Of a stretch of DNA of 64,000 nt, positions 1-64,000 are shown piece after piece. A program made the translations under genes and the position numbers. Each line of letters opens with the position of its first letter. Position 1 is the stretch's first letter. This DNA comes from Elephas maximus indicus (lineage: Eukaryota; Chordata; Mammalia; Proboscidea; Elephantidae): positions 71,688,001-71,752,000 of the forward strand of contig NC_064838.1 of NCBI RefSeq assembly GCF_024166365.1. Direction: 5' to 3'. Under the pieces are notes generated by a model that made no database searches, had not been told where the DNA came from, and worked only from the letters and a program-made list of their open reading frames with translations.

Positions 1-1992
<1,992 letters not shown>

Positions 1993-2068
1993 AGGAGAGC
2001 CACCTCCTCCCAGTAACGCCCCTGGAGAGGAACTTGGCGGCCTCGCTCGCCTGCACACACTCGCGCAC

Positions 2069-2077
2069 TCAGGCCAT
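2069..2077 (-). other. Minimal two-codon upstream ORF (Met-Ala-stop)
   Basis: On the coding strand ACG-ATG-GCC-TGA gives an ATG with A at -3 and G at +4, an optimal Kozak context, followed by one alanine codon and a stop. It lies about 170 bases upstream of the MAGI1 ATG. If the transcript includes it, it could hold back scanning ribosomes. Confidence 0.4.
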
Positions 2078-2218
2078 CGTCAAACAAACTTTCTGGGCTT
2101 CCCCACCGAGCCTGCACGGGCGCCCGCGCGCTTTGTTTGCGTTCCGGTGCCTCTCGGTCCACGTCCGGGCGCCCGATCGCGCTCGCTCGGACCAGAGTCC
2201 ACTCTACGCCGCTCCGGG

Positions 2219-2272
2219 TTTTTTTTTGGTTTTTTTTTTTTTTCCTTCCTTCCTTTCTTTCTTGCCTTTTAG
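2219..2272 (+). other. Polypyrimidine tract ending in AG
   Basis: The plus strand has about 50 bases of T/C-rich sequence ending CTTTTAG, followed by AAATGCGG. It looks like a strong 3' splice acceptor on the antisense strand, or simply a purine-rich stretch in the MAGI1 5' region. No matching antisense exon can be shown. Confidence 0.3.
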
Positions 2273-2530
2273 AAATGCGGAGCCTCCTCCTTGCCTCCCG
2301 CCCGGCTCGTCCTTCCTCGCTGGCCGGCTGCTCCCGAGGTGGGGCAAGCCCTGCCAGCCCAGTTGCAGGGAGCCCTGGAGACGCGGCGGCGCAGCGGCGC
2401 TGAGGGGGAGGACAGCAGGGAAGTGCCCGCGGCCCCTTTAAGCAGATACAAAGGCTCGGCTTGTTTTGTTACATTTCATTCTATTCCGCGCCGCCGAGCG
2501 CAGCGAAGCGGCCGGCGGGAGGAGACGCGC

Positions 2531-2540
2531 GCGCATGCGC
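2531..2540. promoter_or_regulatory. NRF1-type palindrome
   Basis: GCGCATGCGC is a perfect palindrome matching the core of the NRF1 consensus, a typical CpG-island promoter element. It sits about 630 bases upstream of the start codon. Confidence 0.6.
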
Positions 2541-2596
2541 CCCGCGGCCGCCTGCCATCCGGCCCGCCCCGCCTCTCCTTCCCTGAGCGAAAGAGT

Positions 2597-2615
2597 CCAA
2601 CGGGCTTCCCGTTGG
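2597..2615. promoter_or_regulatory. Inverted CCAACGGG/CCCGTTGG dyad
   Basis: Two perfect 8-bp arms are separated by CTT. Each arm contains CAACGG, fitting the MYB-type YAAC(G/T)G core, so two sites face each other. Binding is inferred only from the motif. Confidence 0.45.
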
Positions 2616-2728
2616 GTCCTAAAGCCGAGCCTGAGAGCAGCCGACTGCCGCCCTCCTCCCCTTCGCACACCGCTGAGCGTCCTCCTCCTTTTCTTTCCGA
2701 GGCGTAGACCCAGCAGCTCCTTTTAGGG

Positions 2729-2784
2729 TTCAGGTTAAAGGATGGTAATTCGCCTCCTACTTTCCAGAACTTAAAAAATATATA
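2729..2784 (+). repeat. Copy A of a 55-bp diverged direct repeat
   Basis: The segment from 'ttcaggttaaa' to 'agaacttaaaaaat' recurs at 4917-4970 in the same orientation with about 85% identity and a 3-base indel. The two copies bracket the minisatellite. Confidence 0.7.
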
Positions 2785-2885
2785 GGAAGAGCGCATGTAT
2801 TTCACTTAAACTGAAACTTTTGAAACATAAAGAATCTGACTTCGGGATTTTAAAACCGCTTCAAACAGGTGGGGGTTGGGGAGGC

Positions 2886-3862
2886 TCACACACTCCCCCC
2901 CGCGTTCACCCTCACCCCCGCGCTCACACACTCACCCCCGCGTTCACCCTCACCCCCGCGCTCACACACTCACCCCCGCGCTCACCCTCACCCCCGCGTT
3001 CACCCTCGCGCTCACGCTCACCCCCGCGCTCACCCTCACCCCCCCCGCGCTCACACACTCACCCTCGTGTTCACACTCACCCCCGCGCTCACCTTCACCC
3101 CCCCCGCGCTCACACACACACCCTCGCGCTCACACTCACCCCCGCGCTCACCCTCACCCCCCGCGCTCACACACTCACCCCCGCGCTCACCCTCACCCCC
3201 GCGTTCACCCTCGCGCTCACGCTCACCCCCGCGCTCACCCTCACCCCCCCGCGCTCACACACTCACCCTCGCGCTCACACTCACCCCCGCGCTCACCCTC
3301 ACCCCCCCGCGCTCACACACTCACCCTCGCGCTCACACTCACCCCCGCGCTAACCCTCACCCCCCCCGCGCTCACACACTCACCCCCGCGCTCACCCTCA
3401 CCCCCGCGTTCACCCTCGCGCTCACACTCACCCCCGCGCTAACCCTCACCCCCCCGCGCTCACACACACACCCTCGCACTCACACTCACCCCCAAGTTCA
3501 CGCTCACCCTCACCGCCGCGCTCACCCTCATCCCAGCTCCCACCCTCACCCCAGCTCCCACCCTCACCCCCGCGCTCACCCTCACCCCGGCGCTCACCCT
3601 CGCGCTCACTCACCCCCGCGCTCACACATTCCCCCCCGGGCTCACACTCACCCCCGCGCTCACACACTCACCCTCGCGCTCACACTCACCCCCGCGCTCA
3701 CACTCACCCCCGCTTTCACACACCCTCGCGCTCACACTCACCCCCGCTCTCACACTCACCCCCGCGTTCACTTTCACCCTCACCGCCGCGCTCACCCCCG
3801 CGTTCACACTCTCCCCCCGCGCTCACACACTCACCCTTGCGCTCACACTCACGCACTCACGC
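2886..3862. repeat. CpG-rich minisatellite with 205-bp higher-order period
   Basis: About 1 kb is built from variants of CTCACCCCCGCG, CTCACCCTCACC and CTCACACACTCACC. The rare variant 'gcgttcaccctcgcgctcac' recurs at 2996, 3201 and 3406, exactly 205 bp apart, and units 2996-3200 and 3201-3405 align along their whole length. Within them a 57-58-bp subunit recurs (for example 3256 and 3314). The third unit decays after about 100 bp and the right part is irregular. The minus strand (MAGI1 sense) is G-rich with GGGGGTGAGGG runs. All forward frames translate to His/Pro/Arg/Thr/Ser repeats and are not genes. Confidence 0.95.
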
Positions 3863-4689
3863 TGGCCCTAAGCCTCCTGCCGCCCTCGCCTGTGGCTGTG
3901 GATCACCTAGCCCGCTGTGTCCGCCCCCGACACTCCCAGCCAATTTCCCTCTAAACCCCTGAGACCCCCGGGAGGCGCGCCCTTGCTCCCCGCCGCCGTG
4001 TGCCCGCGGTTTCGCGTTCTGGCGGGGGATCTGCCAGGATCCCGGGAGCTACCAATCTGGGATCCCTGTGAGCCTCGCACGCCCCCATACGCCGTTAAAC
4101 TTTGGAGCCAACGTCATAGGACACAGGGAAAAATACAGGCGAGGGAGAGAAGCCCAGGGGCTGGAGGGGTTCGGACCTCCAACCCTCGTTTAAATGGCAT
4201 CTAGCTTTTTAACTGTCCTTCCAGAAGAGACTTCTGGAGTCTGTCATTTGCCCTGGACTCAAGGTACTGGCGGAGCCGGGAAGCCTGGGGACCCGCCCCG
4301 AGGCCAGGAGATAAGGATCGCCACGGAGTCTGGGGCATAGGCGCGCAGCCGCCACCTCTCAGAATTCGAGGCCCCAGGTCGCTCCACCTCGGGAGCCGCC
4401 CAGAGGCGGGGAGAGCGTGTGTCTGTCCGGTGAGGTTACAGAACCAGCTCGGCCGCAGGCAGGAGAAACACAGTCGCCACGAAGGCTGCCCTATCCAAAT
4501 ACTCCCTTGATGGGCCTGGGCGGTTAAGGACTTTCCCAAGCGGTTTCTTTTTCCTTTTAATGATTTATAACTTGATTATTCATCTTTAGTCACAGGAGAG
4601 AGTCCAAATGCTAAATAAGGGAGGTGAGTTGAGGGGACTGAGAGAGTGGTATGCCCCAGGGGTCAGGTTGAGAGCTGGGCTCCGGAGTG
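3863..4689. other. Upstream shoulder of the MAGI1 CpG island
   Basis: GC-rich, apparently unique DNA with scattered CpGs, falling to AT-rich sequence from about 4550. No gene is seen; it may carry distal promoter elements. Confidence 0.5.
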
Positions 4690-4890
4690 TTGTTTCCCGT
4701 GGTCCACTCTGTGCGACCTTGGGCAAGTTCCGTGGTCTCTCAGAGCCTTCATTTTCTGCCCTGTAAGAAGACTGTAACAGTACCTCACGGGGTCCTTGGG
4801 AGCGTTACATGGGAGAATACTTGTAAAGCAAATACTCGTCAAGTGGCATATAATAAAAGTATATTATTAGTAGTATTAATACTCAATTTG
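4690..4890 (+). mobile_element. MIR SINE
   Basis: Contains the MIR core 'gtgcgaccttgggcaagtt' followed by 'ctcagagccttcattttc', and ends in an AT-rich tail. Confidence 0.8.
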
Positions 4891-4916
4891 GAAAGGGAAA
4901 GGAATTCATTTGAGGT

Positions 4917-4970
4917 TTCAGGTTAAATGATGATAATTCATTTACTTTCTAGAACTTAAAAAATGTGTAA
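4917..4970 (+). repeat. Copy B of a 55-bp diverged direct repeat
   Basis: Pairs with 2729-2784 (see that entry). It follows directly on the MIR tail. Confidence 0.7.
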
Positions 4971-5022
4971 ACATATATTTAAATATCTTAAAGCACTTTT
5001 TTAGGATTCTATTTTATTATAG

Positions 5023-5172
5023 GGAGCCCTGGTGGCACAGGGGTTAAGAGATTTGCTGCTGACCAAAAGGTCAAATACACCAGCTGCTCCTTCGAAGCCC
5101 TATGGGGCAGTTCTGTTCTGTCCTATAGGGTCGCTATGAGTTGGGATTGACTTGAAGGCAATGGGTTTTATT
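5023..5172 (+). mobile_element. AfroSINE, short type
   Basis: Starts 'gagccctggtggcacag', carries 'ctatggggcagttctg' and ends 'aaggcaatgggttt'. The tRNA-derived head and RTE-like tail are both present. Confidence 0.92.
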
Positions 5173-5178
5173 CTTGCT

Positions 5179-5396
5179 AGAAGTCCCTGGGCGATGCAAA
5201 GGGTAATGCACTAGGCTGCTACCCTTAAGGGTTGGGGGTTTGAGTCCACCCCAAAAGCACCTCAGAAGAAAGGGTTGGAGATCTTTTTTCCGAAAAATCG
5301 GTCATTGAAAACCCCATGGAGCATACATAGTTCTACTCTGACACACGTGAAGTTGCCGTGAGTAGGAACTGACTCGACAGCAACTGGTTTGGTTTA
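5179..5396 (+). mobile_element. AfroSINE, long type
   Basis: Head 'agtccctgggcgatgcaaa', middle 'cacctcagaagaaag' and 'ccgaaaaatcggtcattg', tail 'gactcgacagcaactggttt'. The long type differs from the short one by this central segment. Confidence 0.9.
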
Positions 5397-5545
5397 TCCA
5401 AGAAAAGAATGTTGATGCTTCTCTCTTGGAATATCCAGAACTTAAAATCTTATTGCCTCCTTGTGTTTCTGAAAGGAGGTGGCCAATTTCCCGTGGCCCT
5501 CCTTGGTGAGGGGCGCGTCCTTCATCTCCAGCCTCTTTTCTCAGA

Positions 5546-5696
5546 AGGAGGTCCCCAGGTGGCACAAATGATTTGTGCTTGACTGCTAATCCACTAGCCG
5601 CTTTCTGGAAACCCTACAGGGCAATTCCAGTCTGTCCTGTAGGGTGGCTGTGAGTCGGAATTGACTTGACGCCAACAGACTTGGTTTTTGGTTTGG
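5546..5696 (+). mobile_element. AfroSINE, internally deleted
   Basis: Head 'ggtccccaggtggcac', then 'ggaaaccctacagggcaatt' and tail 'gtcggaattgacttgacgcc'. Confidence 0.88.
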
Positions 5697-5865
5697 TACT
5701 AACATAAAGGTTAGTGGTTCGAACTCACCCAGGGGTGCGGTGGAGGAAAGGCCTGGAACCTGCTTGCGTAAAGACTACCGTCAAGAAACCCCAATGAGGC
5801 AGTTCCACTCTCTAACACATATGGCCGCCACGAGTCCAAGACGATGGGTTGGTTGGTTGATTGTC
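5697..5865 (+). mobile_element. AfroSINE long type, 5'-truncated
   Basis: Begins within the B-box region ('gtggttcgaactcaccc') and runs through 'ggaaaggcctggaacctgc' to 'gagtccaagacgatgggtt'. It abuts the previous copy. Confidence 0.8.
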
Positions 5866-6069
5866 TCAGAAACAACTGGTTTGTTCCAAACCTGTGGAAC
5901 AGAATCTTATGGGGAGCTTCAGTAGGATCCTAAACTCAACCCCAGGTCCAGCCATCCCGAATGTCAGGGAGAGGGTCTCTCATCTGGATTTTTAAGGTGC
6001 CCCCAAGTGGTGCTGTTACACAATGTTGAGGACCACGGCTCTAGCACCATAATTCCTAAACAATTTTTT

Positions 6070-6175
6070 TAGTATAAAGCTGTGTATGGTTCATCTTCCT
6101 CTGGAGTGTACGCTCTGGGAGAGCAGGAAATTTGGCGGTTGTGTTTACTGATGTATTCCCAGTTCCTAAAACAGT
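6070..6175 (+). mobile_element. L2 LINE 3' region, part 1
   Basis: Matches the L2 pattern 'cctctggagtgtacgctctgggagagcagg' in substance; it continues at 6385-6430 after the SINE. Confidence 0.65.
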
Positions 6176-6373
6176 GCCTCACTCAAGCAGCTTCTGTCTC
6201 ATGGTTACCCCATTGTATTTCAGAGTAGAACTGTGCTCCACAGGATTTTCATGGCTGTGACCTTTTGGAAGCAGGTCACCAGGCCTTTCTTCTGAGGTGC
6301 CTCTAGGTGAGTTCAAACCACCAATCTTTAAGTTAGTACCCGAGCACTTAACTGTTAGCACCATGCAGAGGCT
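6176..6373 (-). mobile_element. AfroSINE long type, nested in L2
   Basis: In reverse: 'cagagtagaactgtgctccac', 'ctgaggtgcctctag', 'accatgcagaggctcct'. Near-identical duplications cctaaaacagt (6165-6175) and cctagaacagt (6374-6384) flank it. Confidence 0.9.
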
Positions 6374-6384
6374 CCTAGAACAGT

Positions 6385-6430
6385 ACTTGGTACCTAGTAA
6401 ATGCTCATGTATTGGTTGAATGAATATTCC
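6385..6430 (+). mobile_element. L2 LINE 3' end, part 2
   Basis: Ends 'tagtaaatgctcatgtattggttgaatgaat', the usual L2 3' terminus, and completes the element interrupted by the SINE. Confidence 0.65.
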
Positions 6431-6600
6431 CAGAAAAATGCACATTTTCACCTCCCATGTTAGAGGGGAATCCCAGATTACCTTACAAATTACTAGTAAG
6501 CTTGATCCTGCGGGTTCCGCCCACCCCCTCCCCCACTCCATAGTCCAGTAAAGACTGATTGCTAGCTAGGAATTCCTCCACCTCCCTAGAATCAGCACCT

Positions 6601-6744
6601 CTGGACTCCCGCCCCTGCATGGGTAGTCTAGGGGCTGTGCAGGGCCATCTGGACTCCCGCCCCTGCATGGGTAGTCTAGGGGCTGTGCAGGGCCATCTGG
6701 ACTCCCGCCCCTGCATGGGTAGTCTAGGGGCTGTGCAGGGCCAG
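6601..6744. repeat. 48-bp tandem repeat, three copies
   Basis: Units start at 6601, 6649 and 6697 and are identical except for the last base of unit 3. Forty-eight is divisible by three, so both strands keep an open frame with a 16-residue period. The sequence around the array is not repeated and shows no exon features. Confidence 0.97.
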
Positions 6745-7439
6745 GTGCTTCTGGACTCCTCCCACTGTGGTGCTGCCATCTTCCTTCTCCAGGATTCCAG
6801 GTGTCCCTGCACCTAAGAGGGAAATGGATGTGGCCTTTAGCACACTTCAGGATTTAAATGTGGAGTAACCCCAGGAGAAGAAGTACATTGGAGTACAGAG
6901 TGCAGGATGGAGAAAGGAATAGGGAGACAGGAAATAATTCAAGCCTCCGAAGCAGCCAAAGCTGCCGGTTTTGAAGCATTAGTTATATGTTTGCAAACTC
7001 TCTTGCCCTTTTCTCACTTCTGCTGTTTTTTCTGTTTCAGCTGATCTGGTTCCTACGTCCCAGACCGGAAACCCCTTCAGAGCAGAAATCGTATCTGCCC
7101 TACCCAACTTATGAATCCTCAGAACCTAAAACAACCCTTGATGGAGACTGTGCTCCATACGCACTTACTGAATAATTGAATGAATGGATGAAATTTGATG
7201 TTAAACTGTTTAACTTGTGGCCTTTGACGCAAAGCCAATTTTTATATTTAGTGGCTAGAACCGAGGTATTTGTAGGTTATTTTCTTGGAAGAGTTTGAAG
7301 TGAATTTTTCTTGAATAGGTATAAGGTGGGACCCTGGTGTCCAGGTATCTCTCATTTATGCCATGACTTTGGCAGTACATTCCGATGGGGAGAATAATAC
7401 CGTGAAGTTCATAACTTTGACGTTTACCTGTGTACCAGG
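6745..7439. other. Intergenic DNA without identified features
   Basis: Apparently unique AT-leaning sequence. A pyrimidine-rich stretch near 7007-7040 ends in CAG but no supported exon follows. Confidence 0.4.
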
Positions 7440-7505
7440 ATCATTATGGGTATCATTTAATCCTCACAGCAGCCACATAAGGTAGATGTTATAACTGACC
7501 AAGAG
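7440..7505 (+). mobile_element. MIR fragment, left of LTR
   Basis: 'atcatttaatcctcacagca' is MIR-like. The MIR resumes after the LTR at 7879-8005 ('aaggtcacagagcttgg'). Confidence 0.6.
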
Positions 7506-7878
7506 TGTTATGAACTGAACTGTGTCTCCCCAAAATATGTGTTGAATTCCTGGTCCTTGTACCTGTGGATGTTTGGAAATGGATTTTTCTTTTGTTATGT
7601 TAATGAGGTCATACCAGAATACGGTGGATCCTAAACCTAATCACTTCTGAATTAGAAAAAGACCCAGACACACGCAGGGAAGGCAGACACCAAGGAACTC
7701 CAAGGAACACCAAGAATCCCCAACAGACACCAGAAACTAGGAGAGAGGCTCACAGAAGGAATTAATATCGTCAAGACCCTAATTTGGACTTTTCGTCACC
7801 AGAACTGTGGGAAAATAAATTTCTGTTCTTTTAAAGCCACTCACGTGTGGTATTTCTGTTACAGCAGCAACTAAGACA
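7506..7878 (+). mobile_element. Solo LTR, MaLR (MLT1-like)
   Basis: Starts 'tgttatgaactgaactgtg', contains 'ccagaactgtgggaaaataaa' (the LTR polyadenylation region) and ends 'caactaagaca'. No internal retroviral sequence is attached. Confidence 0.8.
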
Positions 7879-8005
7879 CTGACTTTGCAGTTAAGGGAGG
7901 GAAGTGAAGAAATACCCAAGGTCACAGAGCTTGGACATGACAAAGCCAGGATATGAACCCAGAAGCATGACCCAAAGCCCCTGCTCTGAGCCACTTCACT
8001 ATGAG
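7879..8005 (+). mobile_element. MIR fragment, right of LTR
   Basis: 'cccaaggtcacagagcttgg' and 'ggatatgaacccagaagc' are MIR 3' half patterns. Confidence 0.65.
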
Positions 8006-8903
8006 ATGTAGGATATGGGCACCTACTTTTAGCACATTTGGTAAGAGTATATTTTGGCTCTTGAGTCTGCCACATAGTGTATGCACAGTAATTAATCACC
8101 CTCTTTGTCTCTTCCCTTTAATCTGAAGGAATACAGTATTCCACTCAGGAACCCAATTTCCTGTTCCCCATCTGTGGGCTCTGAAGATGGAATAATTTCC
8201 TGGAATGTAAAGAGGATTAATTTGCAAACATGTCTAACGTGTTTGGAAATCTGTGGGCTGTGGCACAGGTGAAGAGGCAAACGTTCTTAGACCGTTATTG
8301 AGGAGGTATTTCAACAACACTCTTAATAAACAGTGGATGCAGATGAAAAATAAACTGTGACACCCAACAAACTCTCAACAGATAAAGATCTTGTTTTCAT
8401 TCAGTAGTTCTACTTGGAGGGTTGAAAAATAAAAAACACAAATATGAAATGTGTATTTCTCCTCCTTGTGCCAAATTTGTTTCTTTCCAAAGTTTTCCAG
8501 TTGTGATTAAAGAAGTATATAACTGGTATTTAAGATGGTATTTTACCTCATTTTTCTGAAAATATGAGGATGGAAATAAATTGTTCAGCTGTAGGGCAAA
8601 GAAAGAAATAGGTTATATTTCTGTGTTTGAAGAATGCTAGCAAGAGGCATTAATCAGAGATAGGGAATTTAAATACTTCGTATACAATAAGGTAACTGAC
8701 TCCAAACTGGTGGTTTAAAACAGAAGACAGGTCGGGGAGGCTTAACCCAGTAGTTCAGGTAGAAGGTAGATAGCAAAGCAACATTTTCATAATTATTTCC
8801 TGGAAGCATTTTTATGTTTCACTTGATAACTTGTTCCTTTCCTCATCAGGGAGGCAGATAGGTGGTTTCCTCTGCCCACGGTATTCCTCCCGTTAATACT
8901 TCC

Positions 8904-8944
8904 AACTAAAAAAAAAAAAAAAATTTTTTTTTTTTTTTTAACTA
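8904..8944. repeat. A16T16 dyad flanked by aacta direct repeats
   Basis: Sixteen A are followed directly by sixteen T, with aacta at 8904-8908 and 8940-8944. Two similar structures occur at 14864-14906 and 26145-26194. Confidence 0.85.
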
Positions 8945-9675
8945 CGCAAGAGTAAATACAATGTTAGTGTTTGTGACCTTTCAAGACATCACATGTGAAC
9001 TATTATTTTTATACCCCAGAGAAGGAACTCCAGAAAGAGGGTTTAAATCCTACCTCATATTCTGATTCATTTACATGGGAAACGTGGATACTGATAACTT
9101 TTGGAATTAGATGTCAGATCTGAGGTACGATGTAGGAACCAAGAGACCCACGGATTTTATAATGGGAATCGCTCCTAGAATTTCCCAAGTGGTGGAGCTG
9201 TCTAAAATACTGAGTGTCTCAAATATGCACATCCTCCTGCATAATTCCATGGAAAGTACACCTGATGATGTTGCTGATTTCCTCGAGAGCAGGAAATTTG
9301 CATTTCTGAGGCTAGACATTGCACTTCTCTTATTCGATCTTCCATCAACTCTGTAACAATAATTTGAATATGGTAGATGCGTAAGAAATACAGGGTTTTA
9401 TTATGGAAGGTGTTTGCCATTTGATATTTCTTCCTCTTGCTTGTTTTACATCTTTATCACACGAAACAGAACTGAACAGGAGAGGAGGGAAATGCATGTT
9501 GACACCAAGGGCGGAATGACTGTATTTTTAAAAATACAATAACAGGATTTTTTGTGAGACAGTAAAAAAATAGATAAGTAAAAGGCAGTATTAATTTAAT
9601 TAAGCCATCCAAAATTCTATTACCAAGAGATAACTGCTTTAAACATTTGTGTGTATTTCCTCCTGGACTTTTGCC

Positions 9676-9708
9676 AGTGCAAACACGCACACACAGACAC
9701 ACACACAC
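9676..9708. repeat. Imperfect (CA)n microsatellite
   Basis: Alternating CA with G interruptions (acacgcacacacagacacac). Confidence 0.85.
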
Positions 9709-10162
9709 TCTACCCCTAAGTTCTTCTCCCTCATTATCTTTCCATTTGAGATATACAGTTAATTTATAGAATGATTTTTTTTTTTACTCACCAATGTCAT
9801 CAATTTCCTATTTGGTAGTATAGATCTACGCTTATCACTTTCAATAGCTAAAATTCCATGTTTGAATGTTCCAGAATGTTTTTAACCAATGCCCTATTAA
9901 TGACCATTCCAGGATTCAAAATAGGGTTTAATTAAAAATTAGTAGTACAGCGTTTTTGGTTGCCAGTGACAGAAAGCCAGTTCAGCTAGCTTAAAAAAAA
10001 AAGAAAATTTGTTACACCATATAACTGGCAAGATCAATGGAGAAACTAAGTTTTCAACATGGCTGGAATAAGAGGTTCAAGCGATGCTGTTAGTTTTCTC
10101 TCTCCATCCCTTGGTTCTACTTTATTCTGTATGTTACCCTCGTTCTCTCCGTTCAGCCAGGA

Positions 10163-10331
10163 GGAGTCCCTGGCTAGCGCAGCAGTTAATGCACTTGACT
10201 GCTAACCTAAAGGATGGAAGTTGGAGTCCACCCAGAGGCACCTCAGAAGAAAAGCCTGGCTATCTACTTCTGAAAAATCAGCCATTGGGAACCCTGTGGA
10301 GCACAGGACCACTGTGACACACACGGGGTCA
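10163..10331 (+). mobile_element. AfroSINE, long type
   Basis: Head 'aggagtccctggctagcgca', middle 'ggcacctcagaagaaaagcc' and 'ctgaaaaatcagccattgg'; the tail is eroded. Confidence 0.88.
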
Positions 10332-10889
10332 GTTTACATTGTCCAGGTTTAGTATTCCCAGCACAGTAGATGGGAAAAGCATCCAGAGAAACTTAGTAAA
10401 GCAATTTAATTATTGAAGTCGAGGTAGAGTCTGCCTACTGTTTTGGGCTTTGACATTAACACAAGTGAGTCAAAAGCATCATCATCTACCTCATCTAGCC
10501 TCAATAAGTGTATTCAGGTTTGAGATTATTCAGCGAAACCTCATCAAGGCGAATTCCTCTGCCCCCTCATATCAGGGCTGCCTTCTCTGCAGTTAACTAA
10601 AAAAAAAAGTTCCAAGAATTCAAAGGCAGTAGAAGTTTGATTTCAATCAAAGCTGCAGTGGTCGGCCCACATCTTTGTAGATATTTTGAAGATACTCTGA
10701 AGCTGGCAACAGTGCAGGATGAACGTTTACGATAGAAGCCAGTCAAGTACTATATTTGTTTAATACAAATGGTTTGTTTAATCACATAATATCCATTCAA
10801 ATGTTCTAAAATGAGTCTTAAGTTTCTTTGAGGCTAAGCTGAAAATGAGAAATATTCTCTTTCATTTAGGCACATTGACAGTGGGTAGA

Positions 10890-10948
10890 TTGTTTTCATT
10901 TATTCATTCAACAAATACTGATTAAATATTTATTTTGTCAATCCTTCT
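10890..10948 (-). mobile_element. L2 3' end, split by LTR
   Basis: 'tttattcattcaacaaatac' is the reverse of the L2 3' end; possible continuation lies after 11313. Confidence 0.55.
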
Positions 10949-11313
10949 GTCTTAGTTTCCTAGTGCTGATGTAAGAGAAACAACACAAGTGGGTGGCTTT
11001 AAAGAACAACAGTTTATTTTCTCATAGTTATGGAGGCAAAGTCCAAATCAGGTTCTCGGTTGTGGGTAGCCTCCGGTTCCTTGGTTGCCTGGCTAATAGA
11101 CAGTCCTCACGTGTGTGCTTGTCTCTGTGTCTAATCTGCTCTTTTTGTAACTCAGAAGTGATTAGATTTAGGACCCGACCTACTTGGGTTGGTAATTAAC
11201 ATAACAAAGTTTGGTTTCCACACAGGATGTGTGACACACAGGATTACATCCACAGATACAATGGTTAGGATTCCAATACGTATTTTGTGGGGAACACGAT
11301 TTAATCCATAACA
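10949..11313 (-). mobile_element. Solo LTR, MaLR-like
   Basis: In plus orientation it begins 'tgtcttagtttcctagtgct' and ends 'atttaatccataaca', the reversed MaLR LTR pattern, TG...CA bounded. Clear 5-bp duplications are not preserved. Confidence 0.75.
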
Positions 11314-12519
11314 CCCTTTGGGTACTGATGGTACAGAACTAAAGGACAGACATTCTTTGCTTGTGGGAGGAAGCTTTCCTTCCAATTGGATACTGGGACA
11401 AGAAAACAGACCATCTCAATGATGTTTGATAAGTTCAAGGGCAGGGAAGCTGAGGGTGACCCTGGAGGACACCTCATTAGGGTGGATAGTAACTGTAAAC
11501 GTGGCTTCAGAAATTAAAGATGTTATTGTTAGCAGAAAGTCTTGCCTCCTCCTTCTCTAATTTATTCAACAATATTTTGAGCAGTGAGAGACTAAGCCTG
11601 GTTTTATGATCACGTTATGGTATTCAAAGGTGTGTTTTATGAAGCCGTTCATAGAGTTTCGGGTGGTTAAAGTCACCCACAGTGTGAACACATGGTTCCA
11701 TAAAGCACAACTTTGTCTTGCCACAGAACTAATCCAGCAAGCACCAGGCGGAGTTCTGACACATGACTCCGGAGAGCGAAGCAATCTTGGATCTGAGCAA
11801 CCTTGCTGCTCGAACTGTGACATCTTTGGAAAATTGTCCCCCACCAAATCTTGCAGCTAGATAAATGATGCCCATTAAAAAAAAAAAAAAGTATTATTCA
11901 CTTTCCAGATTTATCGCATTCCTAGAATTTTAAATTCTTTTTATGAACTGTTGCCCAGGTGAGAGAGTCCTTGTATCCTGGACATTGCTGGCACTCCTGG
12001 CTGAGAAATTCAGCGTGCACGAGTTTGGGTGCAGCGAGGATGTTAGACGCAACAGAGAACTGCTGATGAAGCTAAGTGTTGGAAGACACTGCAGTTTTGA
12101 CAAAGTTAGGCCTCTGCTTTAGTAAGTGCACAAGTTGGCATACGCTTGGGAATATTTCTGCTTCCAAGCTCTCAGCATCTGCATTTTTCAGATGTTTGAC
12201 CTTGATCTTGTGACTTTGGCCCTAGAACTCGGAGAGCGCTGGGAACGCTCAGAGCTGAGTGATGCGAGCAAAAACTAGACAGATAGCAATCCTTTCGTTT
12301 TATTTTTCTTCTTCACTTAAATTTTGGGTTATCCTGTTTTAAACTAGACCCAGCTTCCCCTTTAGTTGTTAATTTTTTTTAACTTACAGTATCTGTATAA
12401 CTTTACTTTTAGAACAGATACCATTAAAGCCTGAAACTATTAAAGGTATGCAGTCCACTTGCAAAGGCAAACTGGCATTTCCTGACACCACATGCCAGAT
12501 AGCTGGGGCCCTTCTCTAG
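11314..12519. other. Intergenic DNA without identified genes
   Basis: Includes diverged L2-like sequence to about 11510, then apparently unique DNA with an A-run at 11878-11891. Overlapping frames at 11566-11860 on both strands have no recognisable domain. Confidence 0.4.
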
Positions 12520-12660
12520 GTTAGTGCTTTTTAAACTTTTTGATTGCTCTTCACAGTAAAAAGTACATTTGTATTGCTACCAAGCACATGCACGCATCCA
12601 TACACAGGAATGCATATGACTGAAGCAAAAATTTTATGAGACAGTGTGTGTCCCTACTGT
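12520..12660 (+). mobile_element. Ancient DNA transposon fragment (hAT-like)
   Basis: 'gctttttaaactttttgatt' followed by 'cacagtaaaaagtacatttg' resembles old mammalian hAT non-autonomous elements. The family is not certain. Confidence 0.4.
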
Positions 12661-12668
12661 GTTTGAAA

Positions 12669-12866
12669 GGAGCACTGGTAACACAATGGTCCAAGTGCTC
12701 AACTGCTAACCAAAAAGTCAGTGGTTCAAACCCACCAGGGGCTCTGCAGGAGAAAAGACCTGGCAACCTGCTCCCATGAAGATTACAGCCTTGGAAACTC
12801 TGTGGAGTGTAGTTCCACTCTGTCCTATGGGGTCGCGATGAGTCAGGACAGACTTGATGGCACACA
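12669..12866 (+). mobile_element. AfroSINE with long middle
   Basis: Head 'agcactggtaacacaatgg', B-box 'gtggttcaaacc', tail 'cagacttgatggcacac'. Possible duplication: actgtgtttg on the left and actgtgtgtg on the right. Confidence 0.9.
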
Positions 12867-13099
12867 ACTGTGTGTGATGTACCAAGCTGGGCCAAATTCA
12901 ACCTGCTCCCTCTGTTCCTTTGTGTACTAAACAGTTGAAAAACAAACCAAAAGAAGAATAATATTTATTTTGAGACATTTTTACGCCATGCCACACAGTG
13001 CTCTAAACTCTAGTGCTTGCTACATCAGCTCTGTGGATGTATTAGCTCATTTAATCTTCACGATAGTTTATCTCTGTCTTGATCAAAATCTTGATTATA

Positions 13100-13320
13100 A
13101 TAGCAATGATGACCGATATGTTTTGAGCGGGTGCTCACAGTGCTGGGCACTTTTGTAGATGTTTTATGTGGTGCATTGATTTAATCCTCTCCACTCTACA
13201 AGGCAGAGTGTATTAATATTCCTATTTTACAGGTGAGGAAACAGAGGCTTGACAAGGCTATGTAACTTGCTTAGGATCACACAGCTAGGAAATGGCAGTT
13301 GGGATTTGATCCTAGTTTTT
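13100..13320 (+). mobile_element. MIR SINE
   Basis: 'attttacaggtgaggaaaca' and 'ggatcacacagctaggaaat' are diagnostic. Confidence 0.85.
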
Positions 13321-13544
13321 TTGTTTCCAGAATCTACTCTTTTTATCTTTGCAGCTCCTTGCCTACAACTTTGACACATAGCATGTCCTTCTGGCATTTT
13401 GTAGAATGAACGAATACATGCATGAATGAATAAAGGAGCCTGTGATGGAATGATGGTCTCACATGAATCCTGTCCAACTATGGGAACACAGACAAATTAA
13501 GTGATTGCTCTGTACCTTAAAAGCAAGCAAGGAAACAAACAAAA

Positions 13545-13765
13545 TAAATGTTTCATGCTAAGTTCTTACTATGTGTTTTTAAAACATTTTCTCATTTGAT
13601 CTTCATAATGACACTCTGAGGTAGTTGTTATCCCTAATTTACAGATAAAGAGACTGAGGATCAGAGAGGTTAAGTATCTTGCCTAATACGATATAACTAG
13701 TATTCAGAGCTGGTGTGACAAGAGACTAACACCATGCTCTTAACCACTGTGCTAGGCGATTCCAA
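13545..13765 (+). mobile_element. MIR SINE
   Basis: 'aatttacagataaagagact' and 'cagagaggttaagtatcttg' followed by 'ttaaccactgtgctagg'. Confidence 0.85.
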
Positions 13766-14128
13766 TTACTGATTTCTAACATCACAATAATATTATCTAT
13801 CCCATGGTTTTATAGGCAAAATAAATAATATTGCAGACTCCTCATTAATAGCTGTAATTCCTCAAATGACATAATTCTCTATCAAAAAATTCAAAACCCA
13901 AGGTGGAAGAAGTAGAAGAGGCATAGAGATGTGTTCTAATACATTTGACAGGGGAAATAAAAATTTTTTATACAATTTTGCAAGTTTTCTCTAAGTCTAA
14001 AACTATTATAAAATAAAAAGTTTGTTAAAAACAAACTCTGAAGCACATTAAAAGATACTCAACATCATTAGTCAGGGAAATGCAAATCCAAACCACAATA
14101 TGATACAACCGTGCACCCACTAAGATGG

Positions 14129-14647
14129 TGTCTTAGTCATCTAGTGCTGCTATAACAGAAATACCACAAGTGGATAGCTTTAAGAAACAGAGATTTATTC
14201 TCTCACAGTCTAGGAGGCTAAAAGTCTCAATTCAAGATGATAGCTCCAGGGGAAGGTTTTCTTTCTTTGTCGGCTCTGGGGGAAGGTCCTTGTCATCGTC
14301 CCCTGGTCTAGGAGCTTCTCAGCATAAGGACCCTGGGTCCAAAGGACACGCTCTGCTCCTGCCTCTGCTTTCCTGGTAGTAGGAGGTCCCACTCTCTCTC
14401 TGCTAGCTTCTCTCTTTTATATCTCAAAAGAGATTGGCTCAAGATATAGTCTAATCCTGTAGATAGAGTCCAGTCTCATTAACATAACTGCCTCTAATCC
14501 TACCTCATTAACATCACAGAGGTAGGATTTACAACACATAGGAAAATCACATCAGATGACAAAATGGTGGATGATCACTCAATACTGGGAATCATGGCCT
14601 AACCAAGTTGACACACATTTTGGGGGGACACAATTCAATCTGTGACA
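14129..14647 (-). mobile_element. Solo LTR with GATGG target duplication, inside L1
   Basis: A 519-bp TG...CA-bounded LTR, minus orientation, flanked by GATGG at 14124-14128 and 14648-14652. L1 sequence resumes on the other side. The same LTR family recurs at 55435-55958 and in part at 38448-38828. Confidence 0.92.
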
Positions 14648-14795
14648 GATGGCTGTAATCAAAAAGATACAAGGTAAGTATTAGTGAAGATGTGGAGAAA
14701 CTGGAACCTCTATACATTGTTGTTGGTAACGTAAAATGGTGTAATCACTGTGGAAAATCATCTGATGTTTCCTCAATAAGTTAGACATAGAATCA

Positions 14796-14906
14796 CCATA
14801 CCCAGTGCCATCGAGATGATTCCGACTTATAGCGACCTTATGACCCATACCCATTGCAATAGCGACCCTATAAAAAAAAAAAAAAATTTTTTTTTTTGAC
14901 CCTATA
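14796..14906 (-). mobile_element. Rearranged AfroSINE tail fragment with A15T11 dyad
   Basis: 'gattccgacttatagcgacc' is a reversed SINE tail inside L1. It is followed by a second partial 'agcgaccctata', then A15T11, then 'gaccctata' again. The exact 9-bp repeats are at 14864-14872 and 14898-14906. Confidence 0.75.
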
Positions 14907-15559
14907 GGATCCAACAATTCCACTCCTAGGTATAAACCCAAAAGAATGAGAAACCCCTGTACAAACAAAATCTTATATACAAACATTTATAACAGGACAA
15001 TTCAGAATAGCCAAGGGTGGAAACAACTCAAGCGTCCCTCAACTGGTGAATGGATAAACAAAATGTGGCATATTCATACAATGGAATATTATTTGGATAT
15101 AAAAAGGAATAAAGTGCTGGTATGTGCTACCACAAGAAAAAACCTTGAAAACATCATGCTAAGTGAAAGAAGCAAAAGGCCACATATTGTATAATTCCAT
15201 TTATAAGAAATATCTAGAACAGGCAAACCCACAGAGATAGAAAAGGGACATAGGGAGTAACTGCTTAACAGATAGTGAATTTCTTTTTGGGGTGATGAAA
15301 ATGTTCTGAAACTAGGTAGTGGTGATGGTCGCACAACATTGGGAATCCACTAAACGTCATTGAATTTACCCATTAAAATGGTTAAAATGGAGAATTTTAT
15401 ATTCTGTGAATTTTACCTCAATTAAAGAAAAACACTGAATCCATTAAAAAATTATGATATACTAAAATCACGTAGAATGTATTGAGGCATACGATATAAT
15501 TTACAAACGAAATTACTTAAATATTACAAGAAATACTGTGCTCAGTACGGCATCTTGAT

Positions 15560-15720
15560 TTAGAACATTGGCTTTTGTAAACTGGTAGCTCTGTATACAA
15601 GGCCCTGCACTGTCACATAACAGCTGTATGTCCTCAGGCGAGTTTTGTAACCTGTCTGAGCCTCACTGTCCTCAACCATAAAAGGTATATGATTGCTATT
15701 AGTTATAATGAAATACTTTT
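15560..15720 (+). mobile_element. MIR SINE
   Basis: 'agctgtatgtcctcaggcga' and 'tgagcctcactgtcctc' match the MIR core. Confidence 0.7.
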
Positions 15721-15741
15721 TACATATGTTGTCACGTAGCC

Positions 15742-15945
15742 AAGAGTCCCTGGGTAGTGCAGATGGTTAATGGACTCGGCTACTAACCAAAAGGTTGGCA
15801 GTTTGCTCCACCCAGAAGCACCTCAGAAGACAGGCCTGGTAATCTACTTCCGAAAAAGCAGTTATTGAAAACCCTATGGAGCCCAGTCTACTGCGACACA
15901 CTCGAGGTTGCCAGAAGTCAGAATTGACTTGACCGCAACCGATTA
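15742..15945 (+). mobile_element. AfroSINE, long type
   Basis: Head 'gagtccctgggtagtgcag', middle 'gcacctcagaagacaggcct', tail 'cagaattgacttgaccgcaa'. Confidence 0.9.
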
Positions 15946-17074
15946 TATACCCACCCACTGATTATACAGCTTAATAAAATGATGATGATGATTAACGTAC
16001 ACTTCTGTTCTTTTTTTCTTTGTATATGAATTTGGTGTTGCAAAAAAAAAACTTTTTTTTTTTTTAATCTTTATAGTGAACATTACATTAAAATTATAGT
16101 GATCTGGGTTTAAGAAGGTCACAATCACATTTTGAATGGCTTTTTTTTTTTGTATGAGGTTTCCCAGATTTTAGAAAAAGTATCCTGTGAATAGGTCATT
16201 AGTTTCCAAAGAAATATAGCAGCCAATATGTGTGATTATGTTGAAATTTAGGTCTAATTGCTATTACTAAAATTCCTAGTTTAATCCCAACCTGTTACCA
16301 TGTAAGAACAGCCTTGGAATCTAGGCATTGATAGGAAAGACTCAATTAAGAAAAAAATACCTACTTCTCCTTCCTTTCCCCTTGATAACAACTAAGCTGT
16401 CATCATGAATATCTAGACTGCTATTTCTTCTTGTGTTTGAGTATGGCATTCTCCCAGTTAATTTATGGAGCAAATCCTGACACAGCTCCTGAAGAAACAT
16501 TGCTCCTTTATTATCTGAAATACCAAAACATTTAAAGGGGAAAAAGAAATTTACTTCCAAAAGGTTCAACGCGAGACCTTCTGCACTCTACCACATACAG
16601 CTCCTCCACTCAGACGACTCAGCCATCATAAGAGAAGGACATTTCTAGAACCTTGCTTTCCAGCCTCTGCTTCTTTTCCTCTGTGGCTCTCCAGGGAGTT
16701 GAGGAATGCTGGAAAATCACTGCAGGATTTGGCTTCCAGTTGGTCAATCCTGCTGCTAATTTCTCTGAGGGACATTTTTAAACTCCATTCTTGGCAAGAA
16801 ACTGCAGAACTACAAAAGCTGTCAACTGAGTGAATCTATGGCGAAGAGCAGGGGGTGGGTCAGAAAGATATCTGTGGGGAGTAAGGCATATAAGAGAATG
16901 TCCATCCTTTCCCATATCTTATCAACAACTGTAAGAAACTTTGAATGACATTGGACCTAGTGGATTACACCATCAAAAGAAGTGAAAGCCTCTTTCTTAT
17001 TCTATAAACTTATGTGACTCCTCCAGCTAGGTTAAATGCCCTGTATTTGTTTTAGCATCACCTGTTCTTCATTC
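15946..17074. other. Intergenic DNA without identified genes
   Basis: AT-rich, with A/T homopolymers at 16042-16065 and 16141-16151. No supported gene or clear transposon. Confidence 0.4.
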
Positions 17075-17800
17075 AGGCATCATTCATTCAAAAATACTTA
17101 CTGAATGCCTACTAACTATGACAATTTGCTCAGTTCAAGGTACTGATTCATGCCCTTTCAGTCAACAAATGCTTATTGAGTGCCCACTACATATCAGGCA
17201 CTCTTTGAGTTACTGGGTCAACAGCAATCAACTAAGTGGGCAAAGTCCATGCTCTCCTGGAGTTTACATTCCAGTGAGTCAATAAACAAATGAATAAGTA
17301 GAGAGTCTTTAAAGATAAGTGCTATGAAGGAAAAAAAGAAGGTTGCAATGCCCACGTGGGGATTGCTACTGTACACAAGGTGGTCAGGGAAGGCCTCACT
17401 GCTAAGTTCATTTTTGAGCAGAGACACATGAAGGAAGTGACAGAGTGGACCAAAAAGCTGTCTAGGAGATAGTACTCCAGGCATAGGAACAGCAAAGACA
17501 AAGACACTGAGGTGGGAGTGTACTTGGTATGGCAGGGATACACAAAGGTGAAAACAGACAAGGCTATCACCCTCATGGCGTGTAGAGTCTGTCTGGGGAG
17601 ACAGAGAGCTATCAAGCGTTTCCCAAATGGATGTCTGATTCTCAGTGATCTATGTGCCAAGATTCCAGGGAGGAATGTGAGAGAAAGATTCCCTTAGGGA
17701 ATGTAATTTAAGCTGAAATCCAAAGAAGGCATAGAGGTTAACCAGGTAAAGGGGAATGAGTTTGGGTGGTTTAGGGAAAATGTTTCCTACAAAGAGATCA
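17075..17800 (-). mobile_element. L2 LINE, 3' half
   Basis: 'attcattcaaaaatacttac', 'ctcctggagtttacattcca', 'ggtggtcagggaaggcctca' and 'ctccaggcataggaacagc' are the reversed L2 series in the correct order. Confidence 0.8.
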
Positions 17801-17964
17801 GGGTGTAAATGAATAACTTCTTTTATGAGAATTAGCACAAAGTTGGTGCCTAGGGATGGAGGTTAAAAATGTCCCAAACGTCCAACTTTTCCAGACTGCG
17901 GCATTGCCCCATCATCTCTAACATCAACTGCTCCTCCTCCCCTCAGTACTCTCCCTCTCATCTT

Positions 17965-18690
17965 TTGGATGTAGTAATTCGCTGCAACGTCTCACAGAAC
18001 TCATGAACCATATTTACAGTTAAGTGGCTTATTAGGGAAGTAATAGGGTACAACTGGGGATCGGGGGACCAACTTGGAAGTAACAGGAGAAACAACTCAG
18101 GTTGCAGTTCCTCCATCAGGACAACTTTTCTCGCCCTCTGCTTCTGGGCGCTACTGTCGTCTTGTGGCTGCCTGGCTCTGCTAGGGGCCTTCTGGAGCAA
18201 GTGTTACATCTCTTAGCTCCATGGGCCACGGGCTATTGGCCAGCAAGCCCCACCAAAGCCACTGTGCCTGTCTCCTGATTCCCACCATCTTGCACCACAG
18301 TCTCTTGCTGTCTTCAGTGTTACAGCTCTCTGTCTCCTGGGTCCAGGAGGTTCTCAGTGCAGGGATCCCAGGTCCAAGGGACAAGTTTCTCTTCTAGTTC
18401 TTCTTTCTTGGTGGTAGTAGGTCCCCTTTCTGCTCTGAAATTGGCTCTTTTTTAAGCCTAGCAGGACAGCAAAACTGACCATTCATCTTTTTAGGGTTCC
18501 ATACACTGTATTTGCATGGTTACCCCCCCCCCACCAAGGGTGCCATGCACCTTATTTACATTATTGGCAAGATATCCGATCCCCTTGGTGGGTCACAAGC
18601 ACCTCATTTGCAGAGTCCTACCCAGTCATTTTGTGGGAGTTACGGAAACTAAGGGCCATATTAAGTAATTCACAGCACCACATGGTGCAT
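17965..18690 (-). mobile_element. LTR-like dispersed repeat, unassigned
   Basis: The block has LTR-like composition, and 'ctgggtccaggaggttctca' with 'tccaagggacaag' resembles the middle of the LTR at 14129-14647. The ends are not defined. Confidence 0.35.
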
Positions 18691-18794
18691 TCAAAACAGT
18701 AGAACAGGGCTAGTTTAGGGGAAAAAAAGATGCAGGTGTCTGGATTGCAGAGAATGAGGGGGAAAGCATCCTAGATAAGCTGGAGAACATTCCA

Positions 18795-18921
18795 AAAACC
18801 CATTCCTGTCCAGTTGATTCCAACTCCTAATGGCCCTATAGGACAGAGTAGAACTGCCCCATATGGCTTCCAAGGAGTGTTTAGCAGCCAAGTTCTTAAC
18901 CACTTTGCCACCAGGGCTCCT
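18795..18921 (-). mobile_element. AfroSINE, short type
   Basis: Reversed: 'ccagttgattccaactccta', 'aggacagagtagaactgccc', 'ttgccaccagggctcc'. Flanks show an approximate duplication ctggagaaca/ctggaggaca. Confidence 0.9.
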
Positions 18922-19773
18922 GGAGGACAACAGTAGGGGACAAATCAAATGAGGTCTTTGTGGCTTATATTTACTTAACTATTTGAATAAAAGTGTTTAT
19001 TACTGCCTTCACTGATGGACCAAGGTTTGGGGGGCTGGGACCCTGCCTTGATCACTGCTGTGTCCCCAGCACCTACCTTGCATGTGACACACTGTCAGGG
19101 CACAGTTTGTATTTGCTGATGGCTGAAGGGATGTCTAACATCTCAGGTAACCTGACATAATCATCTGCAAGCCTTGAGAGTGAAACTGCAGCTTAAATTT
19201 GTGAGTGGTTGGCTCTGCCAGACGCTGGGTTTGGAAAAGGCCGGCAAACACGGCAGTTTTCAGAAATGTGATTTCTGTTTCATAAAAGCTGGCTATGACC
19301 ATGAAGTACCCCTCCTTCTCAGGAGCAGAATGCAAATGACATCTTTCTAAACTTAGAGATGCTGAGGTGGGGCAGCGTTCTCCCCTCAACTTGGCAGTAG
19401 TGTGCTTCTTGGATGGCTGCTCATTTGCACTGTTGTAAAGAATAAAGGTGTCAGCTACAAAAAGAAAACTGTTCTTTTATTTCAAGTACATAGACCGAAA
19501 AACAATGGGTAATGTTTTCTAAGATACCTGTTGCCCAGCCAGTAAACTGATTGTCAAGGAATGTTCACTGTGAGAAGAACGTGTAACGTAATGCTTTGGA
19601 AGAAGTGTAGAGATATAGCCAAGGACCTCATATTGGTAAGCCTCAAGATGAGATTTTTGGAGGCAATTCCTCCCTTGTCTTTTGAGACTGGTGTAATATG
19701 TTCAATGCTTGCCTTGCCCTTTCCTCTTTCCCAACAGCCCTCATTTTCTTTTGAGGATACCTGTGGTCCTGGG
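18922..19773. other. Intergenic DNA without identified genes
   Basis: An L2-like 3' fragment may lie near 19050-19125 ('gtccccagcacctaccttgc'); the rest looks unique. Confidence 0.4.
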
Positions 19774-19969
19774 AGGTGTCCCTGGGTGGCAGTTAACACA
19801 CTCTGGACTCTAACAGAAGGGTTGGAGCTTTGAACCTACCCAGAGATGCCTGGGAAGAAAGCCTGATGATCTACCTCCAATAAATCAGCCGCTGAAAGCC
19901 CTGTCGAGCACAGTTCTCCTCTGACACACCTGGGGTCACCATGAGTCAGAATTGACTCTGCAGCAAGTG
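19774..19969 (+). mobile_element. AfroSINE, long type
   Basis: Head 'gtgtccctgggtggcagtt', middle 'atgcctgggaagaaagcctg', tail 'agtcagaattgactctgcag'. Confidence 0.88.
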
Positions 19970-19989
19970 GCTGTGGTTGTGTATGTGAC

Positions 19990-20200
19990 AAGGAGTTCCT
20001 GGGTCGTGCACATAGCTAACGTCCTCCATGCTAACCAACAGGTTGGTGGCTGGAGTCCACCTAGAGGTGCCTGGGAGGGAAGCCCTCGCAATCTATTTCT
20101 GAAAAATCAACCATGGTGAATTCTACGGAGCACAGTTCTACTTTGACATATGTGGGACCGCCAGGAGTTGAAAGGAACTTCACAGCAGCTGGTGACTGTG
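19990..20200 (+). mobile_element. AfroSINE, long type
   Basis: Head 'aggagttcctgggtcgtgca', middle 'ctgaaaaatcaaccatggtg', diverged tail 'ggaacttcacagcagctgg'. It lies close behind the previous copy. Confidence 0.85.
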
Positions 20201-20224
20201 GAGGGGAGTGCTCTTCTCACCAGA

Positions 20225-20535
20225 CGGGGGTGCATTATCCATAGGCTGCTTACTGGATCATCTGTAGTGAATAATTCCACTATAGATTAGGAAGTAAGCA
20301 CAAATAAGCCCATGCTTATCTTGCTTACTGGCTCATCAGCCCCTTTTAGGGCCTGGAAATTTAAAAAGAGGCTTTGATTATACAGGAAGGTGCTGTGGGA
20401 TTGGGAGAGAGAGAGATGACAGCCACACCTAGAAGCAGAATCTTTGATGTGGTGAAATTGGTCACTACAGATGATCTGGTAAACAAGGTAAGCACCGTGC
20501 TTACCTTACTTATTGGATAATCTGCCCCGTCCTCA
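20225..20535 (+). repeat. Unclassified palindromic dispersed repeat, copy 1
   Basis: Carries a ~60-bp motif ('agattaggaagtaagcac...cttgcttactgg') at 20270-20330 and a diverged form at 20460-20530, joined by a core ('gaaggtgctgtggga' to 'gcagaatctttgatgtggtg'). It includes an 11-bp perfect palindrome aaggtaagcac/gtgcttacctt at 20485-20507. The same element lies reversed at 56150-56530. Boundaries are approximate; I do not recognise the family. Confidence 0.75.
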
Positions 20536-20536
20536 G

Positions 20537-20703
20537 GGCAAGTGGTTACAGTGATCAGCTGCTAACCGAAAGGTCAATGGTTTGAAACCACCATCGGCTC
20601 CAAAAGAGAAAGATGTGACAGTCTCTTTCTGTAGAGATTTACACCCTTGGCAACCCTATGGGGCTGCTAAGAGTCAGAATCTACTTCACAGCAATTTTTT
20701 TTT
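20537..20703 (+). mobile_element. AfroSINE
   Basis: 'ctgctaaccgaaaggtcaat', 'ggcaaccctatggggctgct', 'agagtcagaatctacttcac', ending in a T run. Confidence 0.85.
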
Positions 20704-21137
20704 TTTTGCCCCAGGGCACGAGGCAACCCAGGTGAAGCCAATAGGCATGTTCTAGCTACCTGGCTACAGTCACTGATTCAGGTGTGCATGTGTGGCCTGG
20801 GCTGGTTCCAGCAGAGTGAATCACGGGCCTTGCGCTTGGAATACTGGAACAAATGCTCACTTCTAGGCAGTACAGTTTGTGGATACAAGGCTTGGAATGG
20901 TAGTGGCCATTTTTGTTACCAAGAGTGGACACCAGCCTGGGGCCAGTGCTAACTCAGAAGAGGCCAGAGTTGAGAGAATTGCAGGAAACAGCAACAGAGC
21001 CCTGAAAACATCGTGAACCTCCGATACCAATCGCCCTGCTTCTGCACTAATCCAGTGAGTAAGTCCATACATTTCCTTTATTGTTTAAATTAGGGCTTCT
21101 GTCATCGGTGGCCAAACGGTTCTATCTGGTAAGCGTA
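20704..21137. other. Intergenic DNA, unassigned
   Basis: GC-richer than its surroundings, no repeat or gene identified. Confidence 0.4.
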
Positions 21138-21320
21138 AGGAAACCCTGGTGGCACAGTGGCTAAGAGCTATATCTGCTAACCAAAAGGTCAGCAGTTCAA
21201 ATCCACCAGGCGCTCCTTGGAAGCCCTATGGGGCAGTTCTACTCTGTCCTTTAGGGTCGCTATGAGTCGGAATCAACTTGATATCAATGGGTTTGATTTG
21301 GTTTTTTGGTTTGGTTAGGG
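21138..21320 (+). mobile_element. AfroSINE, well preserved short type
   Basis: A good reference copy. The pol III A box is TGGCACAGTGG (21150-21160) and the B box GTTCAAATC (21195-21203). Then come 'ccaccaggcgctccttgg', 'ggtcgctatgagtcggaatc' and a TTTGG-rich tail. Confidence 0.95.
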
Positions 21321-21620
21321 TGATGAAATTTCAGAAACAATGTTCTGCCCTCTACCAATATGCTTCCTGCCGGAAGCATAGGAAATCAGAATGAGGGTGG
21401 AATTGTGAAATTGCTCCAAGATCCATTTTCTCTTAAGTTTTATTTTTTAAATGTGAAATCTTCTAATTCAAAATAAATTAGTGCCTTAAATGTTTTAGTG
21501 AAAATTTGAATATGTAATACACATTTTTTAAATGTAGGCAATACAAAGGGTTATACAGTAAAAAGAAGGTCTCCAGCCTACTCTTCTCCTTTCTCCTCAC
21601 CAAAGGCAACATTTAAATTG

Positions 21621-21790
21621 TTATGTGCCATGGAGTTGACTCCAACTCATAGATCCTATAGGACAGACTAGAACTACTCCGTAGGGTTTCCAGGAAAGCA
21701 GATTGCCACATCTTTCTTCCTCTGAGTGGCTAGTGGGTTCGAACTGCCAACCTTTCAGTTAGCAGCCCAGCCCTTAACCATTGTGCCATT
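21621..21790 (-). mobile_element. AfroSINE
   Basis: Reversed tail 'ttatgtgccatggagttgac' and head 'accattgtgcca' with B-box 'gggttcgaactgcc'. Confidence 0.9.
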
Positions 21791-22520
21791 TTTGGGTATC
21801 CCTCTGGAGATATTTTGTGCATAGATCTCCCTTTTAACTTACACAAGTTGTTTTATACACTGTAAAGCCATTGTTTTCTTCACTTAGAAATATGTCTTAG
21901 TGGTAGTTCCATATCAGAGCATACATAAGCTGCCACTTAAATATGGCGACATGGCTCAAAATTTTTCCTTATTTTATTGCTACTAGCCCTATGTACAACC
22001 TAGGACAAGTACATTAGTTTGTTAAATCTGTGAAATATGGACAGTAGCAAGCACCTTCACAGGCTTCTGAGGAAATACAGTTAAAATAATTAAACAGCTG
22101 CAAACAATTCAAATTTTTGGTTCTGTAAATTATTTTACTAGACTTCTGTAGAGAAATCATTTAGGTTGTAACATTGTACAAAGCAGTGATACCTGTATGT
22201 TGCTGTGTGTGTTACTTTGCTTGAAAGTTGTATAAAATGTTCTAAGCAACAACTTACGGAAATATAGGCTGTTAGACCAAAAGTTTTAAATTTGGGACCC
22301 TGAGTAAAAGAATTTGAAATTTTTTGTTTTTTGGCATCTAACCTTTTTTCTTTTTACAAAATAGGTGGATTTTTCTTTTCTTTTTTTCATTCATTGATCT
22401 ATCCATTAATTCACTCAACAAATTTTTATTGGGCAGTCACTATGGGCTAGGTACTATTTTGGATGGTAATGCTTACTTCAAGGGCCTAGCATTGCATATT
22501 CATTCATTTGATATGCAGGC
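21791..22520. other. Intergenic DNA, AT-rich
   Basis: L2/MIR-like 3' sequence near 22388-22470 ('attcactcaacaaatttttatt'); the rest is unassigned, and a fragment near 21800-21930 resembles an L1 3' region. Confidence 0.4.
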
Positions 22521-22537
22521 AAAAAAAAAAAAAAAAA

Positions 22538-22630
22538 ACCCCACTGCTGTCCATTCGATTCCGACTCATAGCGACCCTATAGGACAGAGTAGAGCTGCCG
22601 GGTAGAGTTTTCAAGGAGCGCCTGGCGGTA
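22538..22630 (-). mobile_element. AfroSINE, 5'-truncated
   Basis: 'gattccgactcatagcgacc' and 'caaggagcgcctggcggt' in reverse, preceded by a run of A at 22520-22538. Confidence 0.9.
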
Positions 22631-23099
22631 GGTCCAACAAATGTCCCATCCTCTGTGGTTATTTAGACACACTAATACTTCAGGGATTTTGGTTGTAACA
22701 GTGTTATGGTTATTTAAGTACAGATTAACTCAGTCTCACCTGTCCTCGATCAGTCTTAGCGCCTGCCCTTTTCTAGAGAGAGCCTGCTCCAAGAAACAGC
22801 TCCAGGCGGTGGAGGGGGACCTGAGCAGAGCCACCTTATAAGTTGGCTCATGGCCAATGACCTAGCTTGGCTTCAGAGCTTTGCCCAATAGGAATGAAGG
22901 TGCCAGCATGGCAGCAATCAGACCCTTTCCTGGGAGGAGTTTGGCTTAAGATACAGAGAAAAGGAAATAAATGTTAGCTGAGGAAATAAAGCACAAAGAT
23001 AGTAGTAGCTGAGTCATGTAACTGTGGAAGTGTTGGAGTCAAGGTTTTCAAACCAAGTGGCTACCCAGGGTAACCAGGTCAGAGCGCTGCCTTAATTCC
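22631..23099. other. Intergenic DNA, unassigned
   Basis: No gene seen. The content resembles an old LTR or DNA repeat ('gttagctgaggaaataaag') but cannot be assigned. Confidence 0.35.
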
Positions 23100-23295
23100 A
23101 GGCCAATGAGAGCACGTCGACTTGAACGCATCAGATCACCCAGAGGGCCTGTTAAAAGCAGAAGCTGGTCCCAATCTTCAGTTTCGGATTCAGTAAGTCT
23201 GGGTGGGGCCTGAGAGAATTTGCGTTTCTGGCTAGTCCCCAGGTGATGCTGCTGGTCCCAGCACTGCCCTTTAAGAGCTGCTGCTTTAGGTCCAT
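23100..23295 (+). mobile_element. MER5A-like hAT-Charlie element
   Basis: 'cgcatcagatcacccagagg', 'cagtaagtctgggtggggcc' and 'ccccaggtgatgctgctggt' follow MER5A order. Confidence 0.75.
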
Positions 23296-23528
23296 CTCCC
23301 ATCCGTTCTAGTCTCTGTGAAGCACTATGGCCCTTGTTCTTATCACAAGGGCTGAGTGTTCATTTCCTGAGTCCCTGTGAGGTTACCACATAGCTGAGAT
23401 TCCCAATTGCCTTATTTTTCTGCATTTTGTAAGGACATCTCCACATTATTTGAGCTGATCTGAATGAGCCCTTACCGGAATATGAGCACAACAAATAGAA
23501 CTTAGTAATAAATTTCATTTATTGAGTC

Positions 23529-23704
23529 TTTTGGAGCCCTGGTAGCCCAGTGGGTAAGCATTTGGCTGCTAACCAAAAGGCTGGCAGTTCAAATCCACCA
23601 GCCACTTCTTGGAAACACTGTGGGGCAGCTCTACTCTGCCCCATAGAGTCGCTATGAGTCAGGATCGACTTCATGGCAACAGGTTTGGTTTTTTTGTGTT
23701 TGGT
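23529..23704 (+). mobile_element. AfroSINE, short type
   Basis: Head 'ggagccctggtagcccagt', tail 'gatcgacttcatggcaacag'. An attgagtc duplication flanks it. Confidence 0.93.
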
Positions 23705-24204
23705 CATTGAGTCCTTACTATGTACAGATAGAAAGAATTCAATAAATTGTAACTAAATGTTATGTCAGAAACTACAAAGAGCTTTATATTTTGTCTCTAA
23801 ATTCATTACTGCAATGTTGCTTATTTCATACTTTCCTTTTTAAAAATATTCGATTTCCTCTTGATTTTCGGCATCAAATGTAAAAGAACCAATTTTGACT
23901 CAGCATTTGCAATTTTTTCCACAGTTGCAATTTTCCAATCCATCATGTAATTCTCAAAAATATTAAAACTGAAAAAATAAGAAATATTGCTAACAAAATA
24001 ATGTTTAACTCTTCCTGTGGCTTGGATACACTGTTCCTGACAAATCAGTGTGTTATTAAAACAGTTTTAACTATGAGGAAATCTGGTTCACATTCATTAT
24101 GGACAGAGCCGGAAAGGTCTATAGCTAATTTATATCCTAATAATCTCAGGCCTCATTCTTTACTGTCTGTTCACATTGCTTGTCAAACTTTAAAATGAAA
24201 TATT

Positions 24205-24345
24205 TATTACATGATTATTTCTTGTGTTTTTACTCCACTAGACTCTGAGCTTCACGAGATCAGTGACTGGATCTGTTTGTCCATCAACTTTCTCTCAGAG
24301 CCAGGCACACAATAGCTGCTCAGTAAATATTGGTGGGATTTAATT
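24205..24345 (+). mobile_element. L2 LINE 3' end
   Basis: 'ctccactagactctgagctt' and 'gctgctcagtaaatattggt' are the L2 3' terminal patterns. Confidence 0.75.
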
Positions 24346-25339
24346 TATTTGGCCACGCATTTATTACAAAAATGTGTAAAGGCAAGAGTAGTTTGTATAA
24401 TGAAGTTAAAATAACACATTAAAATGTTATAATAAATTAAGAATAAAATTTAGTAAACCAGTGAAAAGGAAAGAGGAGCAACAGGCCTAGAAATTTCTTT
24501 ATTCTCCGTTCCAGTGAGAGGAACCTACCTGTGACCAGAGCAAGTCAGTTAGTTTAATCTGTAAAATGAGGCAACAGGGACAACCACCCTCACAGGCTTC
24601 TGAGGACACAACTCAGACACACCATCAAAGAAATGCAGCAGATTCCATAATAAAAATCCAAGTTCGATACACTAACATGACTCCTTTCATCTAGAGACCT
24701 TGAGACATTTCGGAAATGTTAATTATCTCTTACATCATCCCGTCTGAGGCAAGAATAATTTCCTCCATGTGTAACTGAGCCTACATAAAATTATTTCTCC
24801 CAAAGTCCCAAGTCACAGCTGCTATTTGAATCCCTCATCTCCTCAGATATGTCTAAGTTAGCACGTAAATCACATTTTTAAACAAGAAAAACTTTAGTCA
24901 GGGCAAAGTCACGTTTGGACTATCAAGAGACTAAACTCGTTAGGGATTTCAGATTTCAAGTAAAAATTCCCCAGTAATGCGAGTAAATGGGAGTGAACTG
25001 GAAGAATTTCAAGACAAAATCTGTTTAATTCTACTTTTTATTTTAATGACATTTTCAATATTTGGATGGCCTAAAAAGATGAATTGACTTCAAAACACAT
25101 TCTGAAATTGCAGGTGACCTGGAGCCAAAATAAAGAATATTTGACTAAGTATGCATTCTCAGATGAATGATAATAAAATCCTAGACTAGGAGAATGTTTC
25201 ATTTCATTGCTTAAATCCATGGACATTCACCATGGCAGATCAAACTTTTAATATCTGATCACAACAGGACATTATTCTTAATGACAGCCAGCTGTGGAAT
25301 GTGTGTGCCTGAAATTTTCACCCCTACCTTTGTGCTGTT
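24346..25339. other. Intergenic DNA, AT-rich
   Basis: No supported gene or classifiable repeat; 'cacaggcttctgagga' occurs here (24590) and at 22058, probably two copies of an old MIR-like core. Confidence 0.35.
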
Positions 25340-25790
25340 ACAGATCCTGCATTTTAGACCTACTAACACTTTAAACTTTTATTTGCAAATAATCACCAAT
25401 GTAAAGAAAAATTACAAGATTCAGTACAAAAAACTCCCATATACCTTTACCCAGATTCATCGATTCTTAAGAGTTAGCCCCATTCACTTTGTCATTTGTT
25501 ATTTTTTTCCTGAACCATCTGCTGTTAAGTTGCATTCATCATGTTCTTTGCCCTTAAATTCTTCTGTGTGTATTTCTGAAGAACAAGGACTTCTTCCTCC
25601 ATAACTGCACTAAAGTTATCTGCTTCACATAATGAAACATGGATCAATACTTTTATTTAATCTACTGTTTATATTTCAGCTTTGTCCATTAATCCATTAA
25701 GGACCTTTATTGCATTTTTTTTTTCTTTAGTATGGGATCCAGACCAGGACCACATATTATATTTCATTTTATGTCTCCTTTAATCTTTTT
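25340..25790 (-). mobile_element. Old L1M 3' UTR
   Basis: 'ttgcaaataatcaccaatgt', 'actcccatatacctttaccc', 'attcatcgattcttaagagt' and 'atgtctcctttaatc' follow a known ancient L1 3'-end series in reverse. Confidence 0.65.
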
Positions 25791-26290
25791 TTTTTAAATA
25801 ATATTTTATTGTGCTTTTTTGGTAAAAGTTTACACAGCAAATAAGGTTCCCATTTGACAATTTCTATACAAATTGTCCAGTGACATTAGTCACATTTTTC
25901 ATAATGTGTCAACATTGTCTTTAATTGCCTTCTTGTGGTTCCGTTTCCAGTACTCTACTTTCCCTGCCTCCTTATCTTCTCATCTTTGCCCTAGAGTAAT
26001 TGTTGACCTTATGGTCTCATATAGATGATTTTTTAATGGAGTACTGAACTCATGGTTAATACCCTTTATTTTGTATGCCAATCTGTTATTTTGCTAAAAA
26101 GTGACCTCAGGGGATAGTTTCAGTTCAAGGTTTAAAGAGTATCTCAGGGCAAAAAAAAAAAAAAAAAAATTTTTTTTTTTTTTCTTCAGGGCAATAGTCT
26201 CAGGGAGTCCTCTAGTCTCAACTGGTCCAGCAAGTCTGGAATGTCTCCTTTAGGCCTTCCTTTGCTTTTCATGATAATGAATTTTTTTAA
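25791..26290 (-). mobile_element. L1 3' end, younger subfamily
   Basis: Begins at a reversed poly(A) ('ttttttttaaataatatttt') with 'ggtaaaagtttacacagcaa', as other L1 tails in this window begin. It contains the A19T14 dyad at 26151-26183. Confidence 0.65.
26145..26194. repeat. A19T14 dyad flanked by cagggcaa direct repeats
   Basis: cagggcaa at 26145-26152 and 26187-26194 brackets an A-run joined directly to a T-run, inside an L1 tail that otherwise continues normally. Confidence 0.85.
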
Positions 26291-26461
26291 ACACGGGCCC
26301 ATTTTTTCATAGATCACATAAAATTTTTTAAGAAATACAGGTTTTGTTGCATCCTTTGTTTTTCAATTAACTTCCAGTAAAGTAATTGCAAAAAAGGGGA
26401 CGATGAGATTAGGCTTTCAATCAGTACTGTCGGCAAAGTTTGTAACTCATCACCGAATGTC

Positions 26462-26859
26462 GTCTCAGTTTCCTGTGGCTACAGTAACAAAGTGCCAGGA
26501 ACCAGGTGGTGTATAAGAACAGAAATTGTCCCACAGTTCTGGAGGCTAGGAGTCCAAAACCAGGGCGTTGCCTCTTTCGTAATTTCTGGTGACAGCTAGC
26601 CATCCTGGGCATTTCTTGGCTTATAGATCACTCCAATCTCTGTTTCTTTCTTTCATGGACATCTTGTCTCTGTGTCTTTTCTCCTCTTTTATAAGGATAC
26701 AACTCATATAGGATTAGGACCCACCCTACTCAAGTATGACTTCATCCTACCTGAACTGATAACACCTTTAAAGACCCTATTTCCAAACAAGATCACTTTC
26801 ACAGGTACTAGAGGTACTTCACCAAGTCTTTTTGGTGGACAAATTCAATCCGTAACACA
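26462..26859 (-). mobile_element. Solo LTR, MaLR-like
   Basis: Reversed MaLR pattern: 'tctcagtttcctgtggctac', 'aggattaggacccaccctac', 'caaattcaatccgtaaca'. Confidence 0.75.
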
Positions 26860-26869
26860 TGTAATACAC

Positions 26870-27065
26870 TAATGCAGTGCCTGGCACATAGTGGTTGTTC
26901 AATAAATGTTCTCAGGGTACCTTTTCTTCTCCCCCTTCCAAACACCCTATGTGCCATGTGAGTCTGGGCCTTGTGTGAGTTTTATGGGTCTTTTTTTCTT
27001 CATTATCTAACACAGTGGCTGGCATTTAGTAGACCCAGTAAATAGCTTATTGAATCAATGACTAC
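26870..27065 (+). mobile_element. L2 3' end fragments
   Basis: 'cctggcacatagtggttgtt' and 'gctggcatttagtagaccca' are two L2 3' ends in tandem. Confidence 0.6.
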
Positions 27066-27260
27066 CACAGGGGAGTGAGAGGATGGAAGGTACCCAGATG
27101 TCTTAAATGGCAGCATCTCCTTTACTTTGTAACCACCCTCGATGTAGTGACATGACACAAAATGGTTGAGCTAGTATTGAAGGCCTTAATAATCTCAGGA
27201 ACACAGGTTTTCACAGCAGGCATCAAATATACCCCTGCAAAGGACATTTTGTTTATCCCC

Positions 27261-27640
27261 TGTTAGGGATTGAATTGTGTCCCACTAAAATATGTGTTGA
27301 ATTCCTGGCCCTCGTACCTGTGGATGTGATCCTGTTTGGAAACAGAATTTTTATTTTATGTTAATGAGGCTATATTAGGTAGGGTAGATCCTAACCTTAC
27401 TCACTTCTGAATTTTAAAAAGACCAGAATAGACACAAAGACACACACACAGAGGAAGATACATGAAGACTAGTTACAAAACAAGGAACCAAAGAACCCAG
27501 GGCCAACAATGACAAAGGAATCCACACAGGCAAGACCCTGGTTTGGACTTTAGCTTCCAGAACAGTGAGAAAATAAATTTCTGTTTTAAGGCCACCCACT
27601 TGTGGTATTTGTGTCACAGCAGCACTAGGTAACTAAGACA
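27261..27640 (+). mobile_element. Solo LTR, MaLR (MLT1-like)
   Basis: Starts 'tgttagggattgaattgtgt', contains 'gtgagaaaataaatttctg', ends 'gtaactaagaca'. The related copy at 7506-7878 has the same order. Flanking tcccc/tccct may be a decayed duplication. Confidence 0.8.
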
Positions 27641-27689
27641 CTCCCTGTGGAGTTAACTTTACCCAAAGAATTTGGTCTTTGCCCTTGGT

Positions 27690-28530
27690 TCCTGAGAGAT
27701 AACCTCTATAACCTTGGAAATTCTCCAGTAATTGAAATAATTAATTTAAGTTCCCCTGTAATTGAATTGATGAGACCTCCAGGCCACACCTGAGGGTTTA
27801 TGCTAACAAGATTACTCAGGTGTGGCTGGCTTAGCCAGATATCAGCCTACCTCTGGGAAGGGAGGACATGATTCAGTCAATCTTGCCTACGTAAGGAGGC
27901 CCCAGTAATGGCTCTGGACACAAAAGCTCATGGGCTTCCTGGTTGGTTAAAGGCACTGATGCACACTGGAGGGTAGTGTGTCCCTTTTGGGGCATGAAAG
28001 CTCTACATGGGAGCCCTCCCAGACCTTGCCCTATGTGTCTCTTCATTTATATTCTCTCTGTTCGACGACACTAGGTTTTTTTTATAATAAAACAGTAACA
28101 GTGCTTTCTGTGAGTTCTGTGAGTCACTATAGCAAATTATGGAACCCAAGGGAGTAGTGCGAGCCAGTAAGTTAGAAGTGAGAGGGGCTGAGGACCCCTG
28201 GCTTTATGGCTGGTATTCTGAGAGGGTAGAGAGAACCCCTGAAACTTGTAGTCAGCAGTCAGAAGTGGGGGAGGAGGGCCCTGGTGACTGCTGAACTTAC
28301 AGGGCATCCTGAAGGGGCAGTGGGAAAATCTGAAATTTGTAGCCAGCAGGTCAGAAGCGAGGGGCTCGTGGGGACACACGAGTCTGTGCCTGGCTTCTGA
28401 AGTCTTGGGCAGATTTGGCGGCCTGGAGGACTGTGTCCTTTAACTTAAGAGGTCTGACGTAGTTGCAGGTGGTTAGGGTCAGAGGAAGAAAGGCTGAGTG
28501 TGCAGCTGGTGTCAGAACAGAGGGGAACAG
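27690..28530 (+). mobile_element. ERVL-type LTR (MLT2-like) with internal 89-bp triplication
   Basis: 'gtgagttctgtgagtcacta', 'ggaacccaagggag', 'gtagccagcaggtcagaagc' and 'aagaggtctgacg' follow the ERVL LTR order. A polyadenylation-type 'aataaaa' lies near 28086. A ~89-bp segment occurs about three times between 28155 and 28370. No retroviral gene is attached; only the LTR is described. Confidence 0.6.
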
Positions 28531-28871
28531 GAGTGATAATGGATTGATTTGGATTAATCACAACACTTCTCAAATGTTTAAGATCCACTGACAGGTTGTT
28601 CTGTTATCTTTTTCCTTAGGTCTTCACGCATAATTTTCTTCCCTTCTTCATTCCTTCTCTCCTGACATTTTGATACCAAAAACTCATTACCTTAGATTCT
28701 GCTCAATTGTAATTTATGGAGTTTTCTGAAAAATTCTCTGTCATCAGGTATGCTAAGCAAAATTTAAAAAGTAAACAGCTCTTAGGCTACTGGAGATTCT
28801 CAATAGTGCATTGTTTAGGAAACATTTACATACAAGTGATCAGTTAATTGCAAATGGATGTATATTAAAAC
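28531..28871. other. Intergenic DNA, unassigned
   Basis: AT-rich and without recognised features. Confidence 0.4.
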
Positions 28872-29098
28872 TAAACCCAACCAGTTGCTGTCCAGTCGAT
28901 TCCCACTCATGGCGACCTCACAAGTGCAGAGTAGAATTGCGCCCCATAGGATTTTCAGCTGTGCTCCAGAGTAGAACATGCAACCTTTGGGAAGCTGATC
29001 ACCAGGCTTTTCCTCCAAGGCGCCAATGGGTGGGTATGAACCACCAACATTTTGGTTAGTAGTCAAGCGCTTTAACCTTTGCACCACGCAGGCATTCC
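28872..29098 (-). mobile_element. AfroSINE, long type
   Basis: Reversed: 'gtccagtcgattcccactca', 'ttcctccaaggcgccaatgg', 'tgcaccacgcaggcattcc'. Confidence 0.9.
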
Positions 29099-29117
29099 AC
29101 CTGTATAATAGTATATA

Positions 29118-29417
29118 TTGTTCTTGTTAGGTGCTGTTGAGTTGGTTCTAACTCATCGTGATCCTATGTATAACAGAACAAAACACTGCCCGGTCCTGTG
29201 CCATCCTCACAATCATTGCTATGTTTGAGACCATTGTTGCAGAAACTGTGTCAGTCCATCTTGTTGAGGGTCTTCTTCTTTTTCACTGATTGTCTACTTT
29301 ACCAAGCATGATGTCCTTCTCAAAGGACTGGTCCCTCCTAACAATATATCCAAAGTGTGTGGGATGAAGCCTTGCCATCTCTGCTTCTAAGGAGCATCCT
29401 GGCTGTACTTCTTCCAG
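29118..29417 (-). mobile_element. RTE (BovB-like) LINE, 3' end only
   Basis: Carries the RTE 3' tail 'gttaggtgctgttgagttgg' and the end of the ORF (encoding the conserved RRDQSFEKDIMLGKV). Exact 9-bp duplications tagtatata lie at 29109-29117 and 29418-29426, so the boundaries are sharp. Confidence 0.93.
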
Positions 29418-29496
29418 TAGTATATAGTTACCACTTACTGTGTTTTTGTTTACTTGCTCTAATCCCACACAACCATATTTCAATCAACATCAAGAT

Positions 29497-29590
29497 ATTG
29501 AGGCTGGACTAGGTCCAAAGTCACACAGCTAGTAGGTGGCCCAACTGAGACTTGAATCCAGGTCTCTGAATTTCCCCTGTCAGACCACCC
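29497..29590 (+). mobile_element. MIR fragment
   Basis: 'gtcacacagctagtaggtgg' and 'cttgaatccaggtctctga'. Confidence 0.75.
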
Positions 29591-30282
29591 TGTGCTGCAT
29601 TAGTGTGAGTTGTGCAGGTCCTTACAACATTAGCTGTCTAGTAGGTGGACTAAATATGTACTCTGCAACAGCAAAACAAGGCCACCAAAAAAGATTTTTA
29701 AATCAAGTATTAAATATATACTATTTCAAGAAAATCACCAATGTGGTATTTGGGGACATTAAAACTTTGGCCTTCTTTTCACTTATTTTAAGGTTGTTTC
29801 TATTTTGAAATACAAAGTAGAGGGGTGTGGGGGGTGAGGTAGTATCATCTCTTCAGTCCTTAGAGGCTTTTAAAGTTCTAACTCCAACCCTGGGTCCTTT
29901 GAAAGTAATAAAATGGTGTTTCATTTAAAAATATTCTTTTCATTACTTTAGAGAAACCTTCTCTCACATTGCGTTAATGAGTTTTTCCTACAAAACATGG
30001 CTGAGAGAGTCTTTGCCTTTGATTTACCCAACTCCAAGCAAATTTTGAGTGGTTAGAACGGTTTTTGAGATAAAAGAAATCTCCTGATGGAAAACATGCA
30101 CATTTATGCTTAGGGTGTTACTCTAGAGATTTCAGGGGCTGCATTACCTTCTGACTTCTCGTTGTTTAGTCAGCCAAGGACTAAATTCCTCATATTCTGA
30201 TAAACGCCCTTCTGAATACTTAGTCACCCTCTATGCTTAAGATGATTTTTATTTCTTTTTTCCTGGAGGCTATAGGGAGATT
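29591..30282. other. Intergenic DNA, unassigned
   Basis: No gene or clear repeat. Confidence 0.4.
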
Positions 30283-30487
30283 GGAGCCCTGGTGATGTAG
30301 TGGCTAAGTGCTCGGCTGCTAACCGAAAGATTGGTGGTTGGAATCCACCAACAGCTGTGCAGGAGAAAGATATGGCAGTCTGTTTCCATAAAGATTACAG
30401 CTGGGAAACCCTATGGGGCAGTTCTACCCCGTCCTATAGGGCCGCTATGAGTCAGAATTGATTTGAGGGCAGTGGCTTTGGGTTTTG
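30283..30487 (+). mobile_element. AfroSINE with long middle
   Basis: 'ggagccctggtgatgtagtg', 'tccataaagattacagctgg', 'cgctatgagtcagaattgat'. Confidence 0.92.
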
Positions 30488-30809
30488 AGTAGGGAGATTA
30501 GTCGAGGGATAAGGCTGGCAGGAACAAGAAAGAAATTGCATTGAAACATTTAAAGAAAGAATCATGAAATTGTCCATCTACTTGTATTTTAAATTTTCCT
30601 CCTGGATCTATGATTTAGACTGTTTATGACTGGTTGCGTTTAAGCTATACACATTTTCTCCTAATTGTGCTGGCCTAGAAAATTGTGGAAAATAAAAGAA
30701 GATCTAAATCACCTTTTATACTTCACCTATGTAAACAGGTGAGTGAGTATTGCATAATAATGTGTGTGTATAATAACTGATTGTCCTAACTGGTTGGCCA
30801 GGTGACCAA

Positions 30810-30909
30810 GCTAACTGGGATTAATAACAGCACCTAATATTTACTGAGCAGTTACTTTTTACCAGGCAGCATGGGAAGCTCTTCACTTTAATTCACCCTC
30901 ACCTCAAAT
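30810..30909 (+). mobile_element. MIR, part 1 (interrupted by MITE)
   Basis: 'ctaatatttactgagcagtt' and 'tttaattcaccctcacctc'; continues at 31127. Confidence 0.75.
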
Positions 30910-31126
30910 ACCGTGTTTTTATACAAATAATGCAGCCTTCTATGTTTGTTTGCCAACCGTGCCCACCCCCCATGAGGTATTTTCATAAGCACTGATTATG
31001 CCAATTTTTTTTTACATGTTGTTGTGAAAAAATGAGCATAGTGCACTTACGAAAATACCTCACAGGGGGAGGGCACAGTTGGTAAACAAACGTAGAAGGT
31101 ACACATTATTTGTGTAAAAATACAGT
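30910..31126. mobile_element. Fully palindromic MITE-like element inside a MIR
   Basis: 217 bp; arms of about 100 bp are inverted complements. The left arm reads 'gtttttatacaaataatg', 'catgaggtattttcataag'; the right arm reads 'cttacgaaaatacctcac', 'cattatttgtgtaaaaatac'. The MIR around it resumes in register. It codes for nothing. I cannot name the family. Confidence 0.85.
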
Positions 31127-31215
31127 GCTAGAGGCAAGGGCTGTTATTATTCGGTTTGTAGATGAGGATAATGAAGTTCAGAAAAGTTACGTGATGAGCT
31201 AAAGCCCCCACAGCT
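31127..31215 (+). mobile_element. MIR, part 2
   Basis: 'tgttattattcggtttgtag' and 'atgaggataatgaagttcag' continue the MIR from 30909. Confidence 0.75.
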
Positions 31216-31216
31216 A

Positions 31217-31405
31217 ATACCAAAACCAAACCAGTTGCCACTGAAGCGATTCCAACTCATAGTGACTCCATGTGTTGAAGAGTAGAACTGCTCTCTGTAG
31301 AGTTTTTGAGGCTATGACCATTCGGAATCAGATTGCCAGGACTCTGAACTGCCAACTTTTCAGTTAGCAGTTAAATGCTTAACCATTTGTACCACCCGGG
31401 GACTC
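31217..31405 (-). mobile_element. AfroSINE, long type
   Basis: 'ccagttgccactgaagcgat', 'ttcagttagcagttaaatgc', 'gtaccacccggggactc'. Confidence 0.9.
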
Positions 31406-31557
31406 ACCCACAACTAATAATCCCAGAGCCACACTTAGTTTTGAATAGATCTCACTGGCTGTTTTTATAAAAGTGAATTGAAAGGGCATCAGAATGGATT
31501 CAAGAAACTAAAGAAGAGTTGTTGCAGCAGTTCAGGTAAGACATGATGGTAGATAGG

Positions 31558-31728
31558 GCTAACCCAACCAACTCAACCCATTGCCATCGAGTCAATTCCA
31601 ACTCATAGGGACCCTATAGGACAGAGTAGAACTGCCACATAGAGTTTCCAAGGAACGCCTGGTAGATTCGAACTGCCAACCTTTTGGTTAGCAGCTGTAG
31701 CTCTTAACCATTATGCCACCAGGGTTTC
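31558..31728 (-). mobile_element. AfroSINE, short type
   Basis: Exact duplications tagatagg at 31550-31557 and 31729-31736 define it. Reversed 'tgccatcgagtcaattccaa' and 'atgccaccagggtttc' are clear. Confidence 0.95.
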
Positions 31729-31745
31729 TAGATAGGACTAGCTTT

Positions 31746-32637
31746 GATTATTTGTTTGTTTAGTTTTAATTGTGGTGAAAATATACACACAAAAACATTC
31801 GCCAATACAATTTGTCTTTACAATGCAATGACATTGATTACATTATTCATGTTGTACAACCATTATTAATATCTTTTTCCAAAGTATTCTACCACCATTA
31901 ATATAATATCAATGCCCTCTAAGCAAAAACTCCCAAACTCTCCCCTTCCCCCCTCCCTCCCACACCTGGTGACCATAACCACACATAAAATAACACACAT
32001 ACAACAAAACATAAAACACATACCATGACAACACATAACACATAAAACATTTCATCAATTTCTATTCTTTTTATCTTTTTTACTCTTTAGTGACATTAAT
32101 TACATTCTTCAAGTTGTGCAACCATTTTCACTCTCTTTTTCCAAATAATCCTGTCACTATTGACATACCTTCAATGTACTCTGAGCAAACCCCCTTCCCT
32201 CCCACACCTGATAACTGTTAATGATCTTTGATTTCTATATATTTTCTTACTTCATATAAGTGAGGTCATCCATTATTTGTCCTTTTGTAGCTGACTTATT
32301 TTCCTCAGCATAATGTTTTCAAGGTTCAGCCATGTTGTGGCATGTATTGGGGCTTCAATTCTTTTTACAGCTGAGCAATATTCCATTTTATGTATATACC
32401 ACATTTTGTTTGTCCGTCCATCTGCTGATGGACATTTCATTTGTTTCCACCTTTGGACTATTGTGAAAAGTGCTACAGTGAACATTGGTATACAAGTTTC
32501 TGTTTGTGTTCTTGCTTTCATGTCTTCTTGGTATATAACTAGAATGGCATTGCTGGGTCATATGGTAGTTCTCTGTTCAACATTTTGAGGAATTGCCAAA
32601 CTGTTTTCCACGTGGCTATAATATTTTACATCCCCAC
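31746..32637 (-). mobile_element. 5'-truncated L1 with 12-bp TSD
   Basis: aggactagcttt at 31734-31745 and 32638-32649 are exact duplications. Between them is an L1 3' UTR and the end of ORF2 in reverse ('catgttgtggcatgtattgg', 'ccatctgctgatggacattt'), the C-terminal ORF2 region being broken by stops. The left duplication overlaps the end of the previous SINE's own duplication, so L1 integrated after that SINE. Confidence 0.95.
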
Positions 32638-32649
32638 AGGACTAGCTTT

Positions 32650-33499
32650 TTGAGAATGGAAATGGAGGAAAGTAGACAGAGATGTTCAAGGTTTGAGGAT
32701 AGATTTGTTTGGGAGATGTGGGAGAAGATGCTGTTGAGGATCAGCCCTGGGATTTTGCCTGACATAACAAGGACAGCTGGTGGTGGAGGAGCAGATTTGG
32801 AGGAAAAGATCAATCAAACCTAAGTCATTTAAACTACTTTTAGAGAAAAGCCTTTCAGAATTAGTGGAAGGTCAGAATGATCTTAAAGGAAACAGTTTCA
32901 TTATTTTCAGGAAATAGAACGAAGCTATAAAATTATTCCCTGGTCTGTTCCATGTGCCGTGATTAATAAAGAGTTAGAAATGTTTTTGCAATTCACATAT
33001 GGTTGGACAGCAAATGGTGCCTCTCAAGTGTTTGAAGATGATTAAAAGCAGTTTGTTTTTCTAAGCAGTTTAAATATTCCCTTTGGAAATCTTGTTAAGC
33101 CATTCATTTGCTTCCCAAACTCTTTCTCTTTAAAAAAGAGGAAAAGATAAACTTCAGTAGAGCCTCTGTCTGAATTAATGAGGCTCTACTCAATTAGAAA
33201 ATACTGACCAGCTGCGTTAGTCTTGTCTTCCTCTGCTGTCACCATAGGCACTTGTCACCAGGCACTGAATCTGCAGTCCACTAGTGATTATTTTCATGAC
33301 TGTCCCAGATTAGCATTTTGCATTCTGCCAAATAGATTGATGGTGGGGGTGGGGTAAGGGGCGCAGTCTTATAACATGCCTTGCCTGGGAAACAAATTAA
33401 AATAATGGAAATTCAAGGTAATTGAGCGATTTCTTCTAACATTTGTTGAATACTTACACTTGCCAGGCTTTCATATATATTGTCTTCTTTAGTTCTCAC
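32650..33499. other. Intergenic DNA, apparently unique
   Basis: No clear transposon for about 850 bases; no supported gene. Frames at 32593-32823 are overlapped on both strands and partly transposon-derived. Confidence 0.4.
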
Positions 33500-33667
33500 A
33501 GGAGCCCTGGAGGCACAGTGGTTAAGAGCTTGGCTGCCAATCAAAAAGGTCAGCAGTTTTAATCCACCAGCTGCTCCTTGGAAACCCTATGGGGCAGTTC
33601 TGCTCTGTCCTATAGGGTCACTGTGAGTTGAATCAACTCAGCAGTAATAGGTTTGGTTTTTTGTTTT
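33500..33667 (+). mobile_element. AfroSINE, short type
   Basis: 'aggagccctggaggcacagt' to 'cagtaataggtttggttt'. Flanks ttagttctcaca/ttaattctcaca are a near-exact duplication. Confidence 0.93.
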
Positions 33668-33924
33668 AATTCTCACACCCTCCAGACATGGGATATTTCA
33701 CTCTGCCCATTTTGCAAAGGATAGAACCTCAGTTTCAGACCTGCATATCCAACTGCCTGCTGGCCATCTTGACCTGAATATCCCACCAGCAACACAGCCT
33801 AAACTCCACCCGTCATATTCCTTAACTTCTCCTTTCATTGGTGTCATTAGCATCCACCCAGGACTAGAAATCTGGGTTCGTCTTTTTCTCCTTTTTAATT
33901 TTATTTTGGCAAAACATGTACACC

Positions 33925-34074
33925 TACTCCTCACTTATCGACTATCTTGTTATCTAACAATTCTTATTTACGACAATAGTAAAAAATTTACTATCTGACT
34001 ATTTTGCACGTTAACGACATACATCTGGCAGTAACAGAGGCTGAGGTGTGAAGCAAGAGTTAAGCTGTCTATGA
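33925..34074. mobile_element. Possible Tigger-like DNA transposon fragment
   Basis: 'cctcacttatcgactatctt' and 'gcacgttaacgacatacatc' look like a mammalian mariner/Tigger type. Weak assignment. Confidence 0.35.
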
Positions 34075-34289
34075 TAGTTAAGTTTGTGTGTCAGGTTGGC
34101 TGGACCATGATTCTCAGTGGTTTGGCAGCTATATAATGATGTCATTTGGCAGTTTTGTAATGATGTCATTTGGCAGATATGTAATGATTTAATCATCCTC
34201 CATTTTGTGATCTGATGTGGTCAGCCTCCATTCTGGCATAATGCCAATTTTTGTGTACCAACCTGGTCTTTGGAACCTAACCATGTAGA
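34075..34289 (+). mobile_element. LTR fragment with three 24-bp repeats
   Basis: 'tttggcag....taatgatgtca' units at 34122, 34146 and 34170. The flanking 'ggctggaccatgattctcag' recalls the LTR at 59140. No internal genes. Confidence 0.6.
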
Positions 34290-35020
34290 TAAGTGATGAG
34301 TGGATGTATAACACAAAATTTGTCATTTTAACCATGTCCAATTCAGCGGCATTAATATATTCAGAGTGTTGTGCAACTGTCACTACTATTGCCAAAGCTT
34401 TTTCATCACTCCAAGCACAAACTCTGTACCCCTTAAGAAATAACTTCTCATTTCCCCTCCCCAGCTTCTGGTAACCTTTGATCTACTTTCCATCTCTATG
34501 AATTTCCTTATTCTAGATATTTCACATAAATGGAATTATATGATATTTGTCCTTTTGTGTCTGGTTTATTTTACTCAGCATAATGTTTCAAGGTTCACCT
34601 ATGTCGTAGCGGGTATCAGAATTTCATATCTCTTTATGGCTGAGTAATGTTTCATTGTATATTTGTACCACGTTTTGTTTATTCATCTGTTGATGGACCC
34701 TTGGGTTGTTTCCACCTTTTGTCTATTTTGAATAATGCTTACTGTGAACACTGGTTACAAGTATATGTTCAAGTTTCTGCTTTCAACTCTTTTGGGAATA
34801 CATCTAGAAGTAGAATTGCGGGGTCATGTGGTAGTTCTGGCACTGAACAATGATAATTCTATGTTTGACTTTTCAAGGAAAGGCCAGACTGTTTTCCACA
34901 GTGGCTGAGCCATTTTACATTCCTACCAGCAATAGATGAGGGTTCCAATTTCTCTACATCCTCACCAACATTTCTTTTTTTTTTTTCCAATAATAGCCAT
35001 GCTAATAGACTCATTCTTGA
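34290..35020 (-). mobile_element. Old L1, 3' UTR and ORF2 end
   Basis: 'catttcccctccccagcttc', 'gtttattcatctgttgatgg' and 'ttttccacagtggctgagcc' in L1 order, reversed, with many substitutions. Confidence 0.85.
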
Positions 35021-35124
35021 TTCTACCTTCTCTCTCACGCACACTTTTTTTATTTTACCTGAGATATCCAGTCAGTTGACTAATTCTAGTGGCTTCACTT
35101 CTAAATATTTTTGTCCCCTTGTTA

Positions 35125-35600
35125 CCCTCTGTATTTGTTTCCTGTGACTGCAGTAACAAATAACCACAAACTTAGTGACTTAAAACAGCACAGTTGTGCT
35201 GGCATTCTCTTACAGTTCTGGAGTCTAGAAGTCTGAAGTGAGTCTTCTGAGGTTAAAATCAAAGTGTAGGCAGGCACAGCTGATTCCTTCTGGAGGCTCT
35301 AGGGGAGAACGCGTTTCCTTGCCTCTTCTAGCTTTTGGAAGTCATCTGCTTTCCTTGGTTTATGACCCTTTCTCCACAACACATCACTCTTTCTCTCTCT
35401 GCTTCACGTCTTCTTCTGTAGTCAAATCTCCCTCTGCCTCCCTCTTTAAGGACCCTGTGATTACATTTAGGGTCCACAAGGATAATCCAGGATAATCTTG
35501 CTATCTCAAGAACCTTAACTTAATCCTATCTGCAAACTCCAGTTTAGCCGTATAAAGTAACATTCACAGGTTCCAGGGATGAGGGTGTGGATATCACTGT
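35125..35600 (-). mobile_element. Old ERVL/MaLR-class LTR
   Basis: 'gtttcctgtgactgcagtaa', 'ccttctggaggctctagggg', 'ccaggataatcttgctatct', 'cattcacaggttccagggat' follow a reversed LTR series. Confidence 0.65.
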
Positions 35601-35671
35601 AGGTCAGTTTCAGCTTACCTCACCCTCCTAGCCTGATCCCCCTGCCTTTAGTTTAATCTATCCTTCCTCTG

Positions 35672-35727
35672 TAGGGTCGCTATAAGTCAGAATCGACTCA
35701 ACGGCAGTGGGTTTGGTTTGGTTTTGG
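35672..35727 (+). mobile_element. AfroSINE tail, 5'-truncated, 12-bp TSD
   Basis: Only the last 56 bp remain ('gtcgctataagtcagaatcg'). atccttcctctg is duplicated at 35660-35671 and 35728-35739. The right copy of this duplication overlaps the RTE target site. Confidence 0.9.
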
Positions 35728-35738
35728 ATCCTTCCTCT

Positions 35739-37825
35739 GTTGTTGTTGTTAGGTGCCGTCAAGTGGGTTCCAACTCATAGCGACCGAATGCACAACAGAT
35801 GAAACACTGCCTGGTCCTGCGCCATCCGCACAATTGCTGCTGCGCTTGAGCTCATTGTTGCAGCCACTGTGTCAATCCACCCACTGAGGGTCTTCCTCTT
35901 TTCTGCTGACCCTGTACTTGGCCAAGCACGATGTCCATCTCCAGGGACTGATCCCTCCTGACAACATGTCCAAGTATGTGAGATGCAATCTAGCCATCCT
36001 TGCTTCTAAAGGAACTTTCTGGTTGTACTTCCTCCAAGAAAGATTTGTTCATTCTTTTGGCAGTCCACGGTATATTCAATATTCTTCGCCAACACCAAAA
36101 TTCAAAAGTGTCAGTTCTTCTTTGGTCTTCCTTATTCATTATCCAGCTTTCACATGCATATGATGCGATTGAAAACACCATGGCTTAGGTCAGGTGTACC
36201 TTAGTCTTCAAGGTGACATCTTTGCTTTTCAACACTTTAAAGAGGTCCTTTGCAGCAGATTTGCCCAGTGCAATGCGTCTTTTGATTTCTTGACTGCTGC
36301 TTCCGTGGCTGTTGATTGTGGATCCAAGTAAAATGAAAAATCCTTAACAACCTCAATCTTTTCTCTGTTTGTCATGATGTTGCTCATTGGTCTGGTTGTG
36401 AGGATTTTTGTTTTCTTTATGTTGAGGTGCAATCCATACCGAAGGCTATGGTCTTTGATCTTCGTTAGTAAGTGCTTCAAGTCCTTTTCAGTTTCAGCAA
36501 GCAAGCTTCTGTCATCTGGATAATGCCGGTTGTTAATGAGTTTTCCTCCAATCCTGATGCCCCGTTCTTCTTCATATAGTTCAGCTTCTCGGATTATTTG
36601 CTCAGCATACAGATTGAATAGGTATGGTGAAAGGATACAACCCTGACACACACCTTTCCTGACTTTAAACCAATCAGCATCCCCTTGTTCTGTCCGGTCA
36701 ACTGCCTTTTGATCTATGTAAAGGTTCCTCATGAGCACAATTAAATGTTCTGGAATTCCCATTCTTTGCAATGTTATCCATAATTTGTTATGATCCACAC
36801 AGTCGAATGCCTTTGCATAGTCAATAAAACACAGGTAAACATCCTTCTGGTATTCTCTGCTTTTAGCCAGGATCCATCTGACATCAGTAATGATATACCT
36901 GGTTCCACATCCTCTTCTGAAACCGGCCTGAATTTCTGGCAGTTCCCTGTCGATATACTGCTGTAGCCATTTTGGAATGATCTTCAGCAAAATTTTGCTT
37001 GCATGTGATGTTAATGATATTGTTGGATAATTTCCTCATTCGGACGGATCACCTTTCTTGGGAATATGCATAAATATGGATCTCTTCCAGTCAGTTGGCC
37101 AGGAAGCTGTCTTCCATACTTCTTGGCATAGATGAGTGAGCACCTCCAGCACTGCATCTGTTTGTTGAAACATCTCAATTGATTTTCCATCAATTCCTGG
37201 AGCCTTGTTTTTCGCCAATGCCTTCAGAGCAGCTTGCACTTCTTCCTTCAGTACCATCAGTTCCTGATCATATGCCACCTCTTGAAATGGTTGAACATTG
37301 ACTAATTCTTTTTGGTATAATGTCTCTGTATATTTCCTCCATCTTCTTTTGATGTTTCCTGCATCGTTTAATATTTTCCCCATGGAATCCTTCACTATTG
37401 CAACTCGAGGCTTGAATTTTTTCTTCAGTTCTTTCAGCTTGAGAAATGCCGAGCGTGTTCTTCCCTTTTGGTTTTCCATATCCAGCTCTTTGCACATGTC
37501 GTTATGATACTTTCCTTTGTCTTCTTGAGCCGCCCTTTGAAATTTTCTGTTCAGTTCTTTTACTTCATCAATTCTTCCTTTTGCTTTAGCTGCTCGATGC
37601 TCAAATGCAAGTTTCAGAGTCTCCTCTGACATCCGTCTTGGTCTTTTCTTTCTTTCCTGTCTTTTCAATGACCTCTTGCTTTCTTCATGTATGAAGTCCT
37701 TGATATCATTCCACAACTCGTCTGGTCTTCGGTCAGTAACGTTCAATGCATCAAGACTATTCTTGAGATGGTTTCTAAATTCAGGTGGGATGTACTCAAG
37801 GTTACATTTTGGCTCCCGTGGACTT
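35739..37825 (-). mobile_element. RTE (BovB-like) LINE, 2.1 kb, 5'-truncated
   Basis: The poly-(GTT) 3' end is at 35739-35751, next to the tail 'ggtgccgtcaagtgggttcc'. Duplicates cttcctct at 35731-35738 and 37826-37833 bound it. The ORF is described separately. It lacks the endonuclease N-terminus present in complete RTEs. Confidence 0.93.
35885..37825 (-). pseudogene. RTE reverse-transcriptase pseudogene
   Basis: Read from the right, a linker and then the reverse-transcriptase domain can be followed: LKALAKNKAPGIDG at about 37195, IPKKGDP near 37050, AKAFDCVDH near 36820, GVCQGCILSPYLFN near 36650. The catalytic box, YADD in active RTEs, reads YPDD at 36511-36522. A TGA at 37036-37038 interrupts the frame right after the IPKKGDP motif. 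Two extra A in 'aaaatgaaaaatcc' near 36330-36345 shift the frame; the C-terminal region (CESWIMNKEDQRR, WTAKRMNKS) continues in another frame and the last part in yet another. In active elements the protein copies RTE RNA, and probably AfroSINE RNA, into the genome; this copy cannot. Confidence 0.9.
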
Positions 37826-37851
37826 CTTCCTCTAGCTACTAGCAATTTAGA

Positions 37852-37975
37852 GAAGTGGTTCTCAAAAGCAGGTCCATAAACTGAGCCCCCTAGGAAGGTT
37901 GTGAAGAACACAGATGCCTGGAATCTACCCCTGCCAATTCTAATTCAGAAAGTCTAATGGATCTAATTTTACAAA
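37852..37975 (+). mobile_element. MER5A-like hAT-Charlie fragment
   Basis: 'agaagtggttctcaaaagca' is the typical terminal region; then 'cagatgcctggaatctaccc'. Confidence 0.65.
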
Positions 37976-38329
37976 TCTACCACCATACTGACTTAAATAC
38001 ATGGTAGAAATAAAACTTTCTACCATAGTATAGATCCAAACTTTCTAGGAAACTTAGGGTAGGAGTTTGGTTTGGAGAGTGGACCCCTAGGGGATTTACC
38101 TTGAAACTATGTTGGTATAGCAAGTGTGCTGCTTTTACTTTGTGTTTTACAGATCAATGAAAATAATGATAAACTCTAAAGATGTTTTTATTCATGTATT
38201 ACATTAGGCTTTTTAAAATTGTTTTTAAATAGAAGTAGTTTTATAGGGTTGATAGAGGTTATGGAGGGGGCATTAAAATCTTTGTTTCTCATACCTCAGC
38301 TTATTATTATTCTTTTCTCCAGGTCATTC

Positions 38330-38447
38330 TAGAAGCCTAATGAGGTTTGTGAATCTCTCTATCTGACTGTAAACTTCCTGAGGACAGTGATTGTATCCTG
38401 TTCTGTATTTAATCCTTAGTACGTAGGATACTGTCTGGTACATCATT
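38330..38447 (+). mobile_element. L2 LINE 3' end
   Basis: 'ctgtaaacttcctgaggaca' and 'tactgtctggtacatcattg'. Confidence 0.65.
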
Positions 38448-38828
38448 GCTGATGTGGATTGAATTGTGCCCCCCTAAACTTTTTAAACTATGTGTTAACT
38501 TGGTTTGGCCATGTTTCCCAGTGTTGCATGGTTGTCCTCCATTTGGTGACAGCTCTAGGGGAAGGTTTACTTTCTCTGTCAGCTCTGGGGGAAGGTCCTT
38601 ATCATTAATTTTCCCCTGGTCTAGGAGCTTCTCAAAAGAGATTGACTCAAGATACAATCTAATCCTGTAGATTGTGTCCTGCTTCATTAACATCATAGAA
38701 GTTAGGATTTACAACACATAGGAAAATTACATCAGATCACAAAAATGGAGGACAATAACGCAACACTGGATAATTGTGGCCTAGACAAGTTGACAAACAT
38801 TTTTGGGGGACACAATTCAATCCATAAC
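38448..38828 (-). mobile_element. Rearranged fold-back LTR
   Basis: The right part (38548-38828) is a reversed LTR of the same family as 14129-14647. The left 100 bp ('gtggattgaattgtgccccc' to 'tggttgtcctccattt') is the same terminal sequence in opposite orientation, so the ends are inverted relative to each other. Confidence 0.75.
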
Positions 38829-38864
38829 AACCACCAAAAAGATTACAACTTGATGAATGCTCGG

Positions 38865-39089
38865 ATGTTGGTTAGCATGTTTCAGCAATAAAATATTTTT
38901 TAATTAAGGCATATACATTGTTATTTTAGACAAATGCTATTGCGCACTTACTAGACTACAGTATAGTGTAAACATAAGTTTTATATACACTGGGAAACCA
39001 AAAAATTTGTGTGACTTGCTTTATTGTGATTTTCGTTTTATTGTGGTGGTCTGGAGCTGAACTCTCAATATCTCCTAGGTATGCCTGTA
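38865..39089 (+). mobile_element. Tigger DNA transposon 3' end
   Basis: 'gctttattgtgattttcgtt', 'gtggtggtctggagctgaac' and the terminus 'tcctaggtatgcctgta' are Tigger-like. Confidence 0.8.
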
Positions 39090-39094
39090 TAAGT

Positions 39095-39492
39095 TAATCC
39101 CATTCCCACCTTCAGCCCTAGGCAACCATTCTTGAATTTCATATAAATGGAATCATAAAACATATGGAATTTTATGCCTGGATTCTTTCACTTAGCATAA
39201 TGTTTTTGAGGTTCGTCCGTGTTGTAGCATACATAAGTACTTCATTCCTTTTTATGATTGAATAATATTCCCTTGTGTGGATATACCAAGCTTTTTTTTA
39301 CCTGTTCATCTGTTGATGGATACTTGGGTTGTTTCCAATTTCTGGCTATTATGAATAATGGTTTAATGAACATTCTTGTCAACTTTGTGTGGACATGTTT
39401 TCATTTCTCTTGGGTAGATATCTAGTAACAGAATTGCTTGGTTTTATGGTAAGTTTGTTTACTCTTGTTTATGTTTAACTTTTTAAGAAACT
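39095..39492 (-). mobile_element. Old L1 ORF2 3' part
   Basis: 'cacttagcataatgtttttg', 'gttcatctgttgatggatac', 'gtttccaatttctggctatt' in reversed L1 order. Confidence 0.85.
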
Positions 39493-40461
39493 TAGGTCTG
39501 ATATTTAAGCCCAGCTCTGAAGGCAGAGAGAGGAAAAAGCCAAGGAAATGAGAAGGTAAGTGTAGGCAGTGTGACAAACACTATTCCTTCATTGCATATG
39601 TGACACCTATTAATAACCATTGTTATGAATCATTGTTTTCTATTATGCAGAAAAGTGTTATCAAGCAAAATCTGTCAATTTCTTGAAGGTGATAAATGTG
39701 CCTGTATCACAACAAGCGTGATTTTTTCTAGCCTGAATTGAATTATTCTATGAGAAATCGCTTTTAAAAAACCTAAAACATTACTAGCTGAGAAAAAAAA
39801 ACTCTGGTCCTGACAATCTGGTATGAAAGAAGTATATGTCCAAAGAGTCCACAGTGACTCCTTATTTTCGGTCATTTTCTGTGTCAGCAAGTTAATCACC
39901 TCACACGCATAGCAGTAATATTTGCAGAGTTTGAACGCAACAGCTCTGTTTGCAAGCCTCCCCAGAAGACAAATAGTGTGCAGCAAAGCGCAGGCTCTCT
40001 CCAATATGCCTTCTTCCTTTTTGTCAGACTTAGTCAAGACGTGTGTGTGTGTTTTCCCCCTCTGTGCTTTTCAGAACAAGTATTCACGATTCCAGCAGTT
40101 CAGCGGAACAGTTGAGCACAACACATTGGTTAATTCAAGGTGACCTACAGATTTCAACTTTGTTCACAAAGGCAGCTGCAGTACAACCATGAGGCAATTA
40201 CAACGTTACAAACCGTAGGCATGAAGTTAGGGAGGTGATTTCTAAAAGGCCCAGAGAGGGATTTTACTTCTTAGTCTTATGACCAGAAGTTCATGGCACA
40301 TTAAGTTTTCCATTTGAAAGCTAGGTAAATCCCTTGCCATAACTTCTAATTTTTTAAAAGTGATTGGAAAGAGAAAATGTCAGTATTGCTCTTTATGAGA
40401 AGCATTCTTCAAGTACAGTGAAAGACCTCCAGCTTTGTGCCTGAACTTTAAAATAGAGTGT
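39493..40461. other. Intergenic DNA, apparently unique
   Basis: No transposon for nearly 1 kb; 39675-40143 carries overlapping frames on both strands without recognisable domains. A candidate for conserved non-coding sequence. Confidence 0.4.
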
Positions 40462-40658
40462 TGTTGTGTGCTGTCAAATCTATTTGGACTCATAGAGATC
40501 CCCCACGTGACAGTAGAACTGCTCCACAGGGTTTTCTAGCTGTCATTTATCTTTAGGAGCAGATCTCCAGGTTTTCTCTTGCCGAGCCACTGGCCACCCA
40601 AACAGCCTACCTTTCTGTTAGCAGCCGAGTGCTTAACTGTTGTGTCACCAGGGCTCCT
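40462..40658 (-). mobile_element. AfroSINE, long type, diverged
   Basis: 'gttgttgtgtgctgtcaaat' and 'ttgtgtcaccagggctcct' are the reversed tail and head. Confidence 0.85.
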
Positions 40659-41699
40659 TAAGATAGAGTAGAAGATAGGAATTGGTGGTATATCTGGCTA
40701 GAGGTCAGTAGTGGCCATCTATTTATATTATCTACTAAAAATGTTGCCCTTTCCTTTTGGAAATGGCCCTTGATTTTCCTTTGTGATATAATGCCATTCT
40801 GAAATTCATGTGGTTTGGTTTGTCTGGCCCCATTACACTCCAGGGGTAGCCACGTGATATACACCTACGCAATTGGAGCAACACACATCCCTGGTCACAG
40901 GATTGGTCCAGAAATGGGCGTGTGGCCCCAGCTGGGGTAAAGAGCAGCCTAGGGCTTTGCTGAAACAATCAGGAGAAAGGTGCCTCTTTCCTGTGGGTAG
41001 AATTTAAGCCTAGAGCTGCTGATGAATATCTTCTCTGGCTGCAAGGGGGAATCCTGTCTATAAGAGGAGAGAATGAAGCCAAACGTAGAGGATAGTAGAA
41101 CCCAGAGATAAAGACAGGTCACCATGGCGTTATCTCAGCACCTGGATCCGGTTGTGCTGAAACCTAACTCTTTTGTTATTTGAAGCGATAATTTTGTGTG
41201 TGTGTGTGTGTATACTGTTATATGCAACCAAAGAAATTCTGACTGATTCAGGGCCTGCACAAAGCTATGTTTACTGCTGGAGGAAAATGGGCTTTCTCCC
41301 TGCCTCCAACCCCCAACTCTATAATCATAGGAATTCCAAAAAGTCTCCACACAAGAAGATGGTTTCAGCATGTTTTTGCTTTATCTGTATACAGATGCCA
41401 TACATAAAATCTCAGCATGTTAAAAGCTGGGAGGATCCCAGAAGGGTTGAGACCTAGGAAAGCAAAATGGCTGTCCAGAGCCATGTTGTGGTACAATTGA
41501 AGTGATGTGGTGGTGTTGCAGTCATCCACACTTTTTCACTATCTCTTAGTGAAATGGGTTTCCACAGTTAAGATCCTGCACACAAATGGGTTGTGAAATC
41601 AATTCAGTGGGTAGTGACCAGAAAAAAAAAAAGTGTAATAGAGTCAATAGCATCAGATACATATAATAAGGGTATTATTTTGTGAAGTTTTAATTCAGC
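40659..41699. other. Intergenic DNA, partly an old repeat
   Basis: 40840-41190 resembles an ancient dispersed repeat ('cacaggattggtccagaaat', 'cagcacctggatccggttgt') that I cannot assign. A (GT)n microsatellite is at 41195-41211. No gene. Confidence 0.4.
41195..41211. repeat. (GT)n microsatellite
   Basis: About eight TG units between 'tttt' and 'tatactg'. Confidence 0.9.
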
Positions 41700-41850
41700 C
41701 ATATGTAAAAATAATTAAGTATATTATACACATAAATATATATAATTTATAATATATATTTTATATATAACTGAAATAAAATGCAAAATAATATAATATA
41801 TAAATATATATATAATATACAAAAGTAAATATATATCGACATACACATAG
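41700..41850. repeat. AT-rich (TA)-like low-complexity tract
   Basis: Imperfect alternating A/T blocks (for example tatataatatatattttata); many can self-pair as cruciforms. Confidence 0.9.
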
Positions 41851-42644
41851 ATAACGTTGTGAGCTTGAAACATGTATGTATGTATTCAAGGTCAAAGTTA
41901 AAAACCTCTTTACAACATGCTTATATTTCTTTTACAGGCCTTTTTTATCTGAAAGGGTGTATTTTTTTTATACCGGCAAAGGGTCGCCTGGCTCCCACTC
42001 ACAGTAGGCCATCCTGAAGGGAGTAGATTCTAACAAAGGTTCTGTGCCTGAGTTATGAACATAGTTCCCTGTTTGCCTTCCACATCACTGAGCTACCAGT
42101 AAGGAACACGTTCTTTTGGAACACTTCAGGGATTCTTCGGGGGAAGAAAAGTGCTACATAAAATCAAGTCCAGTCTGTTTATGGATGTAATTCCCTATGC
42201 CCAGAGATCAGGATGTGCGTTACGGTCTGAACAACACTGCATCTGATCCTTATTAGCAGCGCGTGATTTCCCCCGGATCTGTTTCTCTGCCCTTGCTGAA
42301 TTACTGTGCACATGGCTGGCTTCCGCAGATTGCTTGGCCCCAGACATCCGCAATCGAGTCTGCTGCTCCGTTATAACCCCCTCTGCAATCTGAGTGGACC
42401 TATGTCAGGAGTCTTTTAGACATAAAAACTCTCCCTAATGATTAAAGAAATTCCCTGAGCTAAATGCTGCTGACGTGAGAGAGTTTATTACCAAACATTA
42501 TGGGCAAGGGGTAGATTGGTTTCTTAGCCAAATGCTTATTACTGAAACATACACAGCAAGGAAGGCCATCTCAATCTTTTTTAGTACTAGAAAAGCGTTG
42601 CAGATATTTTTAACCCAATAAATCTTACATAGTCCTTACTATGG
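41851..42644. other. Unique intergenic block with retained CpGs
   Basis: No recognised repeat in about 800 bases. Around 42210-42400 it keeps several CpGs ('cagcgcgtgatttcccccgg', 'catccgcaatcgagtctgct') in otherwise CpG-poor surroundings. A plausible distal regulatory element, but only inferred. Confidence 0.4.
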
Positions 42645-42774
42645 AAACATGGAAACACTGGTGGCGTAGTAGTTAAGTGCTACGGCTGCTAACCTAAAGG
42701 TCGGCCGTTCAAATCCGCCAGGCGCTCCCTGGAAACTCTATAGGGCAGTTCTACTCTGTCCCATAGGGTCGCTT
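42645..42774 (+). mobile_element. AfroSINE, 3'-truncated
   Basis: 'aacactggtggcgtagtagt', 'ccgttcaaatccgccaggcg', ending at 'catagggtcgctt'; the RTE-like tail is lost. Confidence 0.9.
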
Positions 42775-42884
42775 TACCTTAGGGGGATGAAAAAGTGCAA
42801 TTTTACCAGCTTCCTGGAAGAAGGAGAACCAGACAGATTTGGTGAACAGCAAAAATGACTACTACTACAACCCTTCTGTGAAGA

Positions 42885-42980
42885 ATATGATTTTATTATT
42901 CCTGTTTTACAGATGAGAAAATAGAAACAGGGAGTTTAGATAGCTTGCCCTAGGTCACAAAACTAGTAAATGAAGAAGGA
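42885..42980 (+). mobile_element. MIR, interrupted by MER53-like element
   Basis: 'ttacagatgagaaaatagaa' and 'ccctaggtcacaaaactag'. It continues after 43166 with 'ggagcagtcaggatttgaac'. Confidence 0.75.
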
Positions 42981-43166
42981 TTGCCAGATTTAGCAAGTAA
43001 AAATATAGGATACCAAATTAAATTTGAATTTCAGATAAACAACTAATTTTTTTAGTATACATACGTGCCATGCAATATTTGGGACATATTTATGCTAAAA
43101 AATTATCTGTTGTTTATCTGAACTTCACATTTAACTAATAATCCTGTATTTTATCTGGCAACCCTA
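42981..43166. mobile_element. MER53-like palindromic DNA element
   Basis: Arms 'ttgccagatttagcaagtaa' and 'ttttatctggcaac', with 'cagataaacaac' and 'gttgtttatctg' facing each other. It agrees with the MER53 pattern as I recall it. Confidence 0.75.
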
Positions 43167-43225
43167 AAATGGAGCAGTCAGGATTTGAACACAAGTAGTC
43201 TTTCTCCCCACCACCTGTCTTTTTT

Positions 43226-44265
43226 TTTTTTTTATTGTACTTTAAGTGAAAGTTTATAAATCAAGTCAGCCTCTCATACAAAAATTTATGTACACCTTGC
43301 TATATACTCCCATGGGGCAGTTCTACTTTGTCCTGTAGGGTCGCTACGAGCCGGAATCAACTTGATGGCACTGGGTTTGGTTTTTGGTTTATATACTCCC
43401 AAATGCTCTTCTCCCCATGAGACAGCCCACTCCTTCCCTCCACTCTCTCTTTTTGTATCCATTCCACTAGCTTCTAAACCCCTCCGCCCTCTCATCCCCC
43501 CTCCAGACAGGAGATGCCAACATAGTCTCAAGTGTCTACTTGATCCAAGAAGCTCATTCCTCATCAGCATCATTTTCTATCCCATTGTCCAGTCCAGTCC
43601 CTGTCTGAAGAGTTGGCTTTTGGAATGGTTCTTCTCCTGGGCTAACAGAAGGTCTGGGGGCCATAACCACCGGGGTCCTTCTAGTCTCAGTCAGACCATT
43701 AAGTCTGGTCTTTTTATGAGAATTTGGGGTCTGCATCCCACTGCTCTCCTGCTCCCTCAGGGGTTCTCTGTTGTGTTCCCTGTCAGGGCAGTCATCGGTT
43801 GTAGCCGGGTACCATCTATTTCTTCTGGTCTCAGGCTGATGTAGTCTCTGGTTTATGTGGCCCTTTGCTCTAGCTGGGTTGAGACCAATTGATGCATCTT
43901 AGATGGCCACTTCCTAGCGTTTAAGACCACAGACGCCGCTCTCCAAAGTGGGATGCAGAATGTTTTCTTAATAGATTTTGTTATGCCAATTGACCTAGAT
44001 GTCACCTGAAACCATGGTCCCCAAACCCCCACCCCTGCTTCACTGGCCTTCGAAGCATTCAGTTTACTCAGGAAACTTCTTTGCTTTTGGTTTGGTCCAG
44101 TTGTGCAGACCTCGTCTGTATTGTGTGTTGTTTTCCTGTCATCTAAAGTAGTTCTTTTCTACTATATAATTAGTGAATACCCTTCTCCCTCCCCACTTTC
44201 GTAAACATCAAAAATATTTTCTTCTCTGTTTAAACAATTTCTCGAGTTCTTATAATAGTGGCCTT
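43226..44265 (-). mobile_element. L1 3' UTR
   Basis: 'aagtgaaagtttataaatca' at the 3' terminus is shared with the L1 tails at 48755 and 55030. The adjoining C-rich stretch and the 'ggtctgggggccataaccac' region recur reversed in the tail at 54680-54730. Confidence 0.85.
43312..43389 (+). mobile_element. AfroSINE tail inserted in L1 3' UTR, 11-bp TSD
   Basis: tatatactccc at 43301-43311 and 43390-43400 is an exact duplication. The insert is the last 78 bp of a SINE, 'ggtcgctacgagccggaatc' onward, in the orientation opposite to L1. Confidence 0.95.
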
Positions 44266-47200
44266 ATACAATATTTCTCCTTTTGCAACTGCCTAATTTA
44301 ACTCAGCATAATGCTTTCCAGATTCCTCCATGTTATGAAATGTTTCACAGATTCATCACTGTTCTTTATCGATGTGTAGTATTCCCTTGTGTGAATACAC
44401 CATAATTTATTTATCCATTCATCTGTTGATGGTCACCTTGGTTGCTTCCATCTTTTTGCTTTTGTAAACAGTGCTGCAGTGAACATGGGTGTGCATATAT
44501 CAGTTTGCGGAAAGGCTCTTATTTCTCTAGGGTATATTCCAAGGAAGGGGATTGCTGGATCCTATGGTAGTTCTATTTCTAGCTTTTTAAGGAAGCGCCA
44601 AATTGATTTCCAAAGTGGTTGTACTGTTTTACATTCCCACCAGCAGCGTGTAAGTGTTTCAGTCTCTCCACAACCTCCCCAACATTAATTAGTTTGTGTT
44701 TTTTGGATTAATGCCAGCCTTTTTGGAGTGAGATGAAATCTCATTGTAGTTTTGATTTCCATTTCTCTAATGGCTAATGATTGTGAGCGTTTCCTCATGT
44801 ATCTGTTAGCTACCTGAATGTCTTCTTTAGTGAAGTATCTGTTTACATCTTTTGCCCATTTTTTAATTGGGTTATTTGACTTTTTGCAGTTGAGTTTTTG
44901 CAGTATCCTGTAGATTTTAGAGATCAGATGCTGATCAGAAGTGTCATAGCTAAAAACGTTTTCCCAGTCTGTAGGTAGTCTTTTTACTCTTTTGGTGAAG
45001 TCTTAGGATGAGCATAGGTGTTTGATTTTTAGGAGCTGCCAGTTATCTAGTTTTTCTTCTGCATTGTTAGTAATGTTTTGTATACTGTTTTTTTTTCATT
45101 AGGGCTCAAAACATTGTCCCTATTTTTTCTTCCATGATCTTTATCGTTTTAGATTTTATATTTAGGTCTTTGATCCATTTTGAGTTAGTTTTTGTGCATG
45201 GAGTGAGGTATGGGTCTTGTTTCATTTTTTTGCAGATGGATATCCAGTTATGCCAGCACCATTTGTTAAAAAGACTGTCTTTTCGCCATTTAACTGTTTT
45301 GGGGCCTTTGTCAAATATCAACTGCTCATGCATGGATGGATTTATGTCTGGATTCTCAATTCCGTTCCATTGGTCCATGTATCTGTTGTTGTACCAGTAC
45401 CAGGCTGTTTTGACTACTGTGGTTGCAAATAGGTTCTAAAATCAGGTAAAGTAAGGCCTCCCACTTTGTTCTTCTTTTTCAGTAACGCCTTATTTATCCG
45501 GGGCCTCTTTCCCTTCCATATGAAGTTGGTGATTTGTTTCTCCATCTCATTAAAGAATGCCCTTGGGATTTGGATCGGAATTGCATTAAATGTATAGATC
45601 GCTTTTGGTAGAATAGACATTTTTATAATGTTAAGTCTTCCTATTCATGAGCAAGGTATGTTCTTCCACTTATGTAAGTCTCTTTTGGTTTCTTGCAGAA
45701 GTGTACTACAGTTTTCTTTGTGTATGTCTTTTATATCTCTGGTAAGATTTATTCCTAAGTATTTTATCTTCTTGGGGGCTACTGTAAATGGCATTGATTT
45801 GGTGATTTCCTCTTCAATGTTCTTTTTGTTGGTGTAGAGGAATCCAACTGATTTTTGTGTGTTTAGAGGAATCCAACTGATTTTTGTATGTTCATCTTGT
45901 ATCCCGATACTCTGTTCAACTCTTCTATTAGTTTCAGTAGTTTTCCAGAGGATTCCTTAGGGTTTTCTGTGTATAAGATCATGTCATCTGCAAATAGAGA
46001 TACTTTTACTTCTTCCATGCCAATCTGGATGCCCTTTATTTCTTTATCTAGCCTAATTGCTCTGGCTAGGACTTCCAGCACTATGTTGAAAAAGAGTGGT
46101 GATAAAGGGCATCCTTGTCTGGTTCCCGATCTCAGTGGGAATGTTTTCAGGCTCTCTCCATTTAGGGTGATGTTGCCTGTTGGCTTTGTATAAATGCCCT
46201 TTCTTATGTTGAGAAATTTTCCTTCTATTCCTATTTTGCTGAGAGTTTTTATCATGAATGAGTGTTGAACTTTGTCAAATGCCTTTTCTGCATCAATTGA
46301 TAAAATCATGTGATTCTTGTCTTTCGTTTTCTTTGTATGATGGATTACATTAATTGTTTTTCTAATGTTGAACCATCCCTGCATACCTCGTATGAATCCC
46401 ACTTGGTCATGGTGAATTATTTTTTTGATATGTTGTTGAATTCTATTGGATAGAATTTTGTTGAGGATTTTTGCGTCTAAGTTCATGAGGGATATAGGTC
46501 TATAATTTTCTTGTGGTGCCTTTACCTGGTTTTGGAATCAGGGATATGGTGGCTTCATAGAATGAGTTTGGTAGTATTCCATCCTTTTCTATGCTCTGAA
46601 ATATCTTTAGTAGTAGTGGTGTTAACTCTTCTCTGAAAGTTTGGTAGAACTCTGCAGCAAAGCCTTCAGGACCAGGGCTTTTTTTTGCTGGAATTTTTTG
46701 ATTACCTTTTCAATCTCTTCTTTTGTTATGGGTCTGTTTACTTGTTCTACCTTTCTGTTAGTTTAGGTAGGTAGTGTTTTTCTAGGGATTCATCCATTTC
46801 TTCTAGGTTTTCAAATTTGTTTGAGTATAGTTTTTCATAGTAATCTGATATGATTCTTTTAATTTCGGTTGGGCCTGTTGTAATATTGCCCCTCTCATTT
46901 CTTATTCGGGTTATTTGCTTCCTCTCCTGTTTTTCTTTTGTCAGTTAGGCCAATGGTTTATCAATTTTGTTGATTTTTTCAAAAAACCAGCTTTTGGTCT
47001 TGTTAATTCTTTCCGTTGTTTTTCTGTTTTCTATTTCATTTAGTTCAGCTCTAATTTTTATTATTTGTTTTCTTCTGGTGCCAGTGGGTTTCTTTTGTTG
47101 GTCTTTTTCTATTTGTTCAGGTTGTAGGGATAGTTCTTTGATTTTGGCCCTTTCTTCTTTTTGGATGTGTGCATTTATTGATATAAATTGGCCTCTGAGC

Positions 47201-48071
47201 ACCACTTTTGCTGTGTCCCAAAGGTTCTGATAGGAAGTGTATTCATTCTCGTTGGATTCTATGAATTTCTTTATTCCGTCCTTAATGTCTTCTATAATCC
47301 AGTCTTTTTTGAACAGGGTGTTGTTCACTTTCCAAGTGTTTGTTTTCTTTTCCCTGCTTTTCCTGTTATTGATTTCCACTTTTTTGGCCTTATAGTCAGA
47401 GAAGATGCTTTGTAATATTTCAGTGTTTTGGATTCTGCTAAGACTTGTTTTATGACCTAGTGTGTGGTCTATTCTAGAGAGTGTTCCACGTGCACTAGAA
47501 AAGAAAGTATACTTGGTTGCTGTTGGGTGGAGTGTTCTGTATATGTCTACGAGGTCAAGTTGGTTGACTGTGGCATTTAGATCTTCCATGTCTTTATTGA
47601 GCTTCTTTCTGGATGTCCTGTCCTTCACCAAAAGTGGTGTGTTGAAGTCTCCTACTATTATTGTGGAGCTGTCTATCTCACTTTTTCAATGCTGATAGAG
47701 GTTTTTTAATGGATCTCGCAGCCCTGTCATTGGGTGCATAAATATTTAATATGTTTATATCTTCTTGGTGTATTGTCCCTTTAATCATTATATAGTGTCC
47801 TTCCTTATCCTTTCTAATGGATTTAACTTTAAAGTCTATTTTGTCAGAAATTAATATTGCCACTCCTGTCTTTTTTTGATTGTTGTTTCCTTGATATATT
47901 TTTTTCCATCCTTTGAGTTTTAGTTTGTGTCTCTAAGATGTGTCTCTTGTAGGCAGCATATAGACAGATCTTGTTTTTAATCCATTCTGCAACTGTCTGT
48001 CTCTTTATTGGTGCATTTAGTCCATTTACATTCAGGGTAATTATGGATAGGTATGAATTTAGTGCTATCAT
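44266..48071 (-). pseudogene. L1 ORF2 pseudogene (endonuclease and reverse transcriptase)
   Basis: ORF2 begins at the ATG 48071-48069 (MIALNSYLSIITLNVNGLN, the endonuclease start). The APE-type endonuclease runs to about 47300 with frameshifts near 47865 and 47690, one at a T-run. The reverse-transcriptase domain is best preserved at 45863-46486: [28 protein letters not shown] and an intact FADD catalytic box (45983-45994). The cysteine-rich C-terminal part ends near 44266 after several stops. The protein in active L1s nicks DNA and primes reverse transcription of L1 RNA; this copy is split into at least five frames. Confidence 0.92.
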
Positions 48072-48399
48072 TTTGATGTCTTGTTTTTGTGTGTTGACAG
48101 CTTCTTTTTCCCACTTGATTTTATGTGCTGAGTAGATTTTCTTTGTATATTGTCCTTTCCTCATATTTGTTGTTGTTGATTTTGTTTCTGCTGAGTCTCT
48201 ATTTTTCCTTTGTATTTTATTTTGATGAGTAGGATAGTTTGTCTCCTTTGTGGTTACCTTATTATTTACCCCTATATTTCTAAATTTATAACTAACTTTT
48301 ATTTCTTTTTATTGCTGTATCTTCCTCTCCATATGGAAGGTGTATGATTACATTTCTTAATTGCTCTTTATTATTTTAATGTTGTCTTCTTTTACATAA

Positions 48400-49781
48400 T
48401 AACATCGCCGTTATCCTGTGTTGGGCTTTTTTTTTTTATTTCCCTGTCTGGGTTGACTTCTGGTTGCTCTGCCCGGTGTTCTAGTCTTGGGACGATACCT
48501 GATATTACTGATTTTTCTAACCAAAGCACTCCCTTTAGCATTTCTTGTAGTTCTGGTTTGGTTTTTACGAACTCCCTCAACTTGTGTTTATCTGGAAATG
48601 TCTTAATTTCCCCTCCATATTTAAGAGACAGTTTTGATGGATATATGATTCATGGCAGGCAATTTTTTTCTTTCATTTTTTTAAATATGTCATCCCATTG
48701 CCTTCTTGCCTGCATGGTTTCTGCCGAGTAGTCCAAGCTTATTCTTTTTTTTTTTTTAAATAATTTTTATTGTGCTTTAAGTGAAAGTTTACAAATCAAG
48801 TCAGTCTGTCAAATATAAACTTATATACACCTTACTACATACTGCCATTTACTCTCCCCCTAGTGAGTCAGCCCGCTCCCTCCTTCCAGTGTCTCCTTTT
48901 GTGACCGTTTTGCCAGTCTCTAACCCTCTCTATCCTCCCCTCTCCCCTCTAGACAGGAGATGCCAACACAGTCTCAAGTGTCCACCTGATACAAGTACGA
49001 GCTTATTCTTATTGACTCTTCCTTGTAGGTGACTTTTCTTTGATCCCTCGCTGCTCTTATAATTCTCTCTTTATCTTTGGTTTTGGCAAGCTTGATTATA
49101 ATATGTCTTGGTGACTTTCTTTTAAGATGCACCTTATATGGAGTTCGATAAGTATCTTGGATAGATATCTTCTCATCTTTCACAATATCAGGGAAGTTTT
49201 CTGCCAACAAATCCTCAACAATTTTCTCTGTGTTTTCTGTTATCCCTCCCTGTTCTGGTACTCCAATCATTCGTAGGTTATTTCTCTTGATAGAGTCCCA
49301 CATGATTCGTAAGCTTTCTTCATTTTTTAGAATTCTTTTATCTGATTTTTCTTCAAATATATTAGCACCAAGTGATTTATCTTTGAGTTCAGAAATTCTA
49401 GCTTCTACTTGCTCAATTCTGGTCCTCTGACTTTCTATTATCTAATTCTGTAATTTTATTGTTAATCTTCTGAATTTCTGATTGCTGTCTGTCTATGGAT
49501 TTTTCTAGCTTATTAAACTTTTCTTTATGTTCCTGAATAATCTTTCTGATTTCTTCAGTTGCTTTATCTGTGTGTTCCTTGGCTTGTTCTGCATATCACT
49601 TCATTTCCTTCCTGATGTCTTGAAGAGTCCTGTATATTAAACTTTTGTATTCTGCTTCTGGTAATTCCAGGAATGCACTTTCATCTAGAAGATCCCTGGA
49701 TTCTTTGTTTTGAGAGCCTGTTGAAGTGATCATGGCGTGTTTCTTTATGTAACTTGATATTGACTGTTGTCTCCAAGCCAT
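48400..49781 (-). pseudogene. L1 ORF1 pseudogene, split by a nested L1 tail
   Basis: ORF1 encodes the RNA-binding chaperone of the L1 particle. It can be traced from MAWRQQSISSYIKK (49781) through an RRM/C-terminal domain (NNLRMIGVPE near 49280, SPRHIIIKLAK near 49115). At EESIRIS the nested L1 tail (48747-48999) separates it from LDYSAETMQARRQWDD, which continues on the other side in ORF1 sense. Stops occur early (49596) and further stops follow. Confidence 0.88.
48747..48999 (-). mobile_element. 5'-truncated L1 tail nested in ORF1, 11-bp TSD
   Basis: agcttattctt at 48736-48746 and 49000-49010 is an exact duplication. The insert is about 250 bp of L1 3' UTR with its poly(A), same orientation as the host L1 ('aagtgaaagtttacaaatca'). 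It was added after the host copy integrated. Confidence 0.95.
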
Positions 49782-51008
49782 CTATAAGTTATTGTATTAG
49801 TTTATGCTTGCTTACTGTGTCATAGCTGCTTGCTTTGTTTTGTTTTGTTATACCTCTATGGGTTGCTTGAGTGAGCTAGCTTGATTATTTTCACCCTTGG
49901 AGCTCTGGTGTCCTGTCCCCAGCTGGCTAGAGCTGTTATCAGGTATACCAGTCTAGGAGTCCATTCAGTTTTCTTGTACGAATTCAGCTCAGGTTTCCAG
50001 GTAGCAGATCATCAAGTGTGTGTTACAGGCTCTGTCCTACAGTCTTAGAGAGACAGGGGTGATTGGCATATATACTGGTATCTGATTGCAGCAGGGGGTC
50101 ATGCTCTGAACAAGGCAAGGGGCTGAAAACCGACCCCCAAGTGTCTCTGTGGAAAACATGTCTCTGTTCCCTAGAGTGTGCTGGTGGGTGGGTTCTGCAG
50201 AGGGACCATGGGCACCCAAAGTTTTTGTTGTAAGGACTGGGAGGTACCAGTTATCCCTGGACCCTTGTTGTGGGTGGCTGGGCAACCCAAGTGGAGCCAC
50301 CAGTCCTTAGGTCCCTGTTGTGGGTAGGTGAGGACCTTGTTTAATAGGCAAAGCAATGTCAAATGTCAAATACCCACCTCTCCACCGAACCGCTGAAATG
50401 GTTGGAGTTTGCCAACAAGGGCCTATTCTCCCAAAATAGGCCCACATAGGTCCATGCAGAAGGGAAAGGTGCTCAAGGTCCACGGACATTCTATGCCTAG
50501 ACAGGAGCCGCTTCTGTCCTGAGCTCCTCCAGTTAATCGAGCTAGCAAATTATCTTTTCCCCCCAGTTGCAAATTTTTTCCTTTCCCAAGGCTGGGAGAA
50601 CAGCTCCAGGTGCTCGCCAGGGTCTATCTCAGGCTTAGGGATTCAGCCGCTGAAACTGCCTTGGGGGTGGGGGGGCGTGGTAAAATATACGCAAGTACTT
50701 AGCTTTTGCCGAGAGCGCCCTTCTCCTCAGGTTCCGGAGGTGTGAGTGGGCTGTGTGGCTGGCTGCTTTTTCCTGAGGAAACTGCGGCCAACCCGCCGCC
50801 GCTGCTGCCGCTCCAGGAATGATGTCTGAGGGCTCCCCGTGATTCATGTCTGGTAACTGCTCTCCACTTCTGAACGGTCCCTCCCTTCGTCTGCCCCTCA
50901 GTTCCTTGTCTTAGCTTGCCTTTGATGCTCAGGGCTCCCAGCTTGTCAGAAATGTACTTGTTTCACTTGTTTTTTCGGGTCTTTGTTGTAAAGAGGGCTC
51001 GACGGAAC
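49782..51008 (-). mobile_element. L1 5' UTR region
   Basis: GC-rich for an intergenic L1 (for example 'aacccgccgccgctgctgcc' near 50792) with several direct sub-repeats such as 'cctgttgtgggt' near 50260-50330. It should contain the internal promoter of the L1. The precise 5' end is not certain. Confidence 0.7.
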
Positions 51009-51186
51009 TGCTGCTTCTGTGGACATTGATTGTGGATCCAAGTAAAATGAAATCCTTGACCACTTCAATCTTTATCATGATGTTGCTTATTTGTCCAGAT
51101 GTGAGTATTTTTGTTTTCTTTATGTTGAGATGTAATCCGTACTGAAGGCTGTAGTCTTTGATTTTCATCAGTAAGTGCTTCATTAA
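51009..51186 (-). mobile_element. RTE (BovB-like) internal fragment
   Basis: 'gattgtggatccaagtaaaa' and 'gtaagtgcttcattaag' match the RT region of the 35.7-37.8 kb RTE. Both of its ends are missing. Confidence 0.88.
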
Positions 51187-51195
51187 GATTATAGC

Positions 51196-51275
51196 TAAGA
51201 AAATCCTGTGGAGCAGTTCTACTCTTTGACACATGGGGCCACCATGAGCTGGAATCAACTTTATGACAATGGGTT
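51196..51275 (+). mobile_element. AfroSINE 3' half
   Basis: 'tgtggagcagttctactctt' and 'gagctggaatcaactttatg'. Confidence 0.85.
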
Positions 51276-51287
51276 TTATCACTCAAG

Positions 51288-51494
51288 AGGAGTCCCTGGG
51301 TGGTGCAAATGGTTAACATGCTTGGCTGCTAACCAAAAGGTTAGAGGTTTGAGTCTAACCCAGAGGCATCTAGAAAGAAAGGGATGGTGATCTTCTTCTG
51401 AAAAATCAACCATTGGAAACCCTGTGGAACACAGTTCTGTGTGACACACATTGGGTAGCCATGAGTCAGAGTTGATTCAAGGGCATCTGGTTGT
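51288..51494 (+). mobile_element. AfroSINE, long type
   Basis: 'gagtccctgggtggtgcaaa', 'gaaaaatcaaccattggaaa' and the tail 'agagttgattcaagggcatc'. Confidence 0.93.
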
Positions 51495-51896
51495 AATCAC
51501 CCAGGAGATTATCCAGGTTGGATCTGACCTAATCGGGTGGGCCCTTAAAAGAGGGTTTAGAGGTCAGAAATGGAAGAACTCAGAGAACCGTGCTCCTGCT
51601 GGCCTGGAAGAAAGCATCAGTAGTAAACTGCTCTTGGGAAAAGAAAATGGGACCCCCAGTTACCTAGCTACAAGGAACCGAATTCTGGCAACAACTTGCA
51701 CGAGTTCCAGACCTAGATAAGAACCACTGCACTGGCTGATACCTCGATTGTAGCCTTGTGAGACCAAAACCAATGATTTAGCTAAGTAGTGCCCAGACCC
51801 TCGACAAATGGAAGCTGTGAGATAATAAATTTGTGTGGTTTTAAGCTGCTAAGTTTGTGACCATTTGTTACATAGCAGTAGAAAACTAATACAGAT
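51495..51896 (+). mobile_element. MaLR-like LTR
   Basis: 'gagattatccaggttggatc', 'gctgtgagataataaatttg' and the end 'tagaaaactaatacag' follow the MaLR LTR 3' half. Confidence 0.7.
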
Positions 51897-52232
51897 GGTA
51901 GAGACTGGGAGGGAAGGGATGAAGTTCTGACAGCATTGTTTCTTAAGCTAGCTAGGTGATGGATGGGTCCATGAGTGTATTTAATTTGTGAAGATTCATG
52001 GTGCTCTACACTTAGGATGCATGCACTTTTCTTTATATGTAGTATACTTGATGCAAAGTTATTTTAAAAACCAACTTAAGCTCAGAGATACCCCAGGCTA
52101 CTCAGCCAGGCTACGCAGCCTCAGAGTGGCAGGTTGAGTTTCAAGCACAGGCCCATTTGGTTATACTCTTCTCTGCTGTCCCTAATGCAGCCTATCCTCC
52201 TTGTTGATGTTCAGACAATAAAAATAATCCCC
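51897..52232. other. Intergenic DNA with MIR-like segment
   Basis: A MIR-like core lies at about 52075-52200 ('cctcagagtggcaggttgag'). The rest is unassigned. Confidence 0.4.
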
Positions 52233-52243
52233 TTGGTAATGCT

Positions 52244-53526
52244 GTTTTTGTTATGTTGTTAGGTGCCATTGAGTCGGGTTCTAACTCATAGCGACCCTAC
52301 GTTCAGCAGAATGAAACACTGCCTGGTCCTGCCCCATCCTTACAGTCGTTATTATGTTTGAGCCCATTGTTGCAGCCACTGTGTCAAAGCATCTTGTTGA
52401 GGTTCTTCCTCTTCTTCGTTGACCCTCTACTTTACCAAGCATGATGTCCTTTTCCAGGGACTGATCCCTCCTGATAACATGTCCAAAGTACATGAGACAT
52501 AGTCTCGCCATTCTTGCTTCTAATAAGTACTCTGGCTATACTTCTTCCAAGACGGATTTGTTCATTCTGACAGACTGTGATATATTCAATATTCACTATC
52601 ACCATAATTCAAAGACATCAATTCTTCTTCAGTCTTCCTTATTCATTGTCCAGCTTTCACATGATATGAGACAACTGAAACACCATGGCTTGGGTCAGGT
52701 GCACCTTAGTCCTTAGAGTGACATCTTTGCTTTTTAACACTTTAAAGAGGTCCTTTGCTGCAGATTTGCCTAATGCAATGTGTCTTTTGATTTCTTGCCT
52801 GCTCCTTCCATGGATGTTGATTGTGGATCTAAGTAAAATGAAATCCTTGGCAACTTCAATCATTTTTCCATTGATCATGATGTTGCTTATTGGTCCAGTT
52901 GTAAGGATTTTTATTTTCTTTATGTAGAGGTGCAATCCTTACTGAAGGCTGTGGTCTATGATCTTCATTAGTAAGTGTTTCAAGTCCTCTTCACTTTCAG
53001 CAAGCAAGGTTGTGTTATCTGCATAATGCAGGTTGTTAATGCAGCCTCCTCCAATCCTGATGCCCCATTCTTCTTCATACAGTCCAGTTTCTCAGATTAT
53101 TTGCTCAGCATACAGATTGGTTAAGTGTGATGAAAGGATACAATGCTGACATACACCTTTCTTTTCTTTAAACCATGCAATATCCCTTTATTCTGTTTGA
53201 ATGGCTGCCTCTTGGTCTGTGTACAGGTTTTTCATGAGCACAGTTAAGTGTTCTGGGGTTCCCATTCTTCACAATGTTATCCATAATTTGTTATGATCCC
53301 CATAGTCAATGCCTTTGCATAGTCAATAAAACATAGGTAAGCATCTTTCTGGTATCTTCTATTTTCAGCCAAGATCCATCTGACATCAGCAATGATATCC
53401 CTGGTTCTACATCCTCTTCTGGCAGTTCCCTGTTGATGTACTGCTGCAACTGCTTTTGAATGATCTTCAGCAAATTTTTACTTGTGTGTGATATTAATGA
53501 TATTATTTGATAATTTCTTCATTCTG
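52244..53526 (-). mobile_element. RTE (BovB-like) LINE, 1.3 kb, 5'-truncated, 11-bp TSD
   Basis: ttggtaatgct at 52233-52243 and 53527-53537 is an exact duplication. It carries the RTE tail 'ttaggtgccattgagtcggg' and an RT frame with several frameshifts. The catalytic box reads YADN (53014-53025) instead of YADD. Preserved pieces include GHVIRRDQSLEKDIMLGKV near 52440. Confidence 0.95.
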
Positions 53527-53537
53527 TTGGTAATGCT

Positions 53538-54479
53538 ACTATTGGCAAAACAGTGCTCTCCCTGCCCCCCCCCCAAAGAAGTAACTCTTTAGAATGAATC
53601 TGACCTTTGTTTAGATTTGTTATTTTGATTAGTCAGGGAACCCTGATAATAATTCCAACCATTCTCTAGTGGTGCACTAGTGACTTCTGATAAGTGTGAC
53701 ATTTTATTGCTACCCACTGCCACTCCTTCTTCCAGGGACCAACAAAAACTGTAGCTACTGAAGATCCTGACTTTTGACCTCCGTGTCAACACCCGAGAAT
53801 GAAAGTAGAGATAAGGGAGAGAGGTAAGAGTTCACCCACGTTGTATTTGTTCTGGGAAAGGCATCCATTTAGACCACCAGTTTCTTGAAGCCAACACACA
53901 GACACAAAATATAACAACTAACTGTCTCTTCAAGATTATTGATATAATACAAAATCATTTTAACAGAATCAAAACTTTTCAGAAATTAAAAGCACTAAAG
54001 TGAAAGACTCATCTCTCTAAAAGGAACCCCTGTTCACTCTAGGGCATGTCTTATCTTTCTCCCCACTCCCTTTTTCAAATGATTTGTTGTTCTACTCATG
54101 TTTGAACTAAAAAACTAGTGGAAATTTATCAAAACCAAAACAGAATTTGTTATTCTGTTATTGTGCAGAATGATAGTGCATGTCATTTATATCTAAACAT
54201 GCTATTCAATACAGTAGCACTAGCTACGCTTGGCTATGGAGCACTTGAAACGTGGACAGTCCAAATTGAGATGTGCTGTGTAAAATACACACACTGGAAT
54301 TCAAAGATTTAGGAGACAAAGTAAGAATGTAACTATTGCAGTAATATTATGTTGATAACATGTTAAAATGATTTTTTAAATAGAATTAAATAAAATGTAG
54401 TATTGAAATTAGTAGAATAAAGTTCTACCCATGGCTCACATTATATTTCCATTGAACAGGCTAATCTAGCACATTGCAG
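53538..54479. other. Intergenic DNA, apparently unique
   Basis: A C-run lies at 53565-53573. No gene or repeat is identified. Confidence 0.4.
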
Positions 54480-55062
54480 GTTCTTCACAAAAGACATGAA
54501 AAATATCCGTAGAGCCACATATGCCAAAGAATTCATCAGCCTGAAACCAGAAGAGCTAGAGGGTGCTCAGCTACCACCAATGACCTCCCTGACAGGGAAC
54601 ACAACATAGAGTCCCTGATGGAGCAGGAGAAAAGTGGGATGCAGAACTCAAATTCTAGTAAAAAGACTAGACTTAATGGTCTGACTGGGACTGAAGGAAC
54701 CCCAGAAGACATGGCCCTCAGACCCTCTGTTAGCCCAAAACTAGGAAAATTCCTGAAGCCAACTCTTCAGGCAAAGGTTAGACTGGACTATAAGACATTA
54801 AATGACACTTGTGAAGAGTGTGTTTTTTGGCTCAAGTAGATGCCCAAGACTAAATGGGCAGCTCATATCTGGAGGTGAGATGAGAAGGCAGAAAGGGACG
54901 GGAGCTGATTGAATGGACACAGGAAATACAGGGTGGAAAGGAGGAGTGCGCTGTCAGATTATAGGGAGAGCAGCTAGGGTCACATAACAATGTATGTATA
55001 AATTTTTGTATGAGAAACTAATGTGAACTGTAAACTTTCACTTAAAGCACAATAAAAAAAAA
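54480..55062 (+). mobile_element. L1 3' end, 5'-truncated
   Basis: Ends 'gtaaactttcacttaaagca' plus 'caataaaa' and A-run, the complement of the tails at 43226 and 48755. The left boundary is approximate. Confidence 0.85.
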
Positions 55063-55084
55063 TCCAGCGAAAAATTCATTTTTT

Positions 55085-55290
55085 TAATCTAACAATTTAT
55101 TTTGAACACCTTTCTATCACAATGTATAGAGAATAGATCTCATTTTTTTTAATGGTTGTGTGCATGTTCTGATTTTTTTTAAACTATTCTGTTATTGATA
55201 AATATTTCTGTTGATTTTTTTTGATATCACAAAGTACTGCAATGAACATCCTCATATATTATTCTTTGTACACTCGTGCTAGAAATAGTT
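55085..55290 (-). mobile_element. Old L1 ORF2/3' fragment
   Basis: 'tgcaatgaacatcctcatat' after a T-rich stretch is a reversed old L1 pattern. Confidence 0.6.
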
Positions 55291-55294
55291 AATT

Positions 55295-55429
55295 CACTAT
55301 TGAGCATTTGCTCTGTGTCCAGGTACTGTTTTGCACTTGATCTCAATCAATAATCTCATTCAATTTTCTCTAGCTTTGTGTGGCAGGTTATATTATCTCC
55401 ATTGTACAGGTGGGAAGGTTTTGAGATGG
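55295..55429 (+). mobile_element. MIR, interrupted by LTR
   Basis: 'gtccaggtactgttttgcac' and 'ttgtacaggtgggaaggttt'. Confidence 0.65.
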
Positions 55430-55434
55430 GGAGG

Positions 55435-55958
55435 TGTCCTAGTTATCTAGCACTGCTATAACAGAAATACCACATGTGGATGGCATTAACAAAGAGAAAT
55501 TTATTCTCTCACAGTTTGGGAGGCTAGAAGTCCGAATTCAGGGTGCCATCTCCAGAGGAGGGCTTTCTCTCTCTGTTGGCTCTGAAGGAAGGTCCTTGTC
55601 ATCAATCTTTCCCTGGTCTAGGAGCTTCTCAGCAGAGGGCTCCTCCATCCAAAGGACAAGTTCTACTTTTGGCTCTTCTTGCTTAATTGTAATGAGGTCC
55701 AGTGCCTCTCTGCTCACTTCTCTCTTTTATGTCTCAAAAGAGATTGACTCAAGATGCAACCTAATCCTGTAGATTATGTCTTGCCTCATTAACATAAATG
55801 CCTCTAATCCTCCCTCATTAATGTCATAGAGGTTAGAATTTACAACACACTGGACAATTATATCAGATCACAAAATGGAGGACTACCACAAAATACCGGG
55901 AATCATGGCCTAGCCAAGTTGACTCATATTTTGGGGGGACAGAATTCAATCCATAACA
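55435..55958 (-). mobile_element. Solo LTR, 524 bp, GGAGG duplication
   Basis: TG...CA-bounded and flanked by ggagg at 55430-55434 and 55959-55963. It resembles the 519-bp LTR at 14129-14647 along its whole length, including 'tcccctggtctaggagcttc' and 'aaaagagattg'. Both are solo and minus. Confidence 0.93.
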
Positions 55959-56149
55959 GGAGGTATCAAAAACAAATCAAGACACTATTTCAGAAGAAGG
56001 GGACCACCTACTGGGCAGATGGGATCTGCATCAGTCCTTACTCAAAGGTCCTTACTCAAAGGTTCTTAATCAAAGGTTTACCGTGGGCAGTCAGGGAGTT
56101 AGCACATGAGGAGACCTCAGCATGGGGCGTGCAACACAGTGGGTTTTCA

Positions 56150-56530
56150 TCATTCTTGCTGTTATAATAAGCAAGGTAAGCATGGCTTACTTGTGTTTAC
56201 TTAGTAATCTGTAGCGACCAATTTCACATTTTTTCACCACTTCAAAGATTCTGCTTCTAGGCATGGCTGGCATCTGTCTTTCTCCCCACAGCACCTTTCT
56301 GCGGAACAGAATCTTCTTTTCAAATTTATAATCCCCTGGGGGCAGATAACCCAGTAAGTAAGGTACGCCTGGGCTTACTTGTGCTTACTTACTAATCTGT
56401 AGTGAACACTTTCATTTTGATGTAGTGTAGTGAAACCCATGTGAAATTGTTCAGTATGGATTAGTAAGTAAGTACAAAGAAGCCCATGCCTACCTTGCCT
56501 ATTGGATAATCTGTCCTAGAATAATTGCTG
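56150..56530 (-). repeat. Unclassified palindromic dispersed repeat, copy 2
   Basis: Three forms of a ~50-60-bp motif: 56170-56215 and 56355-56400 in one orientation ('cttacttgtgcttacttact'), 56460-56515 inverted ('tagtaagtaagtacaaagaa'). The arms at 56355-56400 and 56460-56505 pair over about 45 bp. Core 'cagcacctttctgcg' and 'gattctgcttctaggc' match copy 1 (20225-20535) in reverse. Confidence 0.8.
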
Positions 56531-56569
56531 TGGTAGGAACCAGGTCTTGGTAGATTATATTATTGTTCA

Positions 56570-56833
56570 ACAAAGATCTATTCTTCCCCTTCCCACTCCC
56601 CACCTCCATGGGAAGAGTTTATTTCCCTGGACTTGGCCATTTGACTTACTTGGGCCAATGAGATGTTAGCACACGGGATAGGAGCAAAGGAACAGGGTTG
56701 GACTTGTTCTCTGGTACTTCTCCCGTTGCCAGAAGAAGAAAACACCCGGGATAGTCTACTGGGATGGTCAGTCATTTCATGGCCATCATTGAAGAATATA
56801 GTCATCTGGTATATCATTGACTCCAAAGCATGT
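56570..56833. mobile_element. Ancient dispersed repeat, unassigned
   Basis: 'ggacttggccatttgactta' and 'gggccaatgagatgttagca' recall a known old mammalian repeat that I cannot name. Confidence 0.35.
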
Positions 56834-57024
56834 ATTTAAAAGGTCTATATATGTATTTTTTTTTATATATGTATCTATCTAGAAGAATAGATATGCTAAA
56901 ATGTAGTAGTTATTATAGCTGTTGTATTTTAGGTGATTTCAATTATATAAACTATTTTTTTACCTTATCTCCTATTTTTTCTGTAATGATCATGGAATGG
57001 AGTCACCCTCCATTGTGTTTGTGT

Positions 57025-57222
57025 TTTGAGTTGCCATGGAGTCGATTCCAACTAATGACGACCCCATGTGCAGAGTAGAACTGCTCCGTAGAGTTTTCAA
57101 GCCTGTGACCTTTTGTAAGCAGATTGCCTGGCCTATCTTCTGAGGCACTTGGGGGTGGGTTCCAACTGCCAATCTTTCAGCTGGTAGTCAAGGACTTAAA
57201 CATTTCTGCCACTCAGAGGTCC
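57025..57222 (-). mobile_element. AfroSINE, long type
   Basis: 'gttgccatggagtcgattcc', 'cttctgaggcacttgggggt', 'tgccactcagaggtccc'. Confidence 0.9.
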
Positions 57223-57317
57223 CAGAGGATTTATATTACAGTAATGACTTATTCCCTGCCTCCACTTACTAAGAGAAAAACCAGCCATTGAAGAGTGGGG
57301 CATGCCATTAAAAAAAA

Positions 57318-57418
57318 AAAATTGCTATCAAGTCAATTCCAAGGAACGGCTGGTGGATTCGAACTGCTGACCTTTTGGTTAGCAACCGCGCTCTTAACCA
57401 TTGCACCACCAGGGCTCT
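57318..57418 (-). mobile_element. AfroSINE, internally deleted
   Basis: The tail 'attgctatcaagtcaattcc' jumps to 'aaggaacggctggtggattc'; the middle ~60 bp is missing. Confidence 0.9.
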
Positions 57419-57599
57419 AGGGTATGTCATAAAAAAAAAAAAAAGTCATAGTGGTAGATAAAAAAAACAAATTTGTATTGGTTTCTCACACAAAAGAAAA
57501 AAAAAACTAAGGTTTTAATTTTATGGCATCCTTATTTTTAATAATCTTTCTTATGGTTATGCATATATCAAAGCAAAAAACCTCAAACACAGAAAAGCA

Positions 57600-57960
57600 T
57601 AATTGAGAAGTAGACGCTCTCCCACAATCTGAATCTCACCCACACCTTCATCATTTTTTTGTTAACATTATGGCTTTTACCCTTACAAACTATATGTAAA
57701 TAGTCTGTTCTACAAACATTTTTTCACTAAATGTATCATGGACTTCTTTCCATAGCAATATACGGATGAATATTTCATTTATGAATATATTTAGCCACTC
57801 TCTTATTTAGTTGGGTTTTTTCCTTGACAAAACTGCCCTTGCTATTAATGACCCCATACTTACATCTTATGGCACTTGTCCAATTATTTCCTTAGGAAAA
57901 ATTCCTAGCAAGTAGCATTCTTGAGTCAAAAAGCAGAGTCGATAAATTTTAGATTCAGGT
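57600..57960 (-). mobile_element. Old L1 3' region
   Basis: 'ttttttcactaaatgtatca', 'cttgctattaatgaccccat' and 'ggaaaaattcctagcaagta' in reversed old-L1 order. Confidence 0.65.
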
Positions 57961-59139
57961 TGTTCTTTGTTAGGTTTTTGTTCTACTCTTGATTATAAGC
58001 TTCTAGATTTAGGGGCCATTTCTTTTTGGTGTAAGCCACCCTGCATGATTATGAGCAAGGACCATCTTTTATGGTCTCACTGCCCACTCCCCACACACAT
58101 ACAACTTTTTCAGCTCTTTAATAAGTTTAGACTGCAGGGTAATTTAGGTTTTGCTTCTCTAGAAAACAAAGGGAATCCTTGGTAAAAATAAAAAAATAAA
58201 TGTAACTGAAATAATCAGTCACTCCTATAATCCCTGTACTAGGTCGTCACATAGGGCACTGTCCAGGTCACAGATGGTTGCTGTGGGCTCAAGTGCTGCT
58301 GTCTGCTCCAATTAGCTTTGTGCAGAGCTGTGGAGTCCCACATGGTTCAAGACTGCCACCTTACCCAGGACTATGCAAAGCGAAATTAGTAGTGGGATCC
58401 TGTAATAATTTTCACTGTAGTTGAATCTGTGAATGTTAAAGACTTGTTAGCATAAGAGACGCCTCATTGTGTCACATAACTGATAGTTTCAACCTCCTTG
58501 GTAAGTGCTTGGGGCTTGGTGTATATTCAAGAAATGTTATTGTATTGAATTTAATTGGAAGGGATAATAAATGTCAACTAGTGCAACCATTGCATTGGTA
58601 CTTTCAAGACCAGCATGTAAGAAATCTAGTCATATTACATGCAGGAAATGGGCTTCGGTCCTACCAATGAACAACCCTGTGATTAAAAACCATGAGATTA
58701 ATGTTTTTTATGATCTGTTTTTTGTGGGGGAAAGAAGATAATAGCCCTACCAGGATTCTAATAGTACTTTTATCTTCAATTCATAGCAATTTTATGGTGT
58801 TAAATCTTCAAGGAGTGCCTGGAAATTAGTAGGACTTCAATTGCTGTAATTAACTGAATAAGAATAAACATTTAATGTTATCTACCCAACCATTATGCTG
58901 GTAGGATTAGCACCAGTATATTAGAAATAATAAAACTATTCTGTATTCTGGAACCCTGCTTTTCTCCAACAAATATACACCTTTAGGAGTTTAACCCATA
59001 GATTAACATTCTCTATTGTTCATCATGTGATAAAAATAATGACAAAATATCACCTACTGGACCATAATAGAAATGTTTTGAGAAGGACTTGACTAGTTTC
59101 CCCTGAAGTCTGGAGGACCAGAACCTGATTTACATGGTG
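57961..59139. other. Intergenic DNA, apparently unique
   Basis: More than 1 kb without a recognised transposon. Short frames at 57967-58185 and 58467-58670 have no supporting motif. Confidence 0.4.
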
Positions 59140-59608
59140 CAACAGTTTAAGTTATGGGTTTTTTTGGCTAGGCTATGAGTCTCGGTGGTTTGACAGGTGC
59201 TTTTCCATGACGTAATCATCTTCCATTTTGTAATCTGATATGTGAGTAGCCAACCTGTTGAAATGGGGTTTTCCTGGAAGTGTGGCCTATCTCTGGTATA
59301 TAAATCAATGTTCTGGCAAAGCTTGATCTCTCTCTTGACCTTGCATTCTTCTTGTCACCTGACCTCCAGTTCTTGGGATGTAAGCCTGCAGAAATCTCCA
59401 GCCTGCCACCTGACTTGCAGTTTTTGGGTTTGCCAGCCCCCATAATCTCATGAGCCAACAAAGGTCCCCAGCCTGCTGCCAGACCCACAGATGTGGGACT
59501 TGGCAGCCCCCAAAACTGCATGAGCCATTTCCTTGAAGTAAATCTCTCTATGTATTTATGTTTCTGGTTCACTAGTTTTGCTCCTCTAGAGAGCCCAGAC
59601 TAAGACAT
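59140..59608 (+). mobile_element. LTR-like element with internal duplication
   Basis: LTR 3' pattern 'atgagccatttccttgaagt' and end 'gagcccagactaagacat'. A ~69-bp unit ('cagcccccataatctcatga' and 'cagcccccaaaactgcatga') is present twice, at about 59390-59457 and 59459-59526. Confidence 0.6.
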
Positions 59609-60356
59609 GTGGAAAAGTCTAAAGGTAAGAGGTTGATGAGACCATCCTTCATGGCAAAGAACATACAGCAGGCTGTGCGCCAAGACTGCAGATACCCCAT
59701 TGGTCAGAGTGAACACTGCAAGCAAACACTGATACTAGCCTGTGCCATTTTGAATCTCATTAAAGAACCAGTCTCTGAAGAGGAGTGCAGCAGAATGAGG
59801 TGTACTACCAGAACAGGCCAGGAGGGGGCTTCTGGCCAGTCAGCTAGAGAGTGCATTACCTAAGGAAATAGGACACTTAGAAGTCCCTAGTTTTGGGGTG
59901 GGAAGGGGAGCAGTGAGGCTCCAAAGAACCCATAAAACCTCTCCTAGAGAGAAGGAGTCAGTGTTTGAGATTTTATGTCACCACTTCCGTAAGGCAGTAA
60001 TATAACCTTAAGGAAGCTCTTCTCTCTCTCCACAACCCAACACTACAGAGTCCAGAAGCAACAGAGTTTGGAGGAGGAGGAAGTAGGACAAAAAGAAAGA
60101 ACAAATCACTCCTGCTTTCCCACCTGGGGTTAGGTCTGAGCTTTGGGGAGAAAAGCTTGAATTGAATGAAATACTCAAGTTTAGCTGTTACACTGGACAT
60201 TTTAATACATATTACATTGGCTGTTTTAATAATTGAAAATGAGATTGTTAATACTTTGATGTCCTTGGACAAGCCGTGAAATCTGCCTTAGATATTAACC
60301 TGGGGCAGGTGAGGAAAACACAGTAGAGAACTGAAGATAGTGATGCAGAAAGTAAA
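59609..60356. other. Intergenic DNA, unassigned
   Basis: A frame at 59609-59863 has no recognised domain and lies directly behind the LTR end; I do not call it a gene. Confidence 0.4.
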
Positions 60357-60525
60357 TTAGCCCTGGTGGTGTAGTAGATAAGAGCCCAGCTGCTAACCAA
60401 AGGTTGGCAGTTCAAATCCAGCAGCTTCTTATTGAAAATTCTAAGGGGCAGTTCTACTCTGTCCTATAGGGTTGCTATGAGTTGGAGTCAACTGGATGGC
60501 GATGGGTTTGTTTTTTTTGGTTATA
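60357..60525 (+). mobile_element. AfroSINE, short type
   Basis: 'tagccctggtggtgtagtag' to 'gatggcgatgggtttg'. Confidence 0.93.
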
Positions 60526-60532
60526 TCTTACC

Positions 60533-60724
60533 AGGGAGCCCTGGAGGCACAGTGATTAAAGCGCTCGGCTGCTAGCTGAAAAGTCGGCAGTTCAAACCCA
60601 CCAGCCACTCTGTGGAGGAAGTTGTGGCAGTCTGCTTCCATAAATACTTACAGCCTTGGAAACTATGGGGCAGTTCTATTCTGTCCTATTGGGTTGCTAT
60701 GAGTTGGAATTGACAGCAGTGGGT
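60533..60724 (+). mobile_element. AfroSINE with long middle
   Basis: 'gggagccctggaggcacagt', 'tccataaatacttacagcct', 'tatgagttggaattgacagc'. Flanks tatatcttacca and gtatagcttacca suggest a duplication, so it inserted next to the previous SINE's tail. Confidence 0.92.
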
Positions 60725-60894
60725 ATAGCTTACCAAGTTCAACTCATTTAACAATCCAGTTTATCCCAATAAACCTTCAATGCTGTGTAAGGGTCCTTAT
60801 AACCTGAGAACCACCTAACTGACACCGTGACCAAAAATGACTTGGTAATTAGGGATCCTTTGAAGATTCTGTACTAGAGCCAGATGGGTCTCTT

Positions 60895-61060
60895 ATGATT
60901 AAAGAGACCACTGGTCCATGGATCAGTTGCATCAATATCACCTGAAAGCTGCTAGCAATATAGAATCTCAGGCTCTATCCCAGACCCACGGAATGAAAAT
61001 CTATGTTTTAACAAATCCCTCAGATGATTCATATGTACATTACAGTTTGAGAAGCATTGA
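60895..61060 (+). mobile_element. MER5A-like hAT-Charlie element
   Basis: 'caatatcacctgaaagctgc', 'tcaggctctatcccagaccc', 'cagtttgagaagcattgatt'. Confidence 0.8.
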
Positions 61061-61094
61061 TTAAAGAACTCAGTGTGTATTGGATTATCTGCTA

Positions 61095-61290
61095 GGTGGG
61101 GAATTCCTCATTTTGATCTCAGGCTTGTGAAATGCTGAATTAGAAAGAGGTTGGAATCATGAGACCTGGGCCCTAGCTACGTGACTCTGAACCAATCATT
61201 TTTAGAACTGTCTCTGCTTTCTTAGACAGGTTTAATCAGATGAATTGTAAGGTCCCATCTGGTTCAGCCATTCCATAATTCTAAGAAATT
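61095..61290 (+). mobile_element. MIR SINE, diverged
   Basis: 'gaatcatgagacctgggccc' and 'tacgtgactctgaaccaatc'. Confidence 0.65.
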
Positions 61291-61815
61291 TCAGTTGAAG
61301 CAAAAGGAAAAAAGAAAGCTTGGTTGAAACTTAATAAACACAGTAGCAAAATCATTAAAGAGCCACTGCAGGCTTTACCGCATCACTGTGCATCTGTGAT
61401 GGAGGGTATTGTCCGTGCATCCAAGCTCACCGGTGGGTTCTTTGTGTTAGCCCAAATGAAAAGTAATTTCCTGCTTAATAACAGTTATCTCTTCTGTATT
61501 GAGGAAAAAGCATATTTGATGACAAAAGAGGATTATTGCTAAAAACAAAATGATATTTAGAGTGGCAGGCTGCCAAGAGGTTCCAAATCATTTGTATTGG
61601 AATGATTAGTAAACTCTTAAGAAACAGCGAATCGGGATCACTTTGGTTTGTAAGGATTTGCTTTTGAAGAAAAGAAGGAATAGCTGTTTCAAAACAAAAA
61701 ACAAAACAAATCCTCCCACTCTCCTGCCTCATACACAAAACAAACTCATACCTAACTTTCTGAAGTAAATCTCCTGTTGGTGTGGATAAAGGACAATACT
61801 GAGATCTAAGCAGTT

Positions 61816-62017
61816 ACTATCAACTTGATTCTGATTCATGGTGATCCCATGTGAGTCAGAGAAGAACTCTGCTCTACAGGGTTTTCAATGTAGACATTTT
61901 CGAAAGTAGATCTCCAGCTGTTCTTCCAGATTTACCTGCAGGTGGACTTGAACCTCCAAGCTTTTGATTGGGACCCAAGCACATTAACCATAACCATTTC
62001 CCCACTCAGGGACTCCT
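61816..62017 (-). mobile_element. AfroSINE, long type, inserted beside a MIR
   Basis: Duplication gagatctaagca (61801) and gagatctagca (62021) with one indel. Reversed 'ctctgctctacagggttttc' and 'ccactcagggactcct' are clear. Confidence 0.9.
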
Positions 62018-62021
62018 ATTG

Positions 62022-62150
62022 AGATCTAGCACTTAGGAATCCATGTTTCAGGCTTATCACTGACTCACTATGTAACCTTGGCAAAGTCACTTACCCTTTC
62101 TGGGCTTCCGTTCTGTTATCTTGAAAGATGCTGGTTTCCATAATTCAACC
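62022..62150 (+). mobile_element. MIR SINE
   Basis: 'ccttggcaaagtcacttacc' and 'tgggcttccgttctgttatc'. Confidence 0.75.
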
Positions 62151-62184
62151 CTGTATGTTAATTGCAGCTCCTTAGTAGAGGTTT

Positions 62185-62316
62185 GGAAACCCTGGTGGCA
62201 TAATGGTTAAGAGCTAAGGCCGCTAACCAAAAAAGTTGCCAGTTCAAATCCACCAGGCATTCCTTGGAAACCCTATGGGGCAGTTTTGCTCTGTCCTTTA
62301 GGGTCACAACGAGTCT
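62185..62316 (+). mobile_element. AfroSINE, tail eroded
   Basis: 'gaaaccctggtggcataatg', 'caccaggcattccttggaaa'. Confidence 0.9.
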
Positions 62317-62447
62317 ATTCTGTCACATGAGGTTGAGTGGTAAATCAGCTCAATGGGCCTCTGGGTTGAGAAGTACAACAGGGCCTCAAGCAAGCTCAGT
62401 GTTAAAGAGTAGATCAGTTAATACTGTCCTTCTTCGGACAAGGGAAT

Positions 62448-62644
62448 TATTGTTACGTGCTTTGAGTTGAATCCGCCTCATAGAGACCCTGTGGGGCAGA
62501 GTGGAACCATAGGGTTTCCTAGGCTGCAGTCTTTGGGGAGTAAATCACCAGGTCTTTTCTCCCACAAAGCAGCTGGTAGGTTCAAACTGACGACCATTTT
62601 GGTTAGCAGCTGGGCTCTTAACCATTGCACCAACAAGGCTCTTT
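62448..62644 (-). mobile_element. AfroSINE, long type, 12-bp TSD
   Basis: ggacaagggaat at 62436-62447 and 62645-62656 is an exact duplication. Reversed 'ttgaatccgcctcatagaga' and 'attgcaccaacaaggctct'. Confidence 0.95.
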
Positions 62645-62656
62645 GGACAAGGGAAT

Positions 62657-64000
62657 AATAGGGAGTGACAAAGTAAGTCCCATTTATTTGCAGATTTCTG
62701 GACTAGAGGCTCTCTGAGGATATTTACTATTTTAAATATCTCATCCTCAAAACCTTTTTAAAAGAGTCTTATTATAGGATAAAACTAAGGAGAAATAGAC
62801 TGATTTTTAGGTTCGAAATTGCTATTTTGGAGTCTTTTTTAAAGGCTTGAAGCATATATGTGATTTTCTATTCTTGATAACAAATGCAGGACAAGCTCTG
62901 AGAAAAAGAAAAATGTGCCTGGATTTGAAAGAAATTCATTGTGAGATACAGGATAGGTTGAAGGGTTTTATGAAATGAGTCCTCTGTTCTGTTACCACAT
63001 AGATTGTTGTTCCATTCGGGGCACTTTATGTAAAAGACGCCCAATCTATAAATCAGACACCCAGCAATAAGGGAGGTGGCATTTTTGTATAAATTATTGT
63101 AAATCCAGGAAGTAGAAGTGTGGATGAACAAATTTTTATGGGCTTCTTGGCATACAAGTCATTTCATCAGTCATCTGTCTGGGATGATCTGTCCCCACAT
63201 TCCTGTGAAGGGGACTGGTTACGAGGAAAGAATTGAGAGTCCTGTCAAGAGCCTTGTTCCTTGACCTAAGGAGCCTCTCCTCAGGTCTCTCGTGCTCAGG
63301 AGTAGGTGTGGGAGTCTTTACTTGCCCTGTGGAGAGAGTGTTGCTGTTGTGTGTGGGTTTCAGTTTCAAATGTAAATTCCCAAAAGGAAGCTGGATTAAA
63401 GTACTGAAGAGAGTTCACAGAAGGAATACATTTATAAGTTTTTTTTTTTTTCTTTTAGGTCATTGAGCTCCTGCTTTAGTGGTCTACTTTCTACCTCTTA
63501 TTTTAAAAACAAAAATTTCATTGTTTTCCTGTCATTCCCTGATTCTTTGACAGTTCCAAAGAGTCAGCTAATGACGGTTCCCTTCGTGCTTAGAAGCAGC
63601 AGGCTTGTTTGTTTATTCGGTGTCAGTAAAAAGTATGCCTTTAACCCCCTGATAGAAAGTAAAACACACAGCTGTCCACCAAGGTGACAGTGCAGCATAA
63701 GACGTGCCCTGAATTCAAGGTTTACAACCCAGCAGGCATTTATAAAAAAAAAAAAAAGTAAGTCTAAAATGACAGATAATCCAAATGGGGGCCCTAACGG
63801 ATTTTGGAAGTTCTTACTCGGTTAGAAATGGTTAATAAATCTCTTTATCTTGATCTTATTATCTGTATTGGTAATAAATTCATGTGCTTCAAAAATAAAA
63901 ATGAAATCAAAAGAAGTCTTATTCTAACCCCTGGTTCTATCTACCTATTTACCTATCCTTCAGCTCCCTACAGGCAACCACTCTTATTAGTAGCCTTCTG
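62657..64000. other. Intergenic DNA to the window edge
   Basis: No gene and no clear transposon apart from a T-run at 63439-63451, an A-run near 63744-63757 and a possible old L1 start at about 63925-64000 ('ctccctacaggcaaccactc'). Confidence 0.4.

Follow-up and report, generated by a model that had tools for sequence, protein, structure and literature searches.

A nested, G-rich minisatellite array in the CpG island upstream of MAGI1 in Elephas maximus indicus

The stretch of elephant DNA analysed here (64,000 nucleotides, hereafter the window) carries on its minus strand a first coding exon (1593-1904, the exon end being set by eye), which begins with the ATG at 1904-1902 and encodes an N-terminal sequence of 104 amino acids. 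The best PDB match of the translation was the MAGI2 chain 7ykf_A (E 1.2e-20), and a search of the translation for Pfam families gave no match. From its likeness to the human sequence, we take the exon to be that of MAGI1 rather than of MAGI2 or MAGI3. A 400-bp sliding table places the exon in a CpG island (1000-4500, edges approximate) that also holds the probable core promoter and a tandem repeat array at 2884-3863. From about 1.0 to 4.6 kb of the window the CpG observed/expected ratio ranged over 0.58-1.59; past 5 kb it was 0.23. Relative to the MAGI1 ATG the array lies at -980 to -1959, so that its near edge is 980 bp upstream, in agreement with a preliminary description of the sequence that had put it about 1 kb from the start codon. 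The same description had taken the G-rich strand for the sense strand of MAGI1, and the minus-strand position of the exon, identified by its MAGI2 match, bears this out.

Pattern matching between exon 1 and the array revealed three GGGCGG boxes on the minus strand (2298, 2564 and 2648) and, at 2531-2540, the palindrome GCGCATGCGC, which we presume to be NRF1-like and which may mark the neighbourhood of the core promoter. Judged from the palindrome and the boxes at 2298-2653, the core promoter would lie some 230-590 bp below the array. This placement is a guess: minus-strand GGGCGG boxes are also found beyond the array (3880, 3921, 4293 and 4396), and a TATA-like match on the same strand (2778) is nearer to the array than the proposed site.

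The plus strand of the array is C-rich. In the interval 2886-3862 there are 586 C, 151 A, 133 T and 107 G (60% C), and 99 CpGs with an observed/expected ratio of 1.54. Self-identity over this interval was 0.715 at a lag of 18 bp (mean 0.414 and maximum 0.471 in 500 first-order Markov resamples) and 0.548 at a lag of 205 bp, compared with a resample maximum of 0.469. The longest exact repeat inside the array was 93 bp, whereas none longer than 22 bp occurred in 200 resamples. Tandem Repeats Finder (TRF) reported a period of 18 with 52.5 copies at 2889-3852 and 74% matches. The repeat reported earlier at 2886-3862 is thus a continuous array, with edges at 2884 and 3863. Minisatellites consist of head-to-tail units of roughly 10-100 bp and span about 0.5-20 kb; the TRF period of 18 and the cutting into modules described below both give units arranged in this way.

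Other identities of the repeat were considered, and a coding repeat, a structured RNA and contamination were rejected. A frame of 361 amino acids is open through the array on the plus strand (2869-3954), but it yielded no Pfam family and is open by composition, since the plus strand of the array contains two TAA and neither TAG nor TGA. No Rfam match reached the gathering score in the window, which speaks against a structured RNA. Contamination by prokaryotic or viral DNA is opposed by the presence of MAGI1 and SINEs in the same window, and a 25-base piece had no exact match in collections of viral sequences and genome contigs. In an SVA-like mobile element a VNTR is attached to retroelement ends and the whole recurs at other places; the array had no BLAST match elsewhere in the 64-kb window. 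Among the papers listed for MAGI1 paired with minisatellite, VNTR, tandem repeat plus CpG island, or G-quadruplex, no title or abstract opening describes a MAGI1 promoter repeat.

For analysis of the internal structure the array was cut after each CGCGCT-like hexamer, a pattern chosen by eye, which gave 54 modules, 20 of them 18 bp and 15 of them 20 bp long. A typical module is CACCCT-CACCCC-CGCGCT, so the 6-bp step noticed earlier is real. When modules were assigned to hand-set classes that ignored the length of C-runs, their order was xABAB aCDEFGEFGEB aCDEFGEFGEB aCGEFG, followed by 21 modules, 13 of which fitted no class. The longest repeated string comprised 11 modules; with the same hand-set classes, the maximum in 2000 permutations of module order was 5. 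Read from the gene outward, the array consists of a gene-proximal domain (2884-2982), in which a 23-bp edge module is followed by alternating 18- and 20-bp modules (a 38-bp dimer), two 205-bp higher-order units of the order a-C-D-E-F-G-E-F-G-E-B (unit 1, 2983-3187; unit 2, 3188-3392), a partial third unit of 106 bp (3393-3498) and a degenerate distal domain (3499-3863) whose 21 modules are 6-24 bp long.

Units 1 and 2 match in 198 of 203 ungapped columns (5 mismatches, 97.5% identity outside gaps), and the 4 gap columns between them all lie within C-runs. The partial unit is identical to unit 2 at 99 of 106 positions; extending it to the full 205 bp costs 18 gap columns and 16 mismatches, and the register is lost. 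In a higher-order repeat, blocks of several different modules recur and resemble each other more closely than their modules do. Such a repeat exists here, as had been proposed, but module order supports only about 2.5 copies of it over 2983-3498, with the complete 11-module block present twice. TRF at period 205 counted 4.5 copies (2895-3797, 85% matches), of which the outer two are flanks counted in, unsupported by module order. Fifteen ungapped 205-nt 'copies' with 60-86% identity to the reference copy were rejected for counting because they represent slipped registers. The unit had also been described as built of 57-58-bp subunits; each full unit does contain two copies of a 58-59-bp triplet E-F-G, the partial unit has one, and the two triplets of unit 2 are identical across 58 bp, but the triplets fill just 116-118 of the 205 bp of a full unit.

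The preliminary description had the 205-bp unit repeating exactly in phase at 2996, 3201 and 3406. This is correct for the landmark GCGTTCACCCTCGCGCTCAC, which begins at these three positions, i.e. every 205 bp, but not for the frames that it delimits: ungapped 205-bp frames starting there were 70% and 68% identical between neighbours and 55% identical between the outer pair. The E modules measure 21, 21 and 19 bp in unit 1 and 20, 20 and 21 bp in unit 2, differences that cancel, so that both units come to 205 bp. The exact phase is partly accidental, the product of cancelling indels in C-runs, and it may serve as a caution to readers of other arrays.

Differences in C-run length among otherwise similar modules could also be expected if the array were in part an assembly product in which collapse or mis-joining had falsified the copy number or the length of C-runs, and 365 of its 950 31-mers lie in repeats. 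However, the units carry private substitutions and no 94-mer is repeated within the array, so reads longer than about 100 bp could suffice to put the units in order. These two observations speak against a gross assembly error, and we hold even a partial one to be improbable.

Higher-order satellite and minisatellite arrays have nested units, a homogeneous centre and a degenerate edge, features that the MAGI1 array shares; it differs from such arrays in general in being very short (2.5 copies) and in lying in a promoter CpG island. The best in-array match scores of 60-bp pieces were 95-120 of 120 in 2944-3483, 68-98 in 3484-3843 and 93 for the proximal edge piece (2884-2943). Repeated slippage, together with unequal exchange or conversion, leaves a homogeneous centre and degenerate edges; with its homogeneous centre, degenerate distal third and lower-scoring proximal edge, the array fits exchange models. 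The array looks like an ordinary minisatellite that was recently homogenised, 'local' and 'recent' being judged from one array in one haplotype. We regard it as likely that it is a GC-rich minisatellite that grew locally, within the upstream portion of the CpG island of the MAGI1 promoter. The nested anatomy is observed, and from it we infer the events of growth. A C-rich seed with 6-bp steps would have given rise to 18- and 20-bp modules, slippage would have joined these into dimers of 38 bp and triplets of 58-59 bp, and the 205-bp block would have been copied in one or two larger events of unequal exchange or conversion. The presumed steps of growth are thus 6 bp, 18/20 bp, 38 and 58 bp, and finally 205 bp. 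As it stands, the array is a clear case of nested minisatellite growth within a CpG island.

Each unit had been called CpG-rich. This holds for most modules but not for every one: leaving aside the last two, incomplete modules, CpG was kept at its two usual places in 47 and 44 of 52. In a methylated germ line, where CpGs mutate at a roughly tenfold rate, CpG substitutions should be a clear majority. Of the 12 substitutions that separate aligned unit copies, 5 distinguish unit 1 from unit 2 and 7 distinguish unit 2 from the partial unit; CpG transitions account for one of the former and three of the latter, 4 in all, and one further substitution is a CpG transversion. As 22% of the bases of unit 2 lie in CpG, strong CpG decay is absent. 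The CpGs of the array may survive because the island holding it is little methylated, that is, probably hypomethylated in the germ line. With only 12 substitutions this inference is weak, and retention of CpG would also follow from recent copying alone.

The G-quadruplex (G4) potential ascribed earlier to the MAGI1-sense strand was evaluated by several rules. Motifs conforming to G3+N1-7 occurred 11 times on the minus strand of the window and not at all on the plus strand; ten of the 11 are within the array, on the MAGI1-sense strand, spanning 2895-3588 (2895-2919, 2973-3005, 3021-3046, 3178-3210, 3226-3250, 3284-3308, 3342-3367, 3383-3415, 3431-3455 and 3525-3588). They cover 315 bp of the array, compared with a mean of 77 bp in dinucleotide shuffles, and none of 300 shuffles reached this value, hence sets of four tracts of three or more Gs with short loops are present above chance. 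When loops of up to 15 were allowed, the G3+ rule gave a single motif of 942 bp (2895-3836), again in 0 of 300 shuffles. Other rules pointed the opposite way: under G3+N1-12, 15 of 300 shuffles matched the coverage, and under G2+N1-7 coverage (429 bp) was below the shuffle mean (646 bp) and was reached by all 300. The mean G4Hunter score mostly reflects composition (1.31 in the array vs 1.19 in shuffles). The sequence GGGGGTGAGGG is present in 12 copies on the MAGI1-sense strand of the array and nowhere else in the window.

Folding energies were calculated with parameters for RNA, not DNA. Permitting G4s lowered the energy of the sense strand of unit 2 from -54.5 to -76.5 kcal/mol, that of 3226-3250 from -1.7 to -9.6 kcal/mol and that of 3525-3588 from -6.2 to -29.5 kcal/mol, whereas the energy of 3178-3210 was unchanged, i.e. 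a G4 was not favoured there. In 3226-3250 and similar motifs one run of 7-8 Gs must be counted as two tracts, therefore these motifs depend on run lengths that sequencing may misread. When the G-rich strand of unit 2 was folded as DNA with G4 terms left out, short GCGC hairpins resulted (z -2.34, equalled by 3 of 200 shuffles). The earlier suggestion of G4 potential is thus sustained by the strict G3+N1-7 rule, while looser rules and RNA folding gave a mixed picture; as a matter of prediction, the G4 potential of the array is real. If the duplex were opened, the MAGI1-sense strand could form intramolecular G-quadruplexes and the opposite strand perhaps i-motifs.

As a G-rich tandem repeat that lies upstream of a gene and could, by prediction, form G4s and i-motifs, the array resembles the insulin-linked polymorphic region (ILPR), the VNTR of the INS promoter. 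The ILPR has 14-bp units, is 363 bp from the start site, and has known length alleles and effects in reporters (PMC11336075); the MAGI1 array, in contrast, consists of 18/20-bp CpG-bearing units with a 205-bp higher order and was seen in one haplotype. By analogy, the length of the array and its folding into G4s or i-motifs might set MAGI1 transcription. The motifs on the MAGI1-sense strand and the location within the promoter CpG island would be consistent with such a switch, as would reporter data reported for four ILPR variants, in which high glucose elicited a response from the two that fold into G4 and i-motif but not from the two non-folders (PMC11336075). However, the same source reports that the variants were alike at low glucose, and the edge of the MAGI1 array stands 980 bp away from the ATG and about 230-590 bp from the guessed core promoter at 2298-2653. 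Of 10,264 human VNTRs that were genotyped, 1,817 were excluded as monomorphic and 163 showed an association with expression (eVNTRs); a VNTR no more than 100 bp away from a start site was reported to be twice as likely as others to be an eVNTR (PMC8024321). On balance we consider a dedicated switch of this kind unlikely.

The array also shares with the dodecamer of the CSTB promoter, the repeat of Unverricht-Lundborg disease, the character of a CpG-bearing, C-rich promoter repeat of 12-bp scale. The dodecamer is reported in two to three copies in healthy people and in 30-80 copies, with reduced expression, in patients (PMC9655992); the MAGI1 array, by comparison, is already long. Both the ILPR and the CSTB repeat, as reported, indicate that promoter repeats can matter (PMC11336075, PMC9655992). 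For a locally grown minisatellite, the effect to be expected on MAGI1 is a weak, length-dependent shift in promoter openness without dedicated function, and the influence of the array would be at most modest. If it proved to be variable and active, it would offer a naturally occurring set of promoter G4 arrays with which to study how repeat length tunes a gene for a junction scaffold and tumour suppressor.

Alternatively, the array could offer clustered binding sites to a protein. It contains 56 copies of TCACCC, which reads GGGTGA on the sense strand, and these might recruit or titrate a factor of the zinc-finger or nuclear-receptor type; GGGTGA is similar to a half-site of nuclear receptors, and among the 55 spacings 18 bp (17 times), 12 bp (13 times) and 6 bp (10 times) recur. 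These spacings are, however, merely the periods of the repeat, and strict half-sites (GGTCA/TGACC) are missing from the array, so we give this interpretation little credence. Half-sites do figure in the human gene: its promoter has been reported to contain five putative oestrogen-receptor half-sites, identified bioinformatically, between -1009 and -1866 from the ATG, and oestradiol raises MAGI1 mRNA in MCF7 cells (PMC7016640). The same distances from the ATG correspond here to 2913-3770, wholly within the array, and a pattern search of 1905-4660 found no GGTCA or TGACC. If a lineage-specific minisatellite had taken over the region 1 to 2 kb upstream of MAGI1 and displaced the half-sites, control of the gene would have been rewired from a hormone response to a length-variable G4 element. 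We think this very improbable; that the human distances fall in the array may be mere spacing, the comparison being one of distance without alignment to the human sequence.

Several other features were found in the window. A direct repeat of 62 bp (2718-2779 and 4906-4964, spacing 2.19 kb) brackets the array; its copies are 80.6% identical (E about 1e-10), and their local score was 66, whereas 2000 Markov resamples did not exceed 40. It could have arisen long ago by local duplication, or its two halves could be copies of some unlisted element. BLAST matched the SINE at 5020-5170, which we take to be an AfroSINE, to 18 other places in the window, on both strands and with 71-92% identity; if rightly named, these copies point to an afrothere. 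AfroSINEs are reported to be specific to Afrotheria (PMC11292518). Reverse-transcriptase fragments (RVT_1) were detected on the minus strand at 36232-36990 (E 2.6e-26) and 45866-46486 (E 5e-36) and are probably derived from LINE-1; the frames beside them (37039-37911 and 46948-47631) matched no Pfam family. A strong excess of T over A is seen at 44-50 kb. Finally, a second minisatellite is located 2.7 kb farther upstream of MAGI1 at 6600-6743, where three exact copies of a 48-bp unit follow each other without interruption, and it is apparently very young.
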